A DNA stretch of 48,362 bases from Xenococcaceae cyanobacterium MO_167.B27 (GTDB lineage: Bacteria > Cyanobacteriota > Cyanobacteriia > Cyanobacteriales > Xenococcaceae), in NCBI GenBank assembly GCA_030065935.1, contig JASJCP010000064.1:1-48362 (forward strand), in the 5' to 3' direction. The notes under the pieces were generated by a model, which saw nothing but the letters and a program-made list of their open reading frames with translations, did not search any database and was not told where the DNA came from. How positions within the stretch are numbered: the first letter of the stretch is position 1; every line of letters starts with the position of its first letter. Of the stretch, positions 1 to 48,362 are shown piece after piece. Both the position numbers and the translations under genes were made by a program.

Positions 1-125
1 GCTATTTCATTCTCAAAAGCCAGAGAATAAATTCTCTGTCTAAGAATATTAAGTCCGTTTAAACGGACTTGGGCTTTAAGCCAAGAAATTCATTTCTTGG
101 TTGATTATAGTCAGAATGAAATAGC
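1..125. repeat. Cloverleaf-forming palindromic element
   Basis: The first 13 bases (gctatttcattct) are exactly complementary to 113-125, giving an outer stem. Three hairpins lie between: 21-28 with 31-38 (cagagaat/attctctg), a perfect 20-bp palindrome at 51-70, and 81-88 with 93-100 (ccaagaaa/tttcttgg). Folded as single-stranded DNA or RNA this is a four-way, cloverleaf-like junction. It has no coding potential that I can see. It resembles a small non-autonomous mobile or REP-like palindromic element. The left end may extend beyond the window, so the true boundary is uncertain. Confidence 0.65.
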
Positions 126-133
126 CCTGTTAT

Positions 134-197
134 TAAGGGGGGCTAGGGGGGATCGTAACTTATAGCTTAATGAATTCGATCCCCCTAAATCTCCCTT
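134..197. repeat. G-run/C-run inverted repeat
   Basis: Bases 134-154 (aagggggg-ctagggggg-atcg) pair imperfectly with 177-197 (cgatccccct-aaatctccctt), with a 22-base loop. Repeats of this composition are common between genes in cyanobacteria. The right arm runs into the stop codon of the minus-strand DUF559 gene, so the repeat could act as its transcription end or mRNA-stabilising hairpin. That role is inference. Confidence 0.5.
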
Positions 198-534
198 AGA
201 AAGGGGGACTTTCGATCAAGCTATGTATCGATTGACAAATAGCCTCAAAATTATTCAACACATCATCATTAATAAAACGAATTACCGTTAAACCATATCC
301 CTGTAAAATATTGGTTCTTTTTTCATCTTTAATTCTGGCTGCGTCAGTAAAATGACTATCACCATCTACTTCAATTACTAGCTTTAGTTTGGCACAATAA
401 AAATCAACGATAAAGTTATCAATTGGTTTTTGTCTTAAGACTCTGAGGGGAAATGTTCTTAAGCATTCATCCCATAGCTTTTTCTCGGCTGCGGTCATGT
501 TTTTACGTAGTTCTTTTGCTTTAGGCTTTAGCAA
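196..534 (-). CDS. DUF559 (Vsr/restriction-endonuclease-like) domain protein
   Basis: A 112-residue protein with the features of the DUF559 family, a PD-(D/E)XK-like fold related to very-short-patch repair endonucleases. It starts with a basic helix (KAKELRKNMTAAEKKLWDE). The core motif IVDFYCAKLKLVIEVDGDSH carries the D and E-x-D residues expected of the nuclease centre at about residues 43-59. The segment around residues 75-90 (ILQGYGLTVIRFINDDVLNN) is typical of the family end. Length matches the usual 110-120 residues. The last residues (ESPPF) are encoded by the adjacent C-rich repeat, so the original C-terminus may have been replaced. It is the last gene of the minus-strand run of restriction and toxin-antitoxin genes. 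The biological role of the family is not settled; DNA cleavage or repair is inferred from the fold. Confidence 0.8.
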   Translation of the reverse strand: MLKPKAKELRKNMTAAEKKLWDECLRTFPLRVLRQKPIDNFIVDFYCAKLKLVIEVDGDSHFTDAARIKDEKRTNILQGYGLTVIRFINDDVLNNFEAICQSIHSLIESPPF

Positions 535-727
535 TTAGGTTTCTGTTGTAGGGAAGATGAAAATCACTGGTGATAAAATTATTTTTCATTATTTTTCTCT
601 TAGACAAAGCGATCAGTTTTTGACCCCCCCCCATTTTAATGATTTTGCCGAACTGCTGTTTAACAAGAATAAGCCGATCGATAATTGCTAAATTTACCAA
701 GGGAGAACTATTACTTACGACGGGCAT
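521..727 (-). pseudogene. Truncated DUF3368 (PIN-like) toxin remnant
   Basis: The first 30 residues (MPVVSNSSPLVNLAIIDRL, then ILVKQQFGKI) match the N-terminus of DUF3368 PIN-like toxins, which normally run to about 150-160 residues. After FGKI the frame continues into a low-complexity, unrelated tail (MGGGQKLIALSKRK) and stops after 68 residues. A C-run at about 627-633 marks the break. The missing part holds the later acidic residues of the PIN active site, so this product should not be a working nuclease. It overlaps the upstream UPF0175 antitoxin gene by 17 bases, the normal layout of a UPF0175-DUF3368 pair, which supports the identification. Confidence 0.65.
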
Positions 728-959
728 AGTTTAAATCTTCTTCTAATTCTTGTTGGGTATAATGTCTGTTTATGCCTCTTTCTCCTAATAGTTGGCTAAA
801 TTCAAAATGACTCAGATTAGCAAGTTCTCTGGCTTTACCAAAGGAGAGTAATTCTTGTTGATATAAGCTCAGTGCTAATTCTTTTAACAGTTCACTTTCA
901 AGGCGTTTTTCGGGTAAACGAATTGACTGTAAAATTGAGTCGGGAATTGATATTTGCAT
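711..959 (-). CDS. UPF0175-family antitoxin
   Basis: An 82-residue protein of the UPF0175 family. The N-terminal strand MQISIPDSILQSIRLPEKRL is followed by a helical region (ELLKELALSLYQQELLSFGK) and a helix-turn-helix (ARELANLSHFEFSQLLGERG, about residues 43-62). The acidic tail is QQELEEDLNYARRK. Proteins of this family act as DNA-binding antitoxins paired with DUF3368 PIN-like toxins, repressing their own operon. Its partner here, overlapping by 17 bases, is truncated, so this antitoxin is probably an orphan. It may still bind its promoter, or neutralise a related toxin elsewhere. Confidence 0.8.
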   Translation of the reverse strand: MQISIPDSILQSIRLPEKRLESELLKELALSLYQQELLSFGKARELANLSHFEFSQLLGERGINRHYTQQELEEDLNYARRK

Positions 960-973
960 TTGTTTTAAGTTGT

Positions 974-1129
974 TTAAGATAATGATTTATTAGGTATGGG
1001 AACTTGGCGTACATCAATTTTACCCATGACAGCATTGGTAATTAATGCGGTGCGATATTCTTTTAATAGAGCGATCGCGTGTTTGACTTTGGCTAAAGCG
1101 CGATCGCATTTTTCTTCAACAAAATACCA
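974..1129 (-). pseudogene. hsdS 3'-end remnant (second copy)
   Basis: Read on the minus strand, this stretch encodes a tail with EYRTALITNAVMGKIDVRQV followed by PIPNKSLS and a stop. It closely matches the C-terminus of the intact HsdS at 1808-3139 (EYRTSLITNAVTGKIDVRKV). DNA similarity is also clear between about 990-1095 and 1811-1915. The upstream part becomes unrelated (FWYFVEEKCDRALAKVKHAI) and no start codon or specificity domain remains. It is wedged directly behind the vapC stop. It is either what is left of a second specificity gene or a 3' duplication that a TA insertion separated from its parent. Confidence 0.7.
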
Positions 1130-1133
1130 AAAG

Positions 1134-1544
1134 TTAATCTTGTTCCAACCAATTTTCTACTTTTAAATTAGAAACGCGGGAAAATTCACTAACATTTGCG
1201 GTAACTAAGGTTAAATTTAGGGATAAAGCATGAGCAGCAATTAATAAATCGTTTGCTCCAATAGGTGTTCCTCGCGTTTTTAAATTGTGGCGAATCTCAG
1301 CATAGTAAAGATCGGCAGGAGAAGTAAAAGGCAAAATATCAATAGCATCTAAAACTATTTTTAGTTTTTCTACTAGTCTGGGTGAATTTTTATTTTTAAT
1401 TCCAAATCTTAATTCACCAGCAACAATAATACTGGTACAAATTTTTTCTTCGCCAATTTGTTTGATTTTATAAAAAATAATACCTCTGGGATGTTTTATA
1501 AGTTCAGAAAGTATATTTGTATCTAACAAATAGAGATAACTCAT
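1134..1544 (-). CDS. vapC: VapC-type PIN-domain ribonuclease toxin
   Basis: A 136-residue PIN-domain protein. The start YLYLLDTNILSELIK carries the first catalytic Asp (D8). AGELRFGI gives the conserved Glu (E44). GANDLLIAAHAL gives the third acid (D99). The segment LVTANVSEFSRV matches the family's last conserved block, although the usual TNN/TxD reads TAN here. VapC toxins are Mg2+-dependent RNases that cut tRNA or rRNA and stop translation. The gene sits 2 bases downstream of its AbrB-type antitoxin (1547-1786), in the usual antitoxin-first order. The pair lies directly downstream of hsdS on the same strand and could be transcribed with it. Confidence 0.88.
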   Translation of the reverse strand: MSYLYLLDTNILSELIKHPRGIIFYKIKQIGEEKICTSIIVAGELRFGIKNKNSPRLVEKLKIVLDAIDILPFTSPADLYYAEIRHNLKTRGTPIGANDLLIAAHALSLNLTLVTANVSEFSRVSNLKVENWLEQD

Positions 1545-1546
1545 CG

Positions 1547-1786
1547 TTAAATTTCAATATCATCTAAAGGTAATAAGTCTTCATCGCTAACATCAATATC
1601 CTCTTCACTGTCTTCGAGGGTTGCCAGAACTTCAAGGAGTGATTTTTTCTGATAAGGTTCAATAATCAGTTTTCCTTCTTCTTTGCGGATAGTGACTTCT
1701 GATGTTGATAGGTTTAATTCTTGGGGAATAGGTAAAGTTTGAGTATTGCCATCTTGAATAATTTTGACGTGATATTCTGCGGTCAT
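1547..1786 (-). CDS. vapB: AbrB/MazE-like antitoxin, partner of VapC
   Basis: A 79-residue protein with an N-terminal SpoVT/AbrB-like swapped-hairpin DNA-binding domain (VKIIQDGNTQTLPIPQEL, then VTIRKEEGKLIIEPYQKKSL) and an acidic C-terminal tail (LEDSEEDIDVSDEDLL) that would bind and block the toxin. This is the standard VapB architecture. A good ribosome-binding sequence (AGGAGA on the minus strand, about 1793-1798) precedes the ATG. The vapC start is 2 bases after its stop, so the two are translationally coupled. Autorepression by the VapBC complex is expected from the family. Confidence 0.82.
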   Translation of the reverse strand: MTAEYHVKIIQDGNTQTLPIPQELNLSTSEVTIRKEEGKLIIEPYQKKSLLEVLATLEDSEEDIDVSDEDLLPLDDIEI

Positions 1787-1807
1787 AATAATTCTCCTGA
1801 ATTTAAT

Positions 1808-3139
1808 TTAAGGAATAGTAACTTTGCGCACATCAATTTTACCCGTGACAGCATTAGTAATTAATGACGTGCGATATTCTTTTAATAGTTCAATTGCTTC
1901 TTGTATTTTGGCTTTTTGATTGTCTATTTCTGCTGTTTTGCGATCTAAATATTCAGCAATTTCTTTTTGTTCTTTAAGAGGCGGGATAGGTAATCTTATA
2001 TTTTTATATAGATCAGTTCTTAAAACTTTTGTTCCGTGTGCAGCTTCTTCAACAATACCTAAGATAACTTTTTTTATCCCTCTTAAAAGTAATGCTAGGT
2101 ACTCTGAATGCAATGTTGTTCTAATGATTTTTAGATCCTGATTAATAGTTATATAAAGATCATTAATAGCAACGGGGAAAGAATGAGCTAGTATCATTCC
2201 TCTAGCAACAATTACAATTCCACCTTGAGAATGTAGATGAATTGATGTATCTCTTAATGCTTGTTCGGTAATTTTATCTATAGAAGATATTAATCTATCC
2301 GTTTTCATATCTTTTGAAGAAATCCAAGGTATTTCACCATCCCAAAATTCAGGATTGCTCTTACTAGGCGTACTGCCACCTTGCATAGAAATTAAAAATC
2401 TTTGTCTTATAACTTCCCAATGTTCGGGAATTTCTCCTAACCACTTAATACCAGAATCTTTCATCGGCACAGTCGCATCTAAACCCTTAGTAACCCCATG
2501 ACTGATGAGGGCGGTGCGTTTTTCGTCTAGTTTTTCGAGGAGGGCTTCTTTTTTAGCAATTAGGGCATCTATTTGATTTGTTTTATAATCTAAAAATCGC
2601 GCGATCGTTTTTTGTTCTTCTAGTGGTGGAATTGAAATGCAAAGATTAGCGTATTTTTCAGCACTTATATTTTGTATTGTTGCTTGAATAAAAATACTAT
2701 TAACCCAGTCCCAATAAGAACTTGATTGAAGAAATTTATAAACAAAATCACTGTAGTTCTTTTTTGATATTCGCGCACGAATTAAATATCCTGCATAAGC
2801 AGCTTTGCCCCAGGATTCTCGATAAATAAATGTTTTTCCTACTGTTGCTCCACTACGAGCAAGTAATATATCTCCTTCTTCAAGCAAATAATCTTGTGCA
2901 ATATCTTTTGGTAAAGAACGAAAAGTATCCTCTCTTAAAGTTCCATCTTCTCTAACATCGGTAATTCTGATATAGCGAGGAAAAGATGGATCGTCTATCT
3001 CTGCTGCTTCATTTGCTCCATATTTAAACGGTTCTGAAAGTAAAAATTTGAACCTATTAACTTCCCAATGCTCAGGAATAGCCCCCAACCGTTCAACCCC
3101 AGAATCCTTGTAACTCTCATAAGCCCGATACTTACCCAT
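1808..3139 (-). CDS. hsdS: Type I restriction-modification specificity subunit HsdS
   Basis: A 443-residue DNA-recognition subunit. It has the two-fold repeated layout of HsdS: the first half opens with ERLGAIPEHWEV and closes with PPLEEQKTIARFLDYKTNQI; the second opens with IKWLGEIPEHWEV and closes with PPLKEQKEIAEYLDRKTAEI. These are the conserved helical spacer regions. The segments between (about residues 25-170 and 240-390) are the two target-recognition domains, each of which reads half of a bipartite DNA target. HsdS joins HsdM to form the methyltransferase and needs HsdR to cut. Here it is separated from hsdM by about 1.3 kb of TA genes, unlike the compact hsdMS arrangement usual in bacteria. 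The repeated halves are substrates for recombination that swaps specificity. Confidence 0.93.
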   Translation of the reverse strand: MGKYRAYESYKDSGVERLGAIPEHWEVNRFKFLLSEPFKYGANEAAEIDDPSFPRYIRITDVREDGTLREDTFRSLPKDIAQDYLLEEGDILLARSGATVGKTFIYRESWGKAAYAGYLIRARISKKNYSDFVYKFLQSSSYWDWVNSIFIQATIQNISAEKYANLCISIPPLEEQKTIARFLDYKTNQIDALIAKKEALLEKLDEKRTALISHGVTKGLDATVPMKDSGIKWLGEIPEHWEVIRQRFLISMQGGSTPSKSNPEFWDGEIPWISSKDMKTDRLISSIDKITEQALRDTSIHLHSQGGIVIVARGMILAHSFPVAINDLYITINQDLKIIRTTLHSEYLALLLRGIKKVILGIVEEAAHGTKVLRTDLYKNIRLPIPPLKEQKEIAEYLDRKTAEIDNQKAKIQEAIELLKEYRTSLITNAVTGKIDVRKVTIP

Positions 3140-3184
3140 CTATTCCGCCTCCAATTCTTCTGCTATAGTCAAAACCTGAATATT

Positions 3185-3646
3185 TTACTCTTGCGATTGA
3201 ACTACTTCTTTCGGACTTACAGGAGTAATTTCTGCTATGAAACGCCGAAAATCTTTAATATTAAAACTTAAGATATGACTTAACTGATGAACCAACATAA
3301 AAGCTACTAGGCGAGTATCGTGAACCTTTGCCCCTTTAACCTCATAGCTTATAACTAATCTTTTCCATTCTGTATAAATATCTTGAGTATCTGGCAGAAA
3401 AACAAATAATCTTTGTAAACGTTCTATTTCAGTTTTAGTTTCAGCAACAGTAAATCCTAAACCATTTTTATCGGCAGGACGAGTACATACATTCCACAAC
3501 TCAATTAAGTTTTGTGGCGCAATAACAACTCGTTCTTGATTCTTCTTTAAAATTGCGATCGCCGATACAGCTTCTGGGTGCATCGGATCATTTGGGCTGA
3601 GAATTCGGAGCAATATATTTGTGTCTAAAAGATAAGCCATTACCAT
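3185..3646 (-). CDS. PIN-domain toxin (VapC-like)
   Basis: A 153-residue PIN-domain protein, probably an RNase toxin. Conserved acids are visible: D8 in AYLLDTNILLRI, E49 in NLIELWNVCTRP, D110 in KVHDTRLVAFM and D132 in FNIKDFRRF. The first and last blocks are diagnostic of PIN proteins. Its start overlaps the end of the upstream antitoxin by 7 bases, so translation is coupled. The C-terminus (ITPVSPKEVVQSQE) is a short polar extension. It lies between the Phd/hsdM side and hsdS, inside the restriction-modification cluster. The partner is a UPF0175-like protein rather than a classical VapB, so the VapC label covers only the nuclease fold. Confidence 0.85.
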   Translation of the reverse strand: MVMAYLLDTNILLRILSPNDPMHPEAVSAIAILKKNQERVVIAPQNLIELWNVCTRPADKNGLGFTVAETKTEIERLQRLFVFLPDTQDIYTEWKRLVISYEVKGAKVHDTRLVAFMLVHQLSHILSFNIKDFRRFIAEITPVSPKEVVQSQE

Positions 3647-4035
3647 CGATCTGGATACATATTTTCTCTACTCATCGCCTCATCATTCAGAACAGGAATA
3701 TTTTTTCCTTTGTGACTATCTATCCATTGATAAAATTCTGTTAACCATTCTTTCTGGTTTAAGGTTTCATAAATAGATTCTGCTTGTTCTACCTCCTGCT
3801 TTAATTCCTCTAAATTCTGAGAATCATCAAAAACAGAAATCCCCCATCTTCCCATCATTTCTAGTATTTCTAAACGAGAAACTCCCAGAATTTTTCCCGC
3901 TCGTCCGCTACTAATTTCACCAGCTTCTAGTAAAGCCATAACATAACCTTCTTTAGCTTTTTTTAAAGCCTGAAATTGAATTTTTTCAGGTAGTTCCAGA
4001 CTATTTAAAAATTCATCTGTAATTTCCAAAGTCAT
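3640..4035 (-). CDS. UPF0175-like HTH antitoxin with C-terminal extension
   Basis: A 131-residue protein. The first 75 residues resemble the UPF0175 antitoxin at 711-959: LPEK in the N-terminal arm, then a helix-turn-helix with SGRAGKILGVSRLEILEMMG and the family's ending FDDSQNLEEL. About 50 extra residues follow (ESIYETLNQKEWLTEFYQWI and a polar tail NDEAMSRENMYPDRW), which probably wrap the toxin. The gene overlaps the PIN toxin by 7 bases in antitoxin-first order. The ATG is preceded by AGAGG on the minus strand. Autoregulation is inferred. The extended tail is not something I recognise by name. Confidence 0.72.
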   Translation of the reverse strand: MTLEITDEFLNSLELPEKIQFQALKKAKEGYVMALLEAGEISSGRAGKILGVSRLEILEMMGRWGISVFDDSQNLEELKQEVEQAESIYETLNQKEWLTEFYQWIDSHKGKNIPVLNDEAMSRENMYPDRW

Positions 4036-4178
4036 TTTTTTACCTCTTAAATTTTTAAGATATGTTTGATTATTCCAATAGACTTGGATGCAAATTTTCG
4101 GACAAGTCTATTGTCGAGCGCAAAGTCAATATCGGCAGCAGCACCATAAAGGTCTAGTATGTCCGAAGACGATGTATC

Positions 4179-4394
4179 TTATGTTAACTTTTCTTGCTTA
4201 TTAACAAGCTTTTCCAGGCGATCGATTTTATCTAATAGTTTTTGATAAGCTTCCGCATCTTGTACCACTATTTCCGCCTTGCCATTAACCGTTAATACCA
4301 GGGGATTAACCTTCTTTTTCATTTGCTTGATTATTTCATTAGTGTTGCGCTTAAAAGTAGAGAGAGATTGAATATCTTGACTGAGATTTATCAC
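4179..4394 (-). CDS. Phd/YefM-family antitoxin, apparently without a toxin
   Basis: A 71-residue protein with the Phd/YefM pattern: an N-terminal segment placing the STFKRNTNEIIKQMKK helix, the strand NPLVLTVNGKAEIVVQDAEA and a charged C-terminal helix (YQKLLDKIDRLEKLVNKQ). These proteins bind operator DNA through the N-terminal domain and neutralise a RelE/Doc-type toxin through the C-terminal helix. No toxin follows: the 143 bases downstream (4036-4178) contain only a 43-codon unrecognised open frame with no start. It lies 55 bases downstream of hsdM's stop codon, so it may be read through from the hsd promoter. Confidence 0.78.
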   Translation of the reverse strand: MINLSQDIQSLSTFKRNTNEIIKQMKKKVNPLVLTVNGKAEIVVQDAEAYQKLLDKIDRLEKLVNKQEKLT

Positions 4395-4449
4395 GTTCTG
4401 TTTCGCACTAAATTTACATCTAATTTGATGCTAGCACTCTTTTTTTCTA

Positions 4450-6678
4450 CTAAACCACATCCCCTAACATTGCCATAATGTCCGCTTCCAAGGATTTAAT
4501 ATCTGCTTCAATTTCCTCTAATGGACGGGGAGGTTGATAGACATAGAAATGACGATTTAAAGGGATTTCATAACCCACTTTGGTTTTAGAAAAATCGATC
4601 CAAGCATCGGGTACATGGGGTAATACTTCTGCTTCTAGATATGCCAAACAATGATCCTTCACTAAAGAAACTAAATCATTTAAACCTGTTTCTCCGTCAT
4701 AACCCAAGGGCAAGGGTAAGGTGATATCTGTGGGTAAAGGTACAATTTCTGTATCTCTTAAATTACTATCGGGTTCAGGTTCGCCTTTTTTATTGCAGCA
4801 GATTTCTGCTTCGGGGTCACTTTCTCCCAAGGCTGCTAAAATCGCTTTTCTAACTGGTGCTTTGATTTTTAATCCAGCAGTTTTCAACGCACTATCTAAC
4901 TCTTGTTCAAACTCAGCACGAGACTTGTAAAGTTGTTCTCCATCAATAGAATTTAAAGCATTAATAATCTGATTTTGTAAAGATTCTCCTAGCTCAATTT
5001 CTAACTGCATAGCTTTGGCATCTTTACGCTTTTTACTCTTGGCTAAATTAATAAACGCCGTTTGTGACCATAATCGTTGTAAACGCTCCTCACTAACTTG
5101 AAAATTCAGCCTTAAAGGACGTTCTACGGTAATCTTAAGGAAACCAAATTCCCGATTAGCAAATATCTTCGAGCATACTCTTGTTTCCGTCTCGCCATTC
5201 TGCCCTACTTCACTCGTACCATCTTGTTCATAATCACCATAAAGCCTGACTAATTCTGCAATATGTCCCGCAGATAATTCATTACGCTTATTCCCTAGAC
5301 TCTTTTTCATCTTTTGGAAATGGCGCGTACCGTCAATTAACTGCACCTGTCCGCGACGCTGGGGAGCTTTTTTATTTGTCACCAACCAAATGTAAGTGTA
5401 AATCCCCGTGTTATAAAACATCTGGTCGGGTAAAGCTACCACCGCATCTAACCAATCATTTTCGATAATCCAACGACGAATATTACTTTCACCACTCCCC
5501 GCATCCCCTGTAAATAGAGGCGAACCGTTAAACACAATAGCAATCCGCGAACCATCTCCCCCATCTTCTGGAGCAGGGTGCATCTTAGAAATCATGTGCT
5601 GAAGAAACAACAACGAGCCATCATTAATACGGGGTAAACCTGCACCAAAGCGACCCTTAAAACCCTGTTCTTTATGCTCGGCTTCTACAAAATCCTTTTC
5701 TGGCTTCCATTCCACCCCAAAAGGAGGATTAGCTAACATATAGTGAAATTGTTTATCGGGATGACCATCATGGGGTAAGAAATTATTACTCTTACTTTTG
5801 GCATCTTTTACCCCCAAAGTATCACCGTAAATCAGGTTGTTAATTGGCTCATCTTTAATCAACAAGTCCGAACAACAAATCGCGTAGGATTCAGGATTGT
5901 ATTCCTGTCCGAATAGCCCCAAATTCGCTTCGGGGTTTTGCTGTTTTATATATTCTTCCGATACTGATAACATTCCGCCTGTACCTGCGGTGGGGTCATA
6001 GACAGTGCGATAAATGCCCGATTTTAAAACATCTTTCTCATTACAAAAAATCAGATTTACCATCAGGCGAATTACCTCACGAGGAGTAAAGTGATCTCCC
6101 GCTTCTTCATTAGCTTGCTCATTAAACTTCCTTACCAATTCTTCAAATAGATAACCCATCTGGAGATTAGATAACCGCTTTGGAGACAAATCAAGTTGAG
6201 AACTACAAAACTCTTTAATAATTAGATAAAGACGATTACTCTCATCGAGCTTTTGAATCTCAGTCTCAAACTCAAACTTTTCAAAAATATCCCGCGCCCG
6301 TGGCGAAAATCCATTGATGTAAGCCCTGAGATTATCGGCAATACCTTCAGAATCCCCTAATAACTTCTGAAAAGTAAACTCACTCAGATTATACAAAGGC
6401 TGACGGCGACCTGAGCTAATTACCACCTTAGAAATCGCTTTCTCTAGAGCTTCATCCTTTAAACCTTTTGCGGTATATTTTTCTTTGGCTTTTAGCACCG
6501 CATCTCTAGTTGGCTCTAGTACTGCATCTAAACGCTTCAGAACAATCAAAGGCAACATTACCCGCCGATACTGTGGTGGACGATAAGGACCTCGTAATTT
6601 ATCCGCTATATTCCAGATAAAACCAGCTAACTCTTGATGATTGGTAGAAAATTTTGATGCAGTTTCGTTTGTTGCCAT
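4450..6678 (-). CDS. hsdM: Type I restriction-modification DNA methyltransferase subunit HsdM
   Basis: A 742-residue N6-adenine DNA methyltransferase. An N-terminal HsdM helical domain (residues about 10-160) is followed by the methylase core with the AdoMet-binding motif DPTAGTGG at about 228-235 and the catalytic motif NPPF at about 317-320. The conserved GDHFTPREVIRLMV precedes the core. The C-terminal third (about 540-742) is helical and ends in a coiled-coil-like LEEIEADIKSLEADIMAML, which should contact HsdS. The length is normal for the longer HsdM type. It is the first gene of the minus-strand cluster, with its probable promoter in the 106 bp between it and the divergent phosphatase gene. 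hsdS lies 1.3 kb downstream; hsdR is not in the window. Confidence 0.95.
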   Translation of the reverse strand: MATNETASKFSTNHQELAGFIWNIADKLRGPYRPPQYRRVMLPLIVLKRLDAVLEPTRDAVLKAKEKYTAKGLKDEALEKAISKVVISSGRRQPLYNLSEFTFQKLLGDSEGIADNLRAYINGFSPRARDIFEKFEFETEIQKLDESNRLYLIIKEFCSSQLDLSPKRLSNLQMGYLFEELVRKFNEQANEEAGDHFTPREVIRLMVNLIFCNEKDVLKSGIYRTVYDPTAGTGGMLSVSEEYIKQQNPEANLGLFGQEYNPESYAICCSDLLIKDEPINNLIYGDTLGVKDAKSKSNNFLPHDGHPDKQFHYMLANPPFGVEWKPEKDFVEAEHKEQGFKGRFGAGLPRINDGSLLFLQHMISKMHPAPEDGGDGSRIAIVFNGSPLFTGDAGSGESNIRRWIIENDWLDAVVALPDQMFYNTGIYTYIWLVTNKKAPQRRGQVQLIDGTRHFQKMKKSLGNKRNELSAGHIAELVRLYGDYEQDGTSEVGQNGETETRVCSKIFANREFGFLKITVERPLRLNFQVSEERLQRLWSQTAFINLAKSKKRKDAKAMQLEIELGESLQNQIINALNSIDGEQLYKSRAEFEQELDSALKTAGLKIKAPVRKAILAALGESDPEAEICCNKKGEPEPDSNLRDTEIVPLPTDITLPLPLGYDGETGLNDLVSLVKDHCLAYLEAEVLPHVPDAWIDFSKTKVGYEIPLNRHFYVYQPPRPLEEIEADIKSLEADIMAMLGDVV

Positions 6679-6784
6679 AAAAGGTATTGAATAATAAAGC
6701 CAGGGTCAAATTTTAACAAGTTGTCGAGCGACTGATTTAGTTTACCCAATTCCTTTGAAGAATACTTAGTATGAGGAACTAGCT

Positions 6785-7321
6785 ATGATATTAGCGAAGC
6801 TAACTAATCCCGTTAAAATAATAATTAATTTTTTAAAACTATCTCTCAATCGCTACTTGGGTGTTAATTTTATGGGCAATAAACTTGAAAATATCTTTAA
6901 CTTTTTACAGCTTACAGACTCTATTGCCACAGCAGGACAGCCAACAAAAAAACAACTATCTCTAGTTAAAGATGCTGGCTACAAAACCATTATCAATTTG
7001 GCTACTTCAGCATCAGAAAATGCTCTACCTGATGAAAAAGAGACTGTAGAATCTTTGGGAATGAAATATATCCATATTCCTATAGACTTTAATAATCCTA
7101 CTTCAGAAGATTTTGCCGACTTTTGCCAAGCAATGCAAGAAAATAATCAGCAGCCTTTATTTGTTCACTGTGCTGCTAACCTTAGAGTATCTGCTTTTAT
7201 GTATATTTATCGCCTGAGTCAAGAAAATTTTGATAATGAACAGGCGAAAAGAGATTTAGCTAAAGTTTGGACTCCTAACGAGACATGGCAACAATTTATT
7301 GATAGTCAATTGACTAAGTAG
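6785..7321 (+). CDS. Protein tyrosine phosphatase-like (DUF442-type) protein
   Basis: 178 residues from an ATG preceded by GAGGA at about 6774. An internal ATG at 6872 (residue 30, MGNKLENIFNFLQL) gives a product more like family members, so the first 29 residues may be untranslated or a local extension. The fold signature is clear: DSIATAGQPTKKQLSLVKDA at the start, YKTIINLA, then IHIPIDFNNPTSEDF and the phosphatase loop FVHCAANLRVSAFMYIYR. The nucleophile would be C129. The spacing to the arginine (R134) is C-x4-R, one residue shorter than the C-x5-R of classical tyrosine phosphatases, so activity on phosphotyrosine is uncertain. It is divergent from hsdM. Confidence 0.75.
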   Translation: MILAKLTNPVKIIINFLKLSLNRYLGVNFMGNKLENIFNFLQLTDSIATAGQPTKKQLSLVKDAGYKTIINLATSASENALPDEKETVESLGMKYIHIPIDFNNPTSEDFADFCQAMQENNQQPLFVHCAANLRVSAFMYIYRLSQENFDNEQAKRDLAKVWTPNETWQQFIDSQLTK

Positions 7322-7406
7322 GGTTAATTCATGAATTAAAGGGAAAGATGATCCGCACCCTATACACAGATAGATAATCCAGTCCTCATCTCTGATATTT
7401 TTAATC

Positions 7407-7486
7407 GAGTCCTCATCCCTTATCATTCATCCCTCATACTTTTAATTGAGTCCTCATCCCTCATAATTCATCCCTCATACTTTTAA
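7407..7486. repeat. 41-bp tandem repeat, two copies
   Basis: Two near-identical 41-base units start at 7407 and 7448 (gagtcctcatccc followed by attcatccctcatactttt). A shorter partial unit lies just upstream (about 7380-7406). They fill the space between the phosphatase-like gene and the convergent tldE gene, and the last bases overlap the tldE stop codon. No hairpin or terminator is obvious. Confidence 0.6.
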
Positions 7487-8829
7487 ACACTGTCGGTAAC
7501 GCTACTAAAGTGGAAATTGTTGACTTTGCAACCAGGAATTACACCGCCACCACATCTTTTAGTGATGCTCAAATCAGTTATATTGTGGAGCATTTCTGGC
7601 AAACATTGATTAAAGCGCAGATTCTTAATAGGATTGGCAATCTTTCCATTGTCAATTAAAAAAGTACCATCTCTAGTCATTCCTGTAACTTCTAGGGTGC
7701 GAGGGTTAACATAACGCACATACCAAGCGCGAGTTACTAAAATTCCTTTCTCTGTATTGCTAATGAGATCTGCAATGGTTTTATCTCCTCCAGTCATCAC
7801 TATAGGATACATAGCACCTGTAGGTTGTCTATTCTGTTGCTGCGCCCAATAACGACTGTAAGCCAGAGTTTGGGGAATACCATCTTTAACAATTTCTAAA
7901 TTGCTATTGGGAAGAGCATCACCAAAAAAACGACTAGATTGTAAGAGAGGATGGCTCGGATTACGCTGTATTTGCACTATTTGGCTAAATAACTGCTCTC
8001 CTACACGATTTCCTGCTGCTTTACCCTCCTTATCGCTACGAGACATAAATGAACGCCCTTCATCCGCAGCCCTAGCGTCCAGATTCCAGATTACCATAGA
8101 TAGTAAAGTAGCCATAGCAGAGGGTTCAAAGATAACTGTATAGTCTCCTGGTTCGATTTCCTGGGGGTTACGAGATGTGATCGCCCTTTCGATGACTTTC
8201 TCTGTGGTTTCTAACAAGGGTAACTGTTCAATACCCCAAGCTGTATCCCGTCCCCAACTTGAACCATTATCAATACGGGCGGTAAAGCTAAAATCTGCCT
8301 CGGTACTGCGATCGCAAGCCCTTAAACCAGTAGAATTACCTATAGCATAAAGAGAAACATTAGTACTGAGAGTTCCCGAGCCATCAACTCCTTTTTGTTT
8401 AGCTTGGGTGCATACTTTTTCTAGCATTTCTCCTTTAGTTAAGGGAGAGATATTAGCAGTCGCAGTATCAAAAGCAGGTTTCCTATCTTCGTAGGTTTGA
8501 GGGCATAATAACTCGATCCATTCTGGGTCTTCTGGAGCAAAACGGGCTAAATCTTCACAACGTCGTAATGTCTCAACTATGGCATCTGAGTCTAATTCGG
8601 TAGTAGAGGCAGAAGCACTACGCTTACCAAAATAGCTAGTGATAGTTAGATTGAAGCGATTTTTATGAATATTCTGACTAATTTGATTTTCACTAAAACG
8701 GCTCAAAGCAGATTCACTGCTACTCAAACTAACAAATACTCCTTCGGCTTGAGATTGAAAAATAGCAGACTCAATAATGTCTAGGGCTTCTTCTGTACTT
8801 AGAATTGTCTTGGATTGAGCTAGGGTCAT
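7483..8829 (-). CDS. tldE: TldE/PmbA-type subunit of the TldD-TldE protease
   Basis: A 448-residue protein of the TldD/PmbA family. With TldD it forms a heterodimeric protease that trims modified peptides and degrades unfolded peptides. TldE is the partner lacking the zinc site, and no HExxxH-type motif is present here, which favours TldE over TldD. Recognisable blocks are SGTLSTNVSLYAIGNSTGL in the middle, DYTVIFEPSAMATLLSMVIW, and GDALPNSNLEIVKDGIPQTL followed by MTRDGTFLIDNGKIANPIKN and LRFNQCLPEMLHNI near the end. The length is normal. Its 5' end faces pdhB with a 74-bp divergent spacer that should hold both promoters. Confidence 0.88.
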   Translation of the reverse strand: MTLAQSKTILSTEEALDIIESAIFQSQAEGVFVSLSSSESALSRFSENQISQNIHKNRFNLTITSYFGKRSASASTTELDSDAIVETLRRCEDLARFAPEDPEWIELLCPQTYEDRKPAFDTATANISPLTKGEMLEKVCTQAKQKGVDGSGTLSTNVSLYAIGNSTGLRACDRSTEADFSFTARIDNGSSWGRDTAWGIEQLPLLETTEKVIERAITSRNPQEIEPGDYTVIFEPSAMATLLSMVIWNLDARAADEGRSFMSRSDKEGKAAGNRVGEQLFSQIVQIQRNPSHPLLQSSRFFGDALPNSNLEIVKDGIPQTLAYSRYWAQQQNRQPTGAMYPIVMTGGDKTIADLISNTEKGILVTRAWYVRYVNPRTLEVTGMTRDGTFLIDNGKIANPIKNLRFNQCLPEMLHNITDLSITKRCGGGVIPGCKVNNFHFSSVTDSV

Positions 8830-8903
8830 TACAGTATTAGTAAACAGTTATCCTTATATAAACTAATGATAGGATTATCTTTTGCAGATATGGAATAAAA
8901 ATT

Positions 8904-9887
8904 ATGGCAGAAACTTTAATGTTTAATGCTCTACGGGAAGCCACAGACGAAGAAATGGCGAGAGACAACACTGTTTTCGTCTTAGGGGAGGATGTTGGGC
9001 ATTATGGTGGATCTTATAAAGTTACTAAAGACCTTTATAAAAAATATGGTGAATTGCGTGTCTTAGATACTCCCATCGCGGAAAATAGTTTTTGTGGTCT
9101 AGCAGTAGGAGCAGCTTTAACTGGGCTTCGTCCTATTATTGAAGGGATGAACATGGGCTTTCTGCTCTTAGCATTTAACCAGATTGCTAATAATGCAGGG
9201 ATGCTGCGCTATACTTCTGGTGGTAACTTTAAAATCCCTATGGTGATTAGGGGACCTGGTGGTGTAGGAAGACAGCTAGGGGCGGAACACTCCCAGAGAT
9301 TAGAAGCTTATTTCCATGCTGTACCAGGATTAAAAATTGTTGCTTGCTCTACTGCCTATAATGCTAAAGGTTTGTTAAAAGCAGCTATCAGAGATGACAA
9401 CCCAGTCTTATTCTTTGAACACGTTTTACTCTACAACCTCAAAGAAGACTTACCAGAAGAAGAATACATCGTACCTTTAGACAAAGCAGAAATCGTCCGC
9501 CCAGGAAAAGATGTTACTATCTTGACCTACTCTCGGATGCGTCACCACTGTACCCAAGCAGCTAAAACCTTAGTAAAAGAAGGTTACGACCCTGAAATTA
9601 TCGATCTAATCTCTCTCAAACCCTTTGACATGGAAACTATTTCTGCTTCTGTGAAAAAGACTCACCGTGTCATTGTAGTAGAAGAATGCATGAAAACAGG
9701 GGGTATTGGTGCAGAATTAGTGGCTCTGATCAACGATCAACTATTTGATGAATTAGATGCACCAGTATTACGCTTATCTTCTCAAGATATTCCTACTCCC
9801 TATAACGGAATGTTAGAAAGATTAACTATTGTACAGCCAGAACAAATCATCGAAGCAGTACAAAAGATGATGGCATCACGCATCTAA
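8904..9887 (+). CDS. pdhB: Pyruvate dehydrogenase E1 component, beta subunit
   Basis: A 327-residue subunit that pairs with PdhA. Together they decarboxylate pyruvate with thiamine diphosphate and pass the acetyl group to E2. Family blocks are present: [56 protein letters not shown], and the potassium- and substrate-site region [20 protein letters not shown]. The C-terminal transketolase domain includes [17 protein letters not shown] and [18 protein letters not shown]-like sequence. Length is as expected (325-327). It stands alone, as is usual for pdhB in cyanobacteria, and is followed by a strong terminator. Confidence 0.97.
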
Positions 9888-9897
9888 ATCAGCTAAA

Positions 9898-9931
9898 GTA
9901 GGTCGGGCATCGCCCCACCTACAACTTTTTT
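9898..9931 (+). terminator. Rho-independent terminator of pdhB
   Basis: Eleven bases downstream of the pdhB stop, gtaggtcgggc (9898-9908) pairs with gccccacctac (9912-9922) with one mismatch and a 3-base loop. The stem is followed by aac and a T-run at 9926-9931. This is a standard intrinsic terminator for plus-strand transcription. Confidence 0.8.
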
Positions 9932-10000
9932 CAAAGGTAGGAGATGTCAAAACTCAATATCTGTTTTTCAACCTTCAAAGAGTCCAGAGACTATTAAATA

Positions 10001-10043
10001 TAGTATTAACCTGAAAACTTACAATAGTATTAACCTGAAAACT
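10001..10043. repeat. 24-bp tandem duplication at kinase gene 3' end
   Basis: The 19-base sequence tagtattaacctgaaaact occurs at 10001-10019 and again at 10025-10043, a 24-base period. The second copy encodes the last residues of the kinase (VFRLIL on the minus strand), and the first lies just past its stop codon. The duplication looks recent because the copies are identical. Confidence 0.7.
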
Positions 10044-11092
10044 AAAAATAAAAATAATACTATATATCCTGCTGTTTTAAGGATACTTTTTCTAACTGGT
10101 TTTGACTGAATATCATAAAGTAGGCAAATTCCAACTATTGATATAGCTATCAGAAATAATGCAGTTATGATAGGGAAGACACTTACAGCAAAAAATATAG
10201 TAGGTACTACTATAAGAATCATGGTAAGTACTACATAAATGTCTGTTGCCTCCTGTTCTTCAGATAAAATTAGACCTTCTGGTTGAGATTTTACTTGCTG
10301 AATTATATATTGTTTGCTTTGAGCCTTTCTTAACTCAGCTAACGCTATCTTAGCCTGGCTAAATCGATTTTTTTTATCGTTTTCCAATAAGGTTTGTAAC
10401 CAATCTAAAATCGGGTCAGGAACTTGATTTTTAAGACTAGTAACAGGTATTTGCCACCTACTATCTAGTTGATTTGAGAGTTGATTACTGGGGATTTTTG
10501 AGAATAAAACGTATAAACTTGCTCCTAGACTATAGAGATCGCCTTTGGGAGATATTTCACCTCTAAATAATTGTTCAGGAGCCATAAAGCCTACTGTTCC
10601 TGATAAGGTGCTAGAAGCATTAGAAGAATGGCTATAACTACTCATCCCGAAATCTACTAAATAAGCGTCATAGGTTTTTTTGTCCCAAAGAATATTAGCT
10701 GGTTTGATATCTTTATGAACTAAGTTATTAGCTTCTAAATAGTTCAATATTTCTAAGATTTGAACAGCAATCTGATATACTTCTTCCCTGGATAATTTTT
10801 GGATTTCGCAATTATCTGCTTTAATATATTCTTGGACTAAGCAAACCCCATTCTCACTATCAAAGTGTTTGATATATTTAGGAATTTTTGGATGGTGTAA
10901 TTTTTGTAAGATGTTAATTTCTTTTTCTAGAGATTTATAACCTGACCATTGGCTACTTTTACCCGCAAACAAAAATTGTTTAATGACAACTGTTGTCTGA
11001 TTTTTTGTATCTATGGCTTTATAAGTAATTCTACCTTGGTTATGATTTTGACCTAAGATACTTTCTATTTGATAATTGTTGATTGATTGCAT
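10019..11092 (-). CDS. Membrane-anchored Ser/Thr protein kinase
   Basis: A 357-residue Hanks-type kinase. The ATP-anchoring lysine is K38 (VVIKQF), the catalytic loop is VHKDIKPANIL (D128, N133), the metal-binding DFG is at 147-149, and APEQ of the activation segment starts at about 171. The glycine-rich loop is poor (LGQNHNQGRITYKA). HRD reads HKD, so the usual Arg that senses activation-loop phosphorylation is replaced by Lys. After residue about 280 come three to four hydrophobic segments (VVLTMILIVVPTIFFAVSVF; ITALFLIAISIVGICLLY; AGYIVLFLFLVFRLILL), placing the kinase domain on the cytoplasmic side. No sensor domain is visible, and substrates are unknown. Confidence 0.85.
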   Translation of the reverse strand: MQSINNYQIESILGQNHNQGRITYKAIDTKNQTTVVIKQFLFAGKSSQWSGYKSLEKEINILQKLHHPKIPKYIKHFDSENGVCLVQEYIKADNCEIQKLSREEVYQIAVQILEILNYLEANNLVHKDIKPANILWDKKTYDAYLVDFGMSSYSHSSNASSTLSGTVGFMAPEQLFRGEISPKGDLYSLGASLYVLFSKIPSNQLSNQLDSRWQIPVTSLKNQVPDPILDWLQTLLENDKKNRFSQAKIALAELRKAQSKQYIIQQVKSQPEGLILSEEQEATDIYVVLTMILIVVPTIFFAVSVFPIITALFLIAISIVGICLLYDIQSKPVRKSILKTAGYIVLFLFLVFRLILL

Positions 11093-11181
11093 AACTCTAT
11101 TAAGTAGCTTTGATATTAATCAGATGAAAATCAACCTCTTTACTGAAATAATATCTCAATAAATATTCACTAAACTATAAC

Positions 11182-11769
11182 TTAGTTGGGTTTTAAGTTT
11201 TCTGGTAACAAAGTATATTGGGAAGTAAGTTTTTGAGCTATGTTTTGTTTCCAATCTTCTAACTCCGCAGTAAATTCAGGCTTATCTAAATCACTACGCC
11301 ACAAAATAAAAGCGTCTTCTCCTGTTTTGGGATAATAATTTTTCCTTCTTCCTGCTACTTTAAAACCAAATTTCTTATATAATGCGATCGCAGGATAATT
11401 GCCTGTCCTCACTTCTAGAGTGGCTCTTTCTAGCTTTCTCCCTAATGCATCTTGTAATAAAGCGTATAGCAATAGCTCTCCTAAACCTTGTCGCTGATAA
11501 TCAGGATTAATCCCTAATAGAGTAATATGGGCTTCTGACATAATTGACCACAAACAGCCGATACCAAGCAATTTCTCTTCTGAATTTATTTCTCGCAAAA
11601 ATAGCAACAGCATACTGCTATTAGGACTTTCAATCTCTCTTTTATATCCTTCTTTCGACCAGATACCATCGAAGCAAAGCAGATCTAAAGCTAAAATATC
11701 GGGAATTTGCTTTACTGTTGCATTTTGCAATACTAGTAATTTCATACTATCTCGTCTGAATAATAGCAA
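11182..11769 (-). CDS. rimI: Ribosomal-protein S18-alanine N-acetyltransferase (RimI-like GNAT)
   Basis: A 195-residue GNAT-family acetyltransferase. The acetyl-CoA-binding motif is ITLLGINPDYQRQGLGELLL (R-x-x-G-L/G-x pattern), followed by ERATLEVRTGNYPAIALYKK and FGFKVAGRRKNYYPKTGEDA, the canonical RimI ending. RimI acetylates the N-terminal alanine of ribosomal protein S18. In cyanobacteria it is slightly longer than the roughly 150 residues of E. coli RimI. The ATG at codon 9 (MKLLVLQNATVKQIPDIL, base 11745) is an equally good start. It faces the lipoprotein gene divergently with only 30 bp between them. Confidence 0.82.
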   Translation of the reverse strand: MLLFRRDSMKLLVLQNATVKQIPDILALDLLCFDGIWSKEGYKREIESPNSSMLLLFLREINSEEKLLGIGCLWSIMSEAHITLLGINPDYQRQGLGELLLYALLQDALGRKLERATLEVRTGNYPAIALYKKFGFKVAGRRKNYYPKTGEDAFILWRSDLDKPEFTAELEDWKQNIAQKLTSQYTLLPENLKPN

Positions 11770-11799
11770 AATCTTTTATAAGATGAGCAAGTAAAAATT

Positions 11800-12303
11800 G
11801 TGGTAATAATTATGATTTTATTGTTCCATTGGCGATATTTTAAGTTCTTAATTTACCAAGTTAAAAAATCAAATAAGTTTTTCTCGGGAATTCTTTTAAG
11901 TATGGTTATCGTAATAACTGGCTGTGTTAAAACTCAACCTTTAACTAGTTACCCAAAGAAATTAGCCCAAGCTTCTGAACCAAATAAACCACTTAAATCT
12001 GAAGAATGGCGACCAATGACCGCAGAAGAAGAAACACAAACCTGGCAATTCATTTTAAATAGTCCATTAGGTATTGCTGCTCTTAATCAACTGGCGATTG
12101 AGGGTTTTATTAACCCTAATTGTCCTAAAACTTTTTATGCAAGTCAACAATATGGTTCATTTCAAACTTTGTTGCAAGTTAAATGTTCTAGCCCTAAAGG
12201 AATTTCCATTGCTTCAGCTTATCAAGAAATGCGAATTATATTGAATCGTTTTGAAGATAATATTGAAAGTTTTGAAGTAGAAAGAATTTATGATAATTAT
12301 TAA
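11800..12303 (+). CDS. Putative lipoprotein of unknown function
   Basis: A 167-residue protein that I cannot assign to a named family. An N-terminal basic segment and a hydrophobic stretch (SGILLSMVIVITGC) end in a lipobox-like sequence (VITG-C42), so the mature protein probably starts at Cys42 and is lipid-anchored. The mature part is rich in polar residues, with a conserved-looking block NSPLGIAALNQLAIEGFINP, and two further cysteines in NPNCPKTFYA and LQVKCSSPKG that could form a disulfide. The start may be at a later ATG, because 42 residues is long for a signal peptide. It sits alone between rimI and lysA. Confidence 0.6.
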   Translation: MVIIMILLFHWRYFKFLIYQVKKSNKFFSGILLSMVIVITGCVKTQPLTSYPKKLAQASEPNKPLKSEEWRPMTAEEETQTWQFILNSPLGIAALNQLAIEGFINPNCPKTFYASQQYGSFQTLLQVKCSSPKGISIASAYQEMRIILNRFEDNIESFEVERIYDNY

Positions 12304-12447
12304 TGTTGATTTTAATGGTTGACTTTCTCTGAAATTTATTCTAGAGCTACTCACCCATAGAGCGATAAGAGTAAGAGTAGATTCAATGTAAACTAAATGA
12401 TAGACAATAATATTCCAGTTCAGTACTTCTAACAGATCTTATCAATT

Positions 12448-13866
12448 ATGCTCTCGACAGACCGTAGCTCCCAAAACTCCGGACACCGTTATTTACCTCA
12501 GATAGAAAGTTCAGATGCGACCCTATCACCCAATCAGCAGTTATTACCCTTAACTGCAAAAGTTAACAGTGATGACAATTTAGAAATCGGTGGCTGCGAA
12601 ATTAAGCGTTTAGTTGAGCAATATGGTTCACCTCTATATGTGTTAGATGAAACAACCCTAAGAACTGCTTGTAAACAATATCGTGATGGTTTTGCTCATT
12701 ACTATGGTGGTGAATCTCAAGTTATTTATGCGTCTAAAGCTTGGAGTTGTCTGGCTGTATGTAGCATCATCAATAGTGAAGGTTTAGGCTTTGATGTGGT
12801 ATCAGGAGGGGAAATCTATACTGCTCTACAAGCAGGAGTAGAAAGCCAGAATCTTTATTTTCACGGTAATAATAAATCCCGCTCTGAGCTAGAGTTAGCA
12901 GTTACTACAGGTTGTCAAATTATTGTTGATAACTGGCTAGAATTAAAAACTTTAACTACTATTGCTCAAGAGAGCAGCACTCAACCAGTAAAAATATTAC
13001 TGCGCTTGACTCCTGGTATTGAGTGTCATACCCATGAGTATATCCGGACAGGTCACTTAGATAGTAAGTTTGGCTTTGATCCTAATCAAATTGAACAAGT
13101 ATATGCTTTTGTATCCAACCAGCCTACTCTTGAGTGTCTTGGTATTCACGCCCATATTGGTTCCCAAATTTTTGAGCGTCAACCCCACCAAGATGTAGCA
13201 GATGTGTTGGTAAAATGGCTTAAGCCCGCACAAGATTACGGATTACCCATGACAACCCTGAATGTGGGAGGTGGTTTAGGAATTTGTTACACCGAATCCG
13301 ATGACCCTCCTAGTATTACAGAATGGGTTAAAGCCGTATCTGAGGCTGTAGAAACTGCTTGCAATCATCATCAAATTTCCCTACCCAAATTAATCGCTGA
13401 ACCAGGACGCTCTTTAATTGGGAGTGCTTGTGTTACAGCTTACACTGTCGGTAGTGATAAAGAAGTACCAGAAATTCGCAAATATATTACCGTGGATGGC
13501 GGAATGTCAGATAATCCCCGTCCTATTACCTATGAATCTGTGTATCGTAGTTTGATTGCTAATAAAATGTCAGCCGTTTTAACAGAAACAGTTACTGTAG
13601 CAGGAAAACATTGTGAATCTGGGGATGTGCTGATTAAAGATGCTGCTTTACCCAAAACTGAACCAGGAGATATCTTGGTAGTTATGACAACTGGAGCTTA
13701 CAATTACAGCATGGCATCGAACTATAACCGTATAGGACGACCTGCAGCCATATTAGTTAATGAAGGCGAAGCTAATTTGATTATTGAACGAGAAACTTAT
13801 GAAAATCTCCTAGAGCGAGATCGCCTACCTGAGAGATTAATTAACTCCACCAATACGCCAAATTAG
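12448..13866 (+). CDS. lysA: Diaminopimelate decarboxylase
   Basis: A 472-residue fold-type III PLP enzyme that makes L-lysine from meso-diaminopimelate, the last step of lysine synthesis. The PLP lysine is K97 in VIYASKAWSCLAVC. Further family blocks are GLGFDVVSGGEIYTALQAG, LECLGIHAHIGSQIFERQPH, TLNVGGGLGICYTESDDPP, LIAEPGRSLIGSACVTAYTV and the C-terminal CESGDVLIKDA, which supplies the substrate-contacting Cys from the partner subunit. About 35 low-complexity residues precede the catalytic domain, which is common in cyanobacterial LysA. It is the first of three plus-strand genes (lysA, cdaA, uppS), but the 55-120 bp gaps do not prove an operon. Confidence 0.95.
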   Translation: MLSTDRSSQNSGHRYLPQIESSDATLSPNQQLLPLTAKVNSDDNLEIGGCEIKRLVEQYGSPLYVLDETTLRTACKQYRDGFAHYYGGESQVIYASKAWSCLAVCSIINSEGLGFDVVSGGEIYTALQAGVESQNLYFHGNNKSRSELELAVTTGCQIIVDNWLELKTLTTIAQESSTQPVKILLRLTPGIECHTHEYIRTGHLDSKFGFDPNQIEQVYAFVSNQPTLECLGIHAHIGSQIFERQPHQDVADVLVKWLKPAQDYGLPMTTLNVGGGLGICYTESDDPPSITEWVKAVSEAVETACNHHQISLPKLIAEPGRSLIGSACVTAYTVGSDKEVPEIRKYITVDGGMSDNPRPITYESVYRSLIANKMSAVLTETVTVAGKHCESGDVLIKDAALPKTEPGDILVVMTTGAYNYSMASNYNRIGRPAAILVNEGEANLIIERETYENLLERDRLPERLINSTNTPN

Positions 13867-13984
13867 TATTTCGTTTGATTTATTGTCTAATATGTAATTC
13901 GAGAAGTTTCCCCAATCTAGTTTGTATTTTGAACTTCAAAACACAAGCATCCAAAAGTTAGTCATCTCTAAGTTAATTAAAGTA

Positions 13985-14908
13985 ATGTTATTGTCGGGTT
14001 TTGTTCCTGACTTAAGCTGGATTCTTTCTAGGATTCCCTCCTGGCTTCCTACCAGTATCGACTTCGGGTTGGTACTGGCTCTAAGCTATGCTCTCCTGGT
14101 CATTATCGGAGAGGGAGAGCGTCGCAGTTTATGGATGGTCAGAGGTTTTATCCTACTAATGCTAGCTACTGTAGCTAGCAAAAGTATTGGTCTAACATTG
14201 CTAGGTTCTCTATTAGAAAACCTAGTATTGGGTGCTGCTGTATCTATGGCGGTAATCTTTCAATCCCAATTGCGTCGCTTTCTTGAACAGATAGGGAGGG
14301 GCGAAATAGTACAATTATTTCAATCCACGGGAAGGCAGAGTTTGCAACCAGACAGCACCACAGATCGTATTGTGGATGCGGTCAAAGAATTATCCCAAAA
14401 TCGCACTGGAGCCTTAATTTTAATGGAGACTTCTGGAGCTTTTGATGATGATGACTTTGTCTCCCCTGGAGTCCCCTTGAATGCAGAAATTTCTAAGGAA
14501 TTATTACAAACTATTTTTCAAACCACAACCTTACTTCATGATGGTGCAGTTTTAATTCGTGGTTCTCGTATTGCTTCTGCTGCGGTCATTTTACCCCTAT
14601 CAGAACGTACCGCGTCTCGTCAATTGGGAACTCGTCATCGTGCAGCAATGGGGATGACAGAAAGAAGTGACAAATGTATTTGCATTGTTGTTTCCGAAGA
14701 AACAGGCTCGATTTCCCTAGCAGAAAAAGGGATTTTAAATCGACCTTTAACCAGTAGTAAACTAAAAGAATTGTTACAAGCTAAATTTGCTCCCACTGTA
14801 GAAGGGGATGCAGTTCGTCTGAGTCGCAAACTCAGCTTCCAAGGAAAAATATTATTAAAGCGGATTTTCCGCTCATCATCATCCACCTCCCAAGAGAAAA
14901 AGAATTAA
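13985..14908 (+). CDS. cdaA: Membrane-bound diadenylate cyclase CdaA
   Basis: Makes cyclic di-AMP from two ATP. From the ATG at 13985 the product is 307 residues; an upstream TTG at 13922 would add 21. Hydrophobic segments (IDFGLVLALSYALLVIIGEG; MVRGFILLMLATVASKSIGL; NLVLGAAVSMAVIFQSQLRR) anchor it in the membrane. The DisA-N catalytic domain follows, with the DGA motif in LLHDGAVLIRGSRIASAAVI and the GTRHRAAMG motif, both needed for catalysis. The C-terminus is a basic tail. In Firmicutes, cdaA is beside glmM and cell-wall genes; here it precedes uppS by 60 bp, so a link to envelope synthesis is plausible. c-di-AMP in cyanobacteria is linked to osmotic and night-time survival. Confidence 0.92.
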   Translation: MLLSGFVPDLSWILSRIPSWLPTSIDFGLVLALSYALLVIIGEGERRSLWMVRGFILLMLATVASKSIGLTLLGSLLENLVLGAAVSMAVIFQSQLRRFLEQIGRGEIVQLFQSTGRQSLQPDSTTDRIVDAVKELSQNRTGALILMETSGAFDDDDFVSPGVPLNAEISKELLQTIFQTTTLLHDGAVLIRGSRIASAAVILPLSERTASRQLGTRHRAAMGMTERSDKCICIVVSEETGSISLAEKGILNRPLTSSKLKELLQAKFAPTVEGDAVRLSRKLSFQGKILLKRIFRSSSSTSQEKKN

Positions 14909-14968
14909 ACTTGATTTTTCTCTTTATTCAGTATCCTGTTGATTGATAATTTATATTTGTGATAGCAG

Positions 14969-15724
14969 ATGACCGTTAATCCTATTTCTTTACAGCAATT
15001 ACCTTCCGACTTAGACCGCGAGCGCCTACCCCAGCACGTGGCAGTAATTATGGATGGTAACGGTCGTTGGGCAAAAAGAAAAGGCAGACCTCGTATTATG
15101 GGGCATCAAAAAGGAGTAGATTCTTTAAAAGATCTGTTGCGCTGCTGTCGCGATTGGGGTATTCCTGCTCTAACAGCTTATGCTTTTTCCACAGAAAATT
15201 GGGGTCGTCCTCTGGAAGAAGTAGAATTTTTGATGACTTTATTTGAGCGAATATTACGGCGAGAATTGCAAGAAATGATGGAAGAAAATGTCCGTATTCG
15301 CTTTGTTGGGAATCTACAAGCCTTACCCCAATCTTTGCAACAAGAAATTGCTCGTTCTATGGCAGATACCCAAAATAATCCAGGTATTCAGTTTACTGTA
15401 GCTACTAACTATGGTGGTCGGCAAGAAATTGTCCAAGCTTGTTGTGCGATAGCCTCTAAAGTGGAACAGGGTTATTTACAAGTAGAAGATATTGACGAAG
15501 CTATATTTGAGCAACATCTCTACACTCAAGGCTTGGTTAATCCCGATCTCTTAATTAGAACTAGTGGAGAAATGCGTATTAGTAATTTCTTATTGTGGCA
15601 AATAGCTTATGCAGAAATTTATGTTACCGAAACACTCTGGCCAGATTTTGACCGTCTAGAATTCCATAAGGCTTTACTTGCTTACCAAAAGCGCGAGCGA
15701 CGATTTGGTAAAGTGAATAAGTAA
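14969..15724 (+). CDS. uppS: Undecaprenyl (isoprenyl) diphosphate synthase
   Basis: A 251-residue cis-prenyltransferase that extends farnesyl diphosphate with isopentenyl units to give the C55 carrier lipid for peptidoglycan and polysaccharide synthesis. The signature [20 protein letters not shown] holds the catalytic Asp (D29). Further blocks are [31 protein letters not shown] and the IPP-binding [20 protein letters not shown] followed by ETLWPDF. Length is normal (about 250). The gene follows cdaA closely on the same strand and converges on cheA. Confidence 0.95.
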
Positions 15725-15738
15725 GCTAATTGGGGAGA

Positions 15739-15764
15739 CCCAACTCGTCGCTTCCCGAGTGGGG
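15739..15764. terminator. Hairpin between convergent uppS and cheA
   Basis: Bases cccaactcg (15739-15747) pair with cgagtgggg (15756-15764), one mismatch, around an 8-base loop. No T-run follows directly. Its position between two converging genes suggests a bidirectional transcription stop. Confidence 0.4.
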
Positions 15765-15770
15765 AAATAA

Positions 15771-15798
15771 TACTTATTACTTATTACTTATTACTTTC
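15771..15798. repeat. Heptamer tandem repeat (TACTTAT)
   Basis: The heptamer tacttat is repeated three times plus a partial copy between uppS and cheA. Short heptamer tandem repeats between genes are a long-known trait of cyanobacterial genomes. Function is unknown. Confidence 0.75.
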
Positions 15799-15818
15799 TT
15801 CTGAGTCCTTTATCCTTA

Positions 15819-18800
15819 CTACTGTAATAACTCTGCTAATTTATCTAATAATTTCTGTTCATTATAAGGTTTAGAAAAATAGGCGGAAGCTCCCAAATTC
15901 ATCGCTAACTTTCGATGTTTTGCATTACTACGGGAAGTTAAAATAGCTATGGGTAGATTGGCAAATTCTGGTCGATCTTTTATCTCTTCAAGAACACCAT
16001 AACCATCCAATCGAGGCATTTCAATATCGCAAATCACAGCTTGTACTGAGAGTCCAGCAAGCAATTTATCTACAGCTTCTCGTCCATCTTTTGCTTGTTC
16101 TACTCGATAACCAGCTTTTTCTAGAGTTAAACTTAGATAGCGACGTACATTAATTGAATCATCTACTATGAGAATAGTTTTTGTTGTCGATAGATTCTTG
16201 GTTTCTGTAAAATTGTCACTAAATTGATAGTTAGTCAATTGATTTTTTAAGCATTCTTCTATTAACAGAATCGGCTCGAATAGAGGAAGGACTTTTCCAT
16301 CACCAAAGATCATGGAGCCAATAACTCCTGGCGGTAAAGGAATCAGACTATCAATGGGTCTAATAGTAGATTCTTGCTCATTCCAAAAACGACTAATTTT
16401 TAGTGCTGCAAAAAATGTTTCATCTCCTACCACTAAAGCCATACTTCGATCTATGACAGGATTACCAATTAAATTAATACTGTTATGGGGACGGCGATAA
16501 ACTAAAGTTTTTTCTATTTCTACTAGAGGAATTTCTTTGCCTTTCCAATTGATATATTTAGCTTGTTCTGAAGTTTGTATTTGTTCTGATTCTAACAATA
16601 AAAGCTCTCGAATACTATTAGCAGGAATAGCAAAAATCATACCAGCTTCTTCGATGATTGCTACTCTTAAAATGGATAAACTAAAAGGAATTCTGATGGT
16701 GAATGTTGTGCCTTTTCCTGACTCTGTGGCTACCCGAACATCACCACTAATTTCTTGGAGATTGGTGCGAACTACATCCATCCCCACTCCTCTCCCAGAA
16801 AGTTCTGTTACCTGTTGTGCTGTACTAAATCCAGGTTCAAAGATAAAATCGAGTAATTCTACTTCTGGTATTTGGGCAATTTCCGACTGAGGAATACCCA
16901 TTTGGAAAATGCGATCGCGTATTTTATCAATAGAGATACCTCTACCATCATCTTTAATAGTAATAATGGTATAAGTACCTTGGTTGCGTGCTTGTATGGT
17001 AATTGTTCCTGATGGGGTTTTCCCCGCAGCAATTCGGGTTTGGGGTTCTTCTATTCCGTGGTCGAAAGCATTACGTAATAAATGTATTAAAGGGTCGCTC
17101 AGAGCTTCTATAATGCCTCGGTCTAGGAGGGTGTTTTCTCCGATTATTTTGAGGTTAACTTGTTTATTAAACTGGAGACTCAGATCGCGGATTACTCTAG
17201 GAAAACGTTTGACTACTTCTGCAAAAGATAACATCTGAGTACGAGTAACGTTACCTTGCATGGATTTGGTTGTGTAGTTCAGGTTACGAACTGCTTGGGT
17301 AATTTCTTGTAGTCCTAGTTCTAGATCTGTTGTGACTTCTTGCAGTTGAACAATGGTTTCTATTTGTTCTTGACATATTAGATGAATGTCACTGTAGCGA
17401 TCCATTTCTAGGGTATCAAAGCGGGTGTAGTTATTTACGGGAGTAACTGAATTTTTTGGGGGTGATTCTTTCTGAGGCAAAAATCCTTCTATAGAAGCAT
17501 GGTCATACCATTGTTTTAATTGAGTGTTGGAACCTTCCATCTGAATCATTCGCTCATTCATCAAGGCAATGATGTTTTGAAATTGTTTTAATCTTAGATT
17601 GATAGCGTTGCGGTCTAAAATTAATTGTTCAAAAAGATTATTAAATTGTTTGAGTTGTGCAGCAGAAACTCTTACCATCTTGCCTACAGATGGGTTTTTA
17701 GCTGGGAGTAAGGGGGGGGAAGACTCGTATCTTTGAATTATGGCTTGTGTTTCTTCAGAAATATCTACAGCTTCAACAGCGGGCTGTAGCCCAGCGAGTT
17801 CTAAGTTATCTTCATCATTGAGATTCAAGCTAGTTGGCTCTTGAGGGAGAGACTCTTCTACCACCTCTTCCAAATCTTGCTGTAACTGTTGTTCTCTTTG
17901 TGCTGCTTCAAAAGCTGACTGTAGCCCACCGAGTTTTAAGCTCTTTTCATCATTGAGATTCAAGCTAGTTGGCTCTTGAGGGAGAGACTCTTCTACCACC
18001 TCTTCCAAATCTTGCTGTAACTGTTGTTCTCTTTGTGCTGCTTCAAAAGCCGACTGTAGCCCACCGAGTTTTAAGTTATGTTCTTCAAAAACTTCAGTAT
18101 TACTGATGCTGTTAACTGAATTGGATTCTTGCAGACAAGAGGGTAATTTCTCAATGCTTCCTCGTAAAACTAAAGCGTGCGATCGCCTCCAAGCTTTTAA
18201 AGCTTGCTTTGCCAAAGGCGGAATTTCTGGTAGAGATTGGTTTACTGCTTGTTGTTGGATAGATTTACAGAGTTGACAAAAAGGGTCAATATTTGCCATA
18301 TTACCCAAGGCAATTAATTCTTGGGCTGTGATGACTAATTCTTGAGCTAGTTCCTGTTCCTTGCTGCTTAATTCTGGTAATTGAGCTTCAAAGCGTTCTA
18401 AAACCTCCTCGACTCCTTCTTCAAAGATGAGTAAAGCAGGATCTACATCTTCATCTTCTGCCATTAAAGCATCTTCGTCTTCAGCTTCTAAATCTCCTAG
18501 ATGTTGTCGTAACTGCTCAAAAATTGGTTGGGTGTGATCGCTAATATCGGACTCTGTAACTGTTATTCCTTGGCGAGATTGCTCGCTGATGTGTCGTAAG
18601 CAATCAATACTTTGTAGTAACAGGGTTTCTACTTCTGTCGTTATTTTATTGGCAGTATAGCGAACCCGCAAAATTTTCAAGAAATCTTCTAAACGATGAG
18701 CCACTTGACTTAACATCTTGAAGCCCATCATCGCAGCACCCCCTTTAATGGAGTGAGCAGAGCGCAAGACTAAGTCTATTTGTTGGGGGTTTATCTCAGT

Positions 18801-18893
18801 TTCGGCTAATCCTAAAAGATTAGACTCCATGCAATCAAAATATTCTTCAACCTCATCCAGAAAATTAAGGCGAATTTGTTGTTCTGTATTCAT
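15819..18893 (-). CDS. Hybrid CheA-type histidine kinase with receiver domain
   Basis: A 1024-residue kinase of taxis or type IV pilus signalling. In order: an Hpt domain with the phosphorylated His at about residue 47 (LRSAHSIKGGAAMMG); an acidic, repetitive linker (about 150-400); a dimerisation helix region (about 420-580); an ATPase domain with LIHLLRNAFDHGIEEP, DDGRGI and GRGVGMDVVRTNL; a CheW-like domain; and a C-terminal receiver (TILIVDDSINVRRYL, phospho-acceptor in ICDIEMPRLDGYG). The same architecture occurs in PixL- and PilL-type proteins of Synechocystis. It is the last gene of the operon PatA-like, cheY, cheW, MCP, cheA. The linker contains a perfect 45-residue duplication (see repeat at 17812). 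Confidence 0.93.
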   Translation of the reverse strand: MNTEQQIRLNFLDEVEEYFDCMESNLLGLAETEINPQQIDLVLRSAHSIKGGAAMMGFKMLSQVAHRLEDFLKILRVRYTANKITTEVETLLLQSIDCLRHISEQSRQGITVTESDISDHTQPIFEQLRQHLGDLEAEDEDALMAEDEDVDPALLIFEEGVEEVLERFEAQLPELSSKEQELAQELVITAQELIALGNMANIDPFCQLCKSIQQQAVNQSLPEIPPLAKQALKAWRRSHALVLRGSIEKLPSCLQESNSVNSISNTEVFEEHNLKLGGLQSAFEAAQREQQLQQDLEEVVEESLPQEPTSLNLNDEKSLKLGGLQSAFEAAQREQQLQQDLEEVVEESLPQEPTSLNLNDEDNLELAGLQPAVEAVDISEETQAIIQRYESSPPLLPAKNPSVGKMVRVSAAQLKQFNNLFEQLILDRNAINLRLKQFQNIIALMNERMIQMEGSNTQLKQWYDHASIEGFLPQKESPPKNSVTPVNNYTRFDTLEMDRYSDIHLICQEQIETIVQLQEVTTDLELGLQEITQAVRNLNYTTKSMQGNVTRTQMLSFAEVVKRFPRVIRDLSLQFNKQVNLKIIGENTLLDRGIIEALSDPLIHLLRNAFDHGIEEPQTRIAAGKTPSGTITIQARNQGTYTIITIKDDGRGISIDKIRDRIFQMGIPQSEIAQIPEVELLDFIFEPGFSTAQQVTELSGRGVGMDVVRTNLQEISGDVRVATESGKGTTFTIRIPFSLSILRVAIIEEAGMIFAIPANSIRELLLLESEQIQTSEQAKYINWKGKEIPLVEIEKTLVYRRPHNSINLIGNPVIDRSMALVVGDETFFAALKISRFWNEQESTIRPIDSLIPLPPGVIGSMIFGDGKVLPLFEPILLIEECLKNQLTNYQFSDNFTETKNLSTTKTILIVDDSINVRRYLSLTLEKAGYRVEQAKDGREAVDKLLAGLSVQAVICDIEMPRLDGYGVLEEIKDRPEFANLPIAILTSRSNAKHRKLAMNLGASAYFSKPYNEQKLLDKLAELLQ
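17812..18075. repeat. 135-bp in-frame tandem duplication inside cheA
   Basis: Bases 17812-17940 are repeated at 17947-18075 with a 135-base period and about one difference (gctgac versus gccgac). The unit encodes 45 residues including LGGLQSAFEAAQREQQLQQD and LEEVVEESLPQEPTSLNL. Near-identity at silent sites shows that it is very recent. It lengthens the flexible linker after the Hpt domain, and a diverged third start (LELAGLQPAVEA) follows. Confidence 0.92.
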
Positions 18894-18974
18894 GTTGCTC
18901 GCAGTTCGGAAGTTCCTCGGTTAAACCTATGGCTAGAATGATGAATAATCAGTAGTAATAATTCATAATCCTGC

Positions 18975-21392
18975 TTAGTCGTTGGTTACTTTAAACTTAG
19001 CTACCGCAGATTCTAGCTTTTTGGCTACTTGAGCAGTTTCAAGAATTGATTGTGCTACTTCTCTTGAAGACATAGATGTAGTTTCGGATAATTGAGCAAT
19101 TGTTTGCATTAAGTAAGTTACATTTTGGGAAGTATTTGCCTGAGATACTGTGGTTTGGGAAATAGAACCCATTAATTGGTTAATTTCTTGGTATTTTTCC
19201 AGTACCAGCCCTAAACTTTGTTTAGTATATTCCACTAGGCGTGTAGATTCTACCACCTGGGTTATACCTGATTCCATTGCTTGGCTTACTTCCAGAGTTT
19301 CCCCTTGAATTGTTGACACAATGTTGGCAATTTCTTTGGTTGCTGCTGCGGATTGTTCTGCTAATGCACCTACTTGTTCTGCGACGATGGTAAATCCTTC
19401 TCCGTATTCTCCTGCACGCCCCGCCTCAACAGTAGCATTAATAGCTAATACGTTAGTTTTGAGGGCAATTTCTTCGATAAAAGAGACTACTTGCGAGATT
19501 TTCTGAGAAGATTCTCCTAAACGCTTCATTTTCTTGGCTGTTTCCCCTATAGTCTTCCGCAGATCAATAATACTCTCTACTGTTAAATCCATATTGTTAG
19601 TACTATTAAAAATCAGATTATGGGTATCATCAGCAATCTTTTCTGCTTGACCAGCATTTTTTGCCACTGCTTGAATCGACTCAGACATTTCCTCCACAAA
19701 CACCAACATATTGCGAGTTTCTTCCGCTTCAGAAATAGCTTGCTCTGCTAATGAGAGAATTGCGGATTGATTTTGCTGTAAGGAATAAGCTACTTGGCTA
19801 GTTGAGTTTTTCGCTTCAATAGCAATGTATTGTAGGCTATCAATAATGGCGTTAAATAAGTCCGCCACCGTACTAAGTTCTAAGGAATTCAAGTTAGCTC
19901 TGACTGTTAAATTTCCTTCTGTGGCATCGGAAACTTCATCTATCAGGGTGTAAATAGCTTTTTCTAGCTCTTCTTTTTCTTGCCGTTGTTCCTCAGTTAA
20001 TGCTTGTTGCTTTCCCAGAGATTCTTTAATCTGATTAACCAGATTATTAAAGTTATTAGCTAAGATTTTAGTTTCTAATGTACCGTCTATATTCGCTGCA
20101 ACATCTAAATTTCCCCTTGCTGCTTCCTGAGTTACAACGGATAAATCAGCTATAGGCTTAGTGATTTGCTTCGACATAACAAGAATTACACCTGAAGCAA
20201 CAACACTAAGGACAATTGTTGTAACAGCAAATATTCTTAGCAAATCTCTTCCTGAGTTAAATATTGCTCCATAATCTATGATGTTGATTGATACCAAGTC
20301 AGTCTTGGGAACAGTAGAGAGACTATAAATTTTATTTTGATATTTAAATAAGGCGATAACGCTTTTGTGAGATATGATTCGTACTGGCTTAATAGTTATA
20401 TTAGAAAACTCTGATTCCTGGGCGATTCTTTGTTTAGCTGCGTCTAAACTCAGAGAATTTTCTGCAACTTCAACTATAATTTCAGCCACATTTTTAATAG
20501 GATCACCACCAATTACCTCCATAGTGATTTTTCCTTGGTCGGTTATGACCCGAGCTTCATCATTTATGTGGTTGATGCTAATAAACAGACGACCATTTCG
20601 GGAGTTAATCACTTGAAAATAAGAGAATTCCGTGGCAGTACCGTGGGGGTAGGTAGCACTAACAAGCTCAGAAACCAATGTGGTCATCGGCATACCAGCT
20701 TTGATTACTCCCAGAAAGGCATCAGTTTGGGGGTCTTTTACTGCTTGGGATAAAGCGATTATATTAGCATTCGCCGAATCATCAAACTCAGCTTCACCAA
20801 TATCTATTCCTTCTTTTCTACTACCTTGCCACCAATCTTCGTCGCTCTGGACAAAATCAGTGGTGGGGTTGCTAAGGGCAACATTAAAGCCGTTGCGCTC
20901 AGTGGCAAAGATTTCAGCAAACTGACCAGATTGAACTATTCGTTGTAGATATTGATTAAGGGTGTTATCGATTATTAATGATTTGCTGCGAGCAAACTTT
21001 TTTTCTAGCTCCGGTATGGGTTGTTTAGTTAATTGTTGTGCCTCAGCCTCTTTGATTCCCGCTTTCATTGCTTGAATCATCTCAGGATTAACCGCAACCA
21101 AATTGATCACTTTAAAAGAGTCTCGAATAAAAGTATTAATTGTTTTGCTTCCCAGAAAACTATGAGTTTCTATTCTCTCTAAAACTTTACTTTTGGCTCG
21201 ACGTGAGGTGAGGTTATATCCGATAGAACTAGCTATTATCAGTGGAACTAACACTGCTGGTACAATTGAAAATAGCAAGCTACGACGCAGAGACCAAGTC
21301 CCCGCAAATTTGTCAGCTACATATTTAATGGGTTCTGTTGGTTCTAATTCTAATTTGGTCAATTTTGCTTGAGTCTTCATAGGGATAGGCAA
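18975..21392 (-). CDS. Methyl-accepting chemotaxis protein with Cache-like sensor
   Basis: An 805-residue receptor. A cytoplasmic N-terminus of about 35 residues is followed by a membrane segment (SIVPAVLVPLIIASSIGYNL), then an extracytoplasmic domain of about 330 residues that resembles a Cache sensor (LSQAVKDPQTDAFLGVIKAG). A second membrane segment is at about 395-415 (IFAVTTIVLSVVASGVILVM), followed by a HAMP domain (ITKPIADLSVVTQEAARGNL) and a second HAMP-like stretch. The signalling hairpin tip reads EIALKTNVLAINATVEAGRA, slightly altered from the E. coli consensus. It passes ligand binding to CheW/CheA. The GAF photosensor domains of PixJ are absent, so a chemical ligand or pilus-related signal is more likely than light. 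Confidence 0.92.
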   Translation of the reverse strand: MPIPMKTQAKLTKLELEPTEPIKYVADKFAGTWSLRRSLLFSIVPAVLVPLIIASSIGYNLTSRRAKSKVLERIETHSFLGSKTINTFIRDSFKVINLVAVNPEMIQAMKAGIKEAEAQQLTKQPIPELEKKFARSKSLIIDNTLNQYLQRIVQSGQFAEIFATERNGFNVALSNPTTDFVQSDEDWWQGSRKEGIDIGEAEFDDSANANIIALSQAVKDPQTDAFLGVIKAGMPMTTLVSELVSATYPHGTATEFSYFQVINSRNGRLFISINHINDEARVITDQGKITMEVIGGDPIKNVAEIIVEVAENSLSLDAAKQRIAQESEFSNITIKPVRIISHKSVIALFKYQNKIYSLSTVPKTDLVSINIIDYGAIFNSGRDLLRIFAVTTIVLSVVASGVILVMSKQITKPIADLSVVTQEAARGNLDVAANIDGTLETKILANNFNNLVNQIKESLGKQQALTEEQRQEKEELEKAIYTLIDEVSDATEGNLTVRANLNSLELSTVADLFNAIIDSLQYIAIEAKNSTSQVAYSLQQNQSAILSLAEQAISEAEETRNMLVFVEEMSESIQAVAKNAGQAEKIADDTHNLIFNSTNNMDLTVESIIDLRKTIGETAKKMKRLGESSQKISQVVSFIEEIALKTNVLAINATVEAGRAGEYGEGFTIVAEQVGALAEQSAAATKEIANIVSTIQGETLEVSQAMESGITQVVESTRLVEYTKQSLGLVLEKYQEINQLMGSISQTTVSQANTSQNVTYLMQTIAQLSETTSMSSREVAQSILETAQVAKKLESAVAKFKVTND

Positions 21393-21619
21393 TTATAGTT
21401 TTATATTTTTATAGTTTTATTTATATCTGTCTGTTTGAGGAGAAATTCTACCATGGCTCTTAACTTCAGTTAAATAGATTCTGTTAGAAATTAACAATTA
21501 TAGATTTAGTGAAATATTATCAAGCTCGTCGGTTGTGCTTTACTTCCACTGCTATACTTTTGAGAAACGGTATTATTCAGTATTTTTTTACTAATTAAAA
21601 CAACTCAGTTTCAAGATAG

Positions 21620-22204
21620 TTAGTTATTAATGGTGGTTAAAGCTGCAAGGGGCAGGGTTAAACCATCTAATACGGGAATAATGGTTTCCTCTTCTTGCAC
21701 CGCACCATAAAGATAAGGTGCTATGCTATAAGGAAAATTCTCGAAAAAGGACTTAATTTGTGTTTTTGGTAAACGCACAATCCCTTGGATACTAGTAACG
21801 GCTAATCCCATATAAATTGGTTGTACCGAAGCAGTTTGTAAGACAATAATTTGATATTGTCGACACGAAATTACTCCCGAAGGTAAGCTTAGTAATTGAG
21901 CTAAGTCAAAAACACAAAACACACGATTTCGAGAAGTCATCATGCCAATAACGGATTGTGGCATATTGGGTAAAGGAGTTATTTTATCTGCTTCAACCAC
22001 TAATGACTCTTCCACCTGCTTCATTGACAATAAAGCTTTAATCTCTGATGTCAGTTGAAATCGGATATAAGCATCCCCTGGAGCTAGGTTAGCTTTAAAT
22101 AACTCCTGTAAACTAGCTTGAATTCTTGAAGCTGGACTCGATATTGCCATTCTTTGTTTATTTAAGTCATTAAATAGAGTATATAGATCATCGGCAATCA
22201 ACAT
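21620..22204 (-). CDS. CheW-like adaptor protein
   Basis: A 194-residue CheW-domain protein that couples the MCP to CheA. The N-terminal 30 residues are an extension, and the domain itself runs from about LAPGDAYIRFQLTSEIKALL to the end. Blocks include TPLPNMPQSVIGMMTSRNRV followed by FCVFDLAQLL and LAVTSIQGIVRLPKTQI. It is comparable with PixI/PilI. It sits between cheY (49 bp upstream) and the MCP gene (227 bp downstream) in the taxis operon. Confidence 0.88.
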   Translation of the reverse strand: MLIADDLYTLFNDLNKQRMAISSPASRIQASLQELFKANLAPGDAYIRFQLTSEIKALLSMKQVEESLVVEADKITPLPNMPQSVIGMMTSRNRVFCVFDLAQLLSLPSGVISCRQYQIIVLQTASVQPIYMGLAVTSIQGIVRLPKTQIKSFFENFPYSIAPYLYGAVQEEETIIPVLDGLTLPLAALTTINN

Positions 22205-22253
22205 TAAGAAATAGGCTACAAAAAATCAGTTGGATTATTTTTTTCCCTACTCC

Positions 22254-22616
22254 TTACTTCATGGCATCTTTTAACGCCCTGACTAATTCTTCTTGAGTAC
22301 AAGGTTTAGTCACATAAACCTTAACACCTTGTTTTTTTGCCCACATACGATCCACAGCTCTATTTTTAACGGTACAAGCAATTATCGGGATCTGTGCTGT
22401 TTCAGGATTCCTTTTCAGCTTACGACAAATATCTAACCCCCCCATCTTGGGCATCATCCAATCAGTAACAATGGCATCAGGTTTGGTGTCTCGAATTTTG
22501 GCGATCGCCTCTTCGCCATTTTTTGCCGTAATAATGTCATAACCAGCATTGGTTAAATAGTTGGCTATCAAATCTAATTCAGATTGTAAATCGTCAACAA
22601 CTAATATGGTTTTCAT
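22254..22616 (-). CDS. CheY-like response regulator (PixH/PilH type)
   Basis: A single-domain receiver of 120 residues. The acidic pocket is D8-D9 (ILVVDDLQSE), the phospho-acceptor D52 (IVTDWMMPKMGG) and the lysine in YVTKPCTQEEL near residue 104. No output domain follows, so it acts through protein contact, probably with the pilus motor as in other cyanobacterial taxis operons. The start is supported by family length. It is second in the operon order, 505 bp downstream of the PatA-like regulator. Confidence 0.92.
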   Translation of the reverse strand: MKTILVVDDLQSELDLIANYLTNAGYDIITAKNGEEAIAKIRDTKPDAIVTDWMMPKMGGLDICRKLKRNPETAQIPIIACTVKNRAVDRMWAKKQGVKVYVTKPCTQEELVRALKDAMK

Positions 22617-23121
22617 GATTGTTATTAGCTACTTAATATTGGATTGTTAAAAACTCTTTTGATAGCTATTGGCTTTTTGGGTTTAATTTGCCTGATAATT
22701 TTAACAGCTAATATCTAACAAATTCTTTAAACTATAATAATTGATTTCATAAAAAATATTAGATCTTTTCCAGCCACTCTCATCAAACTTCCTTTAAATG
22801 AGGCAATTATGCAAGAACTGCCGGAATAGAGATAGATTTTGATTTCCTAAGTACCTAAGCAGAATTATTTGTGTGTTCCTTATTGCCTAGTTTCCCAAAC
22901 CTCCTACTCCCTAGTCTCTACTGCCTCTCTTGGTGTGCTACAAGCGTGCGGATTAAAAATTCCGCAGGGGTGGATAGGGGGGACTTTTCGGGTTTGATGT
23001 TTTGCTTCCCACAGTTGATTGTAGTTTGTTCAAGTCCCCCCATCCCCGCGCACCGCTATCTCAACTATCCCTCTTAATCACTGCATAACCACTTATTTAT
23101 TTTGTCCCATGGGTGGATTCA
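22617..23121. other. 505-bp gap inside taxis operon with long inverted repeat
   Basis: No gene is recognisable. An imperfect inverted repeat joins about 22971-22986 (ggataggggggactt) with 23031-23046 (aagtccccccatcccc) around a 45-base loop. It could reduce read-through from the PatA-like gene into cheY. The AT-rich stretch nearer cheY (22640-22780) is a likely site for a separate cheY promoter. Both roles are inference. Confidence 0.4.
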
Positions 23122-24381
23122 TTAGTGAAGATGCTTTTCCACTATTTCCATCAATCTTTGTTTGGTAAAAGGTTTAGTCAAATAGTCTGTAGCTCCAGCT
23201 AGTTTAGCTCTAGCTTTATCAATTAATCCCGTATTCCCTGTCACCATGATAATTGGAGTCTGTTGAGAATCTTTACTCCCTCTTAATAGCCCACATAACT
23301 TATAGCCGTTAATTCTAGGCATGGTAATATCTAGCAAGATTAGATCCGGCTTGAGCCGAAAAATCATAGACACAGATTTTACAGGGTCATCTACCACTGT
23401 AACTTCAAACTTTTCTTGATTAAGAAAACGTTGAATTTCTTTTAATATAGTGGGGCTGTCATCAATACATAATATTTTCCAAGTTTTAACCTCAGAAACT
23501 TTAGGTTTTTGGATTGGAGTAGCTGAGGTAATTTCAGATGAGTGGGGAACTATTGTTCGGAGTCGAGGAATGCTAGGTAATTGATCTAAAGGTGGTTGAG
23601 CATTACGTAAATAGATTATCTTGTTGTCTATATATGGGGATAAAATTTGTGCTACCTGAAGCTCATCTTTTTGTAGCAATAGTGATAGTTGACGAATGCT
23701 AGTACGTCCCCTTATTACCTGGGATAACTCTTTGAGGGTTTTCTGATTTAATGAACCAGAGGCGGGAAGGGGTTTTTGTTCCCAACCAGAAGTAAAATAA
23801 GGGCGTTGATGGACAGAAAGTAATTCAACACTACAATTTTGCCATTGTTTAAGTCTAGATTGTTCTACAATCAAACACTCTGATAGGTTTAGGAGTAGAG
23901 GGAAGCCCAATTTTTGTTTAATCCAAGGGGGAATTGGCTCTTGAGTATACCATGAGGAAATACCTCTATTGAGCCAAAGACAAGACTGTAGTGCATCTTT
24001 AGTTATATACTCAATAATTTTTAAGCCTTGAGATTTATTAATCTGACTCTCTGCTAGTAGCCAACAGATAATTTTACTGTAAAGATTTTCATTAGAAGGT
24101 GCTTCTTGTAAATAGGATTGTATTTTTAAATAAGATGGTGGTAAGTGTTTTAAGGATGCCAAGGCTTGTTTAAAGCCAAGATAGTGTAAATAATATTTAA
24201 GCTGTTCTAACAACTGGGCAGAACAGCACACATATTGTAAATTTCCTTGTTGTAAATAAATTTTCCAAGAAACTAATCCTTCATCGAGTTCAAGACAACC
24301 AGAACTTTGAGTGTTTGCTAGTCGAGACAATAACCCTATAGGATTAAGCTTGATGGTTGTTGTCATAATAATAAGAACCAA
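23122..24381 (-). CDS. PatA/PixG-like response regulator
   Basis: A 419-residue protein. The N-terminal domain (about 10-80, with LNPIGLLSRLANTQSSGCLE and IYLQQGNLQYVCCSAQLLEQ) resembles the PATAN/DUF4388 module. A helical middle (about 90-270) includes VIRGRTSIRQLSLLLQKDEL. A linker is followed by a C-terminal receiver (KILCIDDSPTILKEIQRFL, phospho-acceptor in LILLDITMPRINGY, lysine in YLTKPFTKQRLM). PatA in Anabaena affects heterocyst pattern, and PixG/PilG in Synechocystis controls phototaxis. The operon context favours the taxis role. The true start may be the ATG at codon 6. It is the first gene of the operon. Confidence 0.85.
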   Translation of the reverse strand: MVLIIMTTTIKLNPIGLLSRLANTQSSGCLELDEGLVSWKIYLQQGNLQYVCCSAQLLEQLKYYLHYLGFKQALASLKHLPPSYLKIQSYLQEAPSNENLYSKIICWLLAESQINKSQGLKIIEYITKDALQSCLWLNRGISSWYTQEPIPPWIKQKLGFPLLLNLSECLIVEQSRLKQWQNCSVELLSVHQRPYFTSGWEQKPLPASGSLNQKTLKELSQVIRGRTSIRQLSLLLQKDELQVAQILSPYIDNKIIYLRNAQPPLDQLPSIPRLRTIVPHSSEITSATPIQKPKVSEVKTWKILCIDDSPTILKEIQRFLNQEKFEVTVVDDPVKSVSMIFRLKPDLILLDITMPRINGYKLCGLLRGSKDSQQTPIIMVTGNTGLIDKARAKLAGATDYLTKPFTKQRLMEIVEKHLH

Positions 24382-24976
24382 CTTACCAAGATCATAGTTG
24401 GTTAAATAAATTGATATATACGAATTTTCACGACTTTATTATAACTTGTTATAAATTTGGTTAGCTCTATTTGTTGATACAAGAGAGACTGGGAAGAGAA
24501 ATTAATTTCAAATTCAGAACATTATTCATTATAATTAAATGTTAAAAATAAATGTTAAAAACATACACCTGAAATGGGTAGTAGAGGGGAAAAAAGTTTA
24601 ATACTGTTGTCATTAAATTTACTACAGATGATTGATACACGGGACGCGGGTAAACCAGACGGGTCGAAATATATTTAGCCGTTATTTTTGAAATTGGTGT
24701 AACTAAGTATTTCGACTTTATTAAACATTAAATGGTGAAGGTAGGGTGAACGGGTGTGGGGTGTAGGGGCGGAAGGAGACTTCACAACAAAGCCGATCTG
24801 TTTTAGGTTCAATATCTAGATATATTAAGTCTCCTCCCGGGGGGTGTGGGGAAAAGAAAAAATTGTGTTTCTAGTTTATTTTAAGTTTAATTAGGTTGAC
24901 TTACTTATTACTGTAAGGGAAATTCATGAATCTCCCCTACAAGTATTTTAACTAACCTGGTTCAGCGGATTTGGTT
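24382..24976. other. 595-bp gene-free stretch
   Basis: No coding region is recognisable. It holds the probable promoter of the taxis operon near 24382-24500 (very AT-rich), a 9-bp inverted repeat (gtcgaaata at 24663-24671, tatttcgac at 24708-24716) and the 100-bp repeat element at 24752-24851. Confidence 0.5.
24752..24851 (+). repeat. 100-bp MITE-like element, copy 1
   Basis: The element starts and ends with the same 10 bases (gggtgtgggg at 24752-24761 and 24842-24851). Inside these are subterminal inverted repeats (ggaaggagactt near 24771, aagtctcctcc near 24828) and a central palindrome around tatctagata. A second copy in opposite orientation lies at 28231-28330 and differs at only two positions. 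It has no coding capacity. It resembles a miniature inverted-repeat element, with the 10-base repeats as possible target duplications. Confidence 0.75.
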
Positions 24977-26677
24977 TTATGGTGTGGGAATTGGTGAGAT
25001 GAAGGGTGATTCAACTCCGTTAATTACACTAGCTACTACAGAAGCATCAAAGGCGGAAATTACACCATCACTGTTGACATCTGCAACTAGTAAAGGATTG
25101 ATACCAGCATAAGCAGAGAATTCTGTATCCAAACCTGCTGCAAATCGAGAAATACCATAGACATCTGCTTGGGTGTAAGCCCCATCTTTATCAACATCTC
25201 CTAGAACCAGATCGCTTTGACCAAAAATAACGTAGCTTTCCCCTGCATCAGTAGTCCCGTCGGGGTCTGCTTGTGGCGCGCCTACAAGTAAGTCATCAAT
25301 GCCATCATTGTTAACATCTCCTGCACCACTTACCGCTTCACCAAGAAGACTATCTGTATTATCAGTGGTGATGGTAAAACCTTGATTAGGAGTTAAGTCT
25401 GCTAATTCCAACACAGCAGAAAAGTCATTGTTACTACCGAAAATTACGTAGCTTGCTCCTGGATTATCGTTTCCACCCCTTGCACCAAGAACAATATCTT
25501 CAATGCCATCCAAATTGACATCTCCTGCACCACTTACTGATATTCCTAGTAAATCATCAGTTGCAATGCCGTTGATGGTAAAACCGTTTGTGCCATTTAA
25601 GTCTGAAAGTTCTAAAGTGGGGTCAAAACTCCCATTGTTGCCAAAGACGACGTAAGCTTGCCCTGCATTAGAGCGATCGCCTACATCAGCACCACTAGCT
25701 CCAATAACAATATCGTCAAAATCATCACCGTTAAAGTCTCCTACCTTCGCAACAGAGACTCCCCCGCCATCACCAGCTGCAACACCATTAATGCGAAAAC
25801 CGTTATTGCCATCGAGACTGGATAAATCTACGCTAGGAGAAAAGTTATCATTGCTCCCAAACACAATATAAGTAGCTCCTGCTCCAGTGCGATCGCCCGC
25901 AGCAGCGAAATCCGCCCCAATCATCAAGTCATCAAAACCATCACCGTTAAAATCTCCTGCACTACTTACAGAAAACCCAGTATTATCAAGTTCTTCAACA
26001 CCATTTATAGCAAAGCCGTTACTACCATCTAAGGAAGCCAAGTCAAAATTACTAAAGCTCTCATTGCTGCCAAAAATTACATAGCTTGCCCCTGCCCCAA
26101 GATTTTGATTATTGTAGCCATAAGGTGTGCCAATAATAACGTCATCAAAACCATCACCGTTGACATCTCCTGCACTACTGACAGAAGTACCAAATAAATC
26201 ACCTTCAATTAAACCATTGATGACAAAACCATCATTATTATCCAGATCCGATAAATCTAGACTAGAGGGAAAGCCCTGATCTTCACCAAAAATTACATAA
26301 CTTGCACCAGTATCATTGTTTCTACCATTAGCACCAATAATCAAGTCATCAGTACCATCACCGTTGAAATCTCCTGCACTGCTAACGGAAATTCCCAAGC
26401 GATCATTATCAGCTAGTCCACTGATTCTAAAGCCATTATTCCCATCTAAATCCGATACAGAAAAATTAGCTGGAAAATCTGCTTCATCACCAAGAATGAC
26501 ATAAACTTCTCCTGCATTGCTGTTGCTGTTTCTTGCACCAATAACAATATCTGCTATACCATCACCATTAATATCTCCTGCAGTGCTGACAGCATCTCCC
26601 AAAAGAGCATTTTGATTTACACCAGAGATAACAAAACCATTACGACCGTTTAATATAGATAGGTTTATATCAGCCAT
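24977..26677 (-). CDS. FG-GAP (integrin-alpha-like) propeller protein with dockerin-like tail
   Basis: A 566-residue protein made of seven FG-GAP repeats of about 55-65 residues. A typical one reads NGFRISGLADNDRLGISVSS, then AGDFNGDGTDDLIIGA and GASYVIFG. The DxNxDGxxD segments are calcium-binding loops. Seven repeats should close one seven-bladed beta-propeller. The C-terminal 80 residues (GDVDKDGAYTQADVYGISRF and VADVNSDGVISAFDASVV) form two EF-hand-like loops, as in type I dockerins. No N-terminal signal peptide is visible (MADINLSILNGRNG), so if secreted it must use another route such as type I secretion. Family members are mostly cell-surface or extracellular. The binding partner is unknown. 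Confidence 0.88.
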   Translation of the reverse strand: MADINLSILNGRNGFVISGVNQNALLGDAVSTAGDINGDGIADIVIGARNSNSNAGEVYVILGDEADFPANFSVSDLDGNNGFRISGLADNDRLGISVSSAGDFNGDGTDDLIIGANGRNNDTGASYVIFGEDQGFPSSLDLSDLDNNDGFVINGLIEGDLFGTSVSSAGDVNGDGFDDVIIGTPYGYNNQNLGAGASYVIFGSNESFSNFDLASLDGSNGFAINGVEELDNTGFSVSSAGDFNGDGFDDLMIGADFAAAGDRTGAGATYIVFGSNDNFSPSVDLSSLDGNNGFRINGVAAGDGGGVSVAKVGDFNGDDFDDIVIGASGADVGDRSNAGQAYVVFGNNGSFDPTLELSDLNGTNGFTINGIATDDLLGISVSGAGDVNLDGIEDIVLGARGGNDNPGASYVIFGSNNDFSAVLELADLTPNQGFTITTDNTDSLLGEAVSGAGDVNNDGIDDLLVGAPQADPDGTTDAGESYVIFGQSDLVLGDVDKDGAYTQADVYGISRFAAGLDTEFSAYAGINPLLVADVNSDGVISAFDASVVASVINGVESPFISPIPTP

Positions 26678-26835
26678 ATTTTAATAATCTAAGGATAAAG
26701 TTACTTTGACGACGAGGGATGTTGAACAAAGTTCGGTAGAGCCAGTCGCCGTCTTCAATAATGAAGCAAGTTAGTTACAAAAAGTTTCTTACTTCAATTC
26801 AGTCATATCATATAAATGATCAAGGTAAATTAAGG

Positions 26836-28218
26836 ATGAGCGTTACAACTGGCATAGATTCACTATTACAACCGTTTCAGCGTTTTGGAGTCCATCTGGG
26901 TTTAAAACGCATTCAAAAACTACTAGCAGATATTGGCAACCCTCATCATCGAGTACCGATCATTCATGTAGCAGGGACAAATGGCAAAGGTTCCGTATGT
27001 GCTTATCTTTCCTCGATATTAACTCAAGCTGGTTATAGAGTCGGGCGTTATACTTCTCCCCATTTGGTACATTGGACAGAAAGAATTTATCTTAATGAAC
27101 AACCAATTACAGAAGTTGATTTAATTACAGTCCTCAAAGAGATTATCACAGCTATAACACCTGATGGAGAAAGCCCCACTCAGTTTGAAGTAATTACCGC
27201 AGCAGCATGGCTTTATTTTGCTCAACAAAAAGTGGATGTTGCAGTTATGGAGGTGGGTTTAGGAGGAAGACTGGATGCTACTAATGTCTGCGATCGCACT
27301 TTGGCAAGTATTATTGTCTCTATTAGTCGGGAACATTGGCAACGTCTTGGCTCTACTCTGACTGCTATCACTACAGAAAAAGCAGGAGTACTCAAGCCAA
27401 ATTGTCCAGCAGTGATCGGCAAGTTACCACCTGAAGCTGAAGCAGTAGTACAAGCAAGAGTTACAGAGTTAAATTGTCCTACAGTATGGGTAGAAGCTGC
27501 CACAGAAATTAAACCTAATAAGTCTTCTACAGCAGATTTAAACTTCAGCAATATAATCCCAATTCCACAAGTTAATACTACAAATCTTTCTCCCAGTCTC
27601 CCATCTGTAGCCAACTTAAATAAAAACGGTATAAGGTGTGCAAAATATCAAGATATTGAATATCCCCTACCGTTATTAGGAGAAGTACAATTAATCAATT
27701 CTGCGATCGCAATTGCCACAATTAGAGAATTACAAAAGCAAGGTTGGACTATTTCGGAAACTGCTATACAACAGGGAATGGCAAAAACTCGCTGGTTGGG
27801 AAGAATACAATGGACTACTTGGCGCAGTCGCCCTTTACTAATAGATGGGGCGCATAATCCAGCAGCAGCGATCGTCTTGAGACAATATATAGATAGTCTG
27901 CAAAAACCTGTAACTTTTATTATGGGGATACTCTCTACTAAAGATCATCAAGAGATTTTTCAAGCTCTTTTACGCCCTGGTGATGCTTTACATCTTGTTC
28001 CTGTGCCAGATCATAGCACTGCCAAGCCAGAAGAGTTAGCTACTTTGGCAAGTACAGTTTGTCCTCAATTGAGAGAATGTAAAACTTACTCCGATCTTTT
28101 TCTGGCTTTAGAAACAGTATGGCAGCAAGAAATTGATTCAACTGTGGTTTTTTGTGGCTCTCTTTATCTTATTGGTTATTTTTTCAGTAACAAGGACTCA
28201 GAAGAAAGTAATAAGTAA
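26836..28218 (+). CDS. folC: Bifunctional dihydrofolate synthase/folylpolyglutamate synthase
   Basis: A Mur-ligase-family enzyme that adds glutamate to dihydropteroate and then to tetrahydrofolate. I start it at the ATG at 26836 (MSVTTGIDSLLQPFQRFGVH), which matches the usual cyanobacterial N-terminus; an ATG at 26761 would add 25 unusual residues. The product is 460 residues. The P-loop is HVAGTNGKGSVCAYLSS. Other blocks are GRYTSPHLVHWTERIYLN, VAVMEVGLGGRLDATNVCD and the C-terminal PLLIDGAHNPAAAIVLRQYI. An insert at about 220-270 (rich in N, S, T and P) is not conserved. It lies divergent from the FG-GAP gene. Confidence 0.93.
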   Translation: MSVTTGIDSLLQPFQRFGVHLGLKRIQKLLADIGNPHHRVPIIHVAGTNGKGSVCAYLSSILTQAGYRVGRYTSPHLVHWTERIYLNEQPITEVDLITVLKEIITAITPDGESPTQFEVITAAAWLYFAQQKVDVAVMEVGLGGRLDATNVCDRTLASIIVSISREHWQRLGSTLTAITTEKAGVLKPNCPAVIGKLPPEAEAVVQARVTELNCPTVWVEAATEIKPNKSSTADLNFSNIIPIPQVNTTNLSPSLPSVANLNKNGIRCAKYQDIEYPLPLLGEVQLINSAIAIATIRELQKQGWTISETAIQQGMAKTRWLGRIQWTTWRSRPLLIDGAHNPAAAIVLRQYIDSLQKPVTFIMGILSTKDHQEIFQALLRPGDALHLVPVPDHSTAKPEELATLASTVCPQLRECKTYSDLFLALETVWQQEIDSTVVFCGSLYLIGYFFSNKDSEESNK

Positions 28219-28230
28219 TCAGTATTACTT

Positions 28231-28330
28231 CCCCACACCCCCCGGGAGGAGACTTAATATATCTAGATATTGAACCTAAAACAGATCCGCTTTGTTGTGA
28301 AGTCTCCTTCCGCCCCCACACCCCACACCC
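28231..28330 (-). repeat. 100-bp MITE-like element, copy 2 (inverted)
   Basis: Reverse complement of the element at 24752-24851, with two differences in 100 bases, again bounded by identical 10-base ends (ccccacaccc at 28231-28240 and 28321-28330). It begins 12 bases after the folC stop. Its subterminal repeats can form a stem, so it may also act as a transcription stop for folC. Confidence 0.75.
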
Positions 28331-28429
28331 TATAACCCAATCCCTATTGAGCTTAATTTGTGCCGTAGCAGTTAGGAGAAAGGCTATGTTACCTTAAGAT
28401 CGAATTGAATAAAATAAATGGGACTGAAA

Positions 28430-28855
28430 CTTATTCAACTCATCCCACGTCATTTATGCGTGGGATTTCCTGTTTATTCTTCATTGGTCAACAACTCGCA
28501 GACGGAGTCGGGGGCTTGAAATATAGTCCATAAGTTGAGCAGACTAAGCCATTAAATTGGCTAGGTTAACGGTAAGCGTTAAAGTTCCTACCTTGGGGTG
28601 CGTGCCAGCCTCGAAGCTCCTAGAACCAAGTGGTTAAACAGGTTTAATTGGGTTAAACTAGTGCTGCTTGGATAGTACCGACCCTTAACATTGTGGAGGC
28701 AAACATTACGAAGTCGAAGCAGGCTCCGTCGAGTACCTTCGACCCCAGAAATGGGAGGTTTTAAAGCTAGGTTTCCAACCAAAAAACCTGGATTTATTTG
28801 TCAACCCTGACTCGCAATTCCGACCCGCTAGTCCCTCGCGGGTCGGAATTGCAAG
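28430..28855 (-). mobile_element. Probable IS200/IS605-like right-end scar
   Basis: Part of a 780-bp gene-free stretch (28219-29000). Near its left end a hairpin (atcccacg 28442-28449, cgtgggat 28459-28466) is followed by ttcctg and cttcattggtc (28479-28489). The same order, hairpin then ttcctg then cttcattggtc, recurs at 35045-35081 beside another scar, so both belong to one repeat family. Hairpin ends of this kind are typical of IS200/IS605 elements, whose right end also encodes guide RNA for TnpB. At the other side lies a perfect 15-bp hairpin (28814-28828 with 28838-28852). No tnpA or tnpB survives. A 64-codon minus-strand frame at 28588-28782 is not recognisable. Confidence 0.35.
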
Positions 28856-29000
28856 AAAAAGATGAAAAGTTAATTGTTATCTATCAAAGCTGGCTAAGGC
28901 TATTCCCTTGGCACACCCCTACAAGTCCCTCCGCTTAAGCGTAGCTTTCTATAATAGTTTCGTTAACAACAAACCCGTAAAATAAATTTTAGAGTAAGTA

Positions 29001-30524
29001 ATGGTAAAGAGCGATAATAGACAACAAACTTTACTGGATCTATTGATTGGAGATGAGGAACATCCCGCCCTAGTTGCTCCAGAGCGACCGACTATAAGCT
29101 ACAAAAATCTAAAACAGCAAATTGTAGATCTGGCAGCACAACTCAATCAATTAGGGATTGGTCGTGGCGATCGCATGGCGATCGCTATGGCTAATGGTCC
29201 CGAAATGGTTGTCACCTATCTAGTGGCAGCGATGTGTGGGACAGCAGCACCCCTCAATCCTAAATATTCAGCAGCAGAATTTGCTTTCTATTATGAAGAC
29301 ATCAACGCTAGTGCATTAATTGTGTTGGATGAAGGAGTAGCAGCAGCTAAAGAAGCTCTTACGGACAAAATGCTGCTCATTCAAGCAACATTACAACCAG
29401 AGGGACTGTCTTTTAGTCTTCAAGGAGGTCAGAAACGAGAGCCAAGACTGACTGAGTTGGCTCAACCCGATGATATTGCGATGATTCTGCACACTAGTGG
29501 CACAACTAGCAGACCCAAGAGAGTACCTATTAGACATCGAAATCTAGCTACTTCTGCCAGTAATATCATCGGCACTTACAATCTAACAGCAAAAGATCGT
29601 TCCCTTTGTGTAATGCCTCTATTTCATGTTCATGGTTTAGTCGCTTCGATGCTCTCTACTTTATCTTCTGGCGGAACAGTAATTGTTCCAGTTGGTGGAT
29701 TTAATGCTCTGGAATTTTGGAAACTGTTGGCGAACTTTCAGCCTACTTGGTATTCCGCAGTACCAACTATGCACCAGTTACTATTATCTCGGGCAAGTCG
29801 TAATCAAGATGCGATCGCCAAAAGTAAGCTAAGATTTATTCGCTCTAGTAGTTCTTCTCTGCCTCCAGTTGTATTAGAAAGTCTAGAAAAAACTTTTAAT
29901 GCACCAGTACTCGAAGCATACAGTATGACTGAAGCTTCACACCAAATGACCTCTAATCCTTTACCCCCCGCAGAACATAAAGCAGGAACAGTAGGCTATG
30001 GCTTCGGTGTAGAAGTTGGCATTATGGACGAGGCAGGAAATCTGTTAGAAAAAGGTCAATTAGGGGAAATAGTAGTTAAAGCACCCAATGTAGTTGATGG
30101 TTACGAAAATAATCCTGAAGCTAACGCCAAGGCATTTACTAACGGTTGGTTTCGCACTGGCGATCAAGGAGTAATCGATGAATCTGGTTATTTATCTCTT
30201 ACAGGGCGTATCAAAGAATTAATTAATCGCGGTGGAGAAAAAATCTCTCCTTTGGAAATAGATAATGTGATTCTCCGTAATCCCGCAGTGGATGAAGTTC
30301 TCACTTTTGCAGCCCCTCACAAAATCCTTGGTGAAGATGTCCATGCTGCGGTTGTCTTAAAAGAAACTATAGATGAAAAAGAATTAAAGCAATACTGCTC
30401 ACAGTATTTAGCAGATTTTAAAGTCCCTCGTAAGTTTCACTTCTTAGAAGCTCTACCCCGAGGTGCAACAGGAAAGCCTCAAAGACTCAAAATGGCAGAA
30501 TTACTCGGAATTACCGCAGACTAA
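29001..30524 (+). CDS. Acyl-CoA synthetase, oxalyl-CoA-synthetase-like
   Basis: A 507-residue AMP-forming ligase of the ANL superfamily. The adenylate-binding loop reads ILHTSGTTSRPKRVPIRHRN. The SGTTSRPK variant, in place of the usual SGTTGxPK, is typical of plant AAE3 oxalyl-CoA synthetases and relatives. Further motifs are VLEAYSMTEASHQMTSNPLP (A5), GWFRTGDQGVIDESGYLSLT (A7), GRIKELINRGGEKISPLEID (A8) and PRGATGKPQRLKM with the catalytic lysine (A10). Length matches AAE3-type enzymes (about 500-515). The substrate is not proven: oxalate or another short carboxylate is most likely. It heads a plus-strand run with a PanE-like reductase and a tricarboxylate transporter. Confidence 0.8.
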   Translation: MVKSDNRQQTLLDLLIGDEEHPALVAPERPTISYKNLKQQIVDLAAQLNQLGIGRGDRMAIAMANGPEMVVTYLVAAMCGTAAPLNPKYSAAEFAFYYEDINASALIVLDEGVAAAKEALTDKMLLIQATLQPEGLSFSLQGGQKREPRLTELAQPDDIAMILHTSGTTSRPKRVPIRHRNLATSASNIIGTYNLTAKDRSLCVMPLFHVHGLVASMLSTLSSGGTVIVPVGGFNALEFWKLLANFQPTWYSAVPTMHQLLLSRASRNQDAIAKSKLRFIRSSSSSLPPVVLESLEKTFNAPVLEAYSMTEASHQMTSNPLPPAEHKAGTVGYGFGVEVGIMDEAGNLLEKGQLGEIVVKAPNVVDGYENNPEANAKAFTNGWFRTGDQGVIDESGYLSLTGRIKELINRGGEKISPLEIDNVILRNPAVDEVLTFAAPHKILGEDVHAAVVLKETIDEKELKQYCSQYLADFKVPRKFHFLEALPRGATGKPQRLKMAELLGITAD

Positions 30525-30607
30525 ATCAGTAATTAAGGATGAAGCATGAACCTTAGATGTTGTGCATTCAAAAGTAATCAGTAATTAGCAAGAACGCAAG
30601 AGCGCAA

Positions 30608-30668
30608 CTAACCACTAACCACTAACCACTAACCACTAACCACTAACTACTAACTACTAACTACTAAC
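30608..30668. repeat. Heptamer tandem repeat (CTAACCA/CTAACTA)
   Basis: Five copies of ctaacca, three of ctaacta and a partial one fill the space directly before the reductase start codon at 30674. No Shine-Dalgarno sequence is recognisable there, so the repeat occupies the whole ribosome-binding region. Changes in copy number could alter translation or spacing; this is inference. Confidence 0.9.
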
Positions 30669-30673
30669 AATCA

Positions 30674-31666
30674 ATGAAAATTTGTATTTTCGGTGCTGGA
30701 GCAATTGGCAGCTATCTGGGAGCGAAATTAGCTAAATTACCACGCTCTGAGGTAGAAGTTACCCTAATTGCCCGAGGTAAACAACTCGAAGCACTGCAAA
30801 CTCAAGGGCTAAAGCTGGAAGAAAATGGTTCAGAAGAAACCATCGATAATTTTTTTGCTACCGATGACGTTAACACTGTCGAACCCCAGGATGCAATTTT
30901 TGTAACAGTTAAAGCTCAGAGTTTACCCAAAGTAGCACCTTCTTTGCCAGCTTTATACGGGCAAGCAACTATGGTAGTTATGGCGCAAAACGGCATTCCC
31001 TGGTGGTATTTTCGTGAAACAGGGGGAGAATATGAACATTATATAATTCGGGCGGTAGATCCTGAAGGCACAATAGAAACAAATATCCCCATTAAGCAAG
31101 TTATCGGTTGTGTGGTTTATCCAGCAACAGAATTAGTCGCCCCGGGAGTAGTTAGGCACATAGAAGGCGATCGCTTTTCCCTCGGCGAATTAGATGGCAC
31201 AAAAAGCGATCGCCTCAAGCAACTGGCTCAAGTGCTACGTCAAGCTAATCTTAAAGCTCCAGTACGCAACCAAATTCGCAATGAGTTGTGGGTCAAACTT
31301 TGGGGTAATTTGGCTTTTAATCCCATCAGCGCACTTACTGGAGCTACTTTAGACCGCATTTGTGAATATTCTTTGACCAGAGAGTTAGCTCGTAATATGA
31401 TGTTGGAAGCAAAAGCGATCGCAGAAAAATTAGGTGTAAAATTTGGCATTTCTCTGGAGCAGAGAATTGAAGGTGCGAGGAATGTTGGAGCGCACAAAAC
31501 TTCGATGCTACAAGACATTGAAGCTGGTCGTATGACAGAAATAGATGCTTTAGTAGGAGCAGCGATCGAACTGGGAGAATTGACCGATACTCCAACACCC
31601 CATCTAAGTTCTATTTATGCCAGTGTGAAATTGCTAGAGCAAACTATTCTGGCAAATTCTGTTTAG
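30674..31666 (+). CDS. 2-dehydropantoate 2-reductase family protein (PanE-like)
   Basis: A 330-residue NADP-dependent reductase. The nucleotide-binding start is MKICIFGAGAIGSYLGAKLA. The conserved VTVKAQSLPKVAPSL and VVMAQNGIPWW (catalytic-site region) follow, then NELWVKLWGNLAFNPISALT with the catalytic lysine, and MLQDIEAGRMTEIDALVGAA near the end. PanE reduces ketopantoate to pantoate for coenzyme A synthesis, but many relatives act on other 2-oxo acids. Its place between a carboxylate-CoA ligase and a tricarboxylate transporter leaves open whether it serves CoA synthesis or the carboxylate pathway. Confidence 0.85.
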   Translation: MKICIFGAGAIGSYLGAKLAKLPRSEVEVTLIARGKQLEALQTQGLKLEENGSEETIDNFFATDDVNTVEPQDAIFVTVKAQSLPKVAPSLPALYGQATMVVMAQNGIPWWYFRETGGEYEHYIIRAVDPEGTIETNIPIKQVIGCVVYPATELVAPGVVRHIEGDRFSLGELDGTKSDRLKQLAQVLRQANLKAPVRNQIRNELWVKLWGNLAFNPISALTGATLDRICEYSLTRELARNMMLEAKAIAEKLGVKFGISLEQRIEGARNVGAHKTSMLQDIEAGRMTEIDALVGAAIELGELTDTPTPHLSSIYASVKLLEQTILANSV

Positions 31667-31935
31667 CAGGATTATCTAAGCAATCGTGAAGTGGCTATGT
31701 AGGTTCACAATTTAGATAACTTTTCTTGTTGAAATCTTTATCTAGTAAGGGTACTAGCTATCGTAGGATCTAACTTGTCAAACCAGTAGCCAAGGGCGCA
31801 AGGCACTTTATGCCAGGATGCTTCCAACAATATAAACCTAATCAAAAATTTGACAATAGCTTCCTAGAATAAATATACATTTCGGAAAACTTATAAACAA
31901 CTTCGACACAAAACTTGAGGTAAAAATTACAACCT

Positions 31936-32979
31936 ATGAATATCAAAACAGGATTTTTAGTTGCTTTACTGGCAATGGGAACTACAGTAACCGCCTGCAA
32001 TAATTCCTCAGAAACAGCCTCCGAAGCTGTATTTACTCAAGAAGGGACAGCAGAAACAGTAGCAGCAACAGCAGCAACCTCTGACTGGGAACCGAAAAAG
32101 CCAATTGAATTCGTCATCATGGCTGGCAAAGGTGGTGGTGCAGATAAAATGGCGCGGTTAATGCAGACGATTGTTCAGAAACACAACCTGGCATCTAAGC
32201 CGTTAGTCCCTCTCAATAAAGGCGGTGGTTCTGGTGCAGAGGCGTTACAGTATCTAAAGTCTAAAGAAGGAGACAACTACACCATTATGGTGACTCTCAA
32301 TAGCTTCTATACAACTCCTTTACGACAACCCAACCTAAACGTGGATATTTCTACATTTACCCCAATTGCTCGTATGGCTGAAGATACTTTCCTTCTTTGG
32401 GTAAATAAAGATAGCGGTATTACTAATTTTGATGAGTTTGTAGCAGCAGCTAAAGAAGCGGACAAAGAATGGTTGATGGCGGGAACAGGAAAAGGTCAAG
32501 AAGATGAAATTTTGACTAACTTCCTCAATAGCAACTACGATCTAGATATGACCTATATTCCTCTAAAAGGTGGCGGTGATGTCGCCAAGCAATTAGCAGG
32601 GAAGCAGGTTAACTCTACTGTTAATAACCCTTCAGAAGCTTTAGGCTTTTATGAAGAAGGTAGTTTTGTTCCTGTTGCCTCTTTTACCGCCAATCGTCTA
32701 GAACAGTTCCCCGACACACCGACTTTTGAAGAGATGGGTCAAGACTTTAGCTACTTTATGCAGCGTAGTGTGGTGGGCGCGCCAGGAATGAGTCCAGAAG
32801 CTCAAGCATATTACCAAAATGTGTTTGAACAAGTTTACCAAACACCAGAGTGGCAAGAATACATGAAATCTAAGAGTTTAAAAGGAGAGTTTATTACTGG
32901 TAGCAACCTGGAATCTTATTGGATGAATCAAGAAGAAAAGCATAAAGAACTCCTGAAAAATACTGGCGAAATCAAATAA
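31936..32979 (+). CDS. tctC: Tripartite tricarboxylate transporter, substrate-binding protein TctC
   Basis: A 347-residue periplasmic binding protein of the Bug/TctC family. The signal sequence ends in a lipobox at Cys21 (MGTTVTAC), so it is lipid-anchored, which is unusual for TctC proteins of Proteobacteria, most of which are soluble. A Ser/Thr/Ala linker (about 22-50) is followed by the domain start PIEFVIMAGKGGGADKMARL, the ligand-loop region LNKGGGSGAEALQYLKSK and ATGTGKGQ-like MAGTGKGQEDEIL. TctC delivers the carboxylate to the TctAB membrane complex. The tctB start follows after 19 bp, so this is an operon. Confidence 0.9.
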   Translation: MNIKTGFLVALLAMGTTVTACNNSSETASEAVFTQEGTAETVAATAATSDWEPKKPIEFVIMAGKGGGADKMARLMQTIVQKHNLASKPLVPLNKGGGSGAEALQYLKSKEGDNYTIMVTLNSFYTTPLRQPNLNVDISTFTPIARMAEDTFLLWVNKDSGITNFDEFVAAAKEADKEWLMAGTGKGQEDEILTNFLNSNYDLDMTYIPLKGGGDVAKQLAGKQVNSTVNNPSEALGFYEEGSFVPVASFTANRLEQFPDTPTFEEMGQDFSYFMQRSVVGAPGMSPEAQAYYQNVFEQVYQTPEWQEYMKSKSLKGEFITGSNLESYWMNQEEKHKELLKNTGEIK

Positions 32980-32998
32980 ACTATAAGCAAGGAAAACA

Positions 32999-33502
32999 AT
33001 GTCAACTAGACAAGCAGATATCCTGGGGTCGATCGCTCTAGCAATCCTCTCTATTTACTTCATGAACGAGAGTGCCAAGCTACCAATTGGCTACATTCCA
33101 GGTGAAGGACTGGGTGGAGGAGCTTTTCCCTTTTGGGCTTCTCTAGGAATGCTGATTTGTTGTATTTGGAATGGTATTAACTGGCTCGCCAGAACCAGCG
33201 AAAGCTCATGTTCCCATAATCTCTACCTAAATCAACAGGGTTTACGCTCGTTTGCCATCAATTCTGGCTCTCTAGTAGTAGCCCTAGGGATAATTCCTTT
33301 TATCGGGATGTATGGAGCAGTGATGTTGTTTTTATTCTCTCACCTGCGCTTTATCGGCAAGCGTTCTTGGCTGCTGACCACAATTCTAACTCTGACTGCT
33401 CCGATCGTAATGTTTTTCTTTTTTGAGGTGGCATTAACAATCACTCTGCCTAAAGGCATGACCGAGCCTTTATTTTACCCACTATATGACCTTTTTCTCT
33501 GA
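32999..33502 (+). CDS. tctB: Tripartite tricarboxylate transporter, small membrane subunit TctB
   Basis: A 167-residue membrane protein with four predicted helices: SIALAILSIYFMNESAKLPI; FPFWASLGMLICCIWNGINW; INSGSLVVALGIIPFIGMYG with AVMLFLFSHL; and LLTTILTLTAPIVMFFFFEV. The GGAFPFWASLGMLI segment is characteristic of TctB. TctB is the small, poorly conserved partner of TctA in proton- or sodium-driven carboxylate uptake. The tctA start follows after 17 bp. Confidence 0.9.
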   Translation: MSTRQADILGSIALAILSIYFMNESAKLPIGYIPGEGLGGGAFPFWASLGMLICCIWNGINWLARTSESSCSHNLYLNQQGLRSFAINSGSLVVALGIIPFIGMYGAVMLFLFSHLRFIGKRSWLLTTILTLTAPIVMFFFFEVALTITLPKGMTEPLFYPLYDLFL

Positions 33503-33519
33503 GCTTTTTCTCAGTAACT

Positions 33520-35028
33520 ATGGATATCCTACAACCTCTGCTCGATGGCTTCTCGATTGTGTTCCAACCGATAAATTTATTGCTGGTTTTGTTCGGTTGT
33601 ACTCTGGGTTTATTTATCGGTGTTATCCCTGGACTAGGTTCGGTCAATGGTGTCGCTATTTTACTTCCCATGACCTTTTTAGTGCCACCTACTTCCGCAA
33701 TTATCTTTCTTGGTGCAATCTACTACGGTGCAATGTATGGAGGGGCAATTAGCGCGATAATTCTGGGGATTCCTGGGGCTTCGACGGCGGTAGCAACTAC
33801 TTTTGATGGTCGTCCTCTTGCTCTGGGGGGGAAAGGCGATCGCGCTCTGATTTCAGCAGCGATCGCCTCATTTGTCGGGGGGACTATTTCAGTAGTCTTG
33901 TTTACCGTTTTAGCTCCTACCCTAGCAAGATTTGCCCTCGCTTTTGGACCACCAGAAGAGTTTGCTTTGATGTTACTGGCTTTTGCTACTTTTGTGGGTT
34001 TAGGGGGCAAAGATATCCCCAAAACTTTATTTTCAATTTGCTTAGGTCTAGTATTGAGTGCAGTGGGATTGGATATCGTCAGTGGTGAGCCTAGATTGAT
34101 CTTTGGCAATATTCCAGGCTTCTATTCTGGTATCAACTTCCTCGTCTTGGCGATCGGAATATATGGTATTGGTGAGATGCTTTGGACACTGGAAAATAGC
34201 AACAATAAATTACAACTATTCCCAACCAAAATTTCTATTAAAAGTATCATTAATACTGCCAAAGACCTCAAGCATAATCTTAAAGCAATGCTCATGGGTT
34301 CTTTTCTGGGCTATTTCGTAGGCGTTTTACCAGCAGCAGGTGCTACCCCTGCTTCCCTGATGTCTTATGGAATAGCAAAAATGATGTCTAAAAATCCCGA
34401 TTCATTTGGGAAAGGAAATCTTGATGGTGTGGTTGCACCAGAAGCAGCTAATAACTCTGCTAGTACTGGTTCAATGTTGCCGATGATGACTTTGGGAATT
34501 CCTGGCTCTCCCACTACCGCAATTTTATTAGGAGGAATGGTCATTTGGGGTTTAGAACCAGGACCACGCTTATTTGTTGATAATCAGGAATTTGTTTGGA
34601 GTTCGGTTGCAAGTTTATATGTAGCAAATCTGGTGGCACTAATTGTTAATCTAGCTTTGATTCCTGTCTTTGTCTGGGTACTGAAACTGCCAGTAACAAT
34701 TCTTGTACCATTAATCTTCGTCCTCTGCATTATCGGGGGCTATGCGCCAACCCAGAATATGCACGATGTTTGGTTAATGCTCATCTTTGGTATTGTAGGT
34801 TATCTCTTACGTAAATTAAATTATCCCCTCGCCCCAGTAGTTCTCGCGATCGTTTTAGGACCTCTGGCAGAAACCTCGATGCGACAATCATTACTAATGA
34901 ATCAAGGTTCTCCCACCATATTTTTTGAGCGTCCCATATCTTTAACAATTATCATTTTTACCGTTATTCTGTTTTTACTACCTCTACTGAAAAGGCGCAA
35001 GCGCGTTGGTAAAGTGACATCCTCCTAG
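33520..35028 (+). CDS. tctA: Tripartite tricarboxylate transporter, large membrane subunit TctA
   Basis: A 502-residue membrane protein with about 11-12 helices. The two family signatures are present: GVIPGLGSVNGVAILLPMTF (with GAIYYGAMYGGAISAIILGI) and, in the second half, GVLPAAGATPASLMSYGIAK followed by EAANNSASTGSMLPMMTLGI. These inverted repeats form the transport core. Length is normal (about 500). The final residues (VTSS and stop) are encoded by bases 35014-35028, which look like the end of an IS remnant (minus strand ggaggatgtcac), so the original C-terminus was probably trimmed by a few residues. Confidence 0.93.
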   Translation: MDILQPLLDGFSIVFQPINLLLVLFGCTLGLFIGVIPGLGSVNGVAILLPMTFLVPPTSAIIFLGAIYYGAMYGGAISAIILGIPGASTAVATTFDGRPLALGGKGDRALISAAIASFVGGTISVVLFTVLAPTLARFALAFGPPEEFALMLLAFATFVGLGGKDIPKTLFSICLGLVLSAVGLDIVSGEPRLIFGNIPGFYSGINFLVLAIGIYGIGEMLWTLENSNNKLQLFPTKISIKSIINTAKDLKHNLKAMLMGSFLGYFVGVLPAAGATPASLMSYGIAKMMSKNPDSFGKGNLDGVVAPEAANNSASTGSMLPMMTLGIPGSPTTAILLGGMVIWGLEPGPRLFVDNQEFVWSSVASLYVANLVALIVNLALIPVFVWVLKLPVTILVPLIFVLCIIGGYAPTQNMHDVWLMLIFGIVGYLLRKLNYPLAPVVLAIVLGPLAETSMRQSLLMNQGSPTIFFERPISLTIIIFTVILFLLPLLKRRKRVGKVTSS

Positions 35029-35510
35029 GATAAATCCCAGGCTTCCTAACATCGCTGTTAGGTATTCCTGCTTCATTGGTCTTCCCTAGTAGTTGCTGGT
35101 ACAAACAGTCTATGACTTCCCAACAGTGTTACCCCGTTCCGATACCTCCACAGGCAGTACCACTCAGAGCCCCTGAGCTACCATGTATCGTTTTGTTTAT
35201 TCGATTTTTGCTTGCATTTCCCTAGCTCTGGAGGTCCCGCCTTGATAGACTGCCTTTCACTCTCATCTAGGATGGGTGCTTCCCAACTCTGGATCGATTT
35301 AGGTTCATCCCTTGCGTCCAAATTTATCGTACAACAATCAAGCTTTGTAATATATGAAGATTTTACGTCTAATTTGTTAAGTCCGATGGACTCGTTCTCT
35401 CACCGCAGGTGCGCGGAGCGACCCCTCCGCCTATACGGGGGACTTCCCACTCCCAGAGTTAAAAACTTGATGGGGCGCGATCGCTAAACTTAGATAATGC
35501 AATTGTATTC
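35014..35510 (-). mobile_element. IS200/IS605-like remnant at the tctA 3' end
   Basis: The 670-bp stretch between tctA and the next gene (35029-35698) has no intact gene. On the minus strand its tctA-proximal end reads a hairpin (35045-35050 with 35057-35062) and then ggaggatgtcac. This is the type of right end seen at cyanobacterial IS605-family (tnpB) elements. The order hairpin, ttcctg, cttcattggtc (35071-35081) is shared with the scar near 28480. A minus-strand frame ends ALSGTACGGIGTG, compatible with a degenerate TnpB tail but not proven. The 91-codon plus frame at 35212-35487 looks spurious. Bases 35510-35698 hold a short TTG-started frame (18 codons ending HRLFHGIYPG) whose stop overlaps the next start. 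Confidence 0.4.
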
Positions 35511-35698
35511 CAAACATACCATAGTAAAAAAACCTTCACTCCCAAGGGTGGAGTAACACCGCAGCTAGAGGTATCTAATGAGATTAATCATCGCAAAAAG
35601 ATTTGCTTTTGGCGGAGTTTAAAAGCACTTTTTGGAGGTTAATTTTTGAGACGCTGGCTTAAAACAAAACATCGTCTTTTCCATGGTATATATCCAGG

Positions 35699-36653
35699 AT
35701 GATAATAATCAGTAGTAGTATTCCCAAATCTGCTAGCACTCTTATATATAATTATCAGGAAGACTTACTTGCATTAGCCAGTCAGAATAATGCAGTTGCC
35801 CAAGAAGAGTTTAATAAATATTCTAACTGCGGATTTTTAAGAGGAATATACTTCAATAATTTTCTAACCATAATTTTTCTCAAAATAAAATACGGAAATG
35901 TTGTTATAAAAACTCATTCAAAGCCAAGTTTTTTTATTAAGCTGTTAATTGCTTTAGGATTAGCAAAAGCGACTTTTTGTTATAGAGAGCCTAGAGATAT
36001 TATTCTTTCTGCTATTGACCACGGAGAAAGAACAAGAAAAGGTAAGGATGCTTCAGGTGCTTGTAAAAATATGATAACGATCGCAGATAGTCTTCCAATA
36101 GTCAAGTCTTGGATGAGTAACTGGTATCAATGGAAAGAATATGGTAGTAAAATTAATGATGTTTATGCTCAATTAGAACAATTACCCCCAGATACTACTC
36201 ACCTCATTCTTAGTGTTGGTGGTAACAATGCACTGAGTCATATTGGTATTCTCAATGAGAATGTAGCTTCGTCGGCACAAGTTTTTAGTAAATTGGCAGA
36301 TATAAGTGAGCAATTTGAGCAACAGTATGAGAAATTATTAGAGAAAATATTGAGTTTTAATCTTCCTACAGTGATTTGCACAATCTACTATCCCAATCAT
36401 TCAGTAAAATTAGAAAGACAAATTGCGATCGCAGCTTTGGCAACTTTTAATGATGTGATTATTCGCCTGGCATTTCAAGCGGGTATTCCCTTAATTGACT
36501 TGCGATTAACCTGTAACGAAACTCAAGACTATGCCAATGCGCTACGATCCGATCAAACCTTCCTCCATCGGTGGAGAGAAAATCGCCAACGTAATTATGA
36601 ACGCTATCTTAGAACATAATTTTCAGAAACCTTATACCCAAGTTTTTTATTGA
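35699..36653 (+). pseudogene. Sulfotransferase/SGNH-hydrolase chimera with frameshift
   Basis: Residues 1-149 look like the N-terminal half of a sulfotransferase: IIISSSIPKSASTLIYNYQE is the PAPS 5'-phosphosulfate loop and CYREPRDIILSAIDHG the 3'-phosphate site. From about residue 152 (VYAQLEQLPPDTTHLILSVG) the protein is an SGNH/GDSL hydrolase lacking its first block, so the nucleophilic Ser is gone, and block III reads GGNN instead of GGND. After YAN (codon 280, about 36538) the annotated frame runs into HRWRENRQRNYERY and stops at 36619. The +1 frame from 36546 restores the normal hydrolase ending (DPIKPSSIGGEKIA) and stops at 36651-36653. A deletion that fused two genes, plus a frameshift, explains all of this. 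Confidence 0.75.
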
Positions 36654-37427
36654 TTATAAGTCATTGCTGCTCTGGAAAATAACCATGTTATCCCCTACTA
36701 CAGGATTACGAGCTAATAGTTTTCCTTTCCTGTCTTGAATGATTAGTTTCTGAAACTCGATTGGGCGCGATCGCTTGTTAATTTCATTGGATACTTGTTG
36801 TTGGCGATCGCTTTTTAGTTCGTACCATTGGTCATCAACGGTAACAAATAGGGTATTGTTCTTAAAGTCGGGTTTGATGAGAGTTATTAAGTCTGGTTCG
36901 TAGGATTTAGTAAGAGTTTCGACTTGTTTTTCGATAGCTGCAATAAAGTTTAGCTCAGGATTAGTAGCTAATTTTCCCGAGGCTTTTGATGAAGAGGAAA
37001 TAATCCCTCCAGGGTTAGTAGGTAAAAATTGTAATCCGATAAGTATCAAGGCGATCGCCACTGCTGCTACAATACCAACGATCAAGGATTTATTTGTCTG
37101 AGATTCAGGAGGTTGAGCAGTTTCAGGAGTAGAGGTTACTTCTGGGGTTTCTGCTTCAGGCGATTCTTGTGGTTTAGCTTCTGGTATCTCGGTAATAGTA
37201 GTTTCTTCTTTTACTGGAGAAGGAGTTTGTTTCGCTTTGGATATGGTGCTTTCTAGTTCTTCTGTGGTTTTAACCAGAGTTTCTAGAGATGGGGATTCTG
37301 GCAATTGTTCTACATTAGTAGTGTCTAGTTCTTCGATAATCCCTTCTAGCTGATTAATAGTTGTCCGTAACTGTTGAATTGTCTCAGATTTTGATAAAGA
37401 TTGCTTACTAGATTGTTCTGATTCCAC
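36654..37427 (-). CDS. Single-span membrane protein of unknown function
   Basis: A 257-residue protein that I cannot name. The N-terminal 110 residues are acidic and rich in Glu, Pro, Thr and Ser, with a short coiled-coil-like part (TIQQLRTTINQLEGIIEELD) and a Pro/Glu-rich linker (PEAKPQESPEAETPEVTSTP). One membrane helix follows at about 113-133 (SLIVGIVAAVAIALILIGLQ), then a compact C-terminal domain of about 100 residues (NFIAAIEKQVETLTKSYEPD; NTLFVTVDDQWYELKSDRQQ; KLIIQDRKGKLLARNPVVGD). The disordered part is probably cytoplasmic and the C-terminal domain outside or in the lumen. The stop codon abuts the end of the upstream convergent pseudogene. Confidence 0.65.
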   Translation of the reverse strand: MESEQSSKQSLSKSETIQQLRTTINQLEGIIEELDTTNVEQLPESPSLETLVKTTEELESTISKAKQTPSPVKEETTITEIPEAKPQESPEAETPEVTSTPETAQPPESQTNKSLIVGIVAAVAIALILIGLQFLPTNPGGIISSSSKASGKLATNPELNFIAAIEKQVETLTKSYEPDLITLIKPDFKNNTLFVTVDDQWYELKSDRQQQVSNEINKRSRPIEFQKLIIQDRKGKLLARNPVVGDNMVIFQSSNDL

Positions 37428-37591
37428 CTGATTCCTCTCCCACTGCTTATGAGATTATATACCACCTACTGGAAACCTAAACATAATCAATCGTATTTAG
37501 GAGCGGGACTCGGTGACTTCCCACGAATACTGTTTGATTGGCTACTGGCAACAGAGAGAGTAGAGTAGGAGCAGATATTACTTGCTACTTA

Positions 37592-37861
37592 CTAAAATGC
37601 CTGAATCCACTCTTTAATTTGGTATTCAGTCCAAATACTATTTTGCCAATAAGGATCGGATTCGACTAGCTCCTTAACTTTTGCTTCGCTTTCTGCTTCA
37701 TAGATGCCAAAAACTTTAGTATTGTCTTTGGTAGGACCTAGAGTCACTAGAATTCCTTGTTCTTTCTGTTTTTTTAGCCGTTCTAAATGGTCTTGCCGAT
37801 AGGGAGTGCGTTTTTCTAGGGCATTTTCGCAATAGCTACCCCACATGATGTATTTCGTCAT
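37592..37861 (-). CDS. YciI-family protein
   Basis: An 89-residue YciI-like domain protein (ferredoxin-like fold), starting MTKYIMWGSYCENALEKRTP and containing RQDHLERLKKQKEQGILVTL and GPTKDNTKVFGIYEAESEAK, then VESDPYWQNSIWTEYQIKEW. The conserved HLERLK His and the D of ESDP are the putative active-site pair of the family. The molecular role is unknown. It starts 2 bases after the hisS stop codon and is therefore almost certainly co-transcribed with, and translationally coupled to, hisS. Confidence 0.85.
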   Translation of the reverse strand: MTKYIMWGSYCENALEKRTPYRQDHLERLKKQKEQGILVTLGPTKDNTKVFGIYEAESEAKVKELVESDPYWQNSIWTEYQIKEWIQAF

Positions 37862-37863
37862 AT

Positions 37864-39135
37864 TTAGTTTCTGATTTGAGCAATTTTACTGCGTAAAGCT
37901 TCGGTATTGGCTAATAAATCAGTTTGGGCGATCGCCTCCTGTTCCCCAGAAGCTAACCACTTAAGACCGACAGTTTTGTTTTCTGCTTCTGCATCTCCTA
38001 AAACTATACAGGCAACTGCACCACTACGATCAGCCCTTTTAAATTGTTTACCAAAAGCACTACCGCTTAAGTCTAATTCCACGATAAAACCAGCACTCCG
38101 TAATTTTTGAGCTAAGACTAATCCTTGAGCTTCTGGGATTACACCACGAGATACTAAATAAAAGTCAGGAGGAGTTACAGGAGGTTGTTGGAGTTGTTGT
38201 AAGAGTAAGACTAATCTTTCCATTCCCATCCCCCAACCAATAGCTTGAGTCTCGGGTCCTCCTAATTCTGCTACTAAACCGTCATAACGACCACCACCAC
38301 AAACGGTAGCTTGTGAACCCAACTCATCGGATTTGATTTCAAAAGCCGTGTGGGTATAGTAGTCTAGTCCTCTAACTAAACAGTGATTGATGTTGTAGGG
38401 AATACTTAAATCTGTTAGTAGTTGCAGTACTGTATCAAAGTGTTGTTTCGATTCATCACTGAGATGATCGATAATTTTTGGTGCATCTTGGGCGATCGCC
38501 TGAGTCTTTTCGTCTTTACTGTCTAAAATCCGTAAAGGGTTACGAGTCAAACGCTCTTGGGAGTCTTTATCTAGTTCCGCTTTGTAAGGCTCTAAGTATT
38601 GTACTAAAGCTTCCCGATATCTCTGACGGTCTTCTCCTCTTCCAACGGAGTTAATATCTAGAGTAAGATTTCTGAGTCCTAGTGCTTGTAAAATATCTGT
38701 AGCAATAGCTATAACTTCTACATCTGCACGGGGCGCACCACTACCGAGTAATTCTAATCCGATTTGGTGAAACTGTCTCTGACGACCAGCTTGGGGTCTT
38801 TCGTAACGAAACATCGCCCCAGTGTACCAAAGACGCTGCACTCCTTGGGAAAAAAGTTTATTAGTAATGTAGGAACGTACTACCCCTGCTGTTCCTTCTG
38901 GGCGCAAGGTCAAAGAGCGATCGCCTCTATCTTTAAAAGTGTACATTTCTTTCCCTACAATATCTGTAGCTTCTCCTATTCCTCTCTCAAACAGGGAAGT
39001 CTGTTCAAAGATTGGGGGTCGAATTTCTTGGTATAAAGCCCTAGTTAAGATTTCTCTAGCTGTAGCTTCGATTAGCTGCCAGTATCCCACTTCTTCTGGC
39101 AATATATCTCTTGTTCCTCGTAAAGCTTGTATCAT
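37864..39135 (-). CDS. hisS: Histidyl-tRNA synthetase
   Basis: A 423-residue class II aminoacyl-tRNA synthetase. Motif 1 lies near RGTRDILPEEVGYWQLIEAT. Motif 2 is TLRPEGTAGVVRSYITNKLF followed by YTGAMFRYERPQAGRQRQFH. The His-binding block is CLVRGLDYYTHTAFEI. Motif 3 is AIGWGMGMERLVLLL. The C-terminal 95 residues form the anticodon-binding domain (DFYLVSRGVIPEAQGLVLAQ onward). Length is normal. YciI follows 2 bp downstream on the same strand. I saw no T-box; these are absent from cyanobacteria. Confidence 0.97.
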   Translation of the reverse strand: MIQALRGTRDILPEEVGYWQLIEATAREILTRALYQEIRPPIFEQTSLFERGIGEATDIVGKEMYTFKDRGDRSLTLRPEGTAGVVRSYITNKLFSQGVQRLWYTGAMFRYERPQAGRQRQFHQIGLELLGSGAPRADVEVIAIATDILQALGLRNLTLDINSVGRGEDRQRYREALVQYLEPYKAELDKDSQERLTRNPLRILDSKDEKTQAIAQDAPKIIDHLSDESKQHFDTVLQLLTDLSIPYNINHCLVRGLDYYTHTAFEIKSDELGSQATVCGGGRYDGLVAELGGPETQAIGWGMGMERLVLLLQQLQQPPVTPPDFYLVSRGVIPEAQGLVLAQKLRSAGFIVELDLSGSAFGKQFKRADRSGAVACIVLGDAEAENKTVGLKWLASGEQEAIAQTDLLANTEALRSKIAQIRN

Positions 39136-39203
39136 TTATCAGTTATCAGTTCTCATTTAAAATTTACGATTTATAATAGAGAATAATTATTTTAAGAATC
39201 TGA

Positions 39204-39698
39204 TTATAGCGCGAGGTCGACCCCCATGGGTTTCAAGAACTGTGGTATTACTACAGTATCGGAAACTACCTCAATCCAAACTACTGCACCACAAGATAAA
39301 GGATTGTTTGGTTGATAGACTACTCGACACTCACCTTTAATCTCTGCTAGATGACAATAGGTTTTACGGCTGCCTTGCCTAATAGTAATTACTGGCTTGT
39401 TAGTTTCCTCTTTGCGGTTGCAATCTATTTGGGGTTTATTCACATGAATCACAGTAGGCTTTTGACAACGTCGTCTTCTCCAAGTTCCTCTAAGACCCCG
39501 ACCTCGTGCTTCAACTTGGGGCATTCCTTTAAATAAAGGTATTTTCCAGACTCTACCTTCTTTTATTGCCCCTTTAATTCGATTCTGTTGGAGCAATACT
39601 TTAACTCTAGATACAGAAATATTTAATAGAAATGCAGCTTCAGTTGTTCCTACTATTTTATCCATCAAACCAAATTGTAATATGGCGATATATTTCAT
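39204..39698 (-). CDS. Helix-turn-helix DNA-binding protein of unknown role
   Basis: 164 residues; the ATG at codon 12 (MDKIVGTTEAAFLLNISVSR) is an equally good start. Residues 12-55 form an excisionase/MerR-like winged HTH (TTEAAFLLNISVSRVKVLLQ, then NRIKGAIKEGRVWKIPLF). A strongly basic linker (GRGLRGTWRRRRCQK) and a C-terminal half with IDCNRKEETNKPVITIRQGS and VYQPNNPLSCGAVVWIE follow. Proteins with this two-part form occur widely in cyanobacteria, but I know no assigned function. It is encoded between hisS and ilvA on the same strand but has its own spacing (68 and 72 bp). Confidence 0.7.
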   Translation of the reverse strand: MKYIAILQFGLMDKIVGTTEAAFLLNISVSRVKVLLQQNRIKGAIKEGRVWKIPLFKGMPQVEARGRGLRGTWRRRRCQKPTVIHVNKPQIDCNRKEETNKPVITIRQGSRKTYCHLAEIKGECRVVYQPNNPLSCGAVVWIEVVSDTVVIPQFLKPMGVDLAL

Positions 39699-39741
39699 TT
39701 TGTCATTAAATCAGTCAATTACACAAATGTGAGTGAGAAAA

Positions 39742-39762
39742 CCCTCCTCATTCATGGGAGGG
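39742..39762 (-). terminator. Hairpin terminator downstream of ilvA
   Basis: Bases ccctcc (39742-39747) pair with ggaggg (39757-39762) around a 9-base loop. Read on the minus strand the stem is followed by tttt, 9 bases after the ilvA stop at 39771. The stem is short, so the stop may be partial. Confidence 0.5.
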
Positions 39763-39770
39763 ATGAAAAC

Positions 39771-41279
39771 TTACAAAAATAATTTATAAGCAGGGTTTTG
39801 GCTTTCATCCCAATAGACGTACCCTAGAGTTTCTAGAAAAGCTTGCCATTGTTCCATCTCATCTGGTGGTACTTGTACCCCGATCGCAATTCTGCCATAA
39901 TCAGCCCCATTATTCCGATAATGGAATAAACTTATATTCCAGTTGGGACTCATACAGTTTAAAAAATCCATTAAAGCCCCTGGACGCTCGGGAAATTCAA
40001 AGCGATAGAGCAGTTCATTTTCCGCTAAAGGCGATCGCCCTCCTACCATGTGGCGCAGGTGCATTTTAGCTAGTTCATCATCTGTCAGATCTATAGTTTC
40101 AAAGCCATTTTGCACAAAAGTCCGCGCAATATTGGCTGCATCCTCCCGATTTTGAATCGAGATTCCTACAAAAATATAAGCTTTCTCAGCATCAGCAATA
40201 CGATAATTAAACTCTGTCAGATTGTGTCTTCCAATACACTGACAAAACTTGCGGAAACTCCCTCTGGCTTCAGGAATAGTAACCGCAAAAATCGCCTCTC
40301 GCTTCTCTCCAAATTCCGCCCTTTCTGCGACAAACCGCAAGCGATCGAAGTTCATATTTGCCCCACAGGCGATCGCTACTAGGGTTTGATCTCGGATGTT
40401 TTCTCTTTCCACATAGGCTTTGATTCCTGCGATCGCTAATGCTCCAGCAGGTTCTAAAATAGAACGGGTATCTTCAAAGACATCTTTAATAGCTGCACAA
40501 GTGTCATCAGTGCTAACTAAAATAATCTCGTCAACATATTTCTGACAGAGGCGAAATGTCTCTTCTCCTACTTCTCTAACTGCTACCCCATCAGCAAACA
40601 AACCCACTTGAGATAATCTTACTCGTTTACCTGCTTGTAAAGATTGGGACATAGCATCTGCATCCACAGGTTCAACGCCAATAATCTTGATTTCAGGTCG
40701 TAAGCGTTTTATATAGGCAGCAATACCCGAAATTAAACCACCTCCGCCGATAGCTACCATAATTGCGTGAATTGGCTGCTGGTATTGCCGTAAAATCTCC
40801 ATCCCTATTGTGCCTTGTCCTGCAATCACATCAGGATCGTCAAACGGATGAATAAAAGTTAAACCCTTCTGTTCACCTAATTGTTTCGCGTAAGCACAAG
40901 CATCATCATAAGTATCCCCTTCTAATACTACTTGTCCTCCCCTAGCTCTAACTGCATTTATCTTAACTTCGGGTGTGGTGACAGGCATTACAATAATTGC
41001 TGTTGTACCCAATTTTTTAGCAGCAAGAGCGACTCCTTGAGCGTGATTACCAGCAGAAGCAGCAATTACCCCTTGTTTGAGGATTGGGCGTGATAATTGC
41101 GCCATTTTATTGTATGCACCGCGCAACTTAAAAGAAAACACCGACTGCATATCTTCTCGTTTCAACAGTATTTTATTGTGAAGTCTGGTAGAAAGATTAG
41201 CAGCATACTCTAAAGGTGATTCCTGTGCTACATCATAGACACGAGCATTTAAGATTCTCTCCAAATAATCGGAGTTCAT
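39771..41279 (-). CDS. ilvA: Threonine ammonia-lyase, biosynthetic
   Basis: A 502-residue PLP enzyme that converts threonine to 2-oxobutanoate, the first step to isoleucine. The PLP lysine lies in SVFSFKLRGAYNKMAQLSRP. Cofactor-phosphate and ring-contact regions are AASAGNHAQGVALAAKKLGT and AIGGGGLISGIAAYIKRL. Two C-terminal ACT-like regulatory domains follow (from about FAVTIPEARGSFRKFCQCIG and LLYRFEFPERPGALMDFLNC), which bind isoleucine and valine in the long, biosynthetic form. The length and both regulatory domains identify it as biosynthetic rather than catabolic. Confidence 0.96.
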   Translation of the reverse strand: MNSDYLERILNARVYDVAQESPLEYAANLSTRLHNKILLKREDMQSVFSFKLRGAYNKMAQLSRPILKQGVIAASAGNHAQGVALAAKKLGTTAIIVMPVTTPEVKINAVRARGGQVVLEGDTYDDACAYAKQLGEQKGLTFIHPFDDPDVIAGQGTIGMEILRQYQQPIHAIMVAIGGGGLISGIAAYIKRLRPEIKIIGVEPVDADAMSQSLQAGKRVRLSQVGLFADGVAVREVGEETFRLCQKYVDEIILVSTDDTCAAIKDVFEDTRSILEPAGALAIAGIKAYVERENIRDQTLVAIACGANMNFDRLRFVAERAEFGEKREAIFAVTIPEARGSFRKFCQCIGRHNLTEFNYRIADAEKAYIFVGISIQNREDAANIARTFVQNGFETIDLTDDELAKMHLRHMVGGRSPLAENELLYRFEFPERPGALMDFLNCMSPNWNISLFHYRNNGADYGRIAIGVQVPPDEMEQWQAFLETLGYVYWDESQNPAYKLFL

Positions 41280-41630
41280 GAGCGGAAGATGGGGAATTGT
41301 GAACAGAATGATATTGTACTACGAAGGTTATGGTTAATGGTTAATTGTTGATTGTTAGGAGTTAGTAGGAGCGTGGGTATCCGCCTATTGCGCTCCTAAG
41401 CCCTTACCGTAGGAGGGTAAGAGCGTAGTTGGGAGTTAAGCTGTCAGGCATTTAATTTACTTATTGAGATTGACACGGAGACAGGAGGAGGGCAGGAGAC
41501 ACGGACAGGATTTAAAGGTTTGTTTTCTAATTTAATAATATGCAGTTTAAGTGCATCGGCAGCTTAGTAATTAGTAATTAGTAATTAGTAATTGATAGTT
41601 CATTGTTTATTGGAGAAAAGCTTTTGTATT
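41280..41630. other. 351-bp intergenic stretch between divergent genes
   Basis: It holds the ilvA promoter side (41280-41340, AT-rich), a G-rich unstructured middle (taggagggtaagagcgtag near 41410) and the heptamer repeat at 41564-41591. No coding frame or known regulatory RNA is recognisable. Confidence 0.5.
41564..41591. repeat. Heptamer tandem repeat (TTAGTAA)
   Basis: Four exact copies of ttagtaa, ending 39 bases before the ATG chosen for the glycoside hydrolase gene. This is the same 7-base periodicity as at 15771 and 30608, with a different sequence. Confidence 0.85.
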
Positions 41631-42671
41631 ATGCTTCTCAAACAATTTAAAAAATTAGTAGTGCTAAGTTTGACAGGGGTGCTGATAGTAATTATCTTAA
41701 ACTTATTAACAGTTGCACCACCTCATAAACCACAATCAAATAATTTAGTTAAAGGAGTTTGGTTAACTCATCTAGGAAATTCGTTTTTAACTTATACAAC
41801 AGCAATAGATAACGTATTTCATCAATTATCACTGCTCAATTTTAATCGAGTGTATATCTCGGTGTATAACAAGGGTACAATTTACCCCAGTGAATACGCT
41901 CTCAGAAATCATCAAGTATCTTTACCCTGGACAGACCCATTAAGTTCCACAATTAAACAAGGAAAACGTCAAGGGTTAAAAATTTATGCTTGGTACGAAT
42001 ATGGGATGATGCTAAATAAATATGATAAGTTAGCCCAAAAACATCCAGATTGGCTCTTAAAAACTGATAATGGAACACAGTTAATCAATAATAATCTTTG
42101 GCTGAACCCAGGAAATCCCGAAGTAGAGCAATATTGGATTAATTTATTGACCGAAGTAGCGGAAAAATATCCCGAACTAGATGGAATTCAACTAGACGAT
42201 CATTGGGGAATCCCCAAAGCATTTGGAAATAAAAGATTAGAGATGAATAACCTTACAAAAAAGGTTGTAGAAGCAGTTAGAAAAGTGAATAGCAATTTAA
42301 TTATTTCGGTTTCTCCTAACCCCTATCATTTTGCAGTAAAAAATTACAATCAAGATTGGATAAAATGGGTAAAAGAAAAACTAGTAGATGAAATTATAAT
42401 CCAGATTTATCGACCGACAGCTACAGAAGTAGCAAGAAGTCTCACAGACTCGGGAATCAAAACGGCTCATCAATATATACCAGTGGGAGTTGGAATTTAC
42501 ACAGGTAATTTTTGGTCAAGGAAATCTTTAACAGAAATTGCCGAGCAAGTATCAGTAGTCAAAAAGTATAATTATGGTTATTCTTTGTTTTGTTGGGAAT
42601 ATTTATTTACCCCTTTACACAATAGCTCACGACAAGAGAGAGAAGCAGTTTTTAAAGTAGTTAATTTTTAA
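41631..42671 (+). CDS. GHL10/UPF0748-type glycoside hydrolase-like protein
   Basis: A 346-residue protein from the ATG at 41631, which has GGAG at about 41612 (a TTG at 41592 would add 13 residues). An N-terminal signal-anchor (LKQFKKLVVLSLTGVLIVII, then LNLLTVAPP) exports or tethers it. The domain starts with KGVWLTHLGNSFLTYTTAID, typical of the GHL10 TIM-barrel family. It contains LKIYAWYEYGMMLNKYDKLA, WLNPGNPEVEQYWINLLTEV and DGIQLDDHWGIP, whose acids are the putative catalytic residues, and ends with GYSLFCWEYLFTP. Relatives are thought to act on cell-wall or extracellular glycans. The substrate is unknown. Confidence 0.85.
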   Translation: MLLKQFKKLVVLSLTGVLIVIILNLLTVAPPHKPQSNNLVKGVWLTHLGNSFLTYTTAIDNVFHQLSLLNFNRVYISVYNKGTIYPSEYALRNHQVSLPWTDPLSSTIKQGKRQGLKIYAWYEYGMMLNKYDKLAQKHPDWLLKTDNGTQLINNNLWLNPGNPEVEQYWINLLTEVAEKYPELDGIQLDDHWGIPKAFGNKRLEMNNLTKKVVEAVRKVNSNLIISVSPNPYHFAVKNYNQDWIKWVKEKLVDEIIIQIYRPTATEVARSLTDSGIKTAHQYIPVGVGIYTGNFWSRKSLTEIAEQVSVVKKYNYGYSLFCWEYLFTPLHNSSRQEREAVFKVVNF

Positions 42672-42789
42672 CATTTATAATTAGACGGGGAATTAGGATT
42701 GGGGACCAGGGTAAGCGCAAGAAAATTTACGCATCAGATGGGTTAGAGTGTAAAGGAATCGAAGCGTTAAGAACTTGAGCGCAAATACG

Positions 42790-43500
42790 TTACATCCTCG
42801 CCACGGCTCGCTTCGCCGTCTTGATGCAGTCGCTCATGGGGGACAGCCAAGGGGCTGACACCTGAACTTGGTTCAGGTGCTTGAACGCCCCGTCCAAGAC
42901 CGCGCTGCATCGCCTTTTGACGGATGCTTCGTTTGAAGCTCGTTTCTTGATTGAGTAGATTAATGCAAATCGCTTTAGCAAAGCGATATTTTCAGGAGCA
43001 TTGCCTGTACGAATACGGCAGGCATCTTCCCCAAAACTCACATCGCTCTATCCAATGGAGTTGGTTCTCAATTTGACCTGTGCCCCTAAATCAATTACTA
43101 AACTGCTCAACCAAGCGTTGAAGCTCTTTTCGCTCATCTTGAGGTGAAATTCTTTCAAATAACCTTCGGTAAGTATCGGCACTCGGAATCCCAAAAGCTA
43201 ACTTCAAGAAGCTAGATAACCATTGCTCATGACTCACGCCCCCTCATTTCAATATCTTCCCATCCTTGCGCTCCGCCAATTGTCGCGAGGAAGGCGGTGC
43301 CGAAGGCAACCGCAGAGCGGGTCGCCATAATACTGATAAATGGATGAAGCACACGAAGAAGAGCCTCTGGGGTCTTCTAAATCCTTAAAATGTTCTGCTA
43401 ATTGTTGCTGTATTTGTTCACAATCGATGGCAGGTCTAAGTGACGAGGATTTATTGCTTTTGTTTATGGAGACAGACGCTTCACCAAAACCTTTAACCAT
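42790..43500 (-). pseudogene. Collapsed ISAs1-family transposase
   Basis: Minus-strand pieces of one transposase occur in order but in different frames. The N-terminal part is DCEQIQQQLAEHFKDLEDPR (from 43500). GGAQGWEDIE and WLSSFLKLAFGIPSADTYRR plus LFERISPQDERKELQ follow in other frames (about 43320-43090). GQIENQLHWI then jumps frame to DVSFGEDACRIRTGNAPENI plus ALLKRFAL (43041 onward), and NQETSFKRSIRQKAMQRGL is again in another frame. The central section carrying most of the DDE catalytic core, roughly 180-200 residues, is missing. The 83-residue frames at 43249-43500 and 42790-43041 are just fragments of it. The element is inactive. I could not locate inverted ends or a target duplication. 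Confidence 0.85.
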
Positions 43501-43750
43501 CGGGAATCCTGATTATTCTCTTAGCATATTACAGCTTCATTTTTCTTGCGCTTACCCTGGATTGGGGACTGGGTCAGAGATTCTAGGTAGGAGGTAAAAA
43601 GTAGCCAGTTACTTGCTACTTAATAAACTTCCTCCTTCCTCCTTTTATTAACCCATAAAAGTAAAATTTAAGTAAATCAAACTAGTTAACCAAAAATTAT
43701 CAATTCCATGATTAAAATAATCTTAAGTTAATAGGCAAGAACTATAAGAA

Positions 43751-44257
43751 ATGAACAAGATTTTAGAAGCATCAATGATATTGGGAATTGTACTAACTGT
43801 CCAACCAGTGATCGCATATCCTGTTGAATCTGATACTAGTAAAAATACAGTTTCATCAACTCAAGTTCTGAATAATCAGCAATATGTCAATCCTGTACCT
43901 GAAACACAAGACCCTAGAATGGAGGAAATCGTTTTTGACTTTAATAACTCTTATGACTATGGAACTTGTTTAGATGCAATTTTACTAGCTTATGAAGATC
44001 GAGAATTTGAACTTGAACTAGCTCCTAAAAATGATTGTACTAACAATGTTTTCAGTGTCTTTGGTCAAGATTTATCAAAAGATATCACTTTACAGTTAAT
44101 TAAATTAGCTAACTCTCATGCTACTACGGAATTAGGAGGAACTAAACTTTATCCTTCCCTGGGTTTGAGAAGAAGAGTAGCTATAAATCTGGGATATATC
44201 TACGATATTGACAGAAAAAATAACGACGTTCTACAATATGTCATTTCTGAGCAGTAA
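43751..44257 (+). CDS. Small secreted protein of unknown function
   Basis: 168 residues starting with a probable signal peptide (MNKILEASMILGIVLTVQPV, then IAYP; cleavage about residue 22). The mature protein begins with a Ser/Thr/Asn-rich stretch, followed by a compact region (FDFNNSYDYGTCLDAILLAY; FELELAPKNDCTNNVFSVFG; DITLQLIKLANSHATTELGG). Its two cysteines could form a disulfide. The C-terminus (RRRVAINLGYIYDIDRKNND) is charged. I recognise no family. It is a single gene that converges on speE, with its own upstream AT-rich region. Confidence 0.6.
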   Translation: MNKILEASMILGIVLTVQPVIAYPVESDTSKNTVSSTQVLNNQQYVNPVPETQDPRMEEIVFDFNNSYDYGTCLDAILLAYEDREFELELAPKNDCTNNVFSVFGQDLSKDITLQLIKLANSHATTELGGTKLYPSLGLRRRVAINLGYIYDIDRKNNDVLQYVISEQ

Positions 44258-44289
44258 ACAAAGCACTTTATTTCCACGACACTTACTAT

Positions 44290-45165
44290 CTATTGTGCAA
44301 TCATGTTTTTAATATAGGTGGGTAAAGCAAAAGCAGATTGATGCACATCCGCATTGTAATAACTTAAATTGTACTTCTGAGCAAATTGTGTAGCGCGATC
44401 GCGCTTAAAGCTCAGAGGATGCAATCCTTGTTTAGAACAATAAGTTAAACTCCACATCCCACTAGGATACATGGGAATAAATACTAAATAACAATGTACC
44501 TTGTCATTATCAAAAACTTGGCATAGACAGTGATTCAGTTCCACAAAGGCTTTAGGATTAAAACAGGGCGATTCACTTTGTACTGTAACTAAACCACCAG
44601 GACGTAAGCAGCGATAAACATCTTGGTAAAATGATTTAGTGAATAATCCTTCAGAGGGACCCACGGGGTCGGAAGAGTCAATAATAATTAAATCGTAGCT
44701 ACTATCAGCAGCCTCTTTAACAAATTTAATTCCATCTTCAATCAATAGCTTTAACTTGGGATGATCCAAAGCTGAAGCAATATCAGGTAAAAACTGTTTT
44801 GATCCGCGTACTACTACTTCATCAATTTCTACCATAGTAATAGTTTTTAGATTCTCGTGGCGCGCTAGTTCCCGAACTGTTCCCCCATCTCCACCACCAA
44901 TTACCAACACATCTTTAATACTAGAGTTGGTTAACATTGGTACATGAACCAGCATTTCATGATAGGATGCTTCATCTGCTTCCGTACACATTACCATGCG
45001 GTCAATAGTCAACATTTTACCGCGATCGCAAGTCTCAAATACTTCTACTGTTTGATAAGGGGATTTTTCATAAAATAGTCGTTCTTTAATACGAATAGAT
45101 AAAGCAGTGCGATCGTTACTGTCAATTACCCATTCATCAGGATTAAATTCTAAAGGGTTATTCAT
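44290..45165 (-). CDS. speE: Polyamine aminopropyltransferase (spermidine synthase)
   Basis: A 291-residue enzyme that transfers the aminopropyl group of decarboxylated S-adenosylmethionine to putrescine or a related diamine. The cofactor site reads VLVIGGGDGGTVRELARHEN, followed by TITMVEIDEVVVRGSKQFLP. The catalytic segment YDLIIIDSSDPVGPSEGLFT holds the conserved Asp pair, and CTEADEASYHEMLVHVPM precedes the fold. Length is normal. It faces the NTPase-TPR gene divergently with 177 bp between. Confidence 0.94.
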   Translation of the reverse strand: MNNPLEFNPDEWVIDSNDRTALSIRIKERLFYEKSPYQTVEVFETCDRGKMLTIDRMVMCTEADEASYHEMLVHVPMLTNSSIKDVLVIGGGDGGTVRELARHENLKTITMVEIDEVVVRGSKQFLPDIASALDHPKLKLLIEDGIKFVKEAADSSYDLIIIDSSDPVGPSEGLFTKSFYQDVYRCLRPGGLVTVQSESPCFNPKAFVELNHCLCQVFDNDKVHCYLVFIPMYPSGMWSLTYCSKQGLHPLSFKRDRATQFAQKYNLSYYNADVHQSAFALPTYIKNMIAQ

Positions 45166-45342
45166 TGCATTTATATCTAAATAAAATTAATTAGACATAA
45201 TATTTTACTCTCAACTGGGATTTAAAGGAAAAAGCAGGATTTTAGAGCTAACAAGATGGGCTAAACTGGGTAAAAGAAAGGGTTGTCTGACAAATTATCT
45301 TCATAGCGGAGTTTACCCAACTACCAGAAGCAAATCAACAAC

Positions 45343-48300
45343 ATGATTCAGTTAATTGCACAAATACTGGCTCAAATTCAAATTCAAATAAATCCTCAAC
45401 CTCCAGTGAACCCAAATAGTATAGATATCAAAACAATAGGAATTCTCTTCACCATTATTACTACTATCTGGGGAGTGATTTGGTGGTATCGAAAGCAACT
45501 GCGAAGTAGTAAATTTTCTATTGATACGACTCCTTTTGAAGTTTTACCACCCAAGAGTGATATTCTTGCTGTAGTTTTTCCTGGGAATAAAAAAAATCCT
45601 TTGGCTGATGCTGCAATTAAATATCAACAAAGATTATCTGATAGAGATATTAAACAAGAACTTATTAATAAGTTAGAATCACAAGATTGGGTACTTATTT
45701 TAGGGAGGACCGGCTTAGGTAAAACTAGAGAAGCTGCGGAAGTTACTCAAGTTTTTAATAATGAAGATTGGACAGTTTTATATCTAAAAGATTGGGAATG
45801 GTTAGATTTACCTACAAGGAAGCAGTTAAAAGAATTAAATCAAACTCGTAAAATACTTTTCTTCTTAGACGATCTTAATCGTAAAATGGCTTTTGGCTTA
45901 AAAGATAAATCTCCTCAAGCGGAAGAATTACCTTTAGCACCTCTCACCAAGCCTCTACAAATTAGATTATTAGAAACTATTACAGAATATCAAGAGAATT
46001 TTGATTACATAAAAGTTATTGCAACAGCTAGAAACGAAAAGCAACCAGAAAATAACACTAGAATTAGTGAATGGGAAAAATTAGATTGGGATAAATATCC
46101 TAATTTTTGGGAAAAATTCACTATCTATAATTTACCCACACCAGAAGATAATGCTGTGGTACATCTTTTACAAGATACTATTCCTAAGACTGGTATTACA
46201 GCAAATGAAACAGACTATATAACTATTGCCAAGCGCAACGACAGAACTTTTAGAAACGTAGTAGAAAATTTAACTAGAATCAAGAATCGTGGATTAGATT
46301 TTACTGTAGAAAACTATCGAGATACTCTCAGGCAAAATTGGGATGAACATTATCAAAATGCTATCAATAAATATCCTTTATCTAAGTATATATATGATGC
46401 TATTGATTTGCTACTGCAAATAGGAATACCTTTAGCTAAAACCACAGTTTTGCCTACTACAAAATTGTTAATGGAAGTTCCTAAATGGCAATTTTGGCAC
46501 AAGAAAAATATTAACAAAGCCTTAGCTTATTTAACGGAAGTAGAAAACATTTATCAACCCCGTGATGGACAAATTGAAGCTAAGGGAAGCACTATCGAGA
46601 TTAATTCATCTTATATTTTAGATTTATACAATATTTTTATTTTTTATTTTCAGAAATCAAGGGAACTGAAGCAAAAAATATCATTTTTATCACCTTTATT
46701 GTTTTACTTGTATGAATATAAACATTATCATCAAATAATTAGTCTCTGCGATTATGAAATTAATTATTTTGGGTATAATTCAGAACTTTTATGCTTTTTA
46801 TGGGGAACAAAAGGTATTGCTTTACGTAATTTAGCAAGATTCGAGGAAGCAATTGAATCTTACGATAAAGCACTAAAATTTAATCCTGATAAAGATTCAG
46901 CTTGGTATATGCGTGGTATTGCTTTAGGTCATTTAGCAAGATTCGAGGAAGCAATTGAATCTTACGATAAAGCACTAAAATTTAATCCTGATAAAGATTC
47001 AGCTTGGTATATGCGTGGTATTGCTTTAGGTAATTTAGCAAGATTCGAGGAAGCAATTGAATCTTACGATAAAGCACTAGAAATTAAACCTGATGATGAT
47101 TCAGCTTGGAATAACCGTGGTATTGCTTTAGGTAATTTAGCAAGATTCGAGGAAGCAATTGAATCTTACGATAAAGCACTAGAAATTAAACCTGATGATG
47201 ATTCAGCTTGGAATAACCGTGGTAATGCTTTAGGTAATTTAGCAAGATTCGAGGAAGCAATTGAATCTTATGACAAAGCTCTAGAAATTAATCCTGATGA
47301 TGATTCAGCTTGGTATATGCGTGGTAATGCTTTAGATGATTTAGGAAGATTCGATGATGCGATCGACTCCTATGACAAGGCTCTAGAAATTAATCCTGAT
47401 GATGATTCAGCTTGGATGATCCGTGGTATTGCTTTAGGTAAATTAGGAAGATTCGAGGAAGCAATTGAATCTTACGATAAAGCACTAAAATTTAATCCTG
47501 ATAAAGATTCAGCTTGGTATATGCGTGGTATTGCTTTAGATAATTTAGCAAGATTCGAGGAAGCAATTGAATCTTACGATAAAGCACTAAAATTTAATCC
47601 TGATGATGATTCAGCTTGGTATATGCGTGGTAATGCTTTAGATGATTTAGGAAGATTCGAGGAAGCAATTGAATCTTACGATAAAGCACTAAAATTTAAT
47701 CCTGATGATGATTCAGCTTGGTATATGCGTGGTAATGCTTTAGATGATTTAGGAAGATTCGATGATGCGATCGCATCCTATGACAAAGCTCTAGAAATTA
47801 ATCCTGATGATGATTCAGCTTGGATGATCCGTGGTATTGCTTTAGGTAAATTAGGAAGATACTCTGATGAGATCGCATCTTTTGACAAAGCTCTAGAAAT
47901 TAATCCTGATAAAGATTCAGCTTGGATGATCCGTGGTATTGCTTTAGGTAATTTAGGAAGATACTCTGATGAGATCGCATCTTTTGACAAAGCTCTAGAA
48001 ATTAATCCTGATGATGATTCAGCTTGGATGATCCGTGGTATTGCTTTAGGTAAATTAGGAAGATTCGAGGAAGCAATAGACTCTTACGATAAAGCACTAG
48101 AAATTAAACCTGATGATGATTCAGCTTGGTATAACCGTGGTAATGCTTTAGGTAAATTAGGAAGATTCGATGATGCGATCGACTCCTATGACAAGGCTCT
48201 AGAAATTAATCCTGATGATGATTCAGCTTGGTATATGCGTGGTATTGCTTTAGGTAATTTAGCAAGATTCGAGGAAGCAATTGAATCTTACGATAAAGCA

Positions 48301-48362
48301 CTAGAAATTAAACCTGATGATGATTCAGCTTGGAATAACCGTGGTAATGCTTTAGGTAATTT
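45343..48362 (+). CDS. Membrane-anchored P-loop NTPase with large TPR array (3' end outside window)
   Basis: An open reading frame from the ATG at 45343 to the window edge with no stop (1006 codons seen). Residues 30-50 form one membrane helix (TIGILFTIITTIWGVIWWYR). An NTPase domain follows: Walker A GRTGLGKT at 121-128 and Walker B-like ILFFLDD at 171-177. ATARNEKQ near 225 is a possible sensor. A helical region with a winged-helix-like part (about 300-480) leads to TPR repeats from residue 491, with 15 complete 34-residue units and a 16th begun. This order (anchor, NTPase, ligand-binding repeats) resembles STAND-type signalling NTPases. No effector domain is recognisable N-terminal to the NTPase, unless the membrane helix itself is the output. 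Function is unknown. Confidence 0.8.
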   Translation, partial: MIQLIAQILAQIQIQINPQPPVNPNSIDIKTIGILFTIITTIWGVIWWYRKQLRSSKFSIDTTPFEVLPPKSDILAVVFPGNKKNPLADAAIKYQQRLSDRDIKQELINKLESQDWVLILGRTGLGKTREAAEVTQVFNNEDWTVLYLKDWEWLDLPTRKQLKELNQTRKILFFLDDLNRKMAFGLKDKSPQAEELPLAPLTKPLQIRLLETITEYQENFDYIKVIATARNEKQPENNTRISEWEKLDWDKYPNFWEKFTIYNLPTPEDNAVVHLLQDTIPKTGITANETDYITIAKRNDRTFRNVVENLTRIKNRGLDFTVENYRDTLRQNWDEHYQNAINKYPLSKYIYDAIDLLLQIGIPLAKTTVLPTTKLLMEVPKWQFWHKKNINKALAYLTEVENIYQPRDGQIEAKGSTIEINSSYILDLYNIFIFYFQKSRELKQKISFLSPLLFYLYEYKHYHQIISLCDYEINYFGYNSELLCFLWGTKGIALRNLARFEEAIESYDKALKFNPDKDSAWYMRGIALGHLARFEEAIESYDKALKFNPDKDSAWYMRGIALGNLARFEEAIESYDKALEIKPDDDSAWNNRGIALGNLARFEEAIESYDKALEIKPDDDSAWNNRGNALGNLARFEEAIESYDKALEINPDDDSAWYMRGNALDDLGRFDDAIDSYDKALEINPDDDSAWMIRGIALGKLGRFEEAIESYDKALKFNPDKDSAWYMRGIALDNLARFEEAIESYDKALKFNPDDDSAWYMRGNALDDLGRFEEAIESYDKALKFNPDDDSAWYMRGNALDDLGRFDDAIASYDKALEINPDDDSAWMIRGIALGKLGRYSDEIASFDKALEINPDKDSAWMIRGIALGNLGRYSDEIASFDKALEINPDDDSAWMIRGIALGKLGRFEEAIDSYDKALEIKPDDDSAWYNRGNALGKLGRFDDAIDSYDKALEINPDDDSAWYMRGIALGNLARFEEAIESYDKALEIKPDDDSAWNNRGNALGN
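46813..48362 (+). repeat. 102-bp tandem repeats encoding TPR units (15 plus partial)
   Basis: Units begin at 46813 and then every 102 bases exactly (46915, 47017, and so on to 48343), each starting ggtattgcttta or ggtaatgcttta. Each encodes one 34-residue TPR (W4, G8, A20, A27 and P32 of the consensus are all kept). Many units are identical over long stretches, including silent sites, and variants are shuffled between units as mosaics. The array continues past the window edge. Confidence 0.95.

Follow-up and report, generated by a model that had tools for sequence, protein, structure and literature searches.

The window, which here denotes the entire 48,362-nt stretch of DNA analyzed from Xenococcaceae cyanobacterium MO_167.B27, contains a row of five intact ORFs, all on the plus strand, and the coordinates given for them in the initial annotation were borne out. 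The products of all five genes exceed the gathering score of a Pfam family (bits versus gathering score in parentheses).

29001..30524, + strand, AMP-forming ligase, predicted oxalyl-CoA-synthetase type, 507 aa (AMP-binding, 246.7 versus 29.9)
30674..31666, + strand, PanE/ApbA-family reductase, probable PanE2-type oxalyl-CoA reductase, 330 aa (ApbA_C, 103.4 versus 22.7)
31936..32979, + strand, TctC solute-binding protein, probable oxalate receptor and predicted lipoprotein, 347 aa (PF03401, 90.6 versus 27)
31987..31998, + strand, codons of the TctC lipobox V-T-A-C, residues 18-21, read from the sequence
32999..33502, + strand, TctB small membrane subunit, 167 aa (PF07331, 49.8 versus 29.1)
33520..35028, + strand, TctA large membrane subunit, 502 aa (PF01970, 496.2 versus 28.9)

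The intergenic gaps, in the order ligase, reductase, TctC, TctB, and TctA, are 149, 269, 19, and 17 nt. The 19- and 17-nt gaps indicate that TctCBA is a tight unit, and a single transcript spanning all five genes is possible. A scan of the locus for promoter-like and terminator-like sequences returned matches no better than chance.

Family assignment of the encoded proteins

The ligase had been annotated as oxalyl-CoA-synthetase-like with an SGTTSRPK motif, and both observations hold. Its motifs are HTSGTTSRPK, PLFHVHG, RFIRSSSSSL, and EAYSMTEASHQMTSNPLPP, and oxalate-CoA ligases fill the first four places among its PDB matches (5ie0, 1.1e-126; 6qjz, 3.2e-126; 8aff, 4.8e-118; 8atd, 7.7e-88), with 3r44 in fifth place (E 2e-62). 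We take the first three entries to be Arabidopsis AAE3, Lathyrus OCS, and yeast Pcs60, respectively. Alignments of three PDB sequences revealed that the plant and yeast oxalate-CoA ligase motifs SGTTSRPK/SGTTSTPK and MTEA[ST]H are retained in the window's ligase. SGTTSRPK was found in 55 of 56 OCS-type rows and MTEA-x-H in all 56, and neither was found in any of nine other AMP-binding rows. In an NCBIfam scan, none of the 25 models shown reached its cut-off; the top model was the FadD7 fatty-acid-CoA ligase, which at 445 bits fell under its cut-off of 650, and malonyl-CoA synthase was among the top models (283.5 bits versus a cut-off of 558). Long-chain fatty acids were rejected as the substrate based on the PDB ranking and the motifs. 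We infer that the ligase is of the oxalyl-CoA-synthetase type, with oxalate as the best substrate candidate.

For the second gene, the family named in the initial annotation (PanE-like) is right, but a role as oxalyl-CoA reductase was missed, and with it the possibility that the genes encode a whole short pathway rather than uptake and activation alone. The reductase scores 449 bits against NF005089, twice the cut-off of 223, and this cut-off was also passed by all five proteobacterial relatives from oxalate-type loci that were scanned (Methylobacterium, Cupriavidus, Phyllobacterium, and two others). A homolog from M. bullatum, used as a stand-in for the characterized PanE2 of M. extorquens, is 53% identical to the window's reductase and 51-52% identical to the Cupriavidus homologs, and is encoded in the gene row FAH - reductase - OCS-type ligase. 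The genome of MO_167.B27 encodes another protein with a PF08546 match (54 bits, cut-off 22.7), and so the reductase in the window need not serve pantothenate synthesis. Based on this second gene and on the neighboring genes, ketopantoate reduction was rejected as the main role. The PanE-like gene most likely encodes a PanE2-type oxalyl-CoA reductase, which would yield glyoxylate.

The tripartite tricarboxylate transporter (TTT) was described as complete, and TctA, TctB, and TctC are indeed all present above their Pfam gathering scores. The lipobox reported for TctC is real, with the sequence MNIKTGFLVALLAMGTTVTAC. Read by eye, a lipobox-like Cys is present in all six cyanobacterial TctCs examined and in none of the 10 proteobacterial clade members with a readable N-terminus. 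TctC is thus probably a lipid-anchored receptor, with oxalate as its predicted ligand.

Gene neighborhoods and distribution

Reductase neighborhoods were surveyed in 80 loci retrieved with the reductase as the only probe, with neighbors called by tblastn identity limits in the available flank. Genes for oxalyl-CoA formation were found in 55 of these loci, 39 with an OCS-type ligase, 16 with frc/oxc, and none with both, and the probability of zero overlap arising by chance is 3.8e-6. TctA is present at 22 of the 80. In 25 loci the marker genes are absent from the available flank, and 11 of those lie on stretches shorter than 9 kb. Six of the 25, the Nostoc/Desmonostoc loci L015-17 and L021-23, have no marker genes within their available flanks; their ligase, if present at all, sits elsewhere. 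The equivalog cut-offs for frc were passed in L053, L012, and L135 and those for oxc in L135, L035, and L043. The oxc identity of a TPP enzyme in the Cupriavidus locus L011 was dropped, as it is 64-76% identical to proteins of L013, L046, and L053 that fall short of the oxc cut-offs; L011-like enzymes were tallied apart, as TPP2, in the 80-locus count. A gene of L135 named 'Ketopantoate reductase' was rejected as PanE2, as it does not belong to that subfamily. All five families recur in one row in Marivita, Rhodovulum, Maliponia, Nereida, and Roseovarius (Roseobacteraceae and Paracoccaceae), a comparison in which the L011-like TPP enzyme is still labeled oxc.

TctA falls in a 13-row clade (support 100/100), all members of which come from oxalate-type loci; 12 of them are the window or were fetched by the reductase, and L135 alone is independent. 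Its sister clade is mixed, with 11 oxalate-linked and five unlinked members, and the label 'oxalate-linked' takes three changes across the tree, in which the locus labels also retain oxc for the L011-like enzyme. When plasmids were searched with TctA only, one of 806 records exceeded 60% identity, and in that record its neighbors include oxc and frc genes scoring above their equivalog cut-offs. TctC is 51-61% identical to the proteobacterial TctCs of its own TctA clade, 35-42% identical to those at other oxalate-type loci, and 22-25% identical to those of other cyanobacterial TTT systems. TctB is 42-48% identical to its counterparts at proteobacterial loci and 34% identical to that of L135.

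Among 386 cyanobacterial genomes, the reductase was found in 14 and the ligase in 13, with 12 genomes having both, five of them with the two genes unlinked. The hypergeometric value for this co-occurrence is 6e-20, which is overstated since 10 of the 12 genomes belong to one family. Two genomes (G221 and G373) lack the ligase but encode a reductase with 55% identity, and in one (G142) a 55% identical ligase precedes a broken reductase start. The cultured relatives Calothrix sp. NIES-4105 and Dulcicalothrix desertica PCC 7102 are among the cyanobacteria that have both genes. A TTT had been called unusual for cyanobacteria, in agreement with the presence of TctA in two of the 386 genomes (E up to 1e-40); TTT genes of the window's type occur elsewhere in cyanobacteria as decayed remnants in two genomes only. 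The expectation that the cluster is conserved therefore holds for the ligase-reductase pair, in cyanobacteria (12/386) and proteobacteria, and for the five-gene set in proteobacteria, but not for the transporter half in cyanobacteria. The ligase and reductase seem to have been present in cyanobacteria for a long time, and the transporter seems to have been gained from proteobacteria.

Enzymes that would decarboxylate oxalate or its CoA ester were searched for as well. The oxc cut-off was passed in none of 17 genomes and the cut-off for frc or bicupin oxalate decarboxylase in none of 15; the genome of MO_167.B27, a 98.55% complete draft, has none of the three above cut-off. Sub-cut-off oxc matches occur in all 17 genomes and likewise in all 14 controls, and are thus unspecific. 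Sub-cut-off oxalate decarboxylase matches occur in seven of 15 genomes (29 bits versus 254 in MO_167.B27).

Proposed pathway and alternatives

Our current hypothesis, which we consider quite probable on sequence evidence, is that the five genes constitute a cassette for oxalate assimilation, by uptake, conversion to oxalyl-CoA, and reduction to glyoxylate without decarboxylation. The evidence consists of the anatomy of the locus, family membership, recurrent linkage, co-occurrence, and the lack of above-cut-off matches to the known decarboxylating enzymes; from it we infer that each part acts on oxalate, which way the flux runs, that the genes share a transcript, which cofactor is used, that import is coupled to ions, and where the glyoxylate goes. 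In the proposed scheme, lipid-anchored TctC would capture periplasmic oxalate and pass it to the TctAB permease, which would import it through ion-coupled symport. The ligase would then convert oxalate to oxalyl-CoA with ATP, and the reductase would convert oxalyl-CoA to glyoxylate and CoA with NAD(P)H. Glyoxylate could enter the photorespiratory glycine/serine or glycerate pools. Oxalate would thereby become glyoxylate without loss of CO2, and photosynthesis could supply both the ATP and the reductant. The initial annotation had proposed import and CoA activation of a di- or tricarboxylate, perhaps oxalate or a 2-oxo acid; of these, oxalate is the best candidate from sequence, and no sign of a 2-oxo acid or a tricarboxylate was found.

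The same proteins could in principle run in reverse, with the reductase oxidizing photorespiratory glyoxylate to oxalyl-CoA that is released as oxalate, such that the set would remove excess glyoxylate and the transporter would take oxalate back up or export it. The ligase family, however, spends ATP in the direction from oxalate to oxalyl-CoA, and ligase and TTT are found together repeatedly in proteobacteria. TTT systems are moreover described as serving uptake, with high affinity and in dependence on a binding protein (PMC5994714, in excerpt). We therefore regard reverse flow as unlikely, even though the PanE2 reaction is reported to be reversible (excerpts of PMC9485241 and PMC7486775) and oxalate is given as an intermediate of one cyanobacterial glyoxylate breakdown route (PMC7486775, in excerpt). 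Given that no bicupin oxalate decarboxylase exceeded the cut-off in the 15 genomes, oxalate would then be the end product.

It is similarly doubtful that the cassette handles another short acid (malonate, tartronate, glycolate, or a hydroxy acid), with the corresponding CoA ester or 2-oxo acid as the substrate of the reductase. Such a reading would fit the sub-threshold NCBIfam scores of the ligase, with malonyl-CoA synthase among its top models, and the 25 of 80 reductase loci without an oxalate marker, and oxalate is a predicted substrate for the proteins encoded in the window. Against it, the oxalate-CoA ligases in the PDB outscore the malonyl-CoA synthetase (1e-126 versus 3e-57), and relatives of the reductase and TctA adjoin frc and oxc, both oxalate enzymes. 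In addition, three remoter ligases with the string LERYGMTE, which we take to mark malonyl-CoA-synthetase-like ligases, lack both SGTTSRPK and MTEA-x-H. That a fatty-acid-CoA ligase, a ketopantoate reductase, and an unrelated carboxylate transporter are neighbors by chance appears highly improbable. The standard model names (FadD7 family and 2-dehydropantoate 2-reductase, of which the latter alone exceeds its cut-off) and the 149- and 269-nt gaps that part ligase, reductase, and TctC would be compatible with it, but the same genes are found together, differently ordered, in distant proteobacteria, the ligase and reductase tend to be present in the same cyanobacterial genomes even where they are unlinked, and the genome has another PanE-family gene.

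Returning to oxalate assimilation, we also lean, with less confidence, toward a broader reading: an oxygenic phototroph lives on external oxalate through reduction alone, by a photosynthesis-powered route that keeps both carbons, having combined a ligase and reductase long present in cyanobacteria with an oxalate-specific TTT importer gained by horizontal transfer, and several proteobacterial groups assembled the kit independently, with the genes ordered differently.

Comparison with known oxalate systems

Oxalate is plentiful in places where cyanobacteria come into contact with fungi, lichens, and plants. In the literature examined, its use through oxalyl-CoA reduction is described for other kinds of bacteria only, and no paper in the literature searched combines 'tripartite tricarboxylate', 'oxalate', and 'oxalyl-CoA'. 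A 2023 survey, as excerpted, places oxalotrophs in Proteobacteria, Actinobacteria, and Firmicutes until the addition of Bacteroidetes in 2017, and the word cyanobacteria is missing from the main text available for it (PMC10192776). The enzymes are known; the host and the combination would be new. If the proposal is true, an oxygenic photosynthetic lineage joins the oxalotrophs via a carbon-keeping route, oxalate is a newly recognized TTT substrate, and genes that the best-scoring models name fatty-acid-CoA ligase, 2-dehydropantoate 2-reductase, and tricarboxylate transporter could be reannotated as an oxalate kit in cyanobacteria and in proteobacteria such as Roseobacteraceae and Burkholderiales.

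The closest enzymatic parallel is the PanE2 route of M. extorquens (oxalate to oxalyl-CoA to glyoxylate), whose M. bullatum homolog belongs to the same NCBIfam subfamily as the window's reductase. M. extorquens gains energy by decarboxylating oxalyl-CoA as well; the window, in contrast, belongs to an oxygenic phototroph with no oxc or frc over cut-off and has a TTT attached. The eukaryotic oxalyl-CoA synthetases, which supply a degradation route, share near full-length homology and common motifs with the window's ligase, which differs in lying in a row with a reductase and a transporter. The C. necator ApbA2/frc-oxc locus likewise has a PanE2-type reductase (apbA2, 51% identical to PanE2, near frc-oxc), and its deletion impaired growth on oxalate, which became slower; deletion of frc-oxc, which differs from the ATP-dependent ligase of the window, abolished it (excerpts of PMC7486775). 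OxlT, an oxalate:formate antiporter of a different family, likewise provides for oxalate entry and is given as the oxalate transporter in two oxalotrophy surveys (excerpts of PMC10192776 and PMC12927642). The TTT prototype takes citrate (PMC5994714, in excerpt), whereas the window's TTT belongs to an oxalate-gene-linked clade and its TctC is probably lipid-anchored. Finally, the Roseobacteraceae and Paracoccaceae loci share all five families with the window but differ in gene order, encode ligases and reductases that are ∼50-56% identical, and have a TctC without a lipobox.

The cluster and its enzymes

As the initial annotation had described, an oxalyl-CoA-synthetase (OCS)-type ligase, a PanE-like reductase and a complete TctCBA transporter lie in a row in the draft genome of MO_167.B27 (7.02 Mb, 282 contigs, 98.55% complete). 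Kin of the same order and class encode RbcL and PsbD, both identified by eye on their N-termini without a family search.

Features of the cluster and its surroundings
28487-28709: HEARO RNA, matching Rfam RF02033 over the whole model at 110 bits; a short distance upstream of the cluster
29001-35028, + strand: ligase, PanE-like reductase, TctC, TctB and TctA, all intact, head to tail
30572-30685: dispersed short repeat with runs of 'actaaccact', in the ligase-reductase gap

No ORF longer than 64 aa lies between the HEARO RNA and the ligase, and 46 of the 50 own-genome matches of the cluster land in the repeat.

When the ligase was compared with the PDB, the top four sequences were oxalate-CoA ligases (best E 1e-126), and the next match was a fatty acyl-CoA synthetase (2e-62). 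Among the 25 NCBIfam models shown, none reaches its cut-off, and the best is FadD7. The SGTTSRPK variant pointed out earlier proved common to 55 of 56 related ligase rows at the compared loci, and MTEA-x-H to all 56 (two rows being one gene); neither motif occurs in the nine other AMP-binding rows. Our guess is that the histidine of MTEA-x-H contacts oxalate. The genome encodes a second OCS-type ligase (locus L113:6093-8003, contig C117), which shares these motifs and 54-56% identity with the first and is fused to a carrier-protein domain (PF00550). It is followed by a long ORF, NRPS-like by eye, that runs off the stretch (L113:8442-14000), and the ligase-carrier fusion may act as the oxalyl-type loading module in a peptide natural product pathway.

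The reductase passes NCBIfam NF005089, named 2-dehydropantoate 2-reductase, with 449 bits against a cut-off of 223. All five proteobacterial relatives scanned also pass; they come from oxalate-type loci, which carry an OCS-type ligase or formyl-CoA transferase (frc)/oxalyl-CoA decarboxylase (oxc). Among the matches listed, Nostoc, Desmonostoc and Calothrix account for most of the nearest named reductases, and one Chloroflexi record is equally near. The experimental basis for the assignment is published work. The M. extorquens enzyme PanE2 has reportedly been characterised and applied for conversion of oxalyl-CoA to glyoxylate (PMC8411744), was assayed in vitro by a second group, who term the reaction reversible (PMC9485241), and was employed as an oxalyl-CoA reductase in yeast by a third (PMC12686821). 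ApbA2 of C. necator, reported as 51% identical to PanE2, is encoded near frc-oxc and is required for normal growth on oxalate (PMC7486775). The reductase homologues of Methylobacterium bullatum and Cupriavidus are 51-52% identical to each other, in agreement with that published value.

Gene neighbourhoods and the transporter clade

A scan of genome contigs with the reductase alignment confirmed at least 588 stretches, of which the best 80 were analysed. Within tblastn identity limits, the analysed flanks contain an OCS-type ligase at 39 of these best 80 loci and frc and/or oxc at 16, and the two never occur together (0/80; probability of zero overlap 3.8e-6). Since Frc and the ligase are alternative routes to oxalyl-CoA, mutual exclusion is what the oxalate hypothesis predicts. 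Marker genes are absent from the analysed flanks of 25 of the 80 loci, six of which are Nostoc or Desmonostoc; 11 of these 25 lie on stretches shorter than 9 kb, versus 5 of the other 55. TctA occurs at 22 of the 80.

Gene orders at reductase loci (best 80 of at least 588; ligase, reductase, TctC, TctA and oxc/frc/TPP enzyme tallied, TctB outside the tally)
TctC-TctA-ligase-reductase: 9 loci, all Roseobacteraceae or Paracoccaceae
ligase-TctC-TctA-reductase: 5 loci, mostly Burkholderiales
reductase-TctC-TctA-oxc: 3 loci
TctC-TctA-TPP enzyme-frc-reductase: 2 loci
other orders: 3 loci

The order found here, ligase-reductase-TctC-B-A, is absent from those at other loci among the best 80. That the set has been put together repeatedly, in several arrangements, argues for a working unit. 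At three loci (L046:3985-5718, L053:3831-5582 and L013:6002-7708), a TPP-dependent enzyme below oxalyl-CoA decarboxylase cut-offs adjoins frc and a PanE2-type reductase. A fumarylacetoacetate-hydrolase-family gene is also a frequent reductase neighbour (33 of the best 80 loci, L015-L094). In Pseudanabaenaceae cyanobacterium LEGE 13415 (L025:2418-6447), an ABC importer (binding protein, permease and ATPase) directly precedes ligase and reductase, and one is similarly placed in Rhodobacteraceae SC52 (L007); this is a possible alternative oxalate importer.

In an IQ-TREE phylogeny of 53 TctA sequences, the cyanobacterial TctA falls in a clade of 13 rows (support 100/100), all at loci with ligase and reductase or with frc; 12 rows are the window itself or were found via the reductase, and the thirteenth via a TctA-only probe. 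Among 806 plasmid records matching that probe, one exceeded 60% identity, namely pLA6_002 of Paracoccaceae bacterium La 6, where TctA is placed between oxc-frc, both exceeding equivalog cut-offs, and genes annotated glyA, hprA and folD. Of the 16 members of the sister clade, 11 are linked and 5 are not, and the label 'oxalate-linked' needs three changes on the tree; on both counts, the linkage extends beyond one clade. The second tripartite tricarboxylate transporter (TTT) system of the genome is distant in the tree (TctA 43% and TctC 22% identical). This TctCBA-like set (L112:7718-10859, contig C224) adjoins a large ORF resembling, by eye, part of a polyketide/peptide synthase, and related sets occur in three other cyanobacteria (L114, L130, L131). 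The lipobox noted earlier in TctC is present as VTAC; a lipobox-like cysteine was found in six of six cyanobacterial TctCs read. Among proteobacteria of the TctA clade, none of the ten with a readable TctC N-terminus has one.

Distribution and origin in cyanobacteria

Across 386 genomes spread evenly over the phylum, the reductase was found in 14 (E up to 1e-60), the ligase in 13 (E up to 1e-160) and both in 12, lying within 2 kb in seven of the 12 and far apart or on other contigs in five. The hypergeometric value for this overlap, 6e-20, is overstated as a probability, as 10 of the 12 genomes belong to one family. TctA was found in two of the 386 (E up to 1e-40). Among 60 relatives, own genome included, window-type TctA is intact in MO_167.B27 only; genome G026 retains a 94-residue fragment (87%), and G049 retains TctC plus the beginning of TctB. 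In G026, the closest relative having both ligase and reductase, an ORF resembling by eye a radical SAM protein lies between them (L121:1193-2242).

Quick trees place the cyanobacterial ligases in a single clade of 18 (SH-aLRT 97). The cyanobacterial reductases group in a clade of 26 rows, three being repeats, along with two Chloroflexi (support 89, not starred); the G221 reductase and the L113 and L134 ligases fall outside. The TctA sits within proteobacterial sequences, where its neighbours are two Roseobacteraceae and two MAGs, of which one is titled Gammaproteobacteria (96/89). From these placements, the operon looks like a mosaic of a long-resident cyanobacterial ligase-reductase pair and an acquired transporter, a reading with moderate support.

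Proposed route and known systems

In the proposed pathway, oxalate would be taken up through TctCBA, activated with ATP and reduced to glyoxylate, which would enter the photorespiratory pool. Above curated cut-offs, oxc was found in none of 17 genomes (1 of 14 controls passes), and frc and bicupin oxalate decarboxylase in none of 15 (one and two controls pass, respectively). Weak matches below cut-off occur for oxc in all 17 genomes and all 14 controls, and for oxalate decarboxylase in seven of 15, own genome included; a cyanobacterial oxalate decarboxylase of a different kind is possible. In a literature search with subscription journals mostly outside its range, the portions of sources covered did not report a cyanobacterial oxalate import-reduction set, and no paper combined TTT, oxalate and oxalyl-CoA.

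Unlike frc-oxc oxalotrophy, the reductive route would not be energy-yielding, which suits a phototroph. C. necator reportedly relies on frc-oxc for oxalate growth, which is abolished on frc-oxc loss, presumably through too little reducing power (PMC7486775). MO_167.B27 has neither oxc nor frc above cut-off. The enzymes are of known kinds; what is new is the host, the missing recognised decarboxylating branch and one TTT clade tied to oxalate. The same five families are present in some proteobacteria, among them Rhodovulum, and, as Rhodovulum is a genus of anoxygenic phototrophs, the claim is restricted to oxygenic phototrophs.
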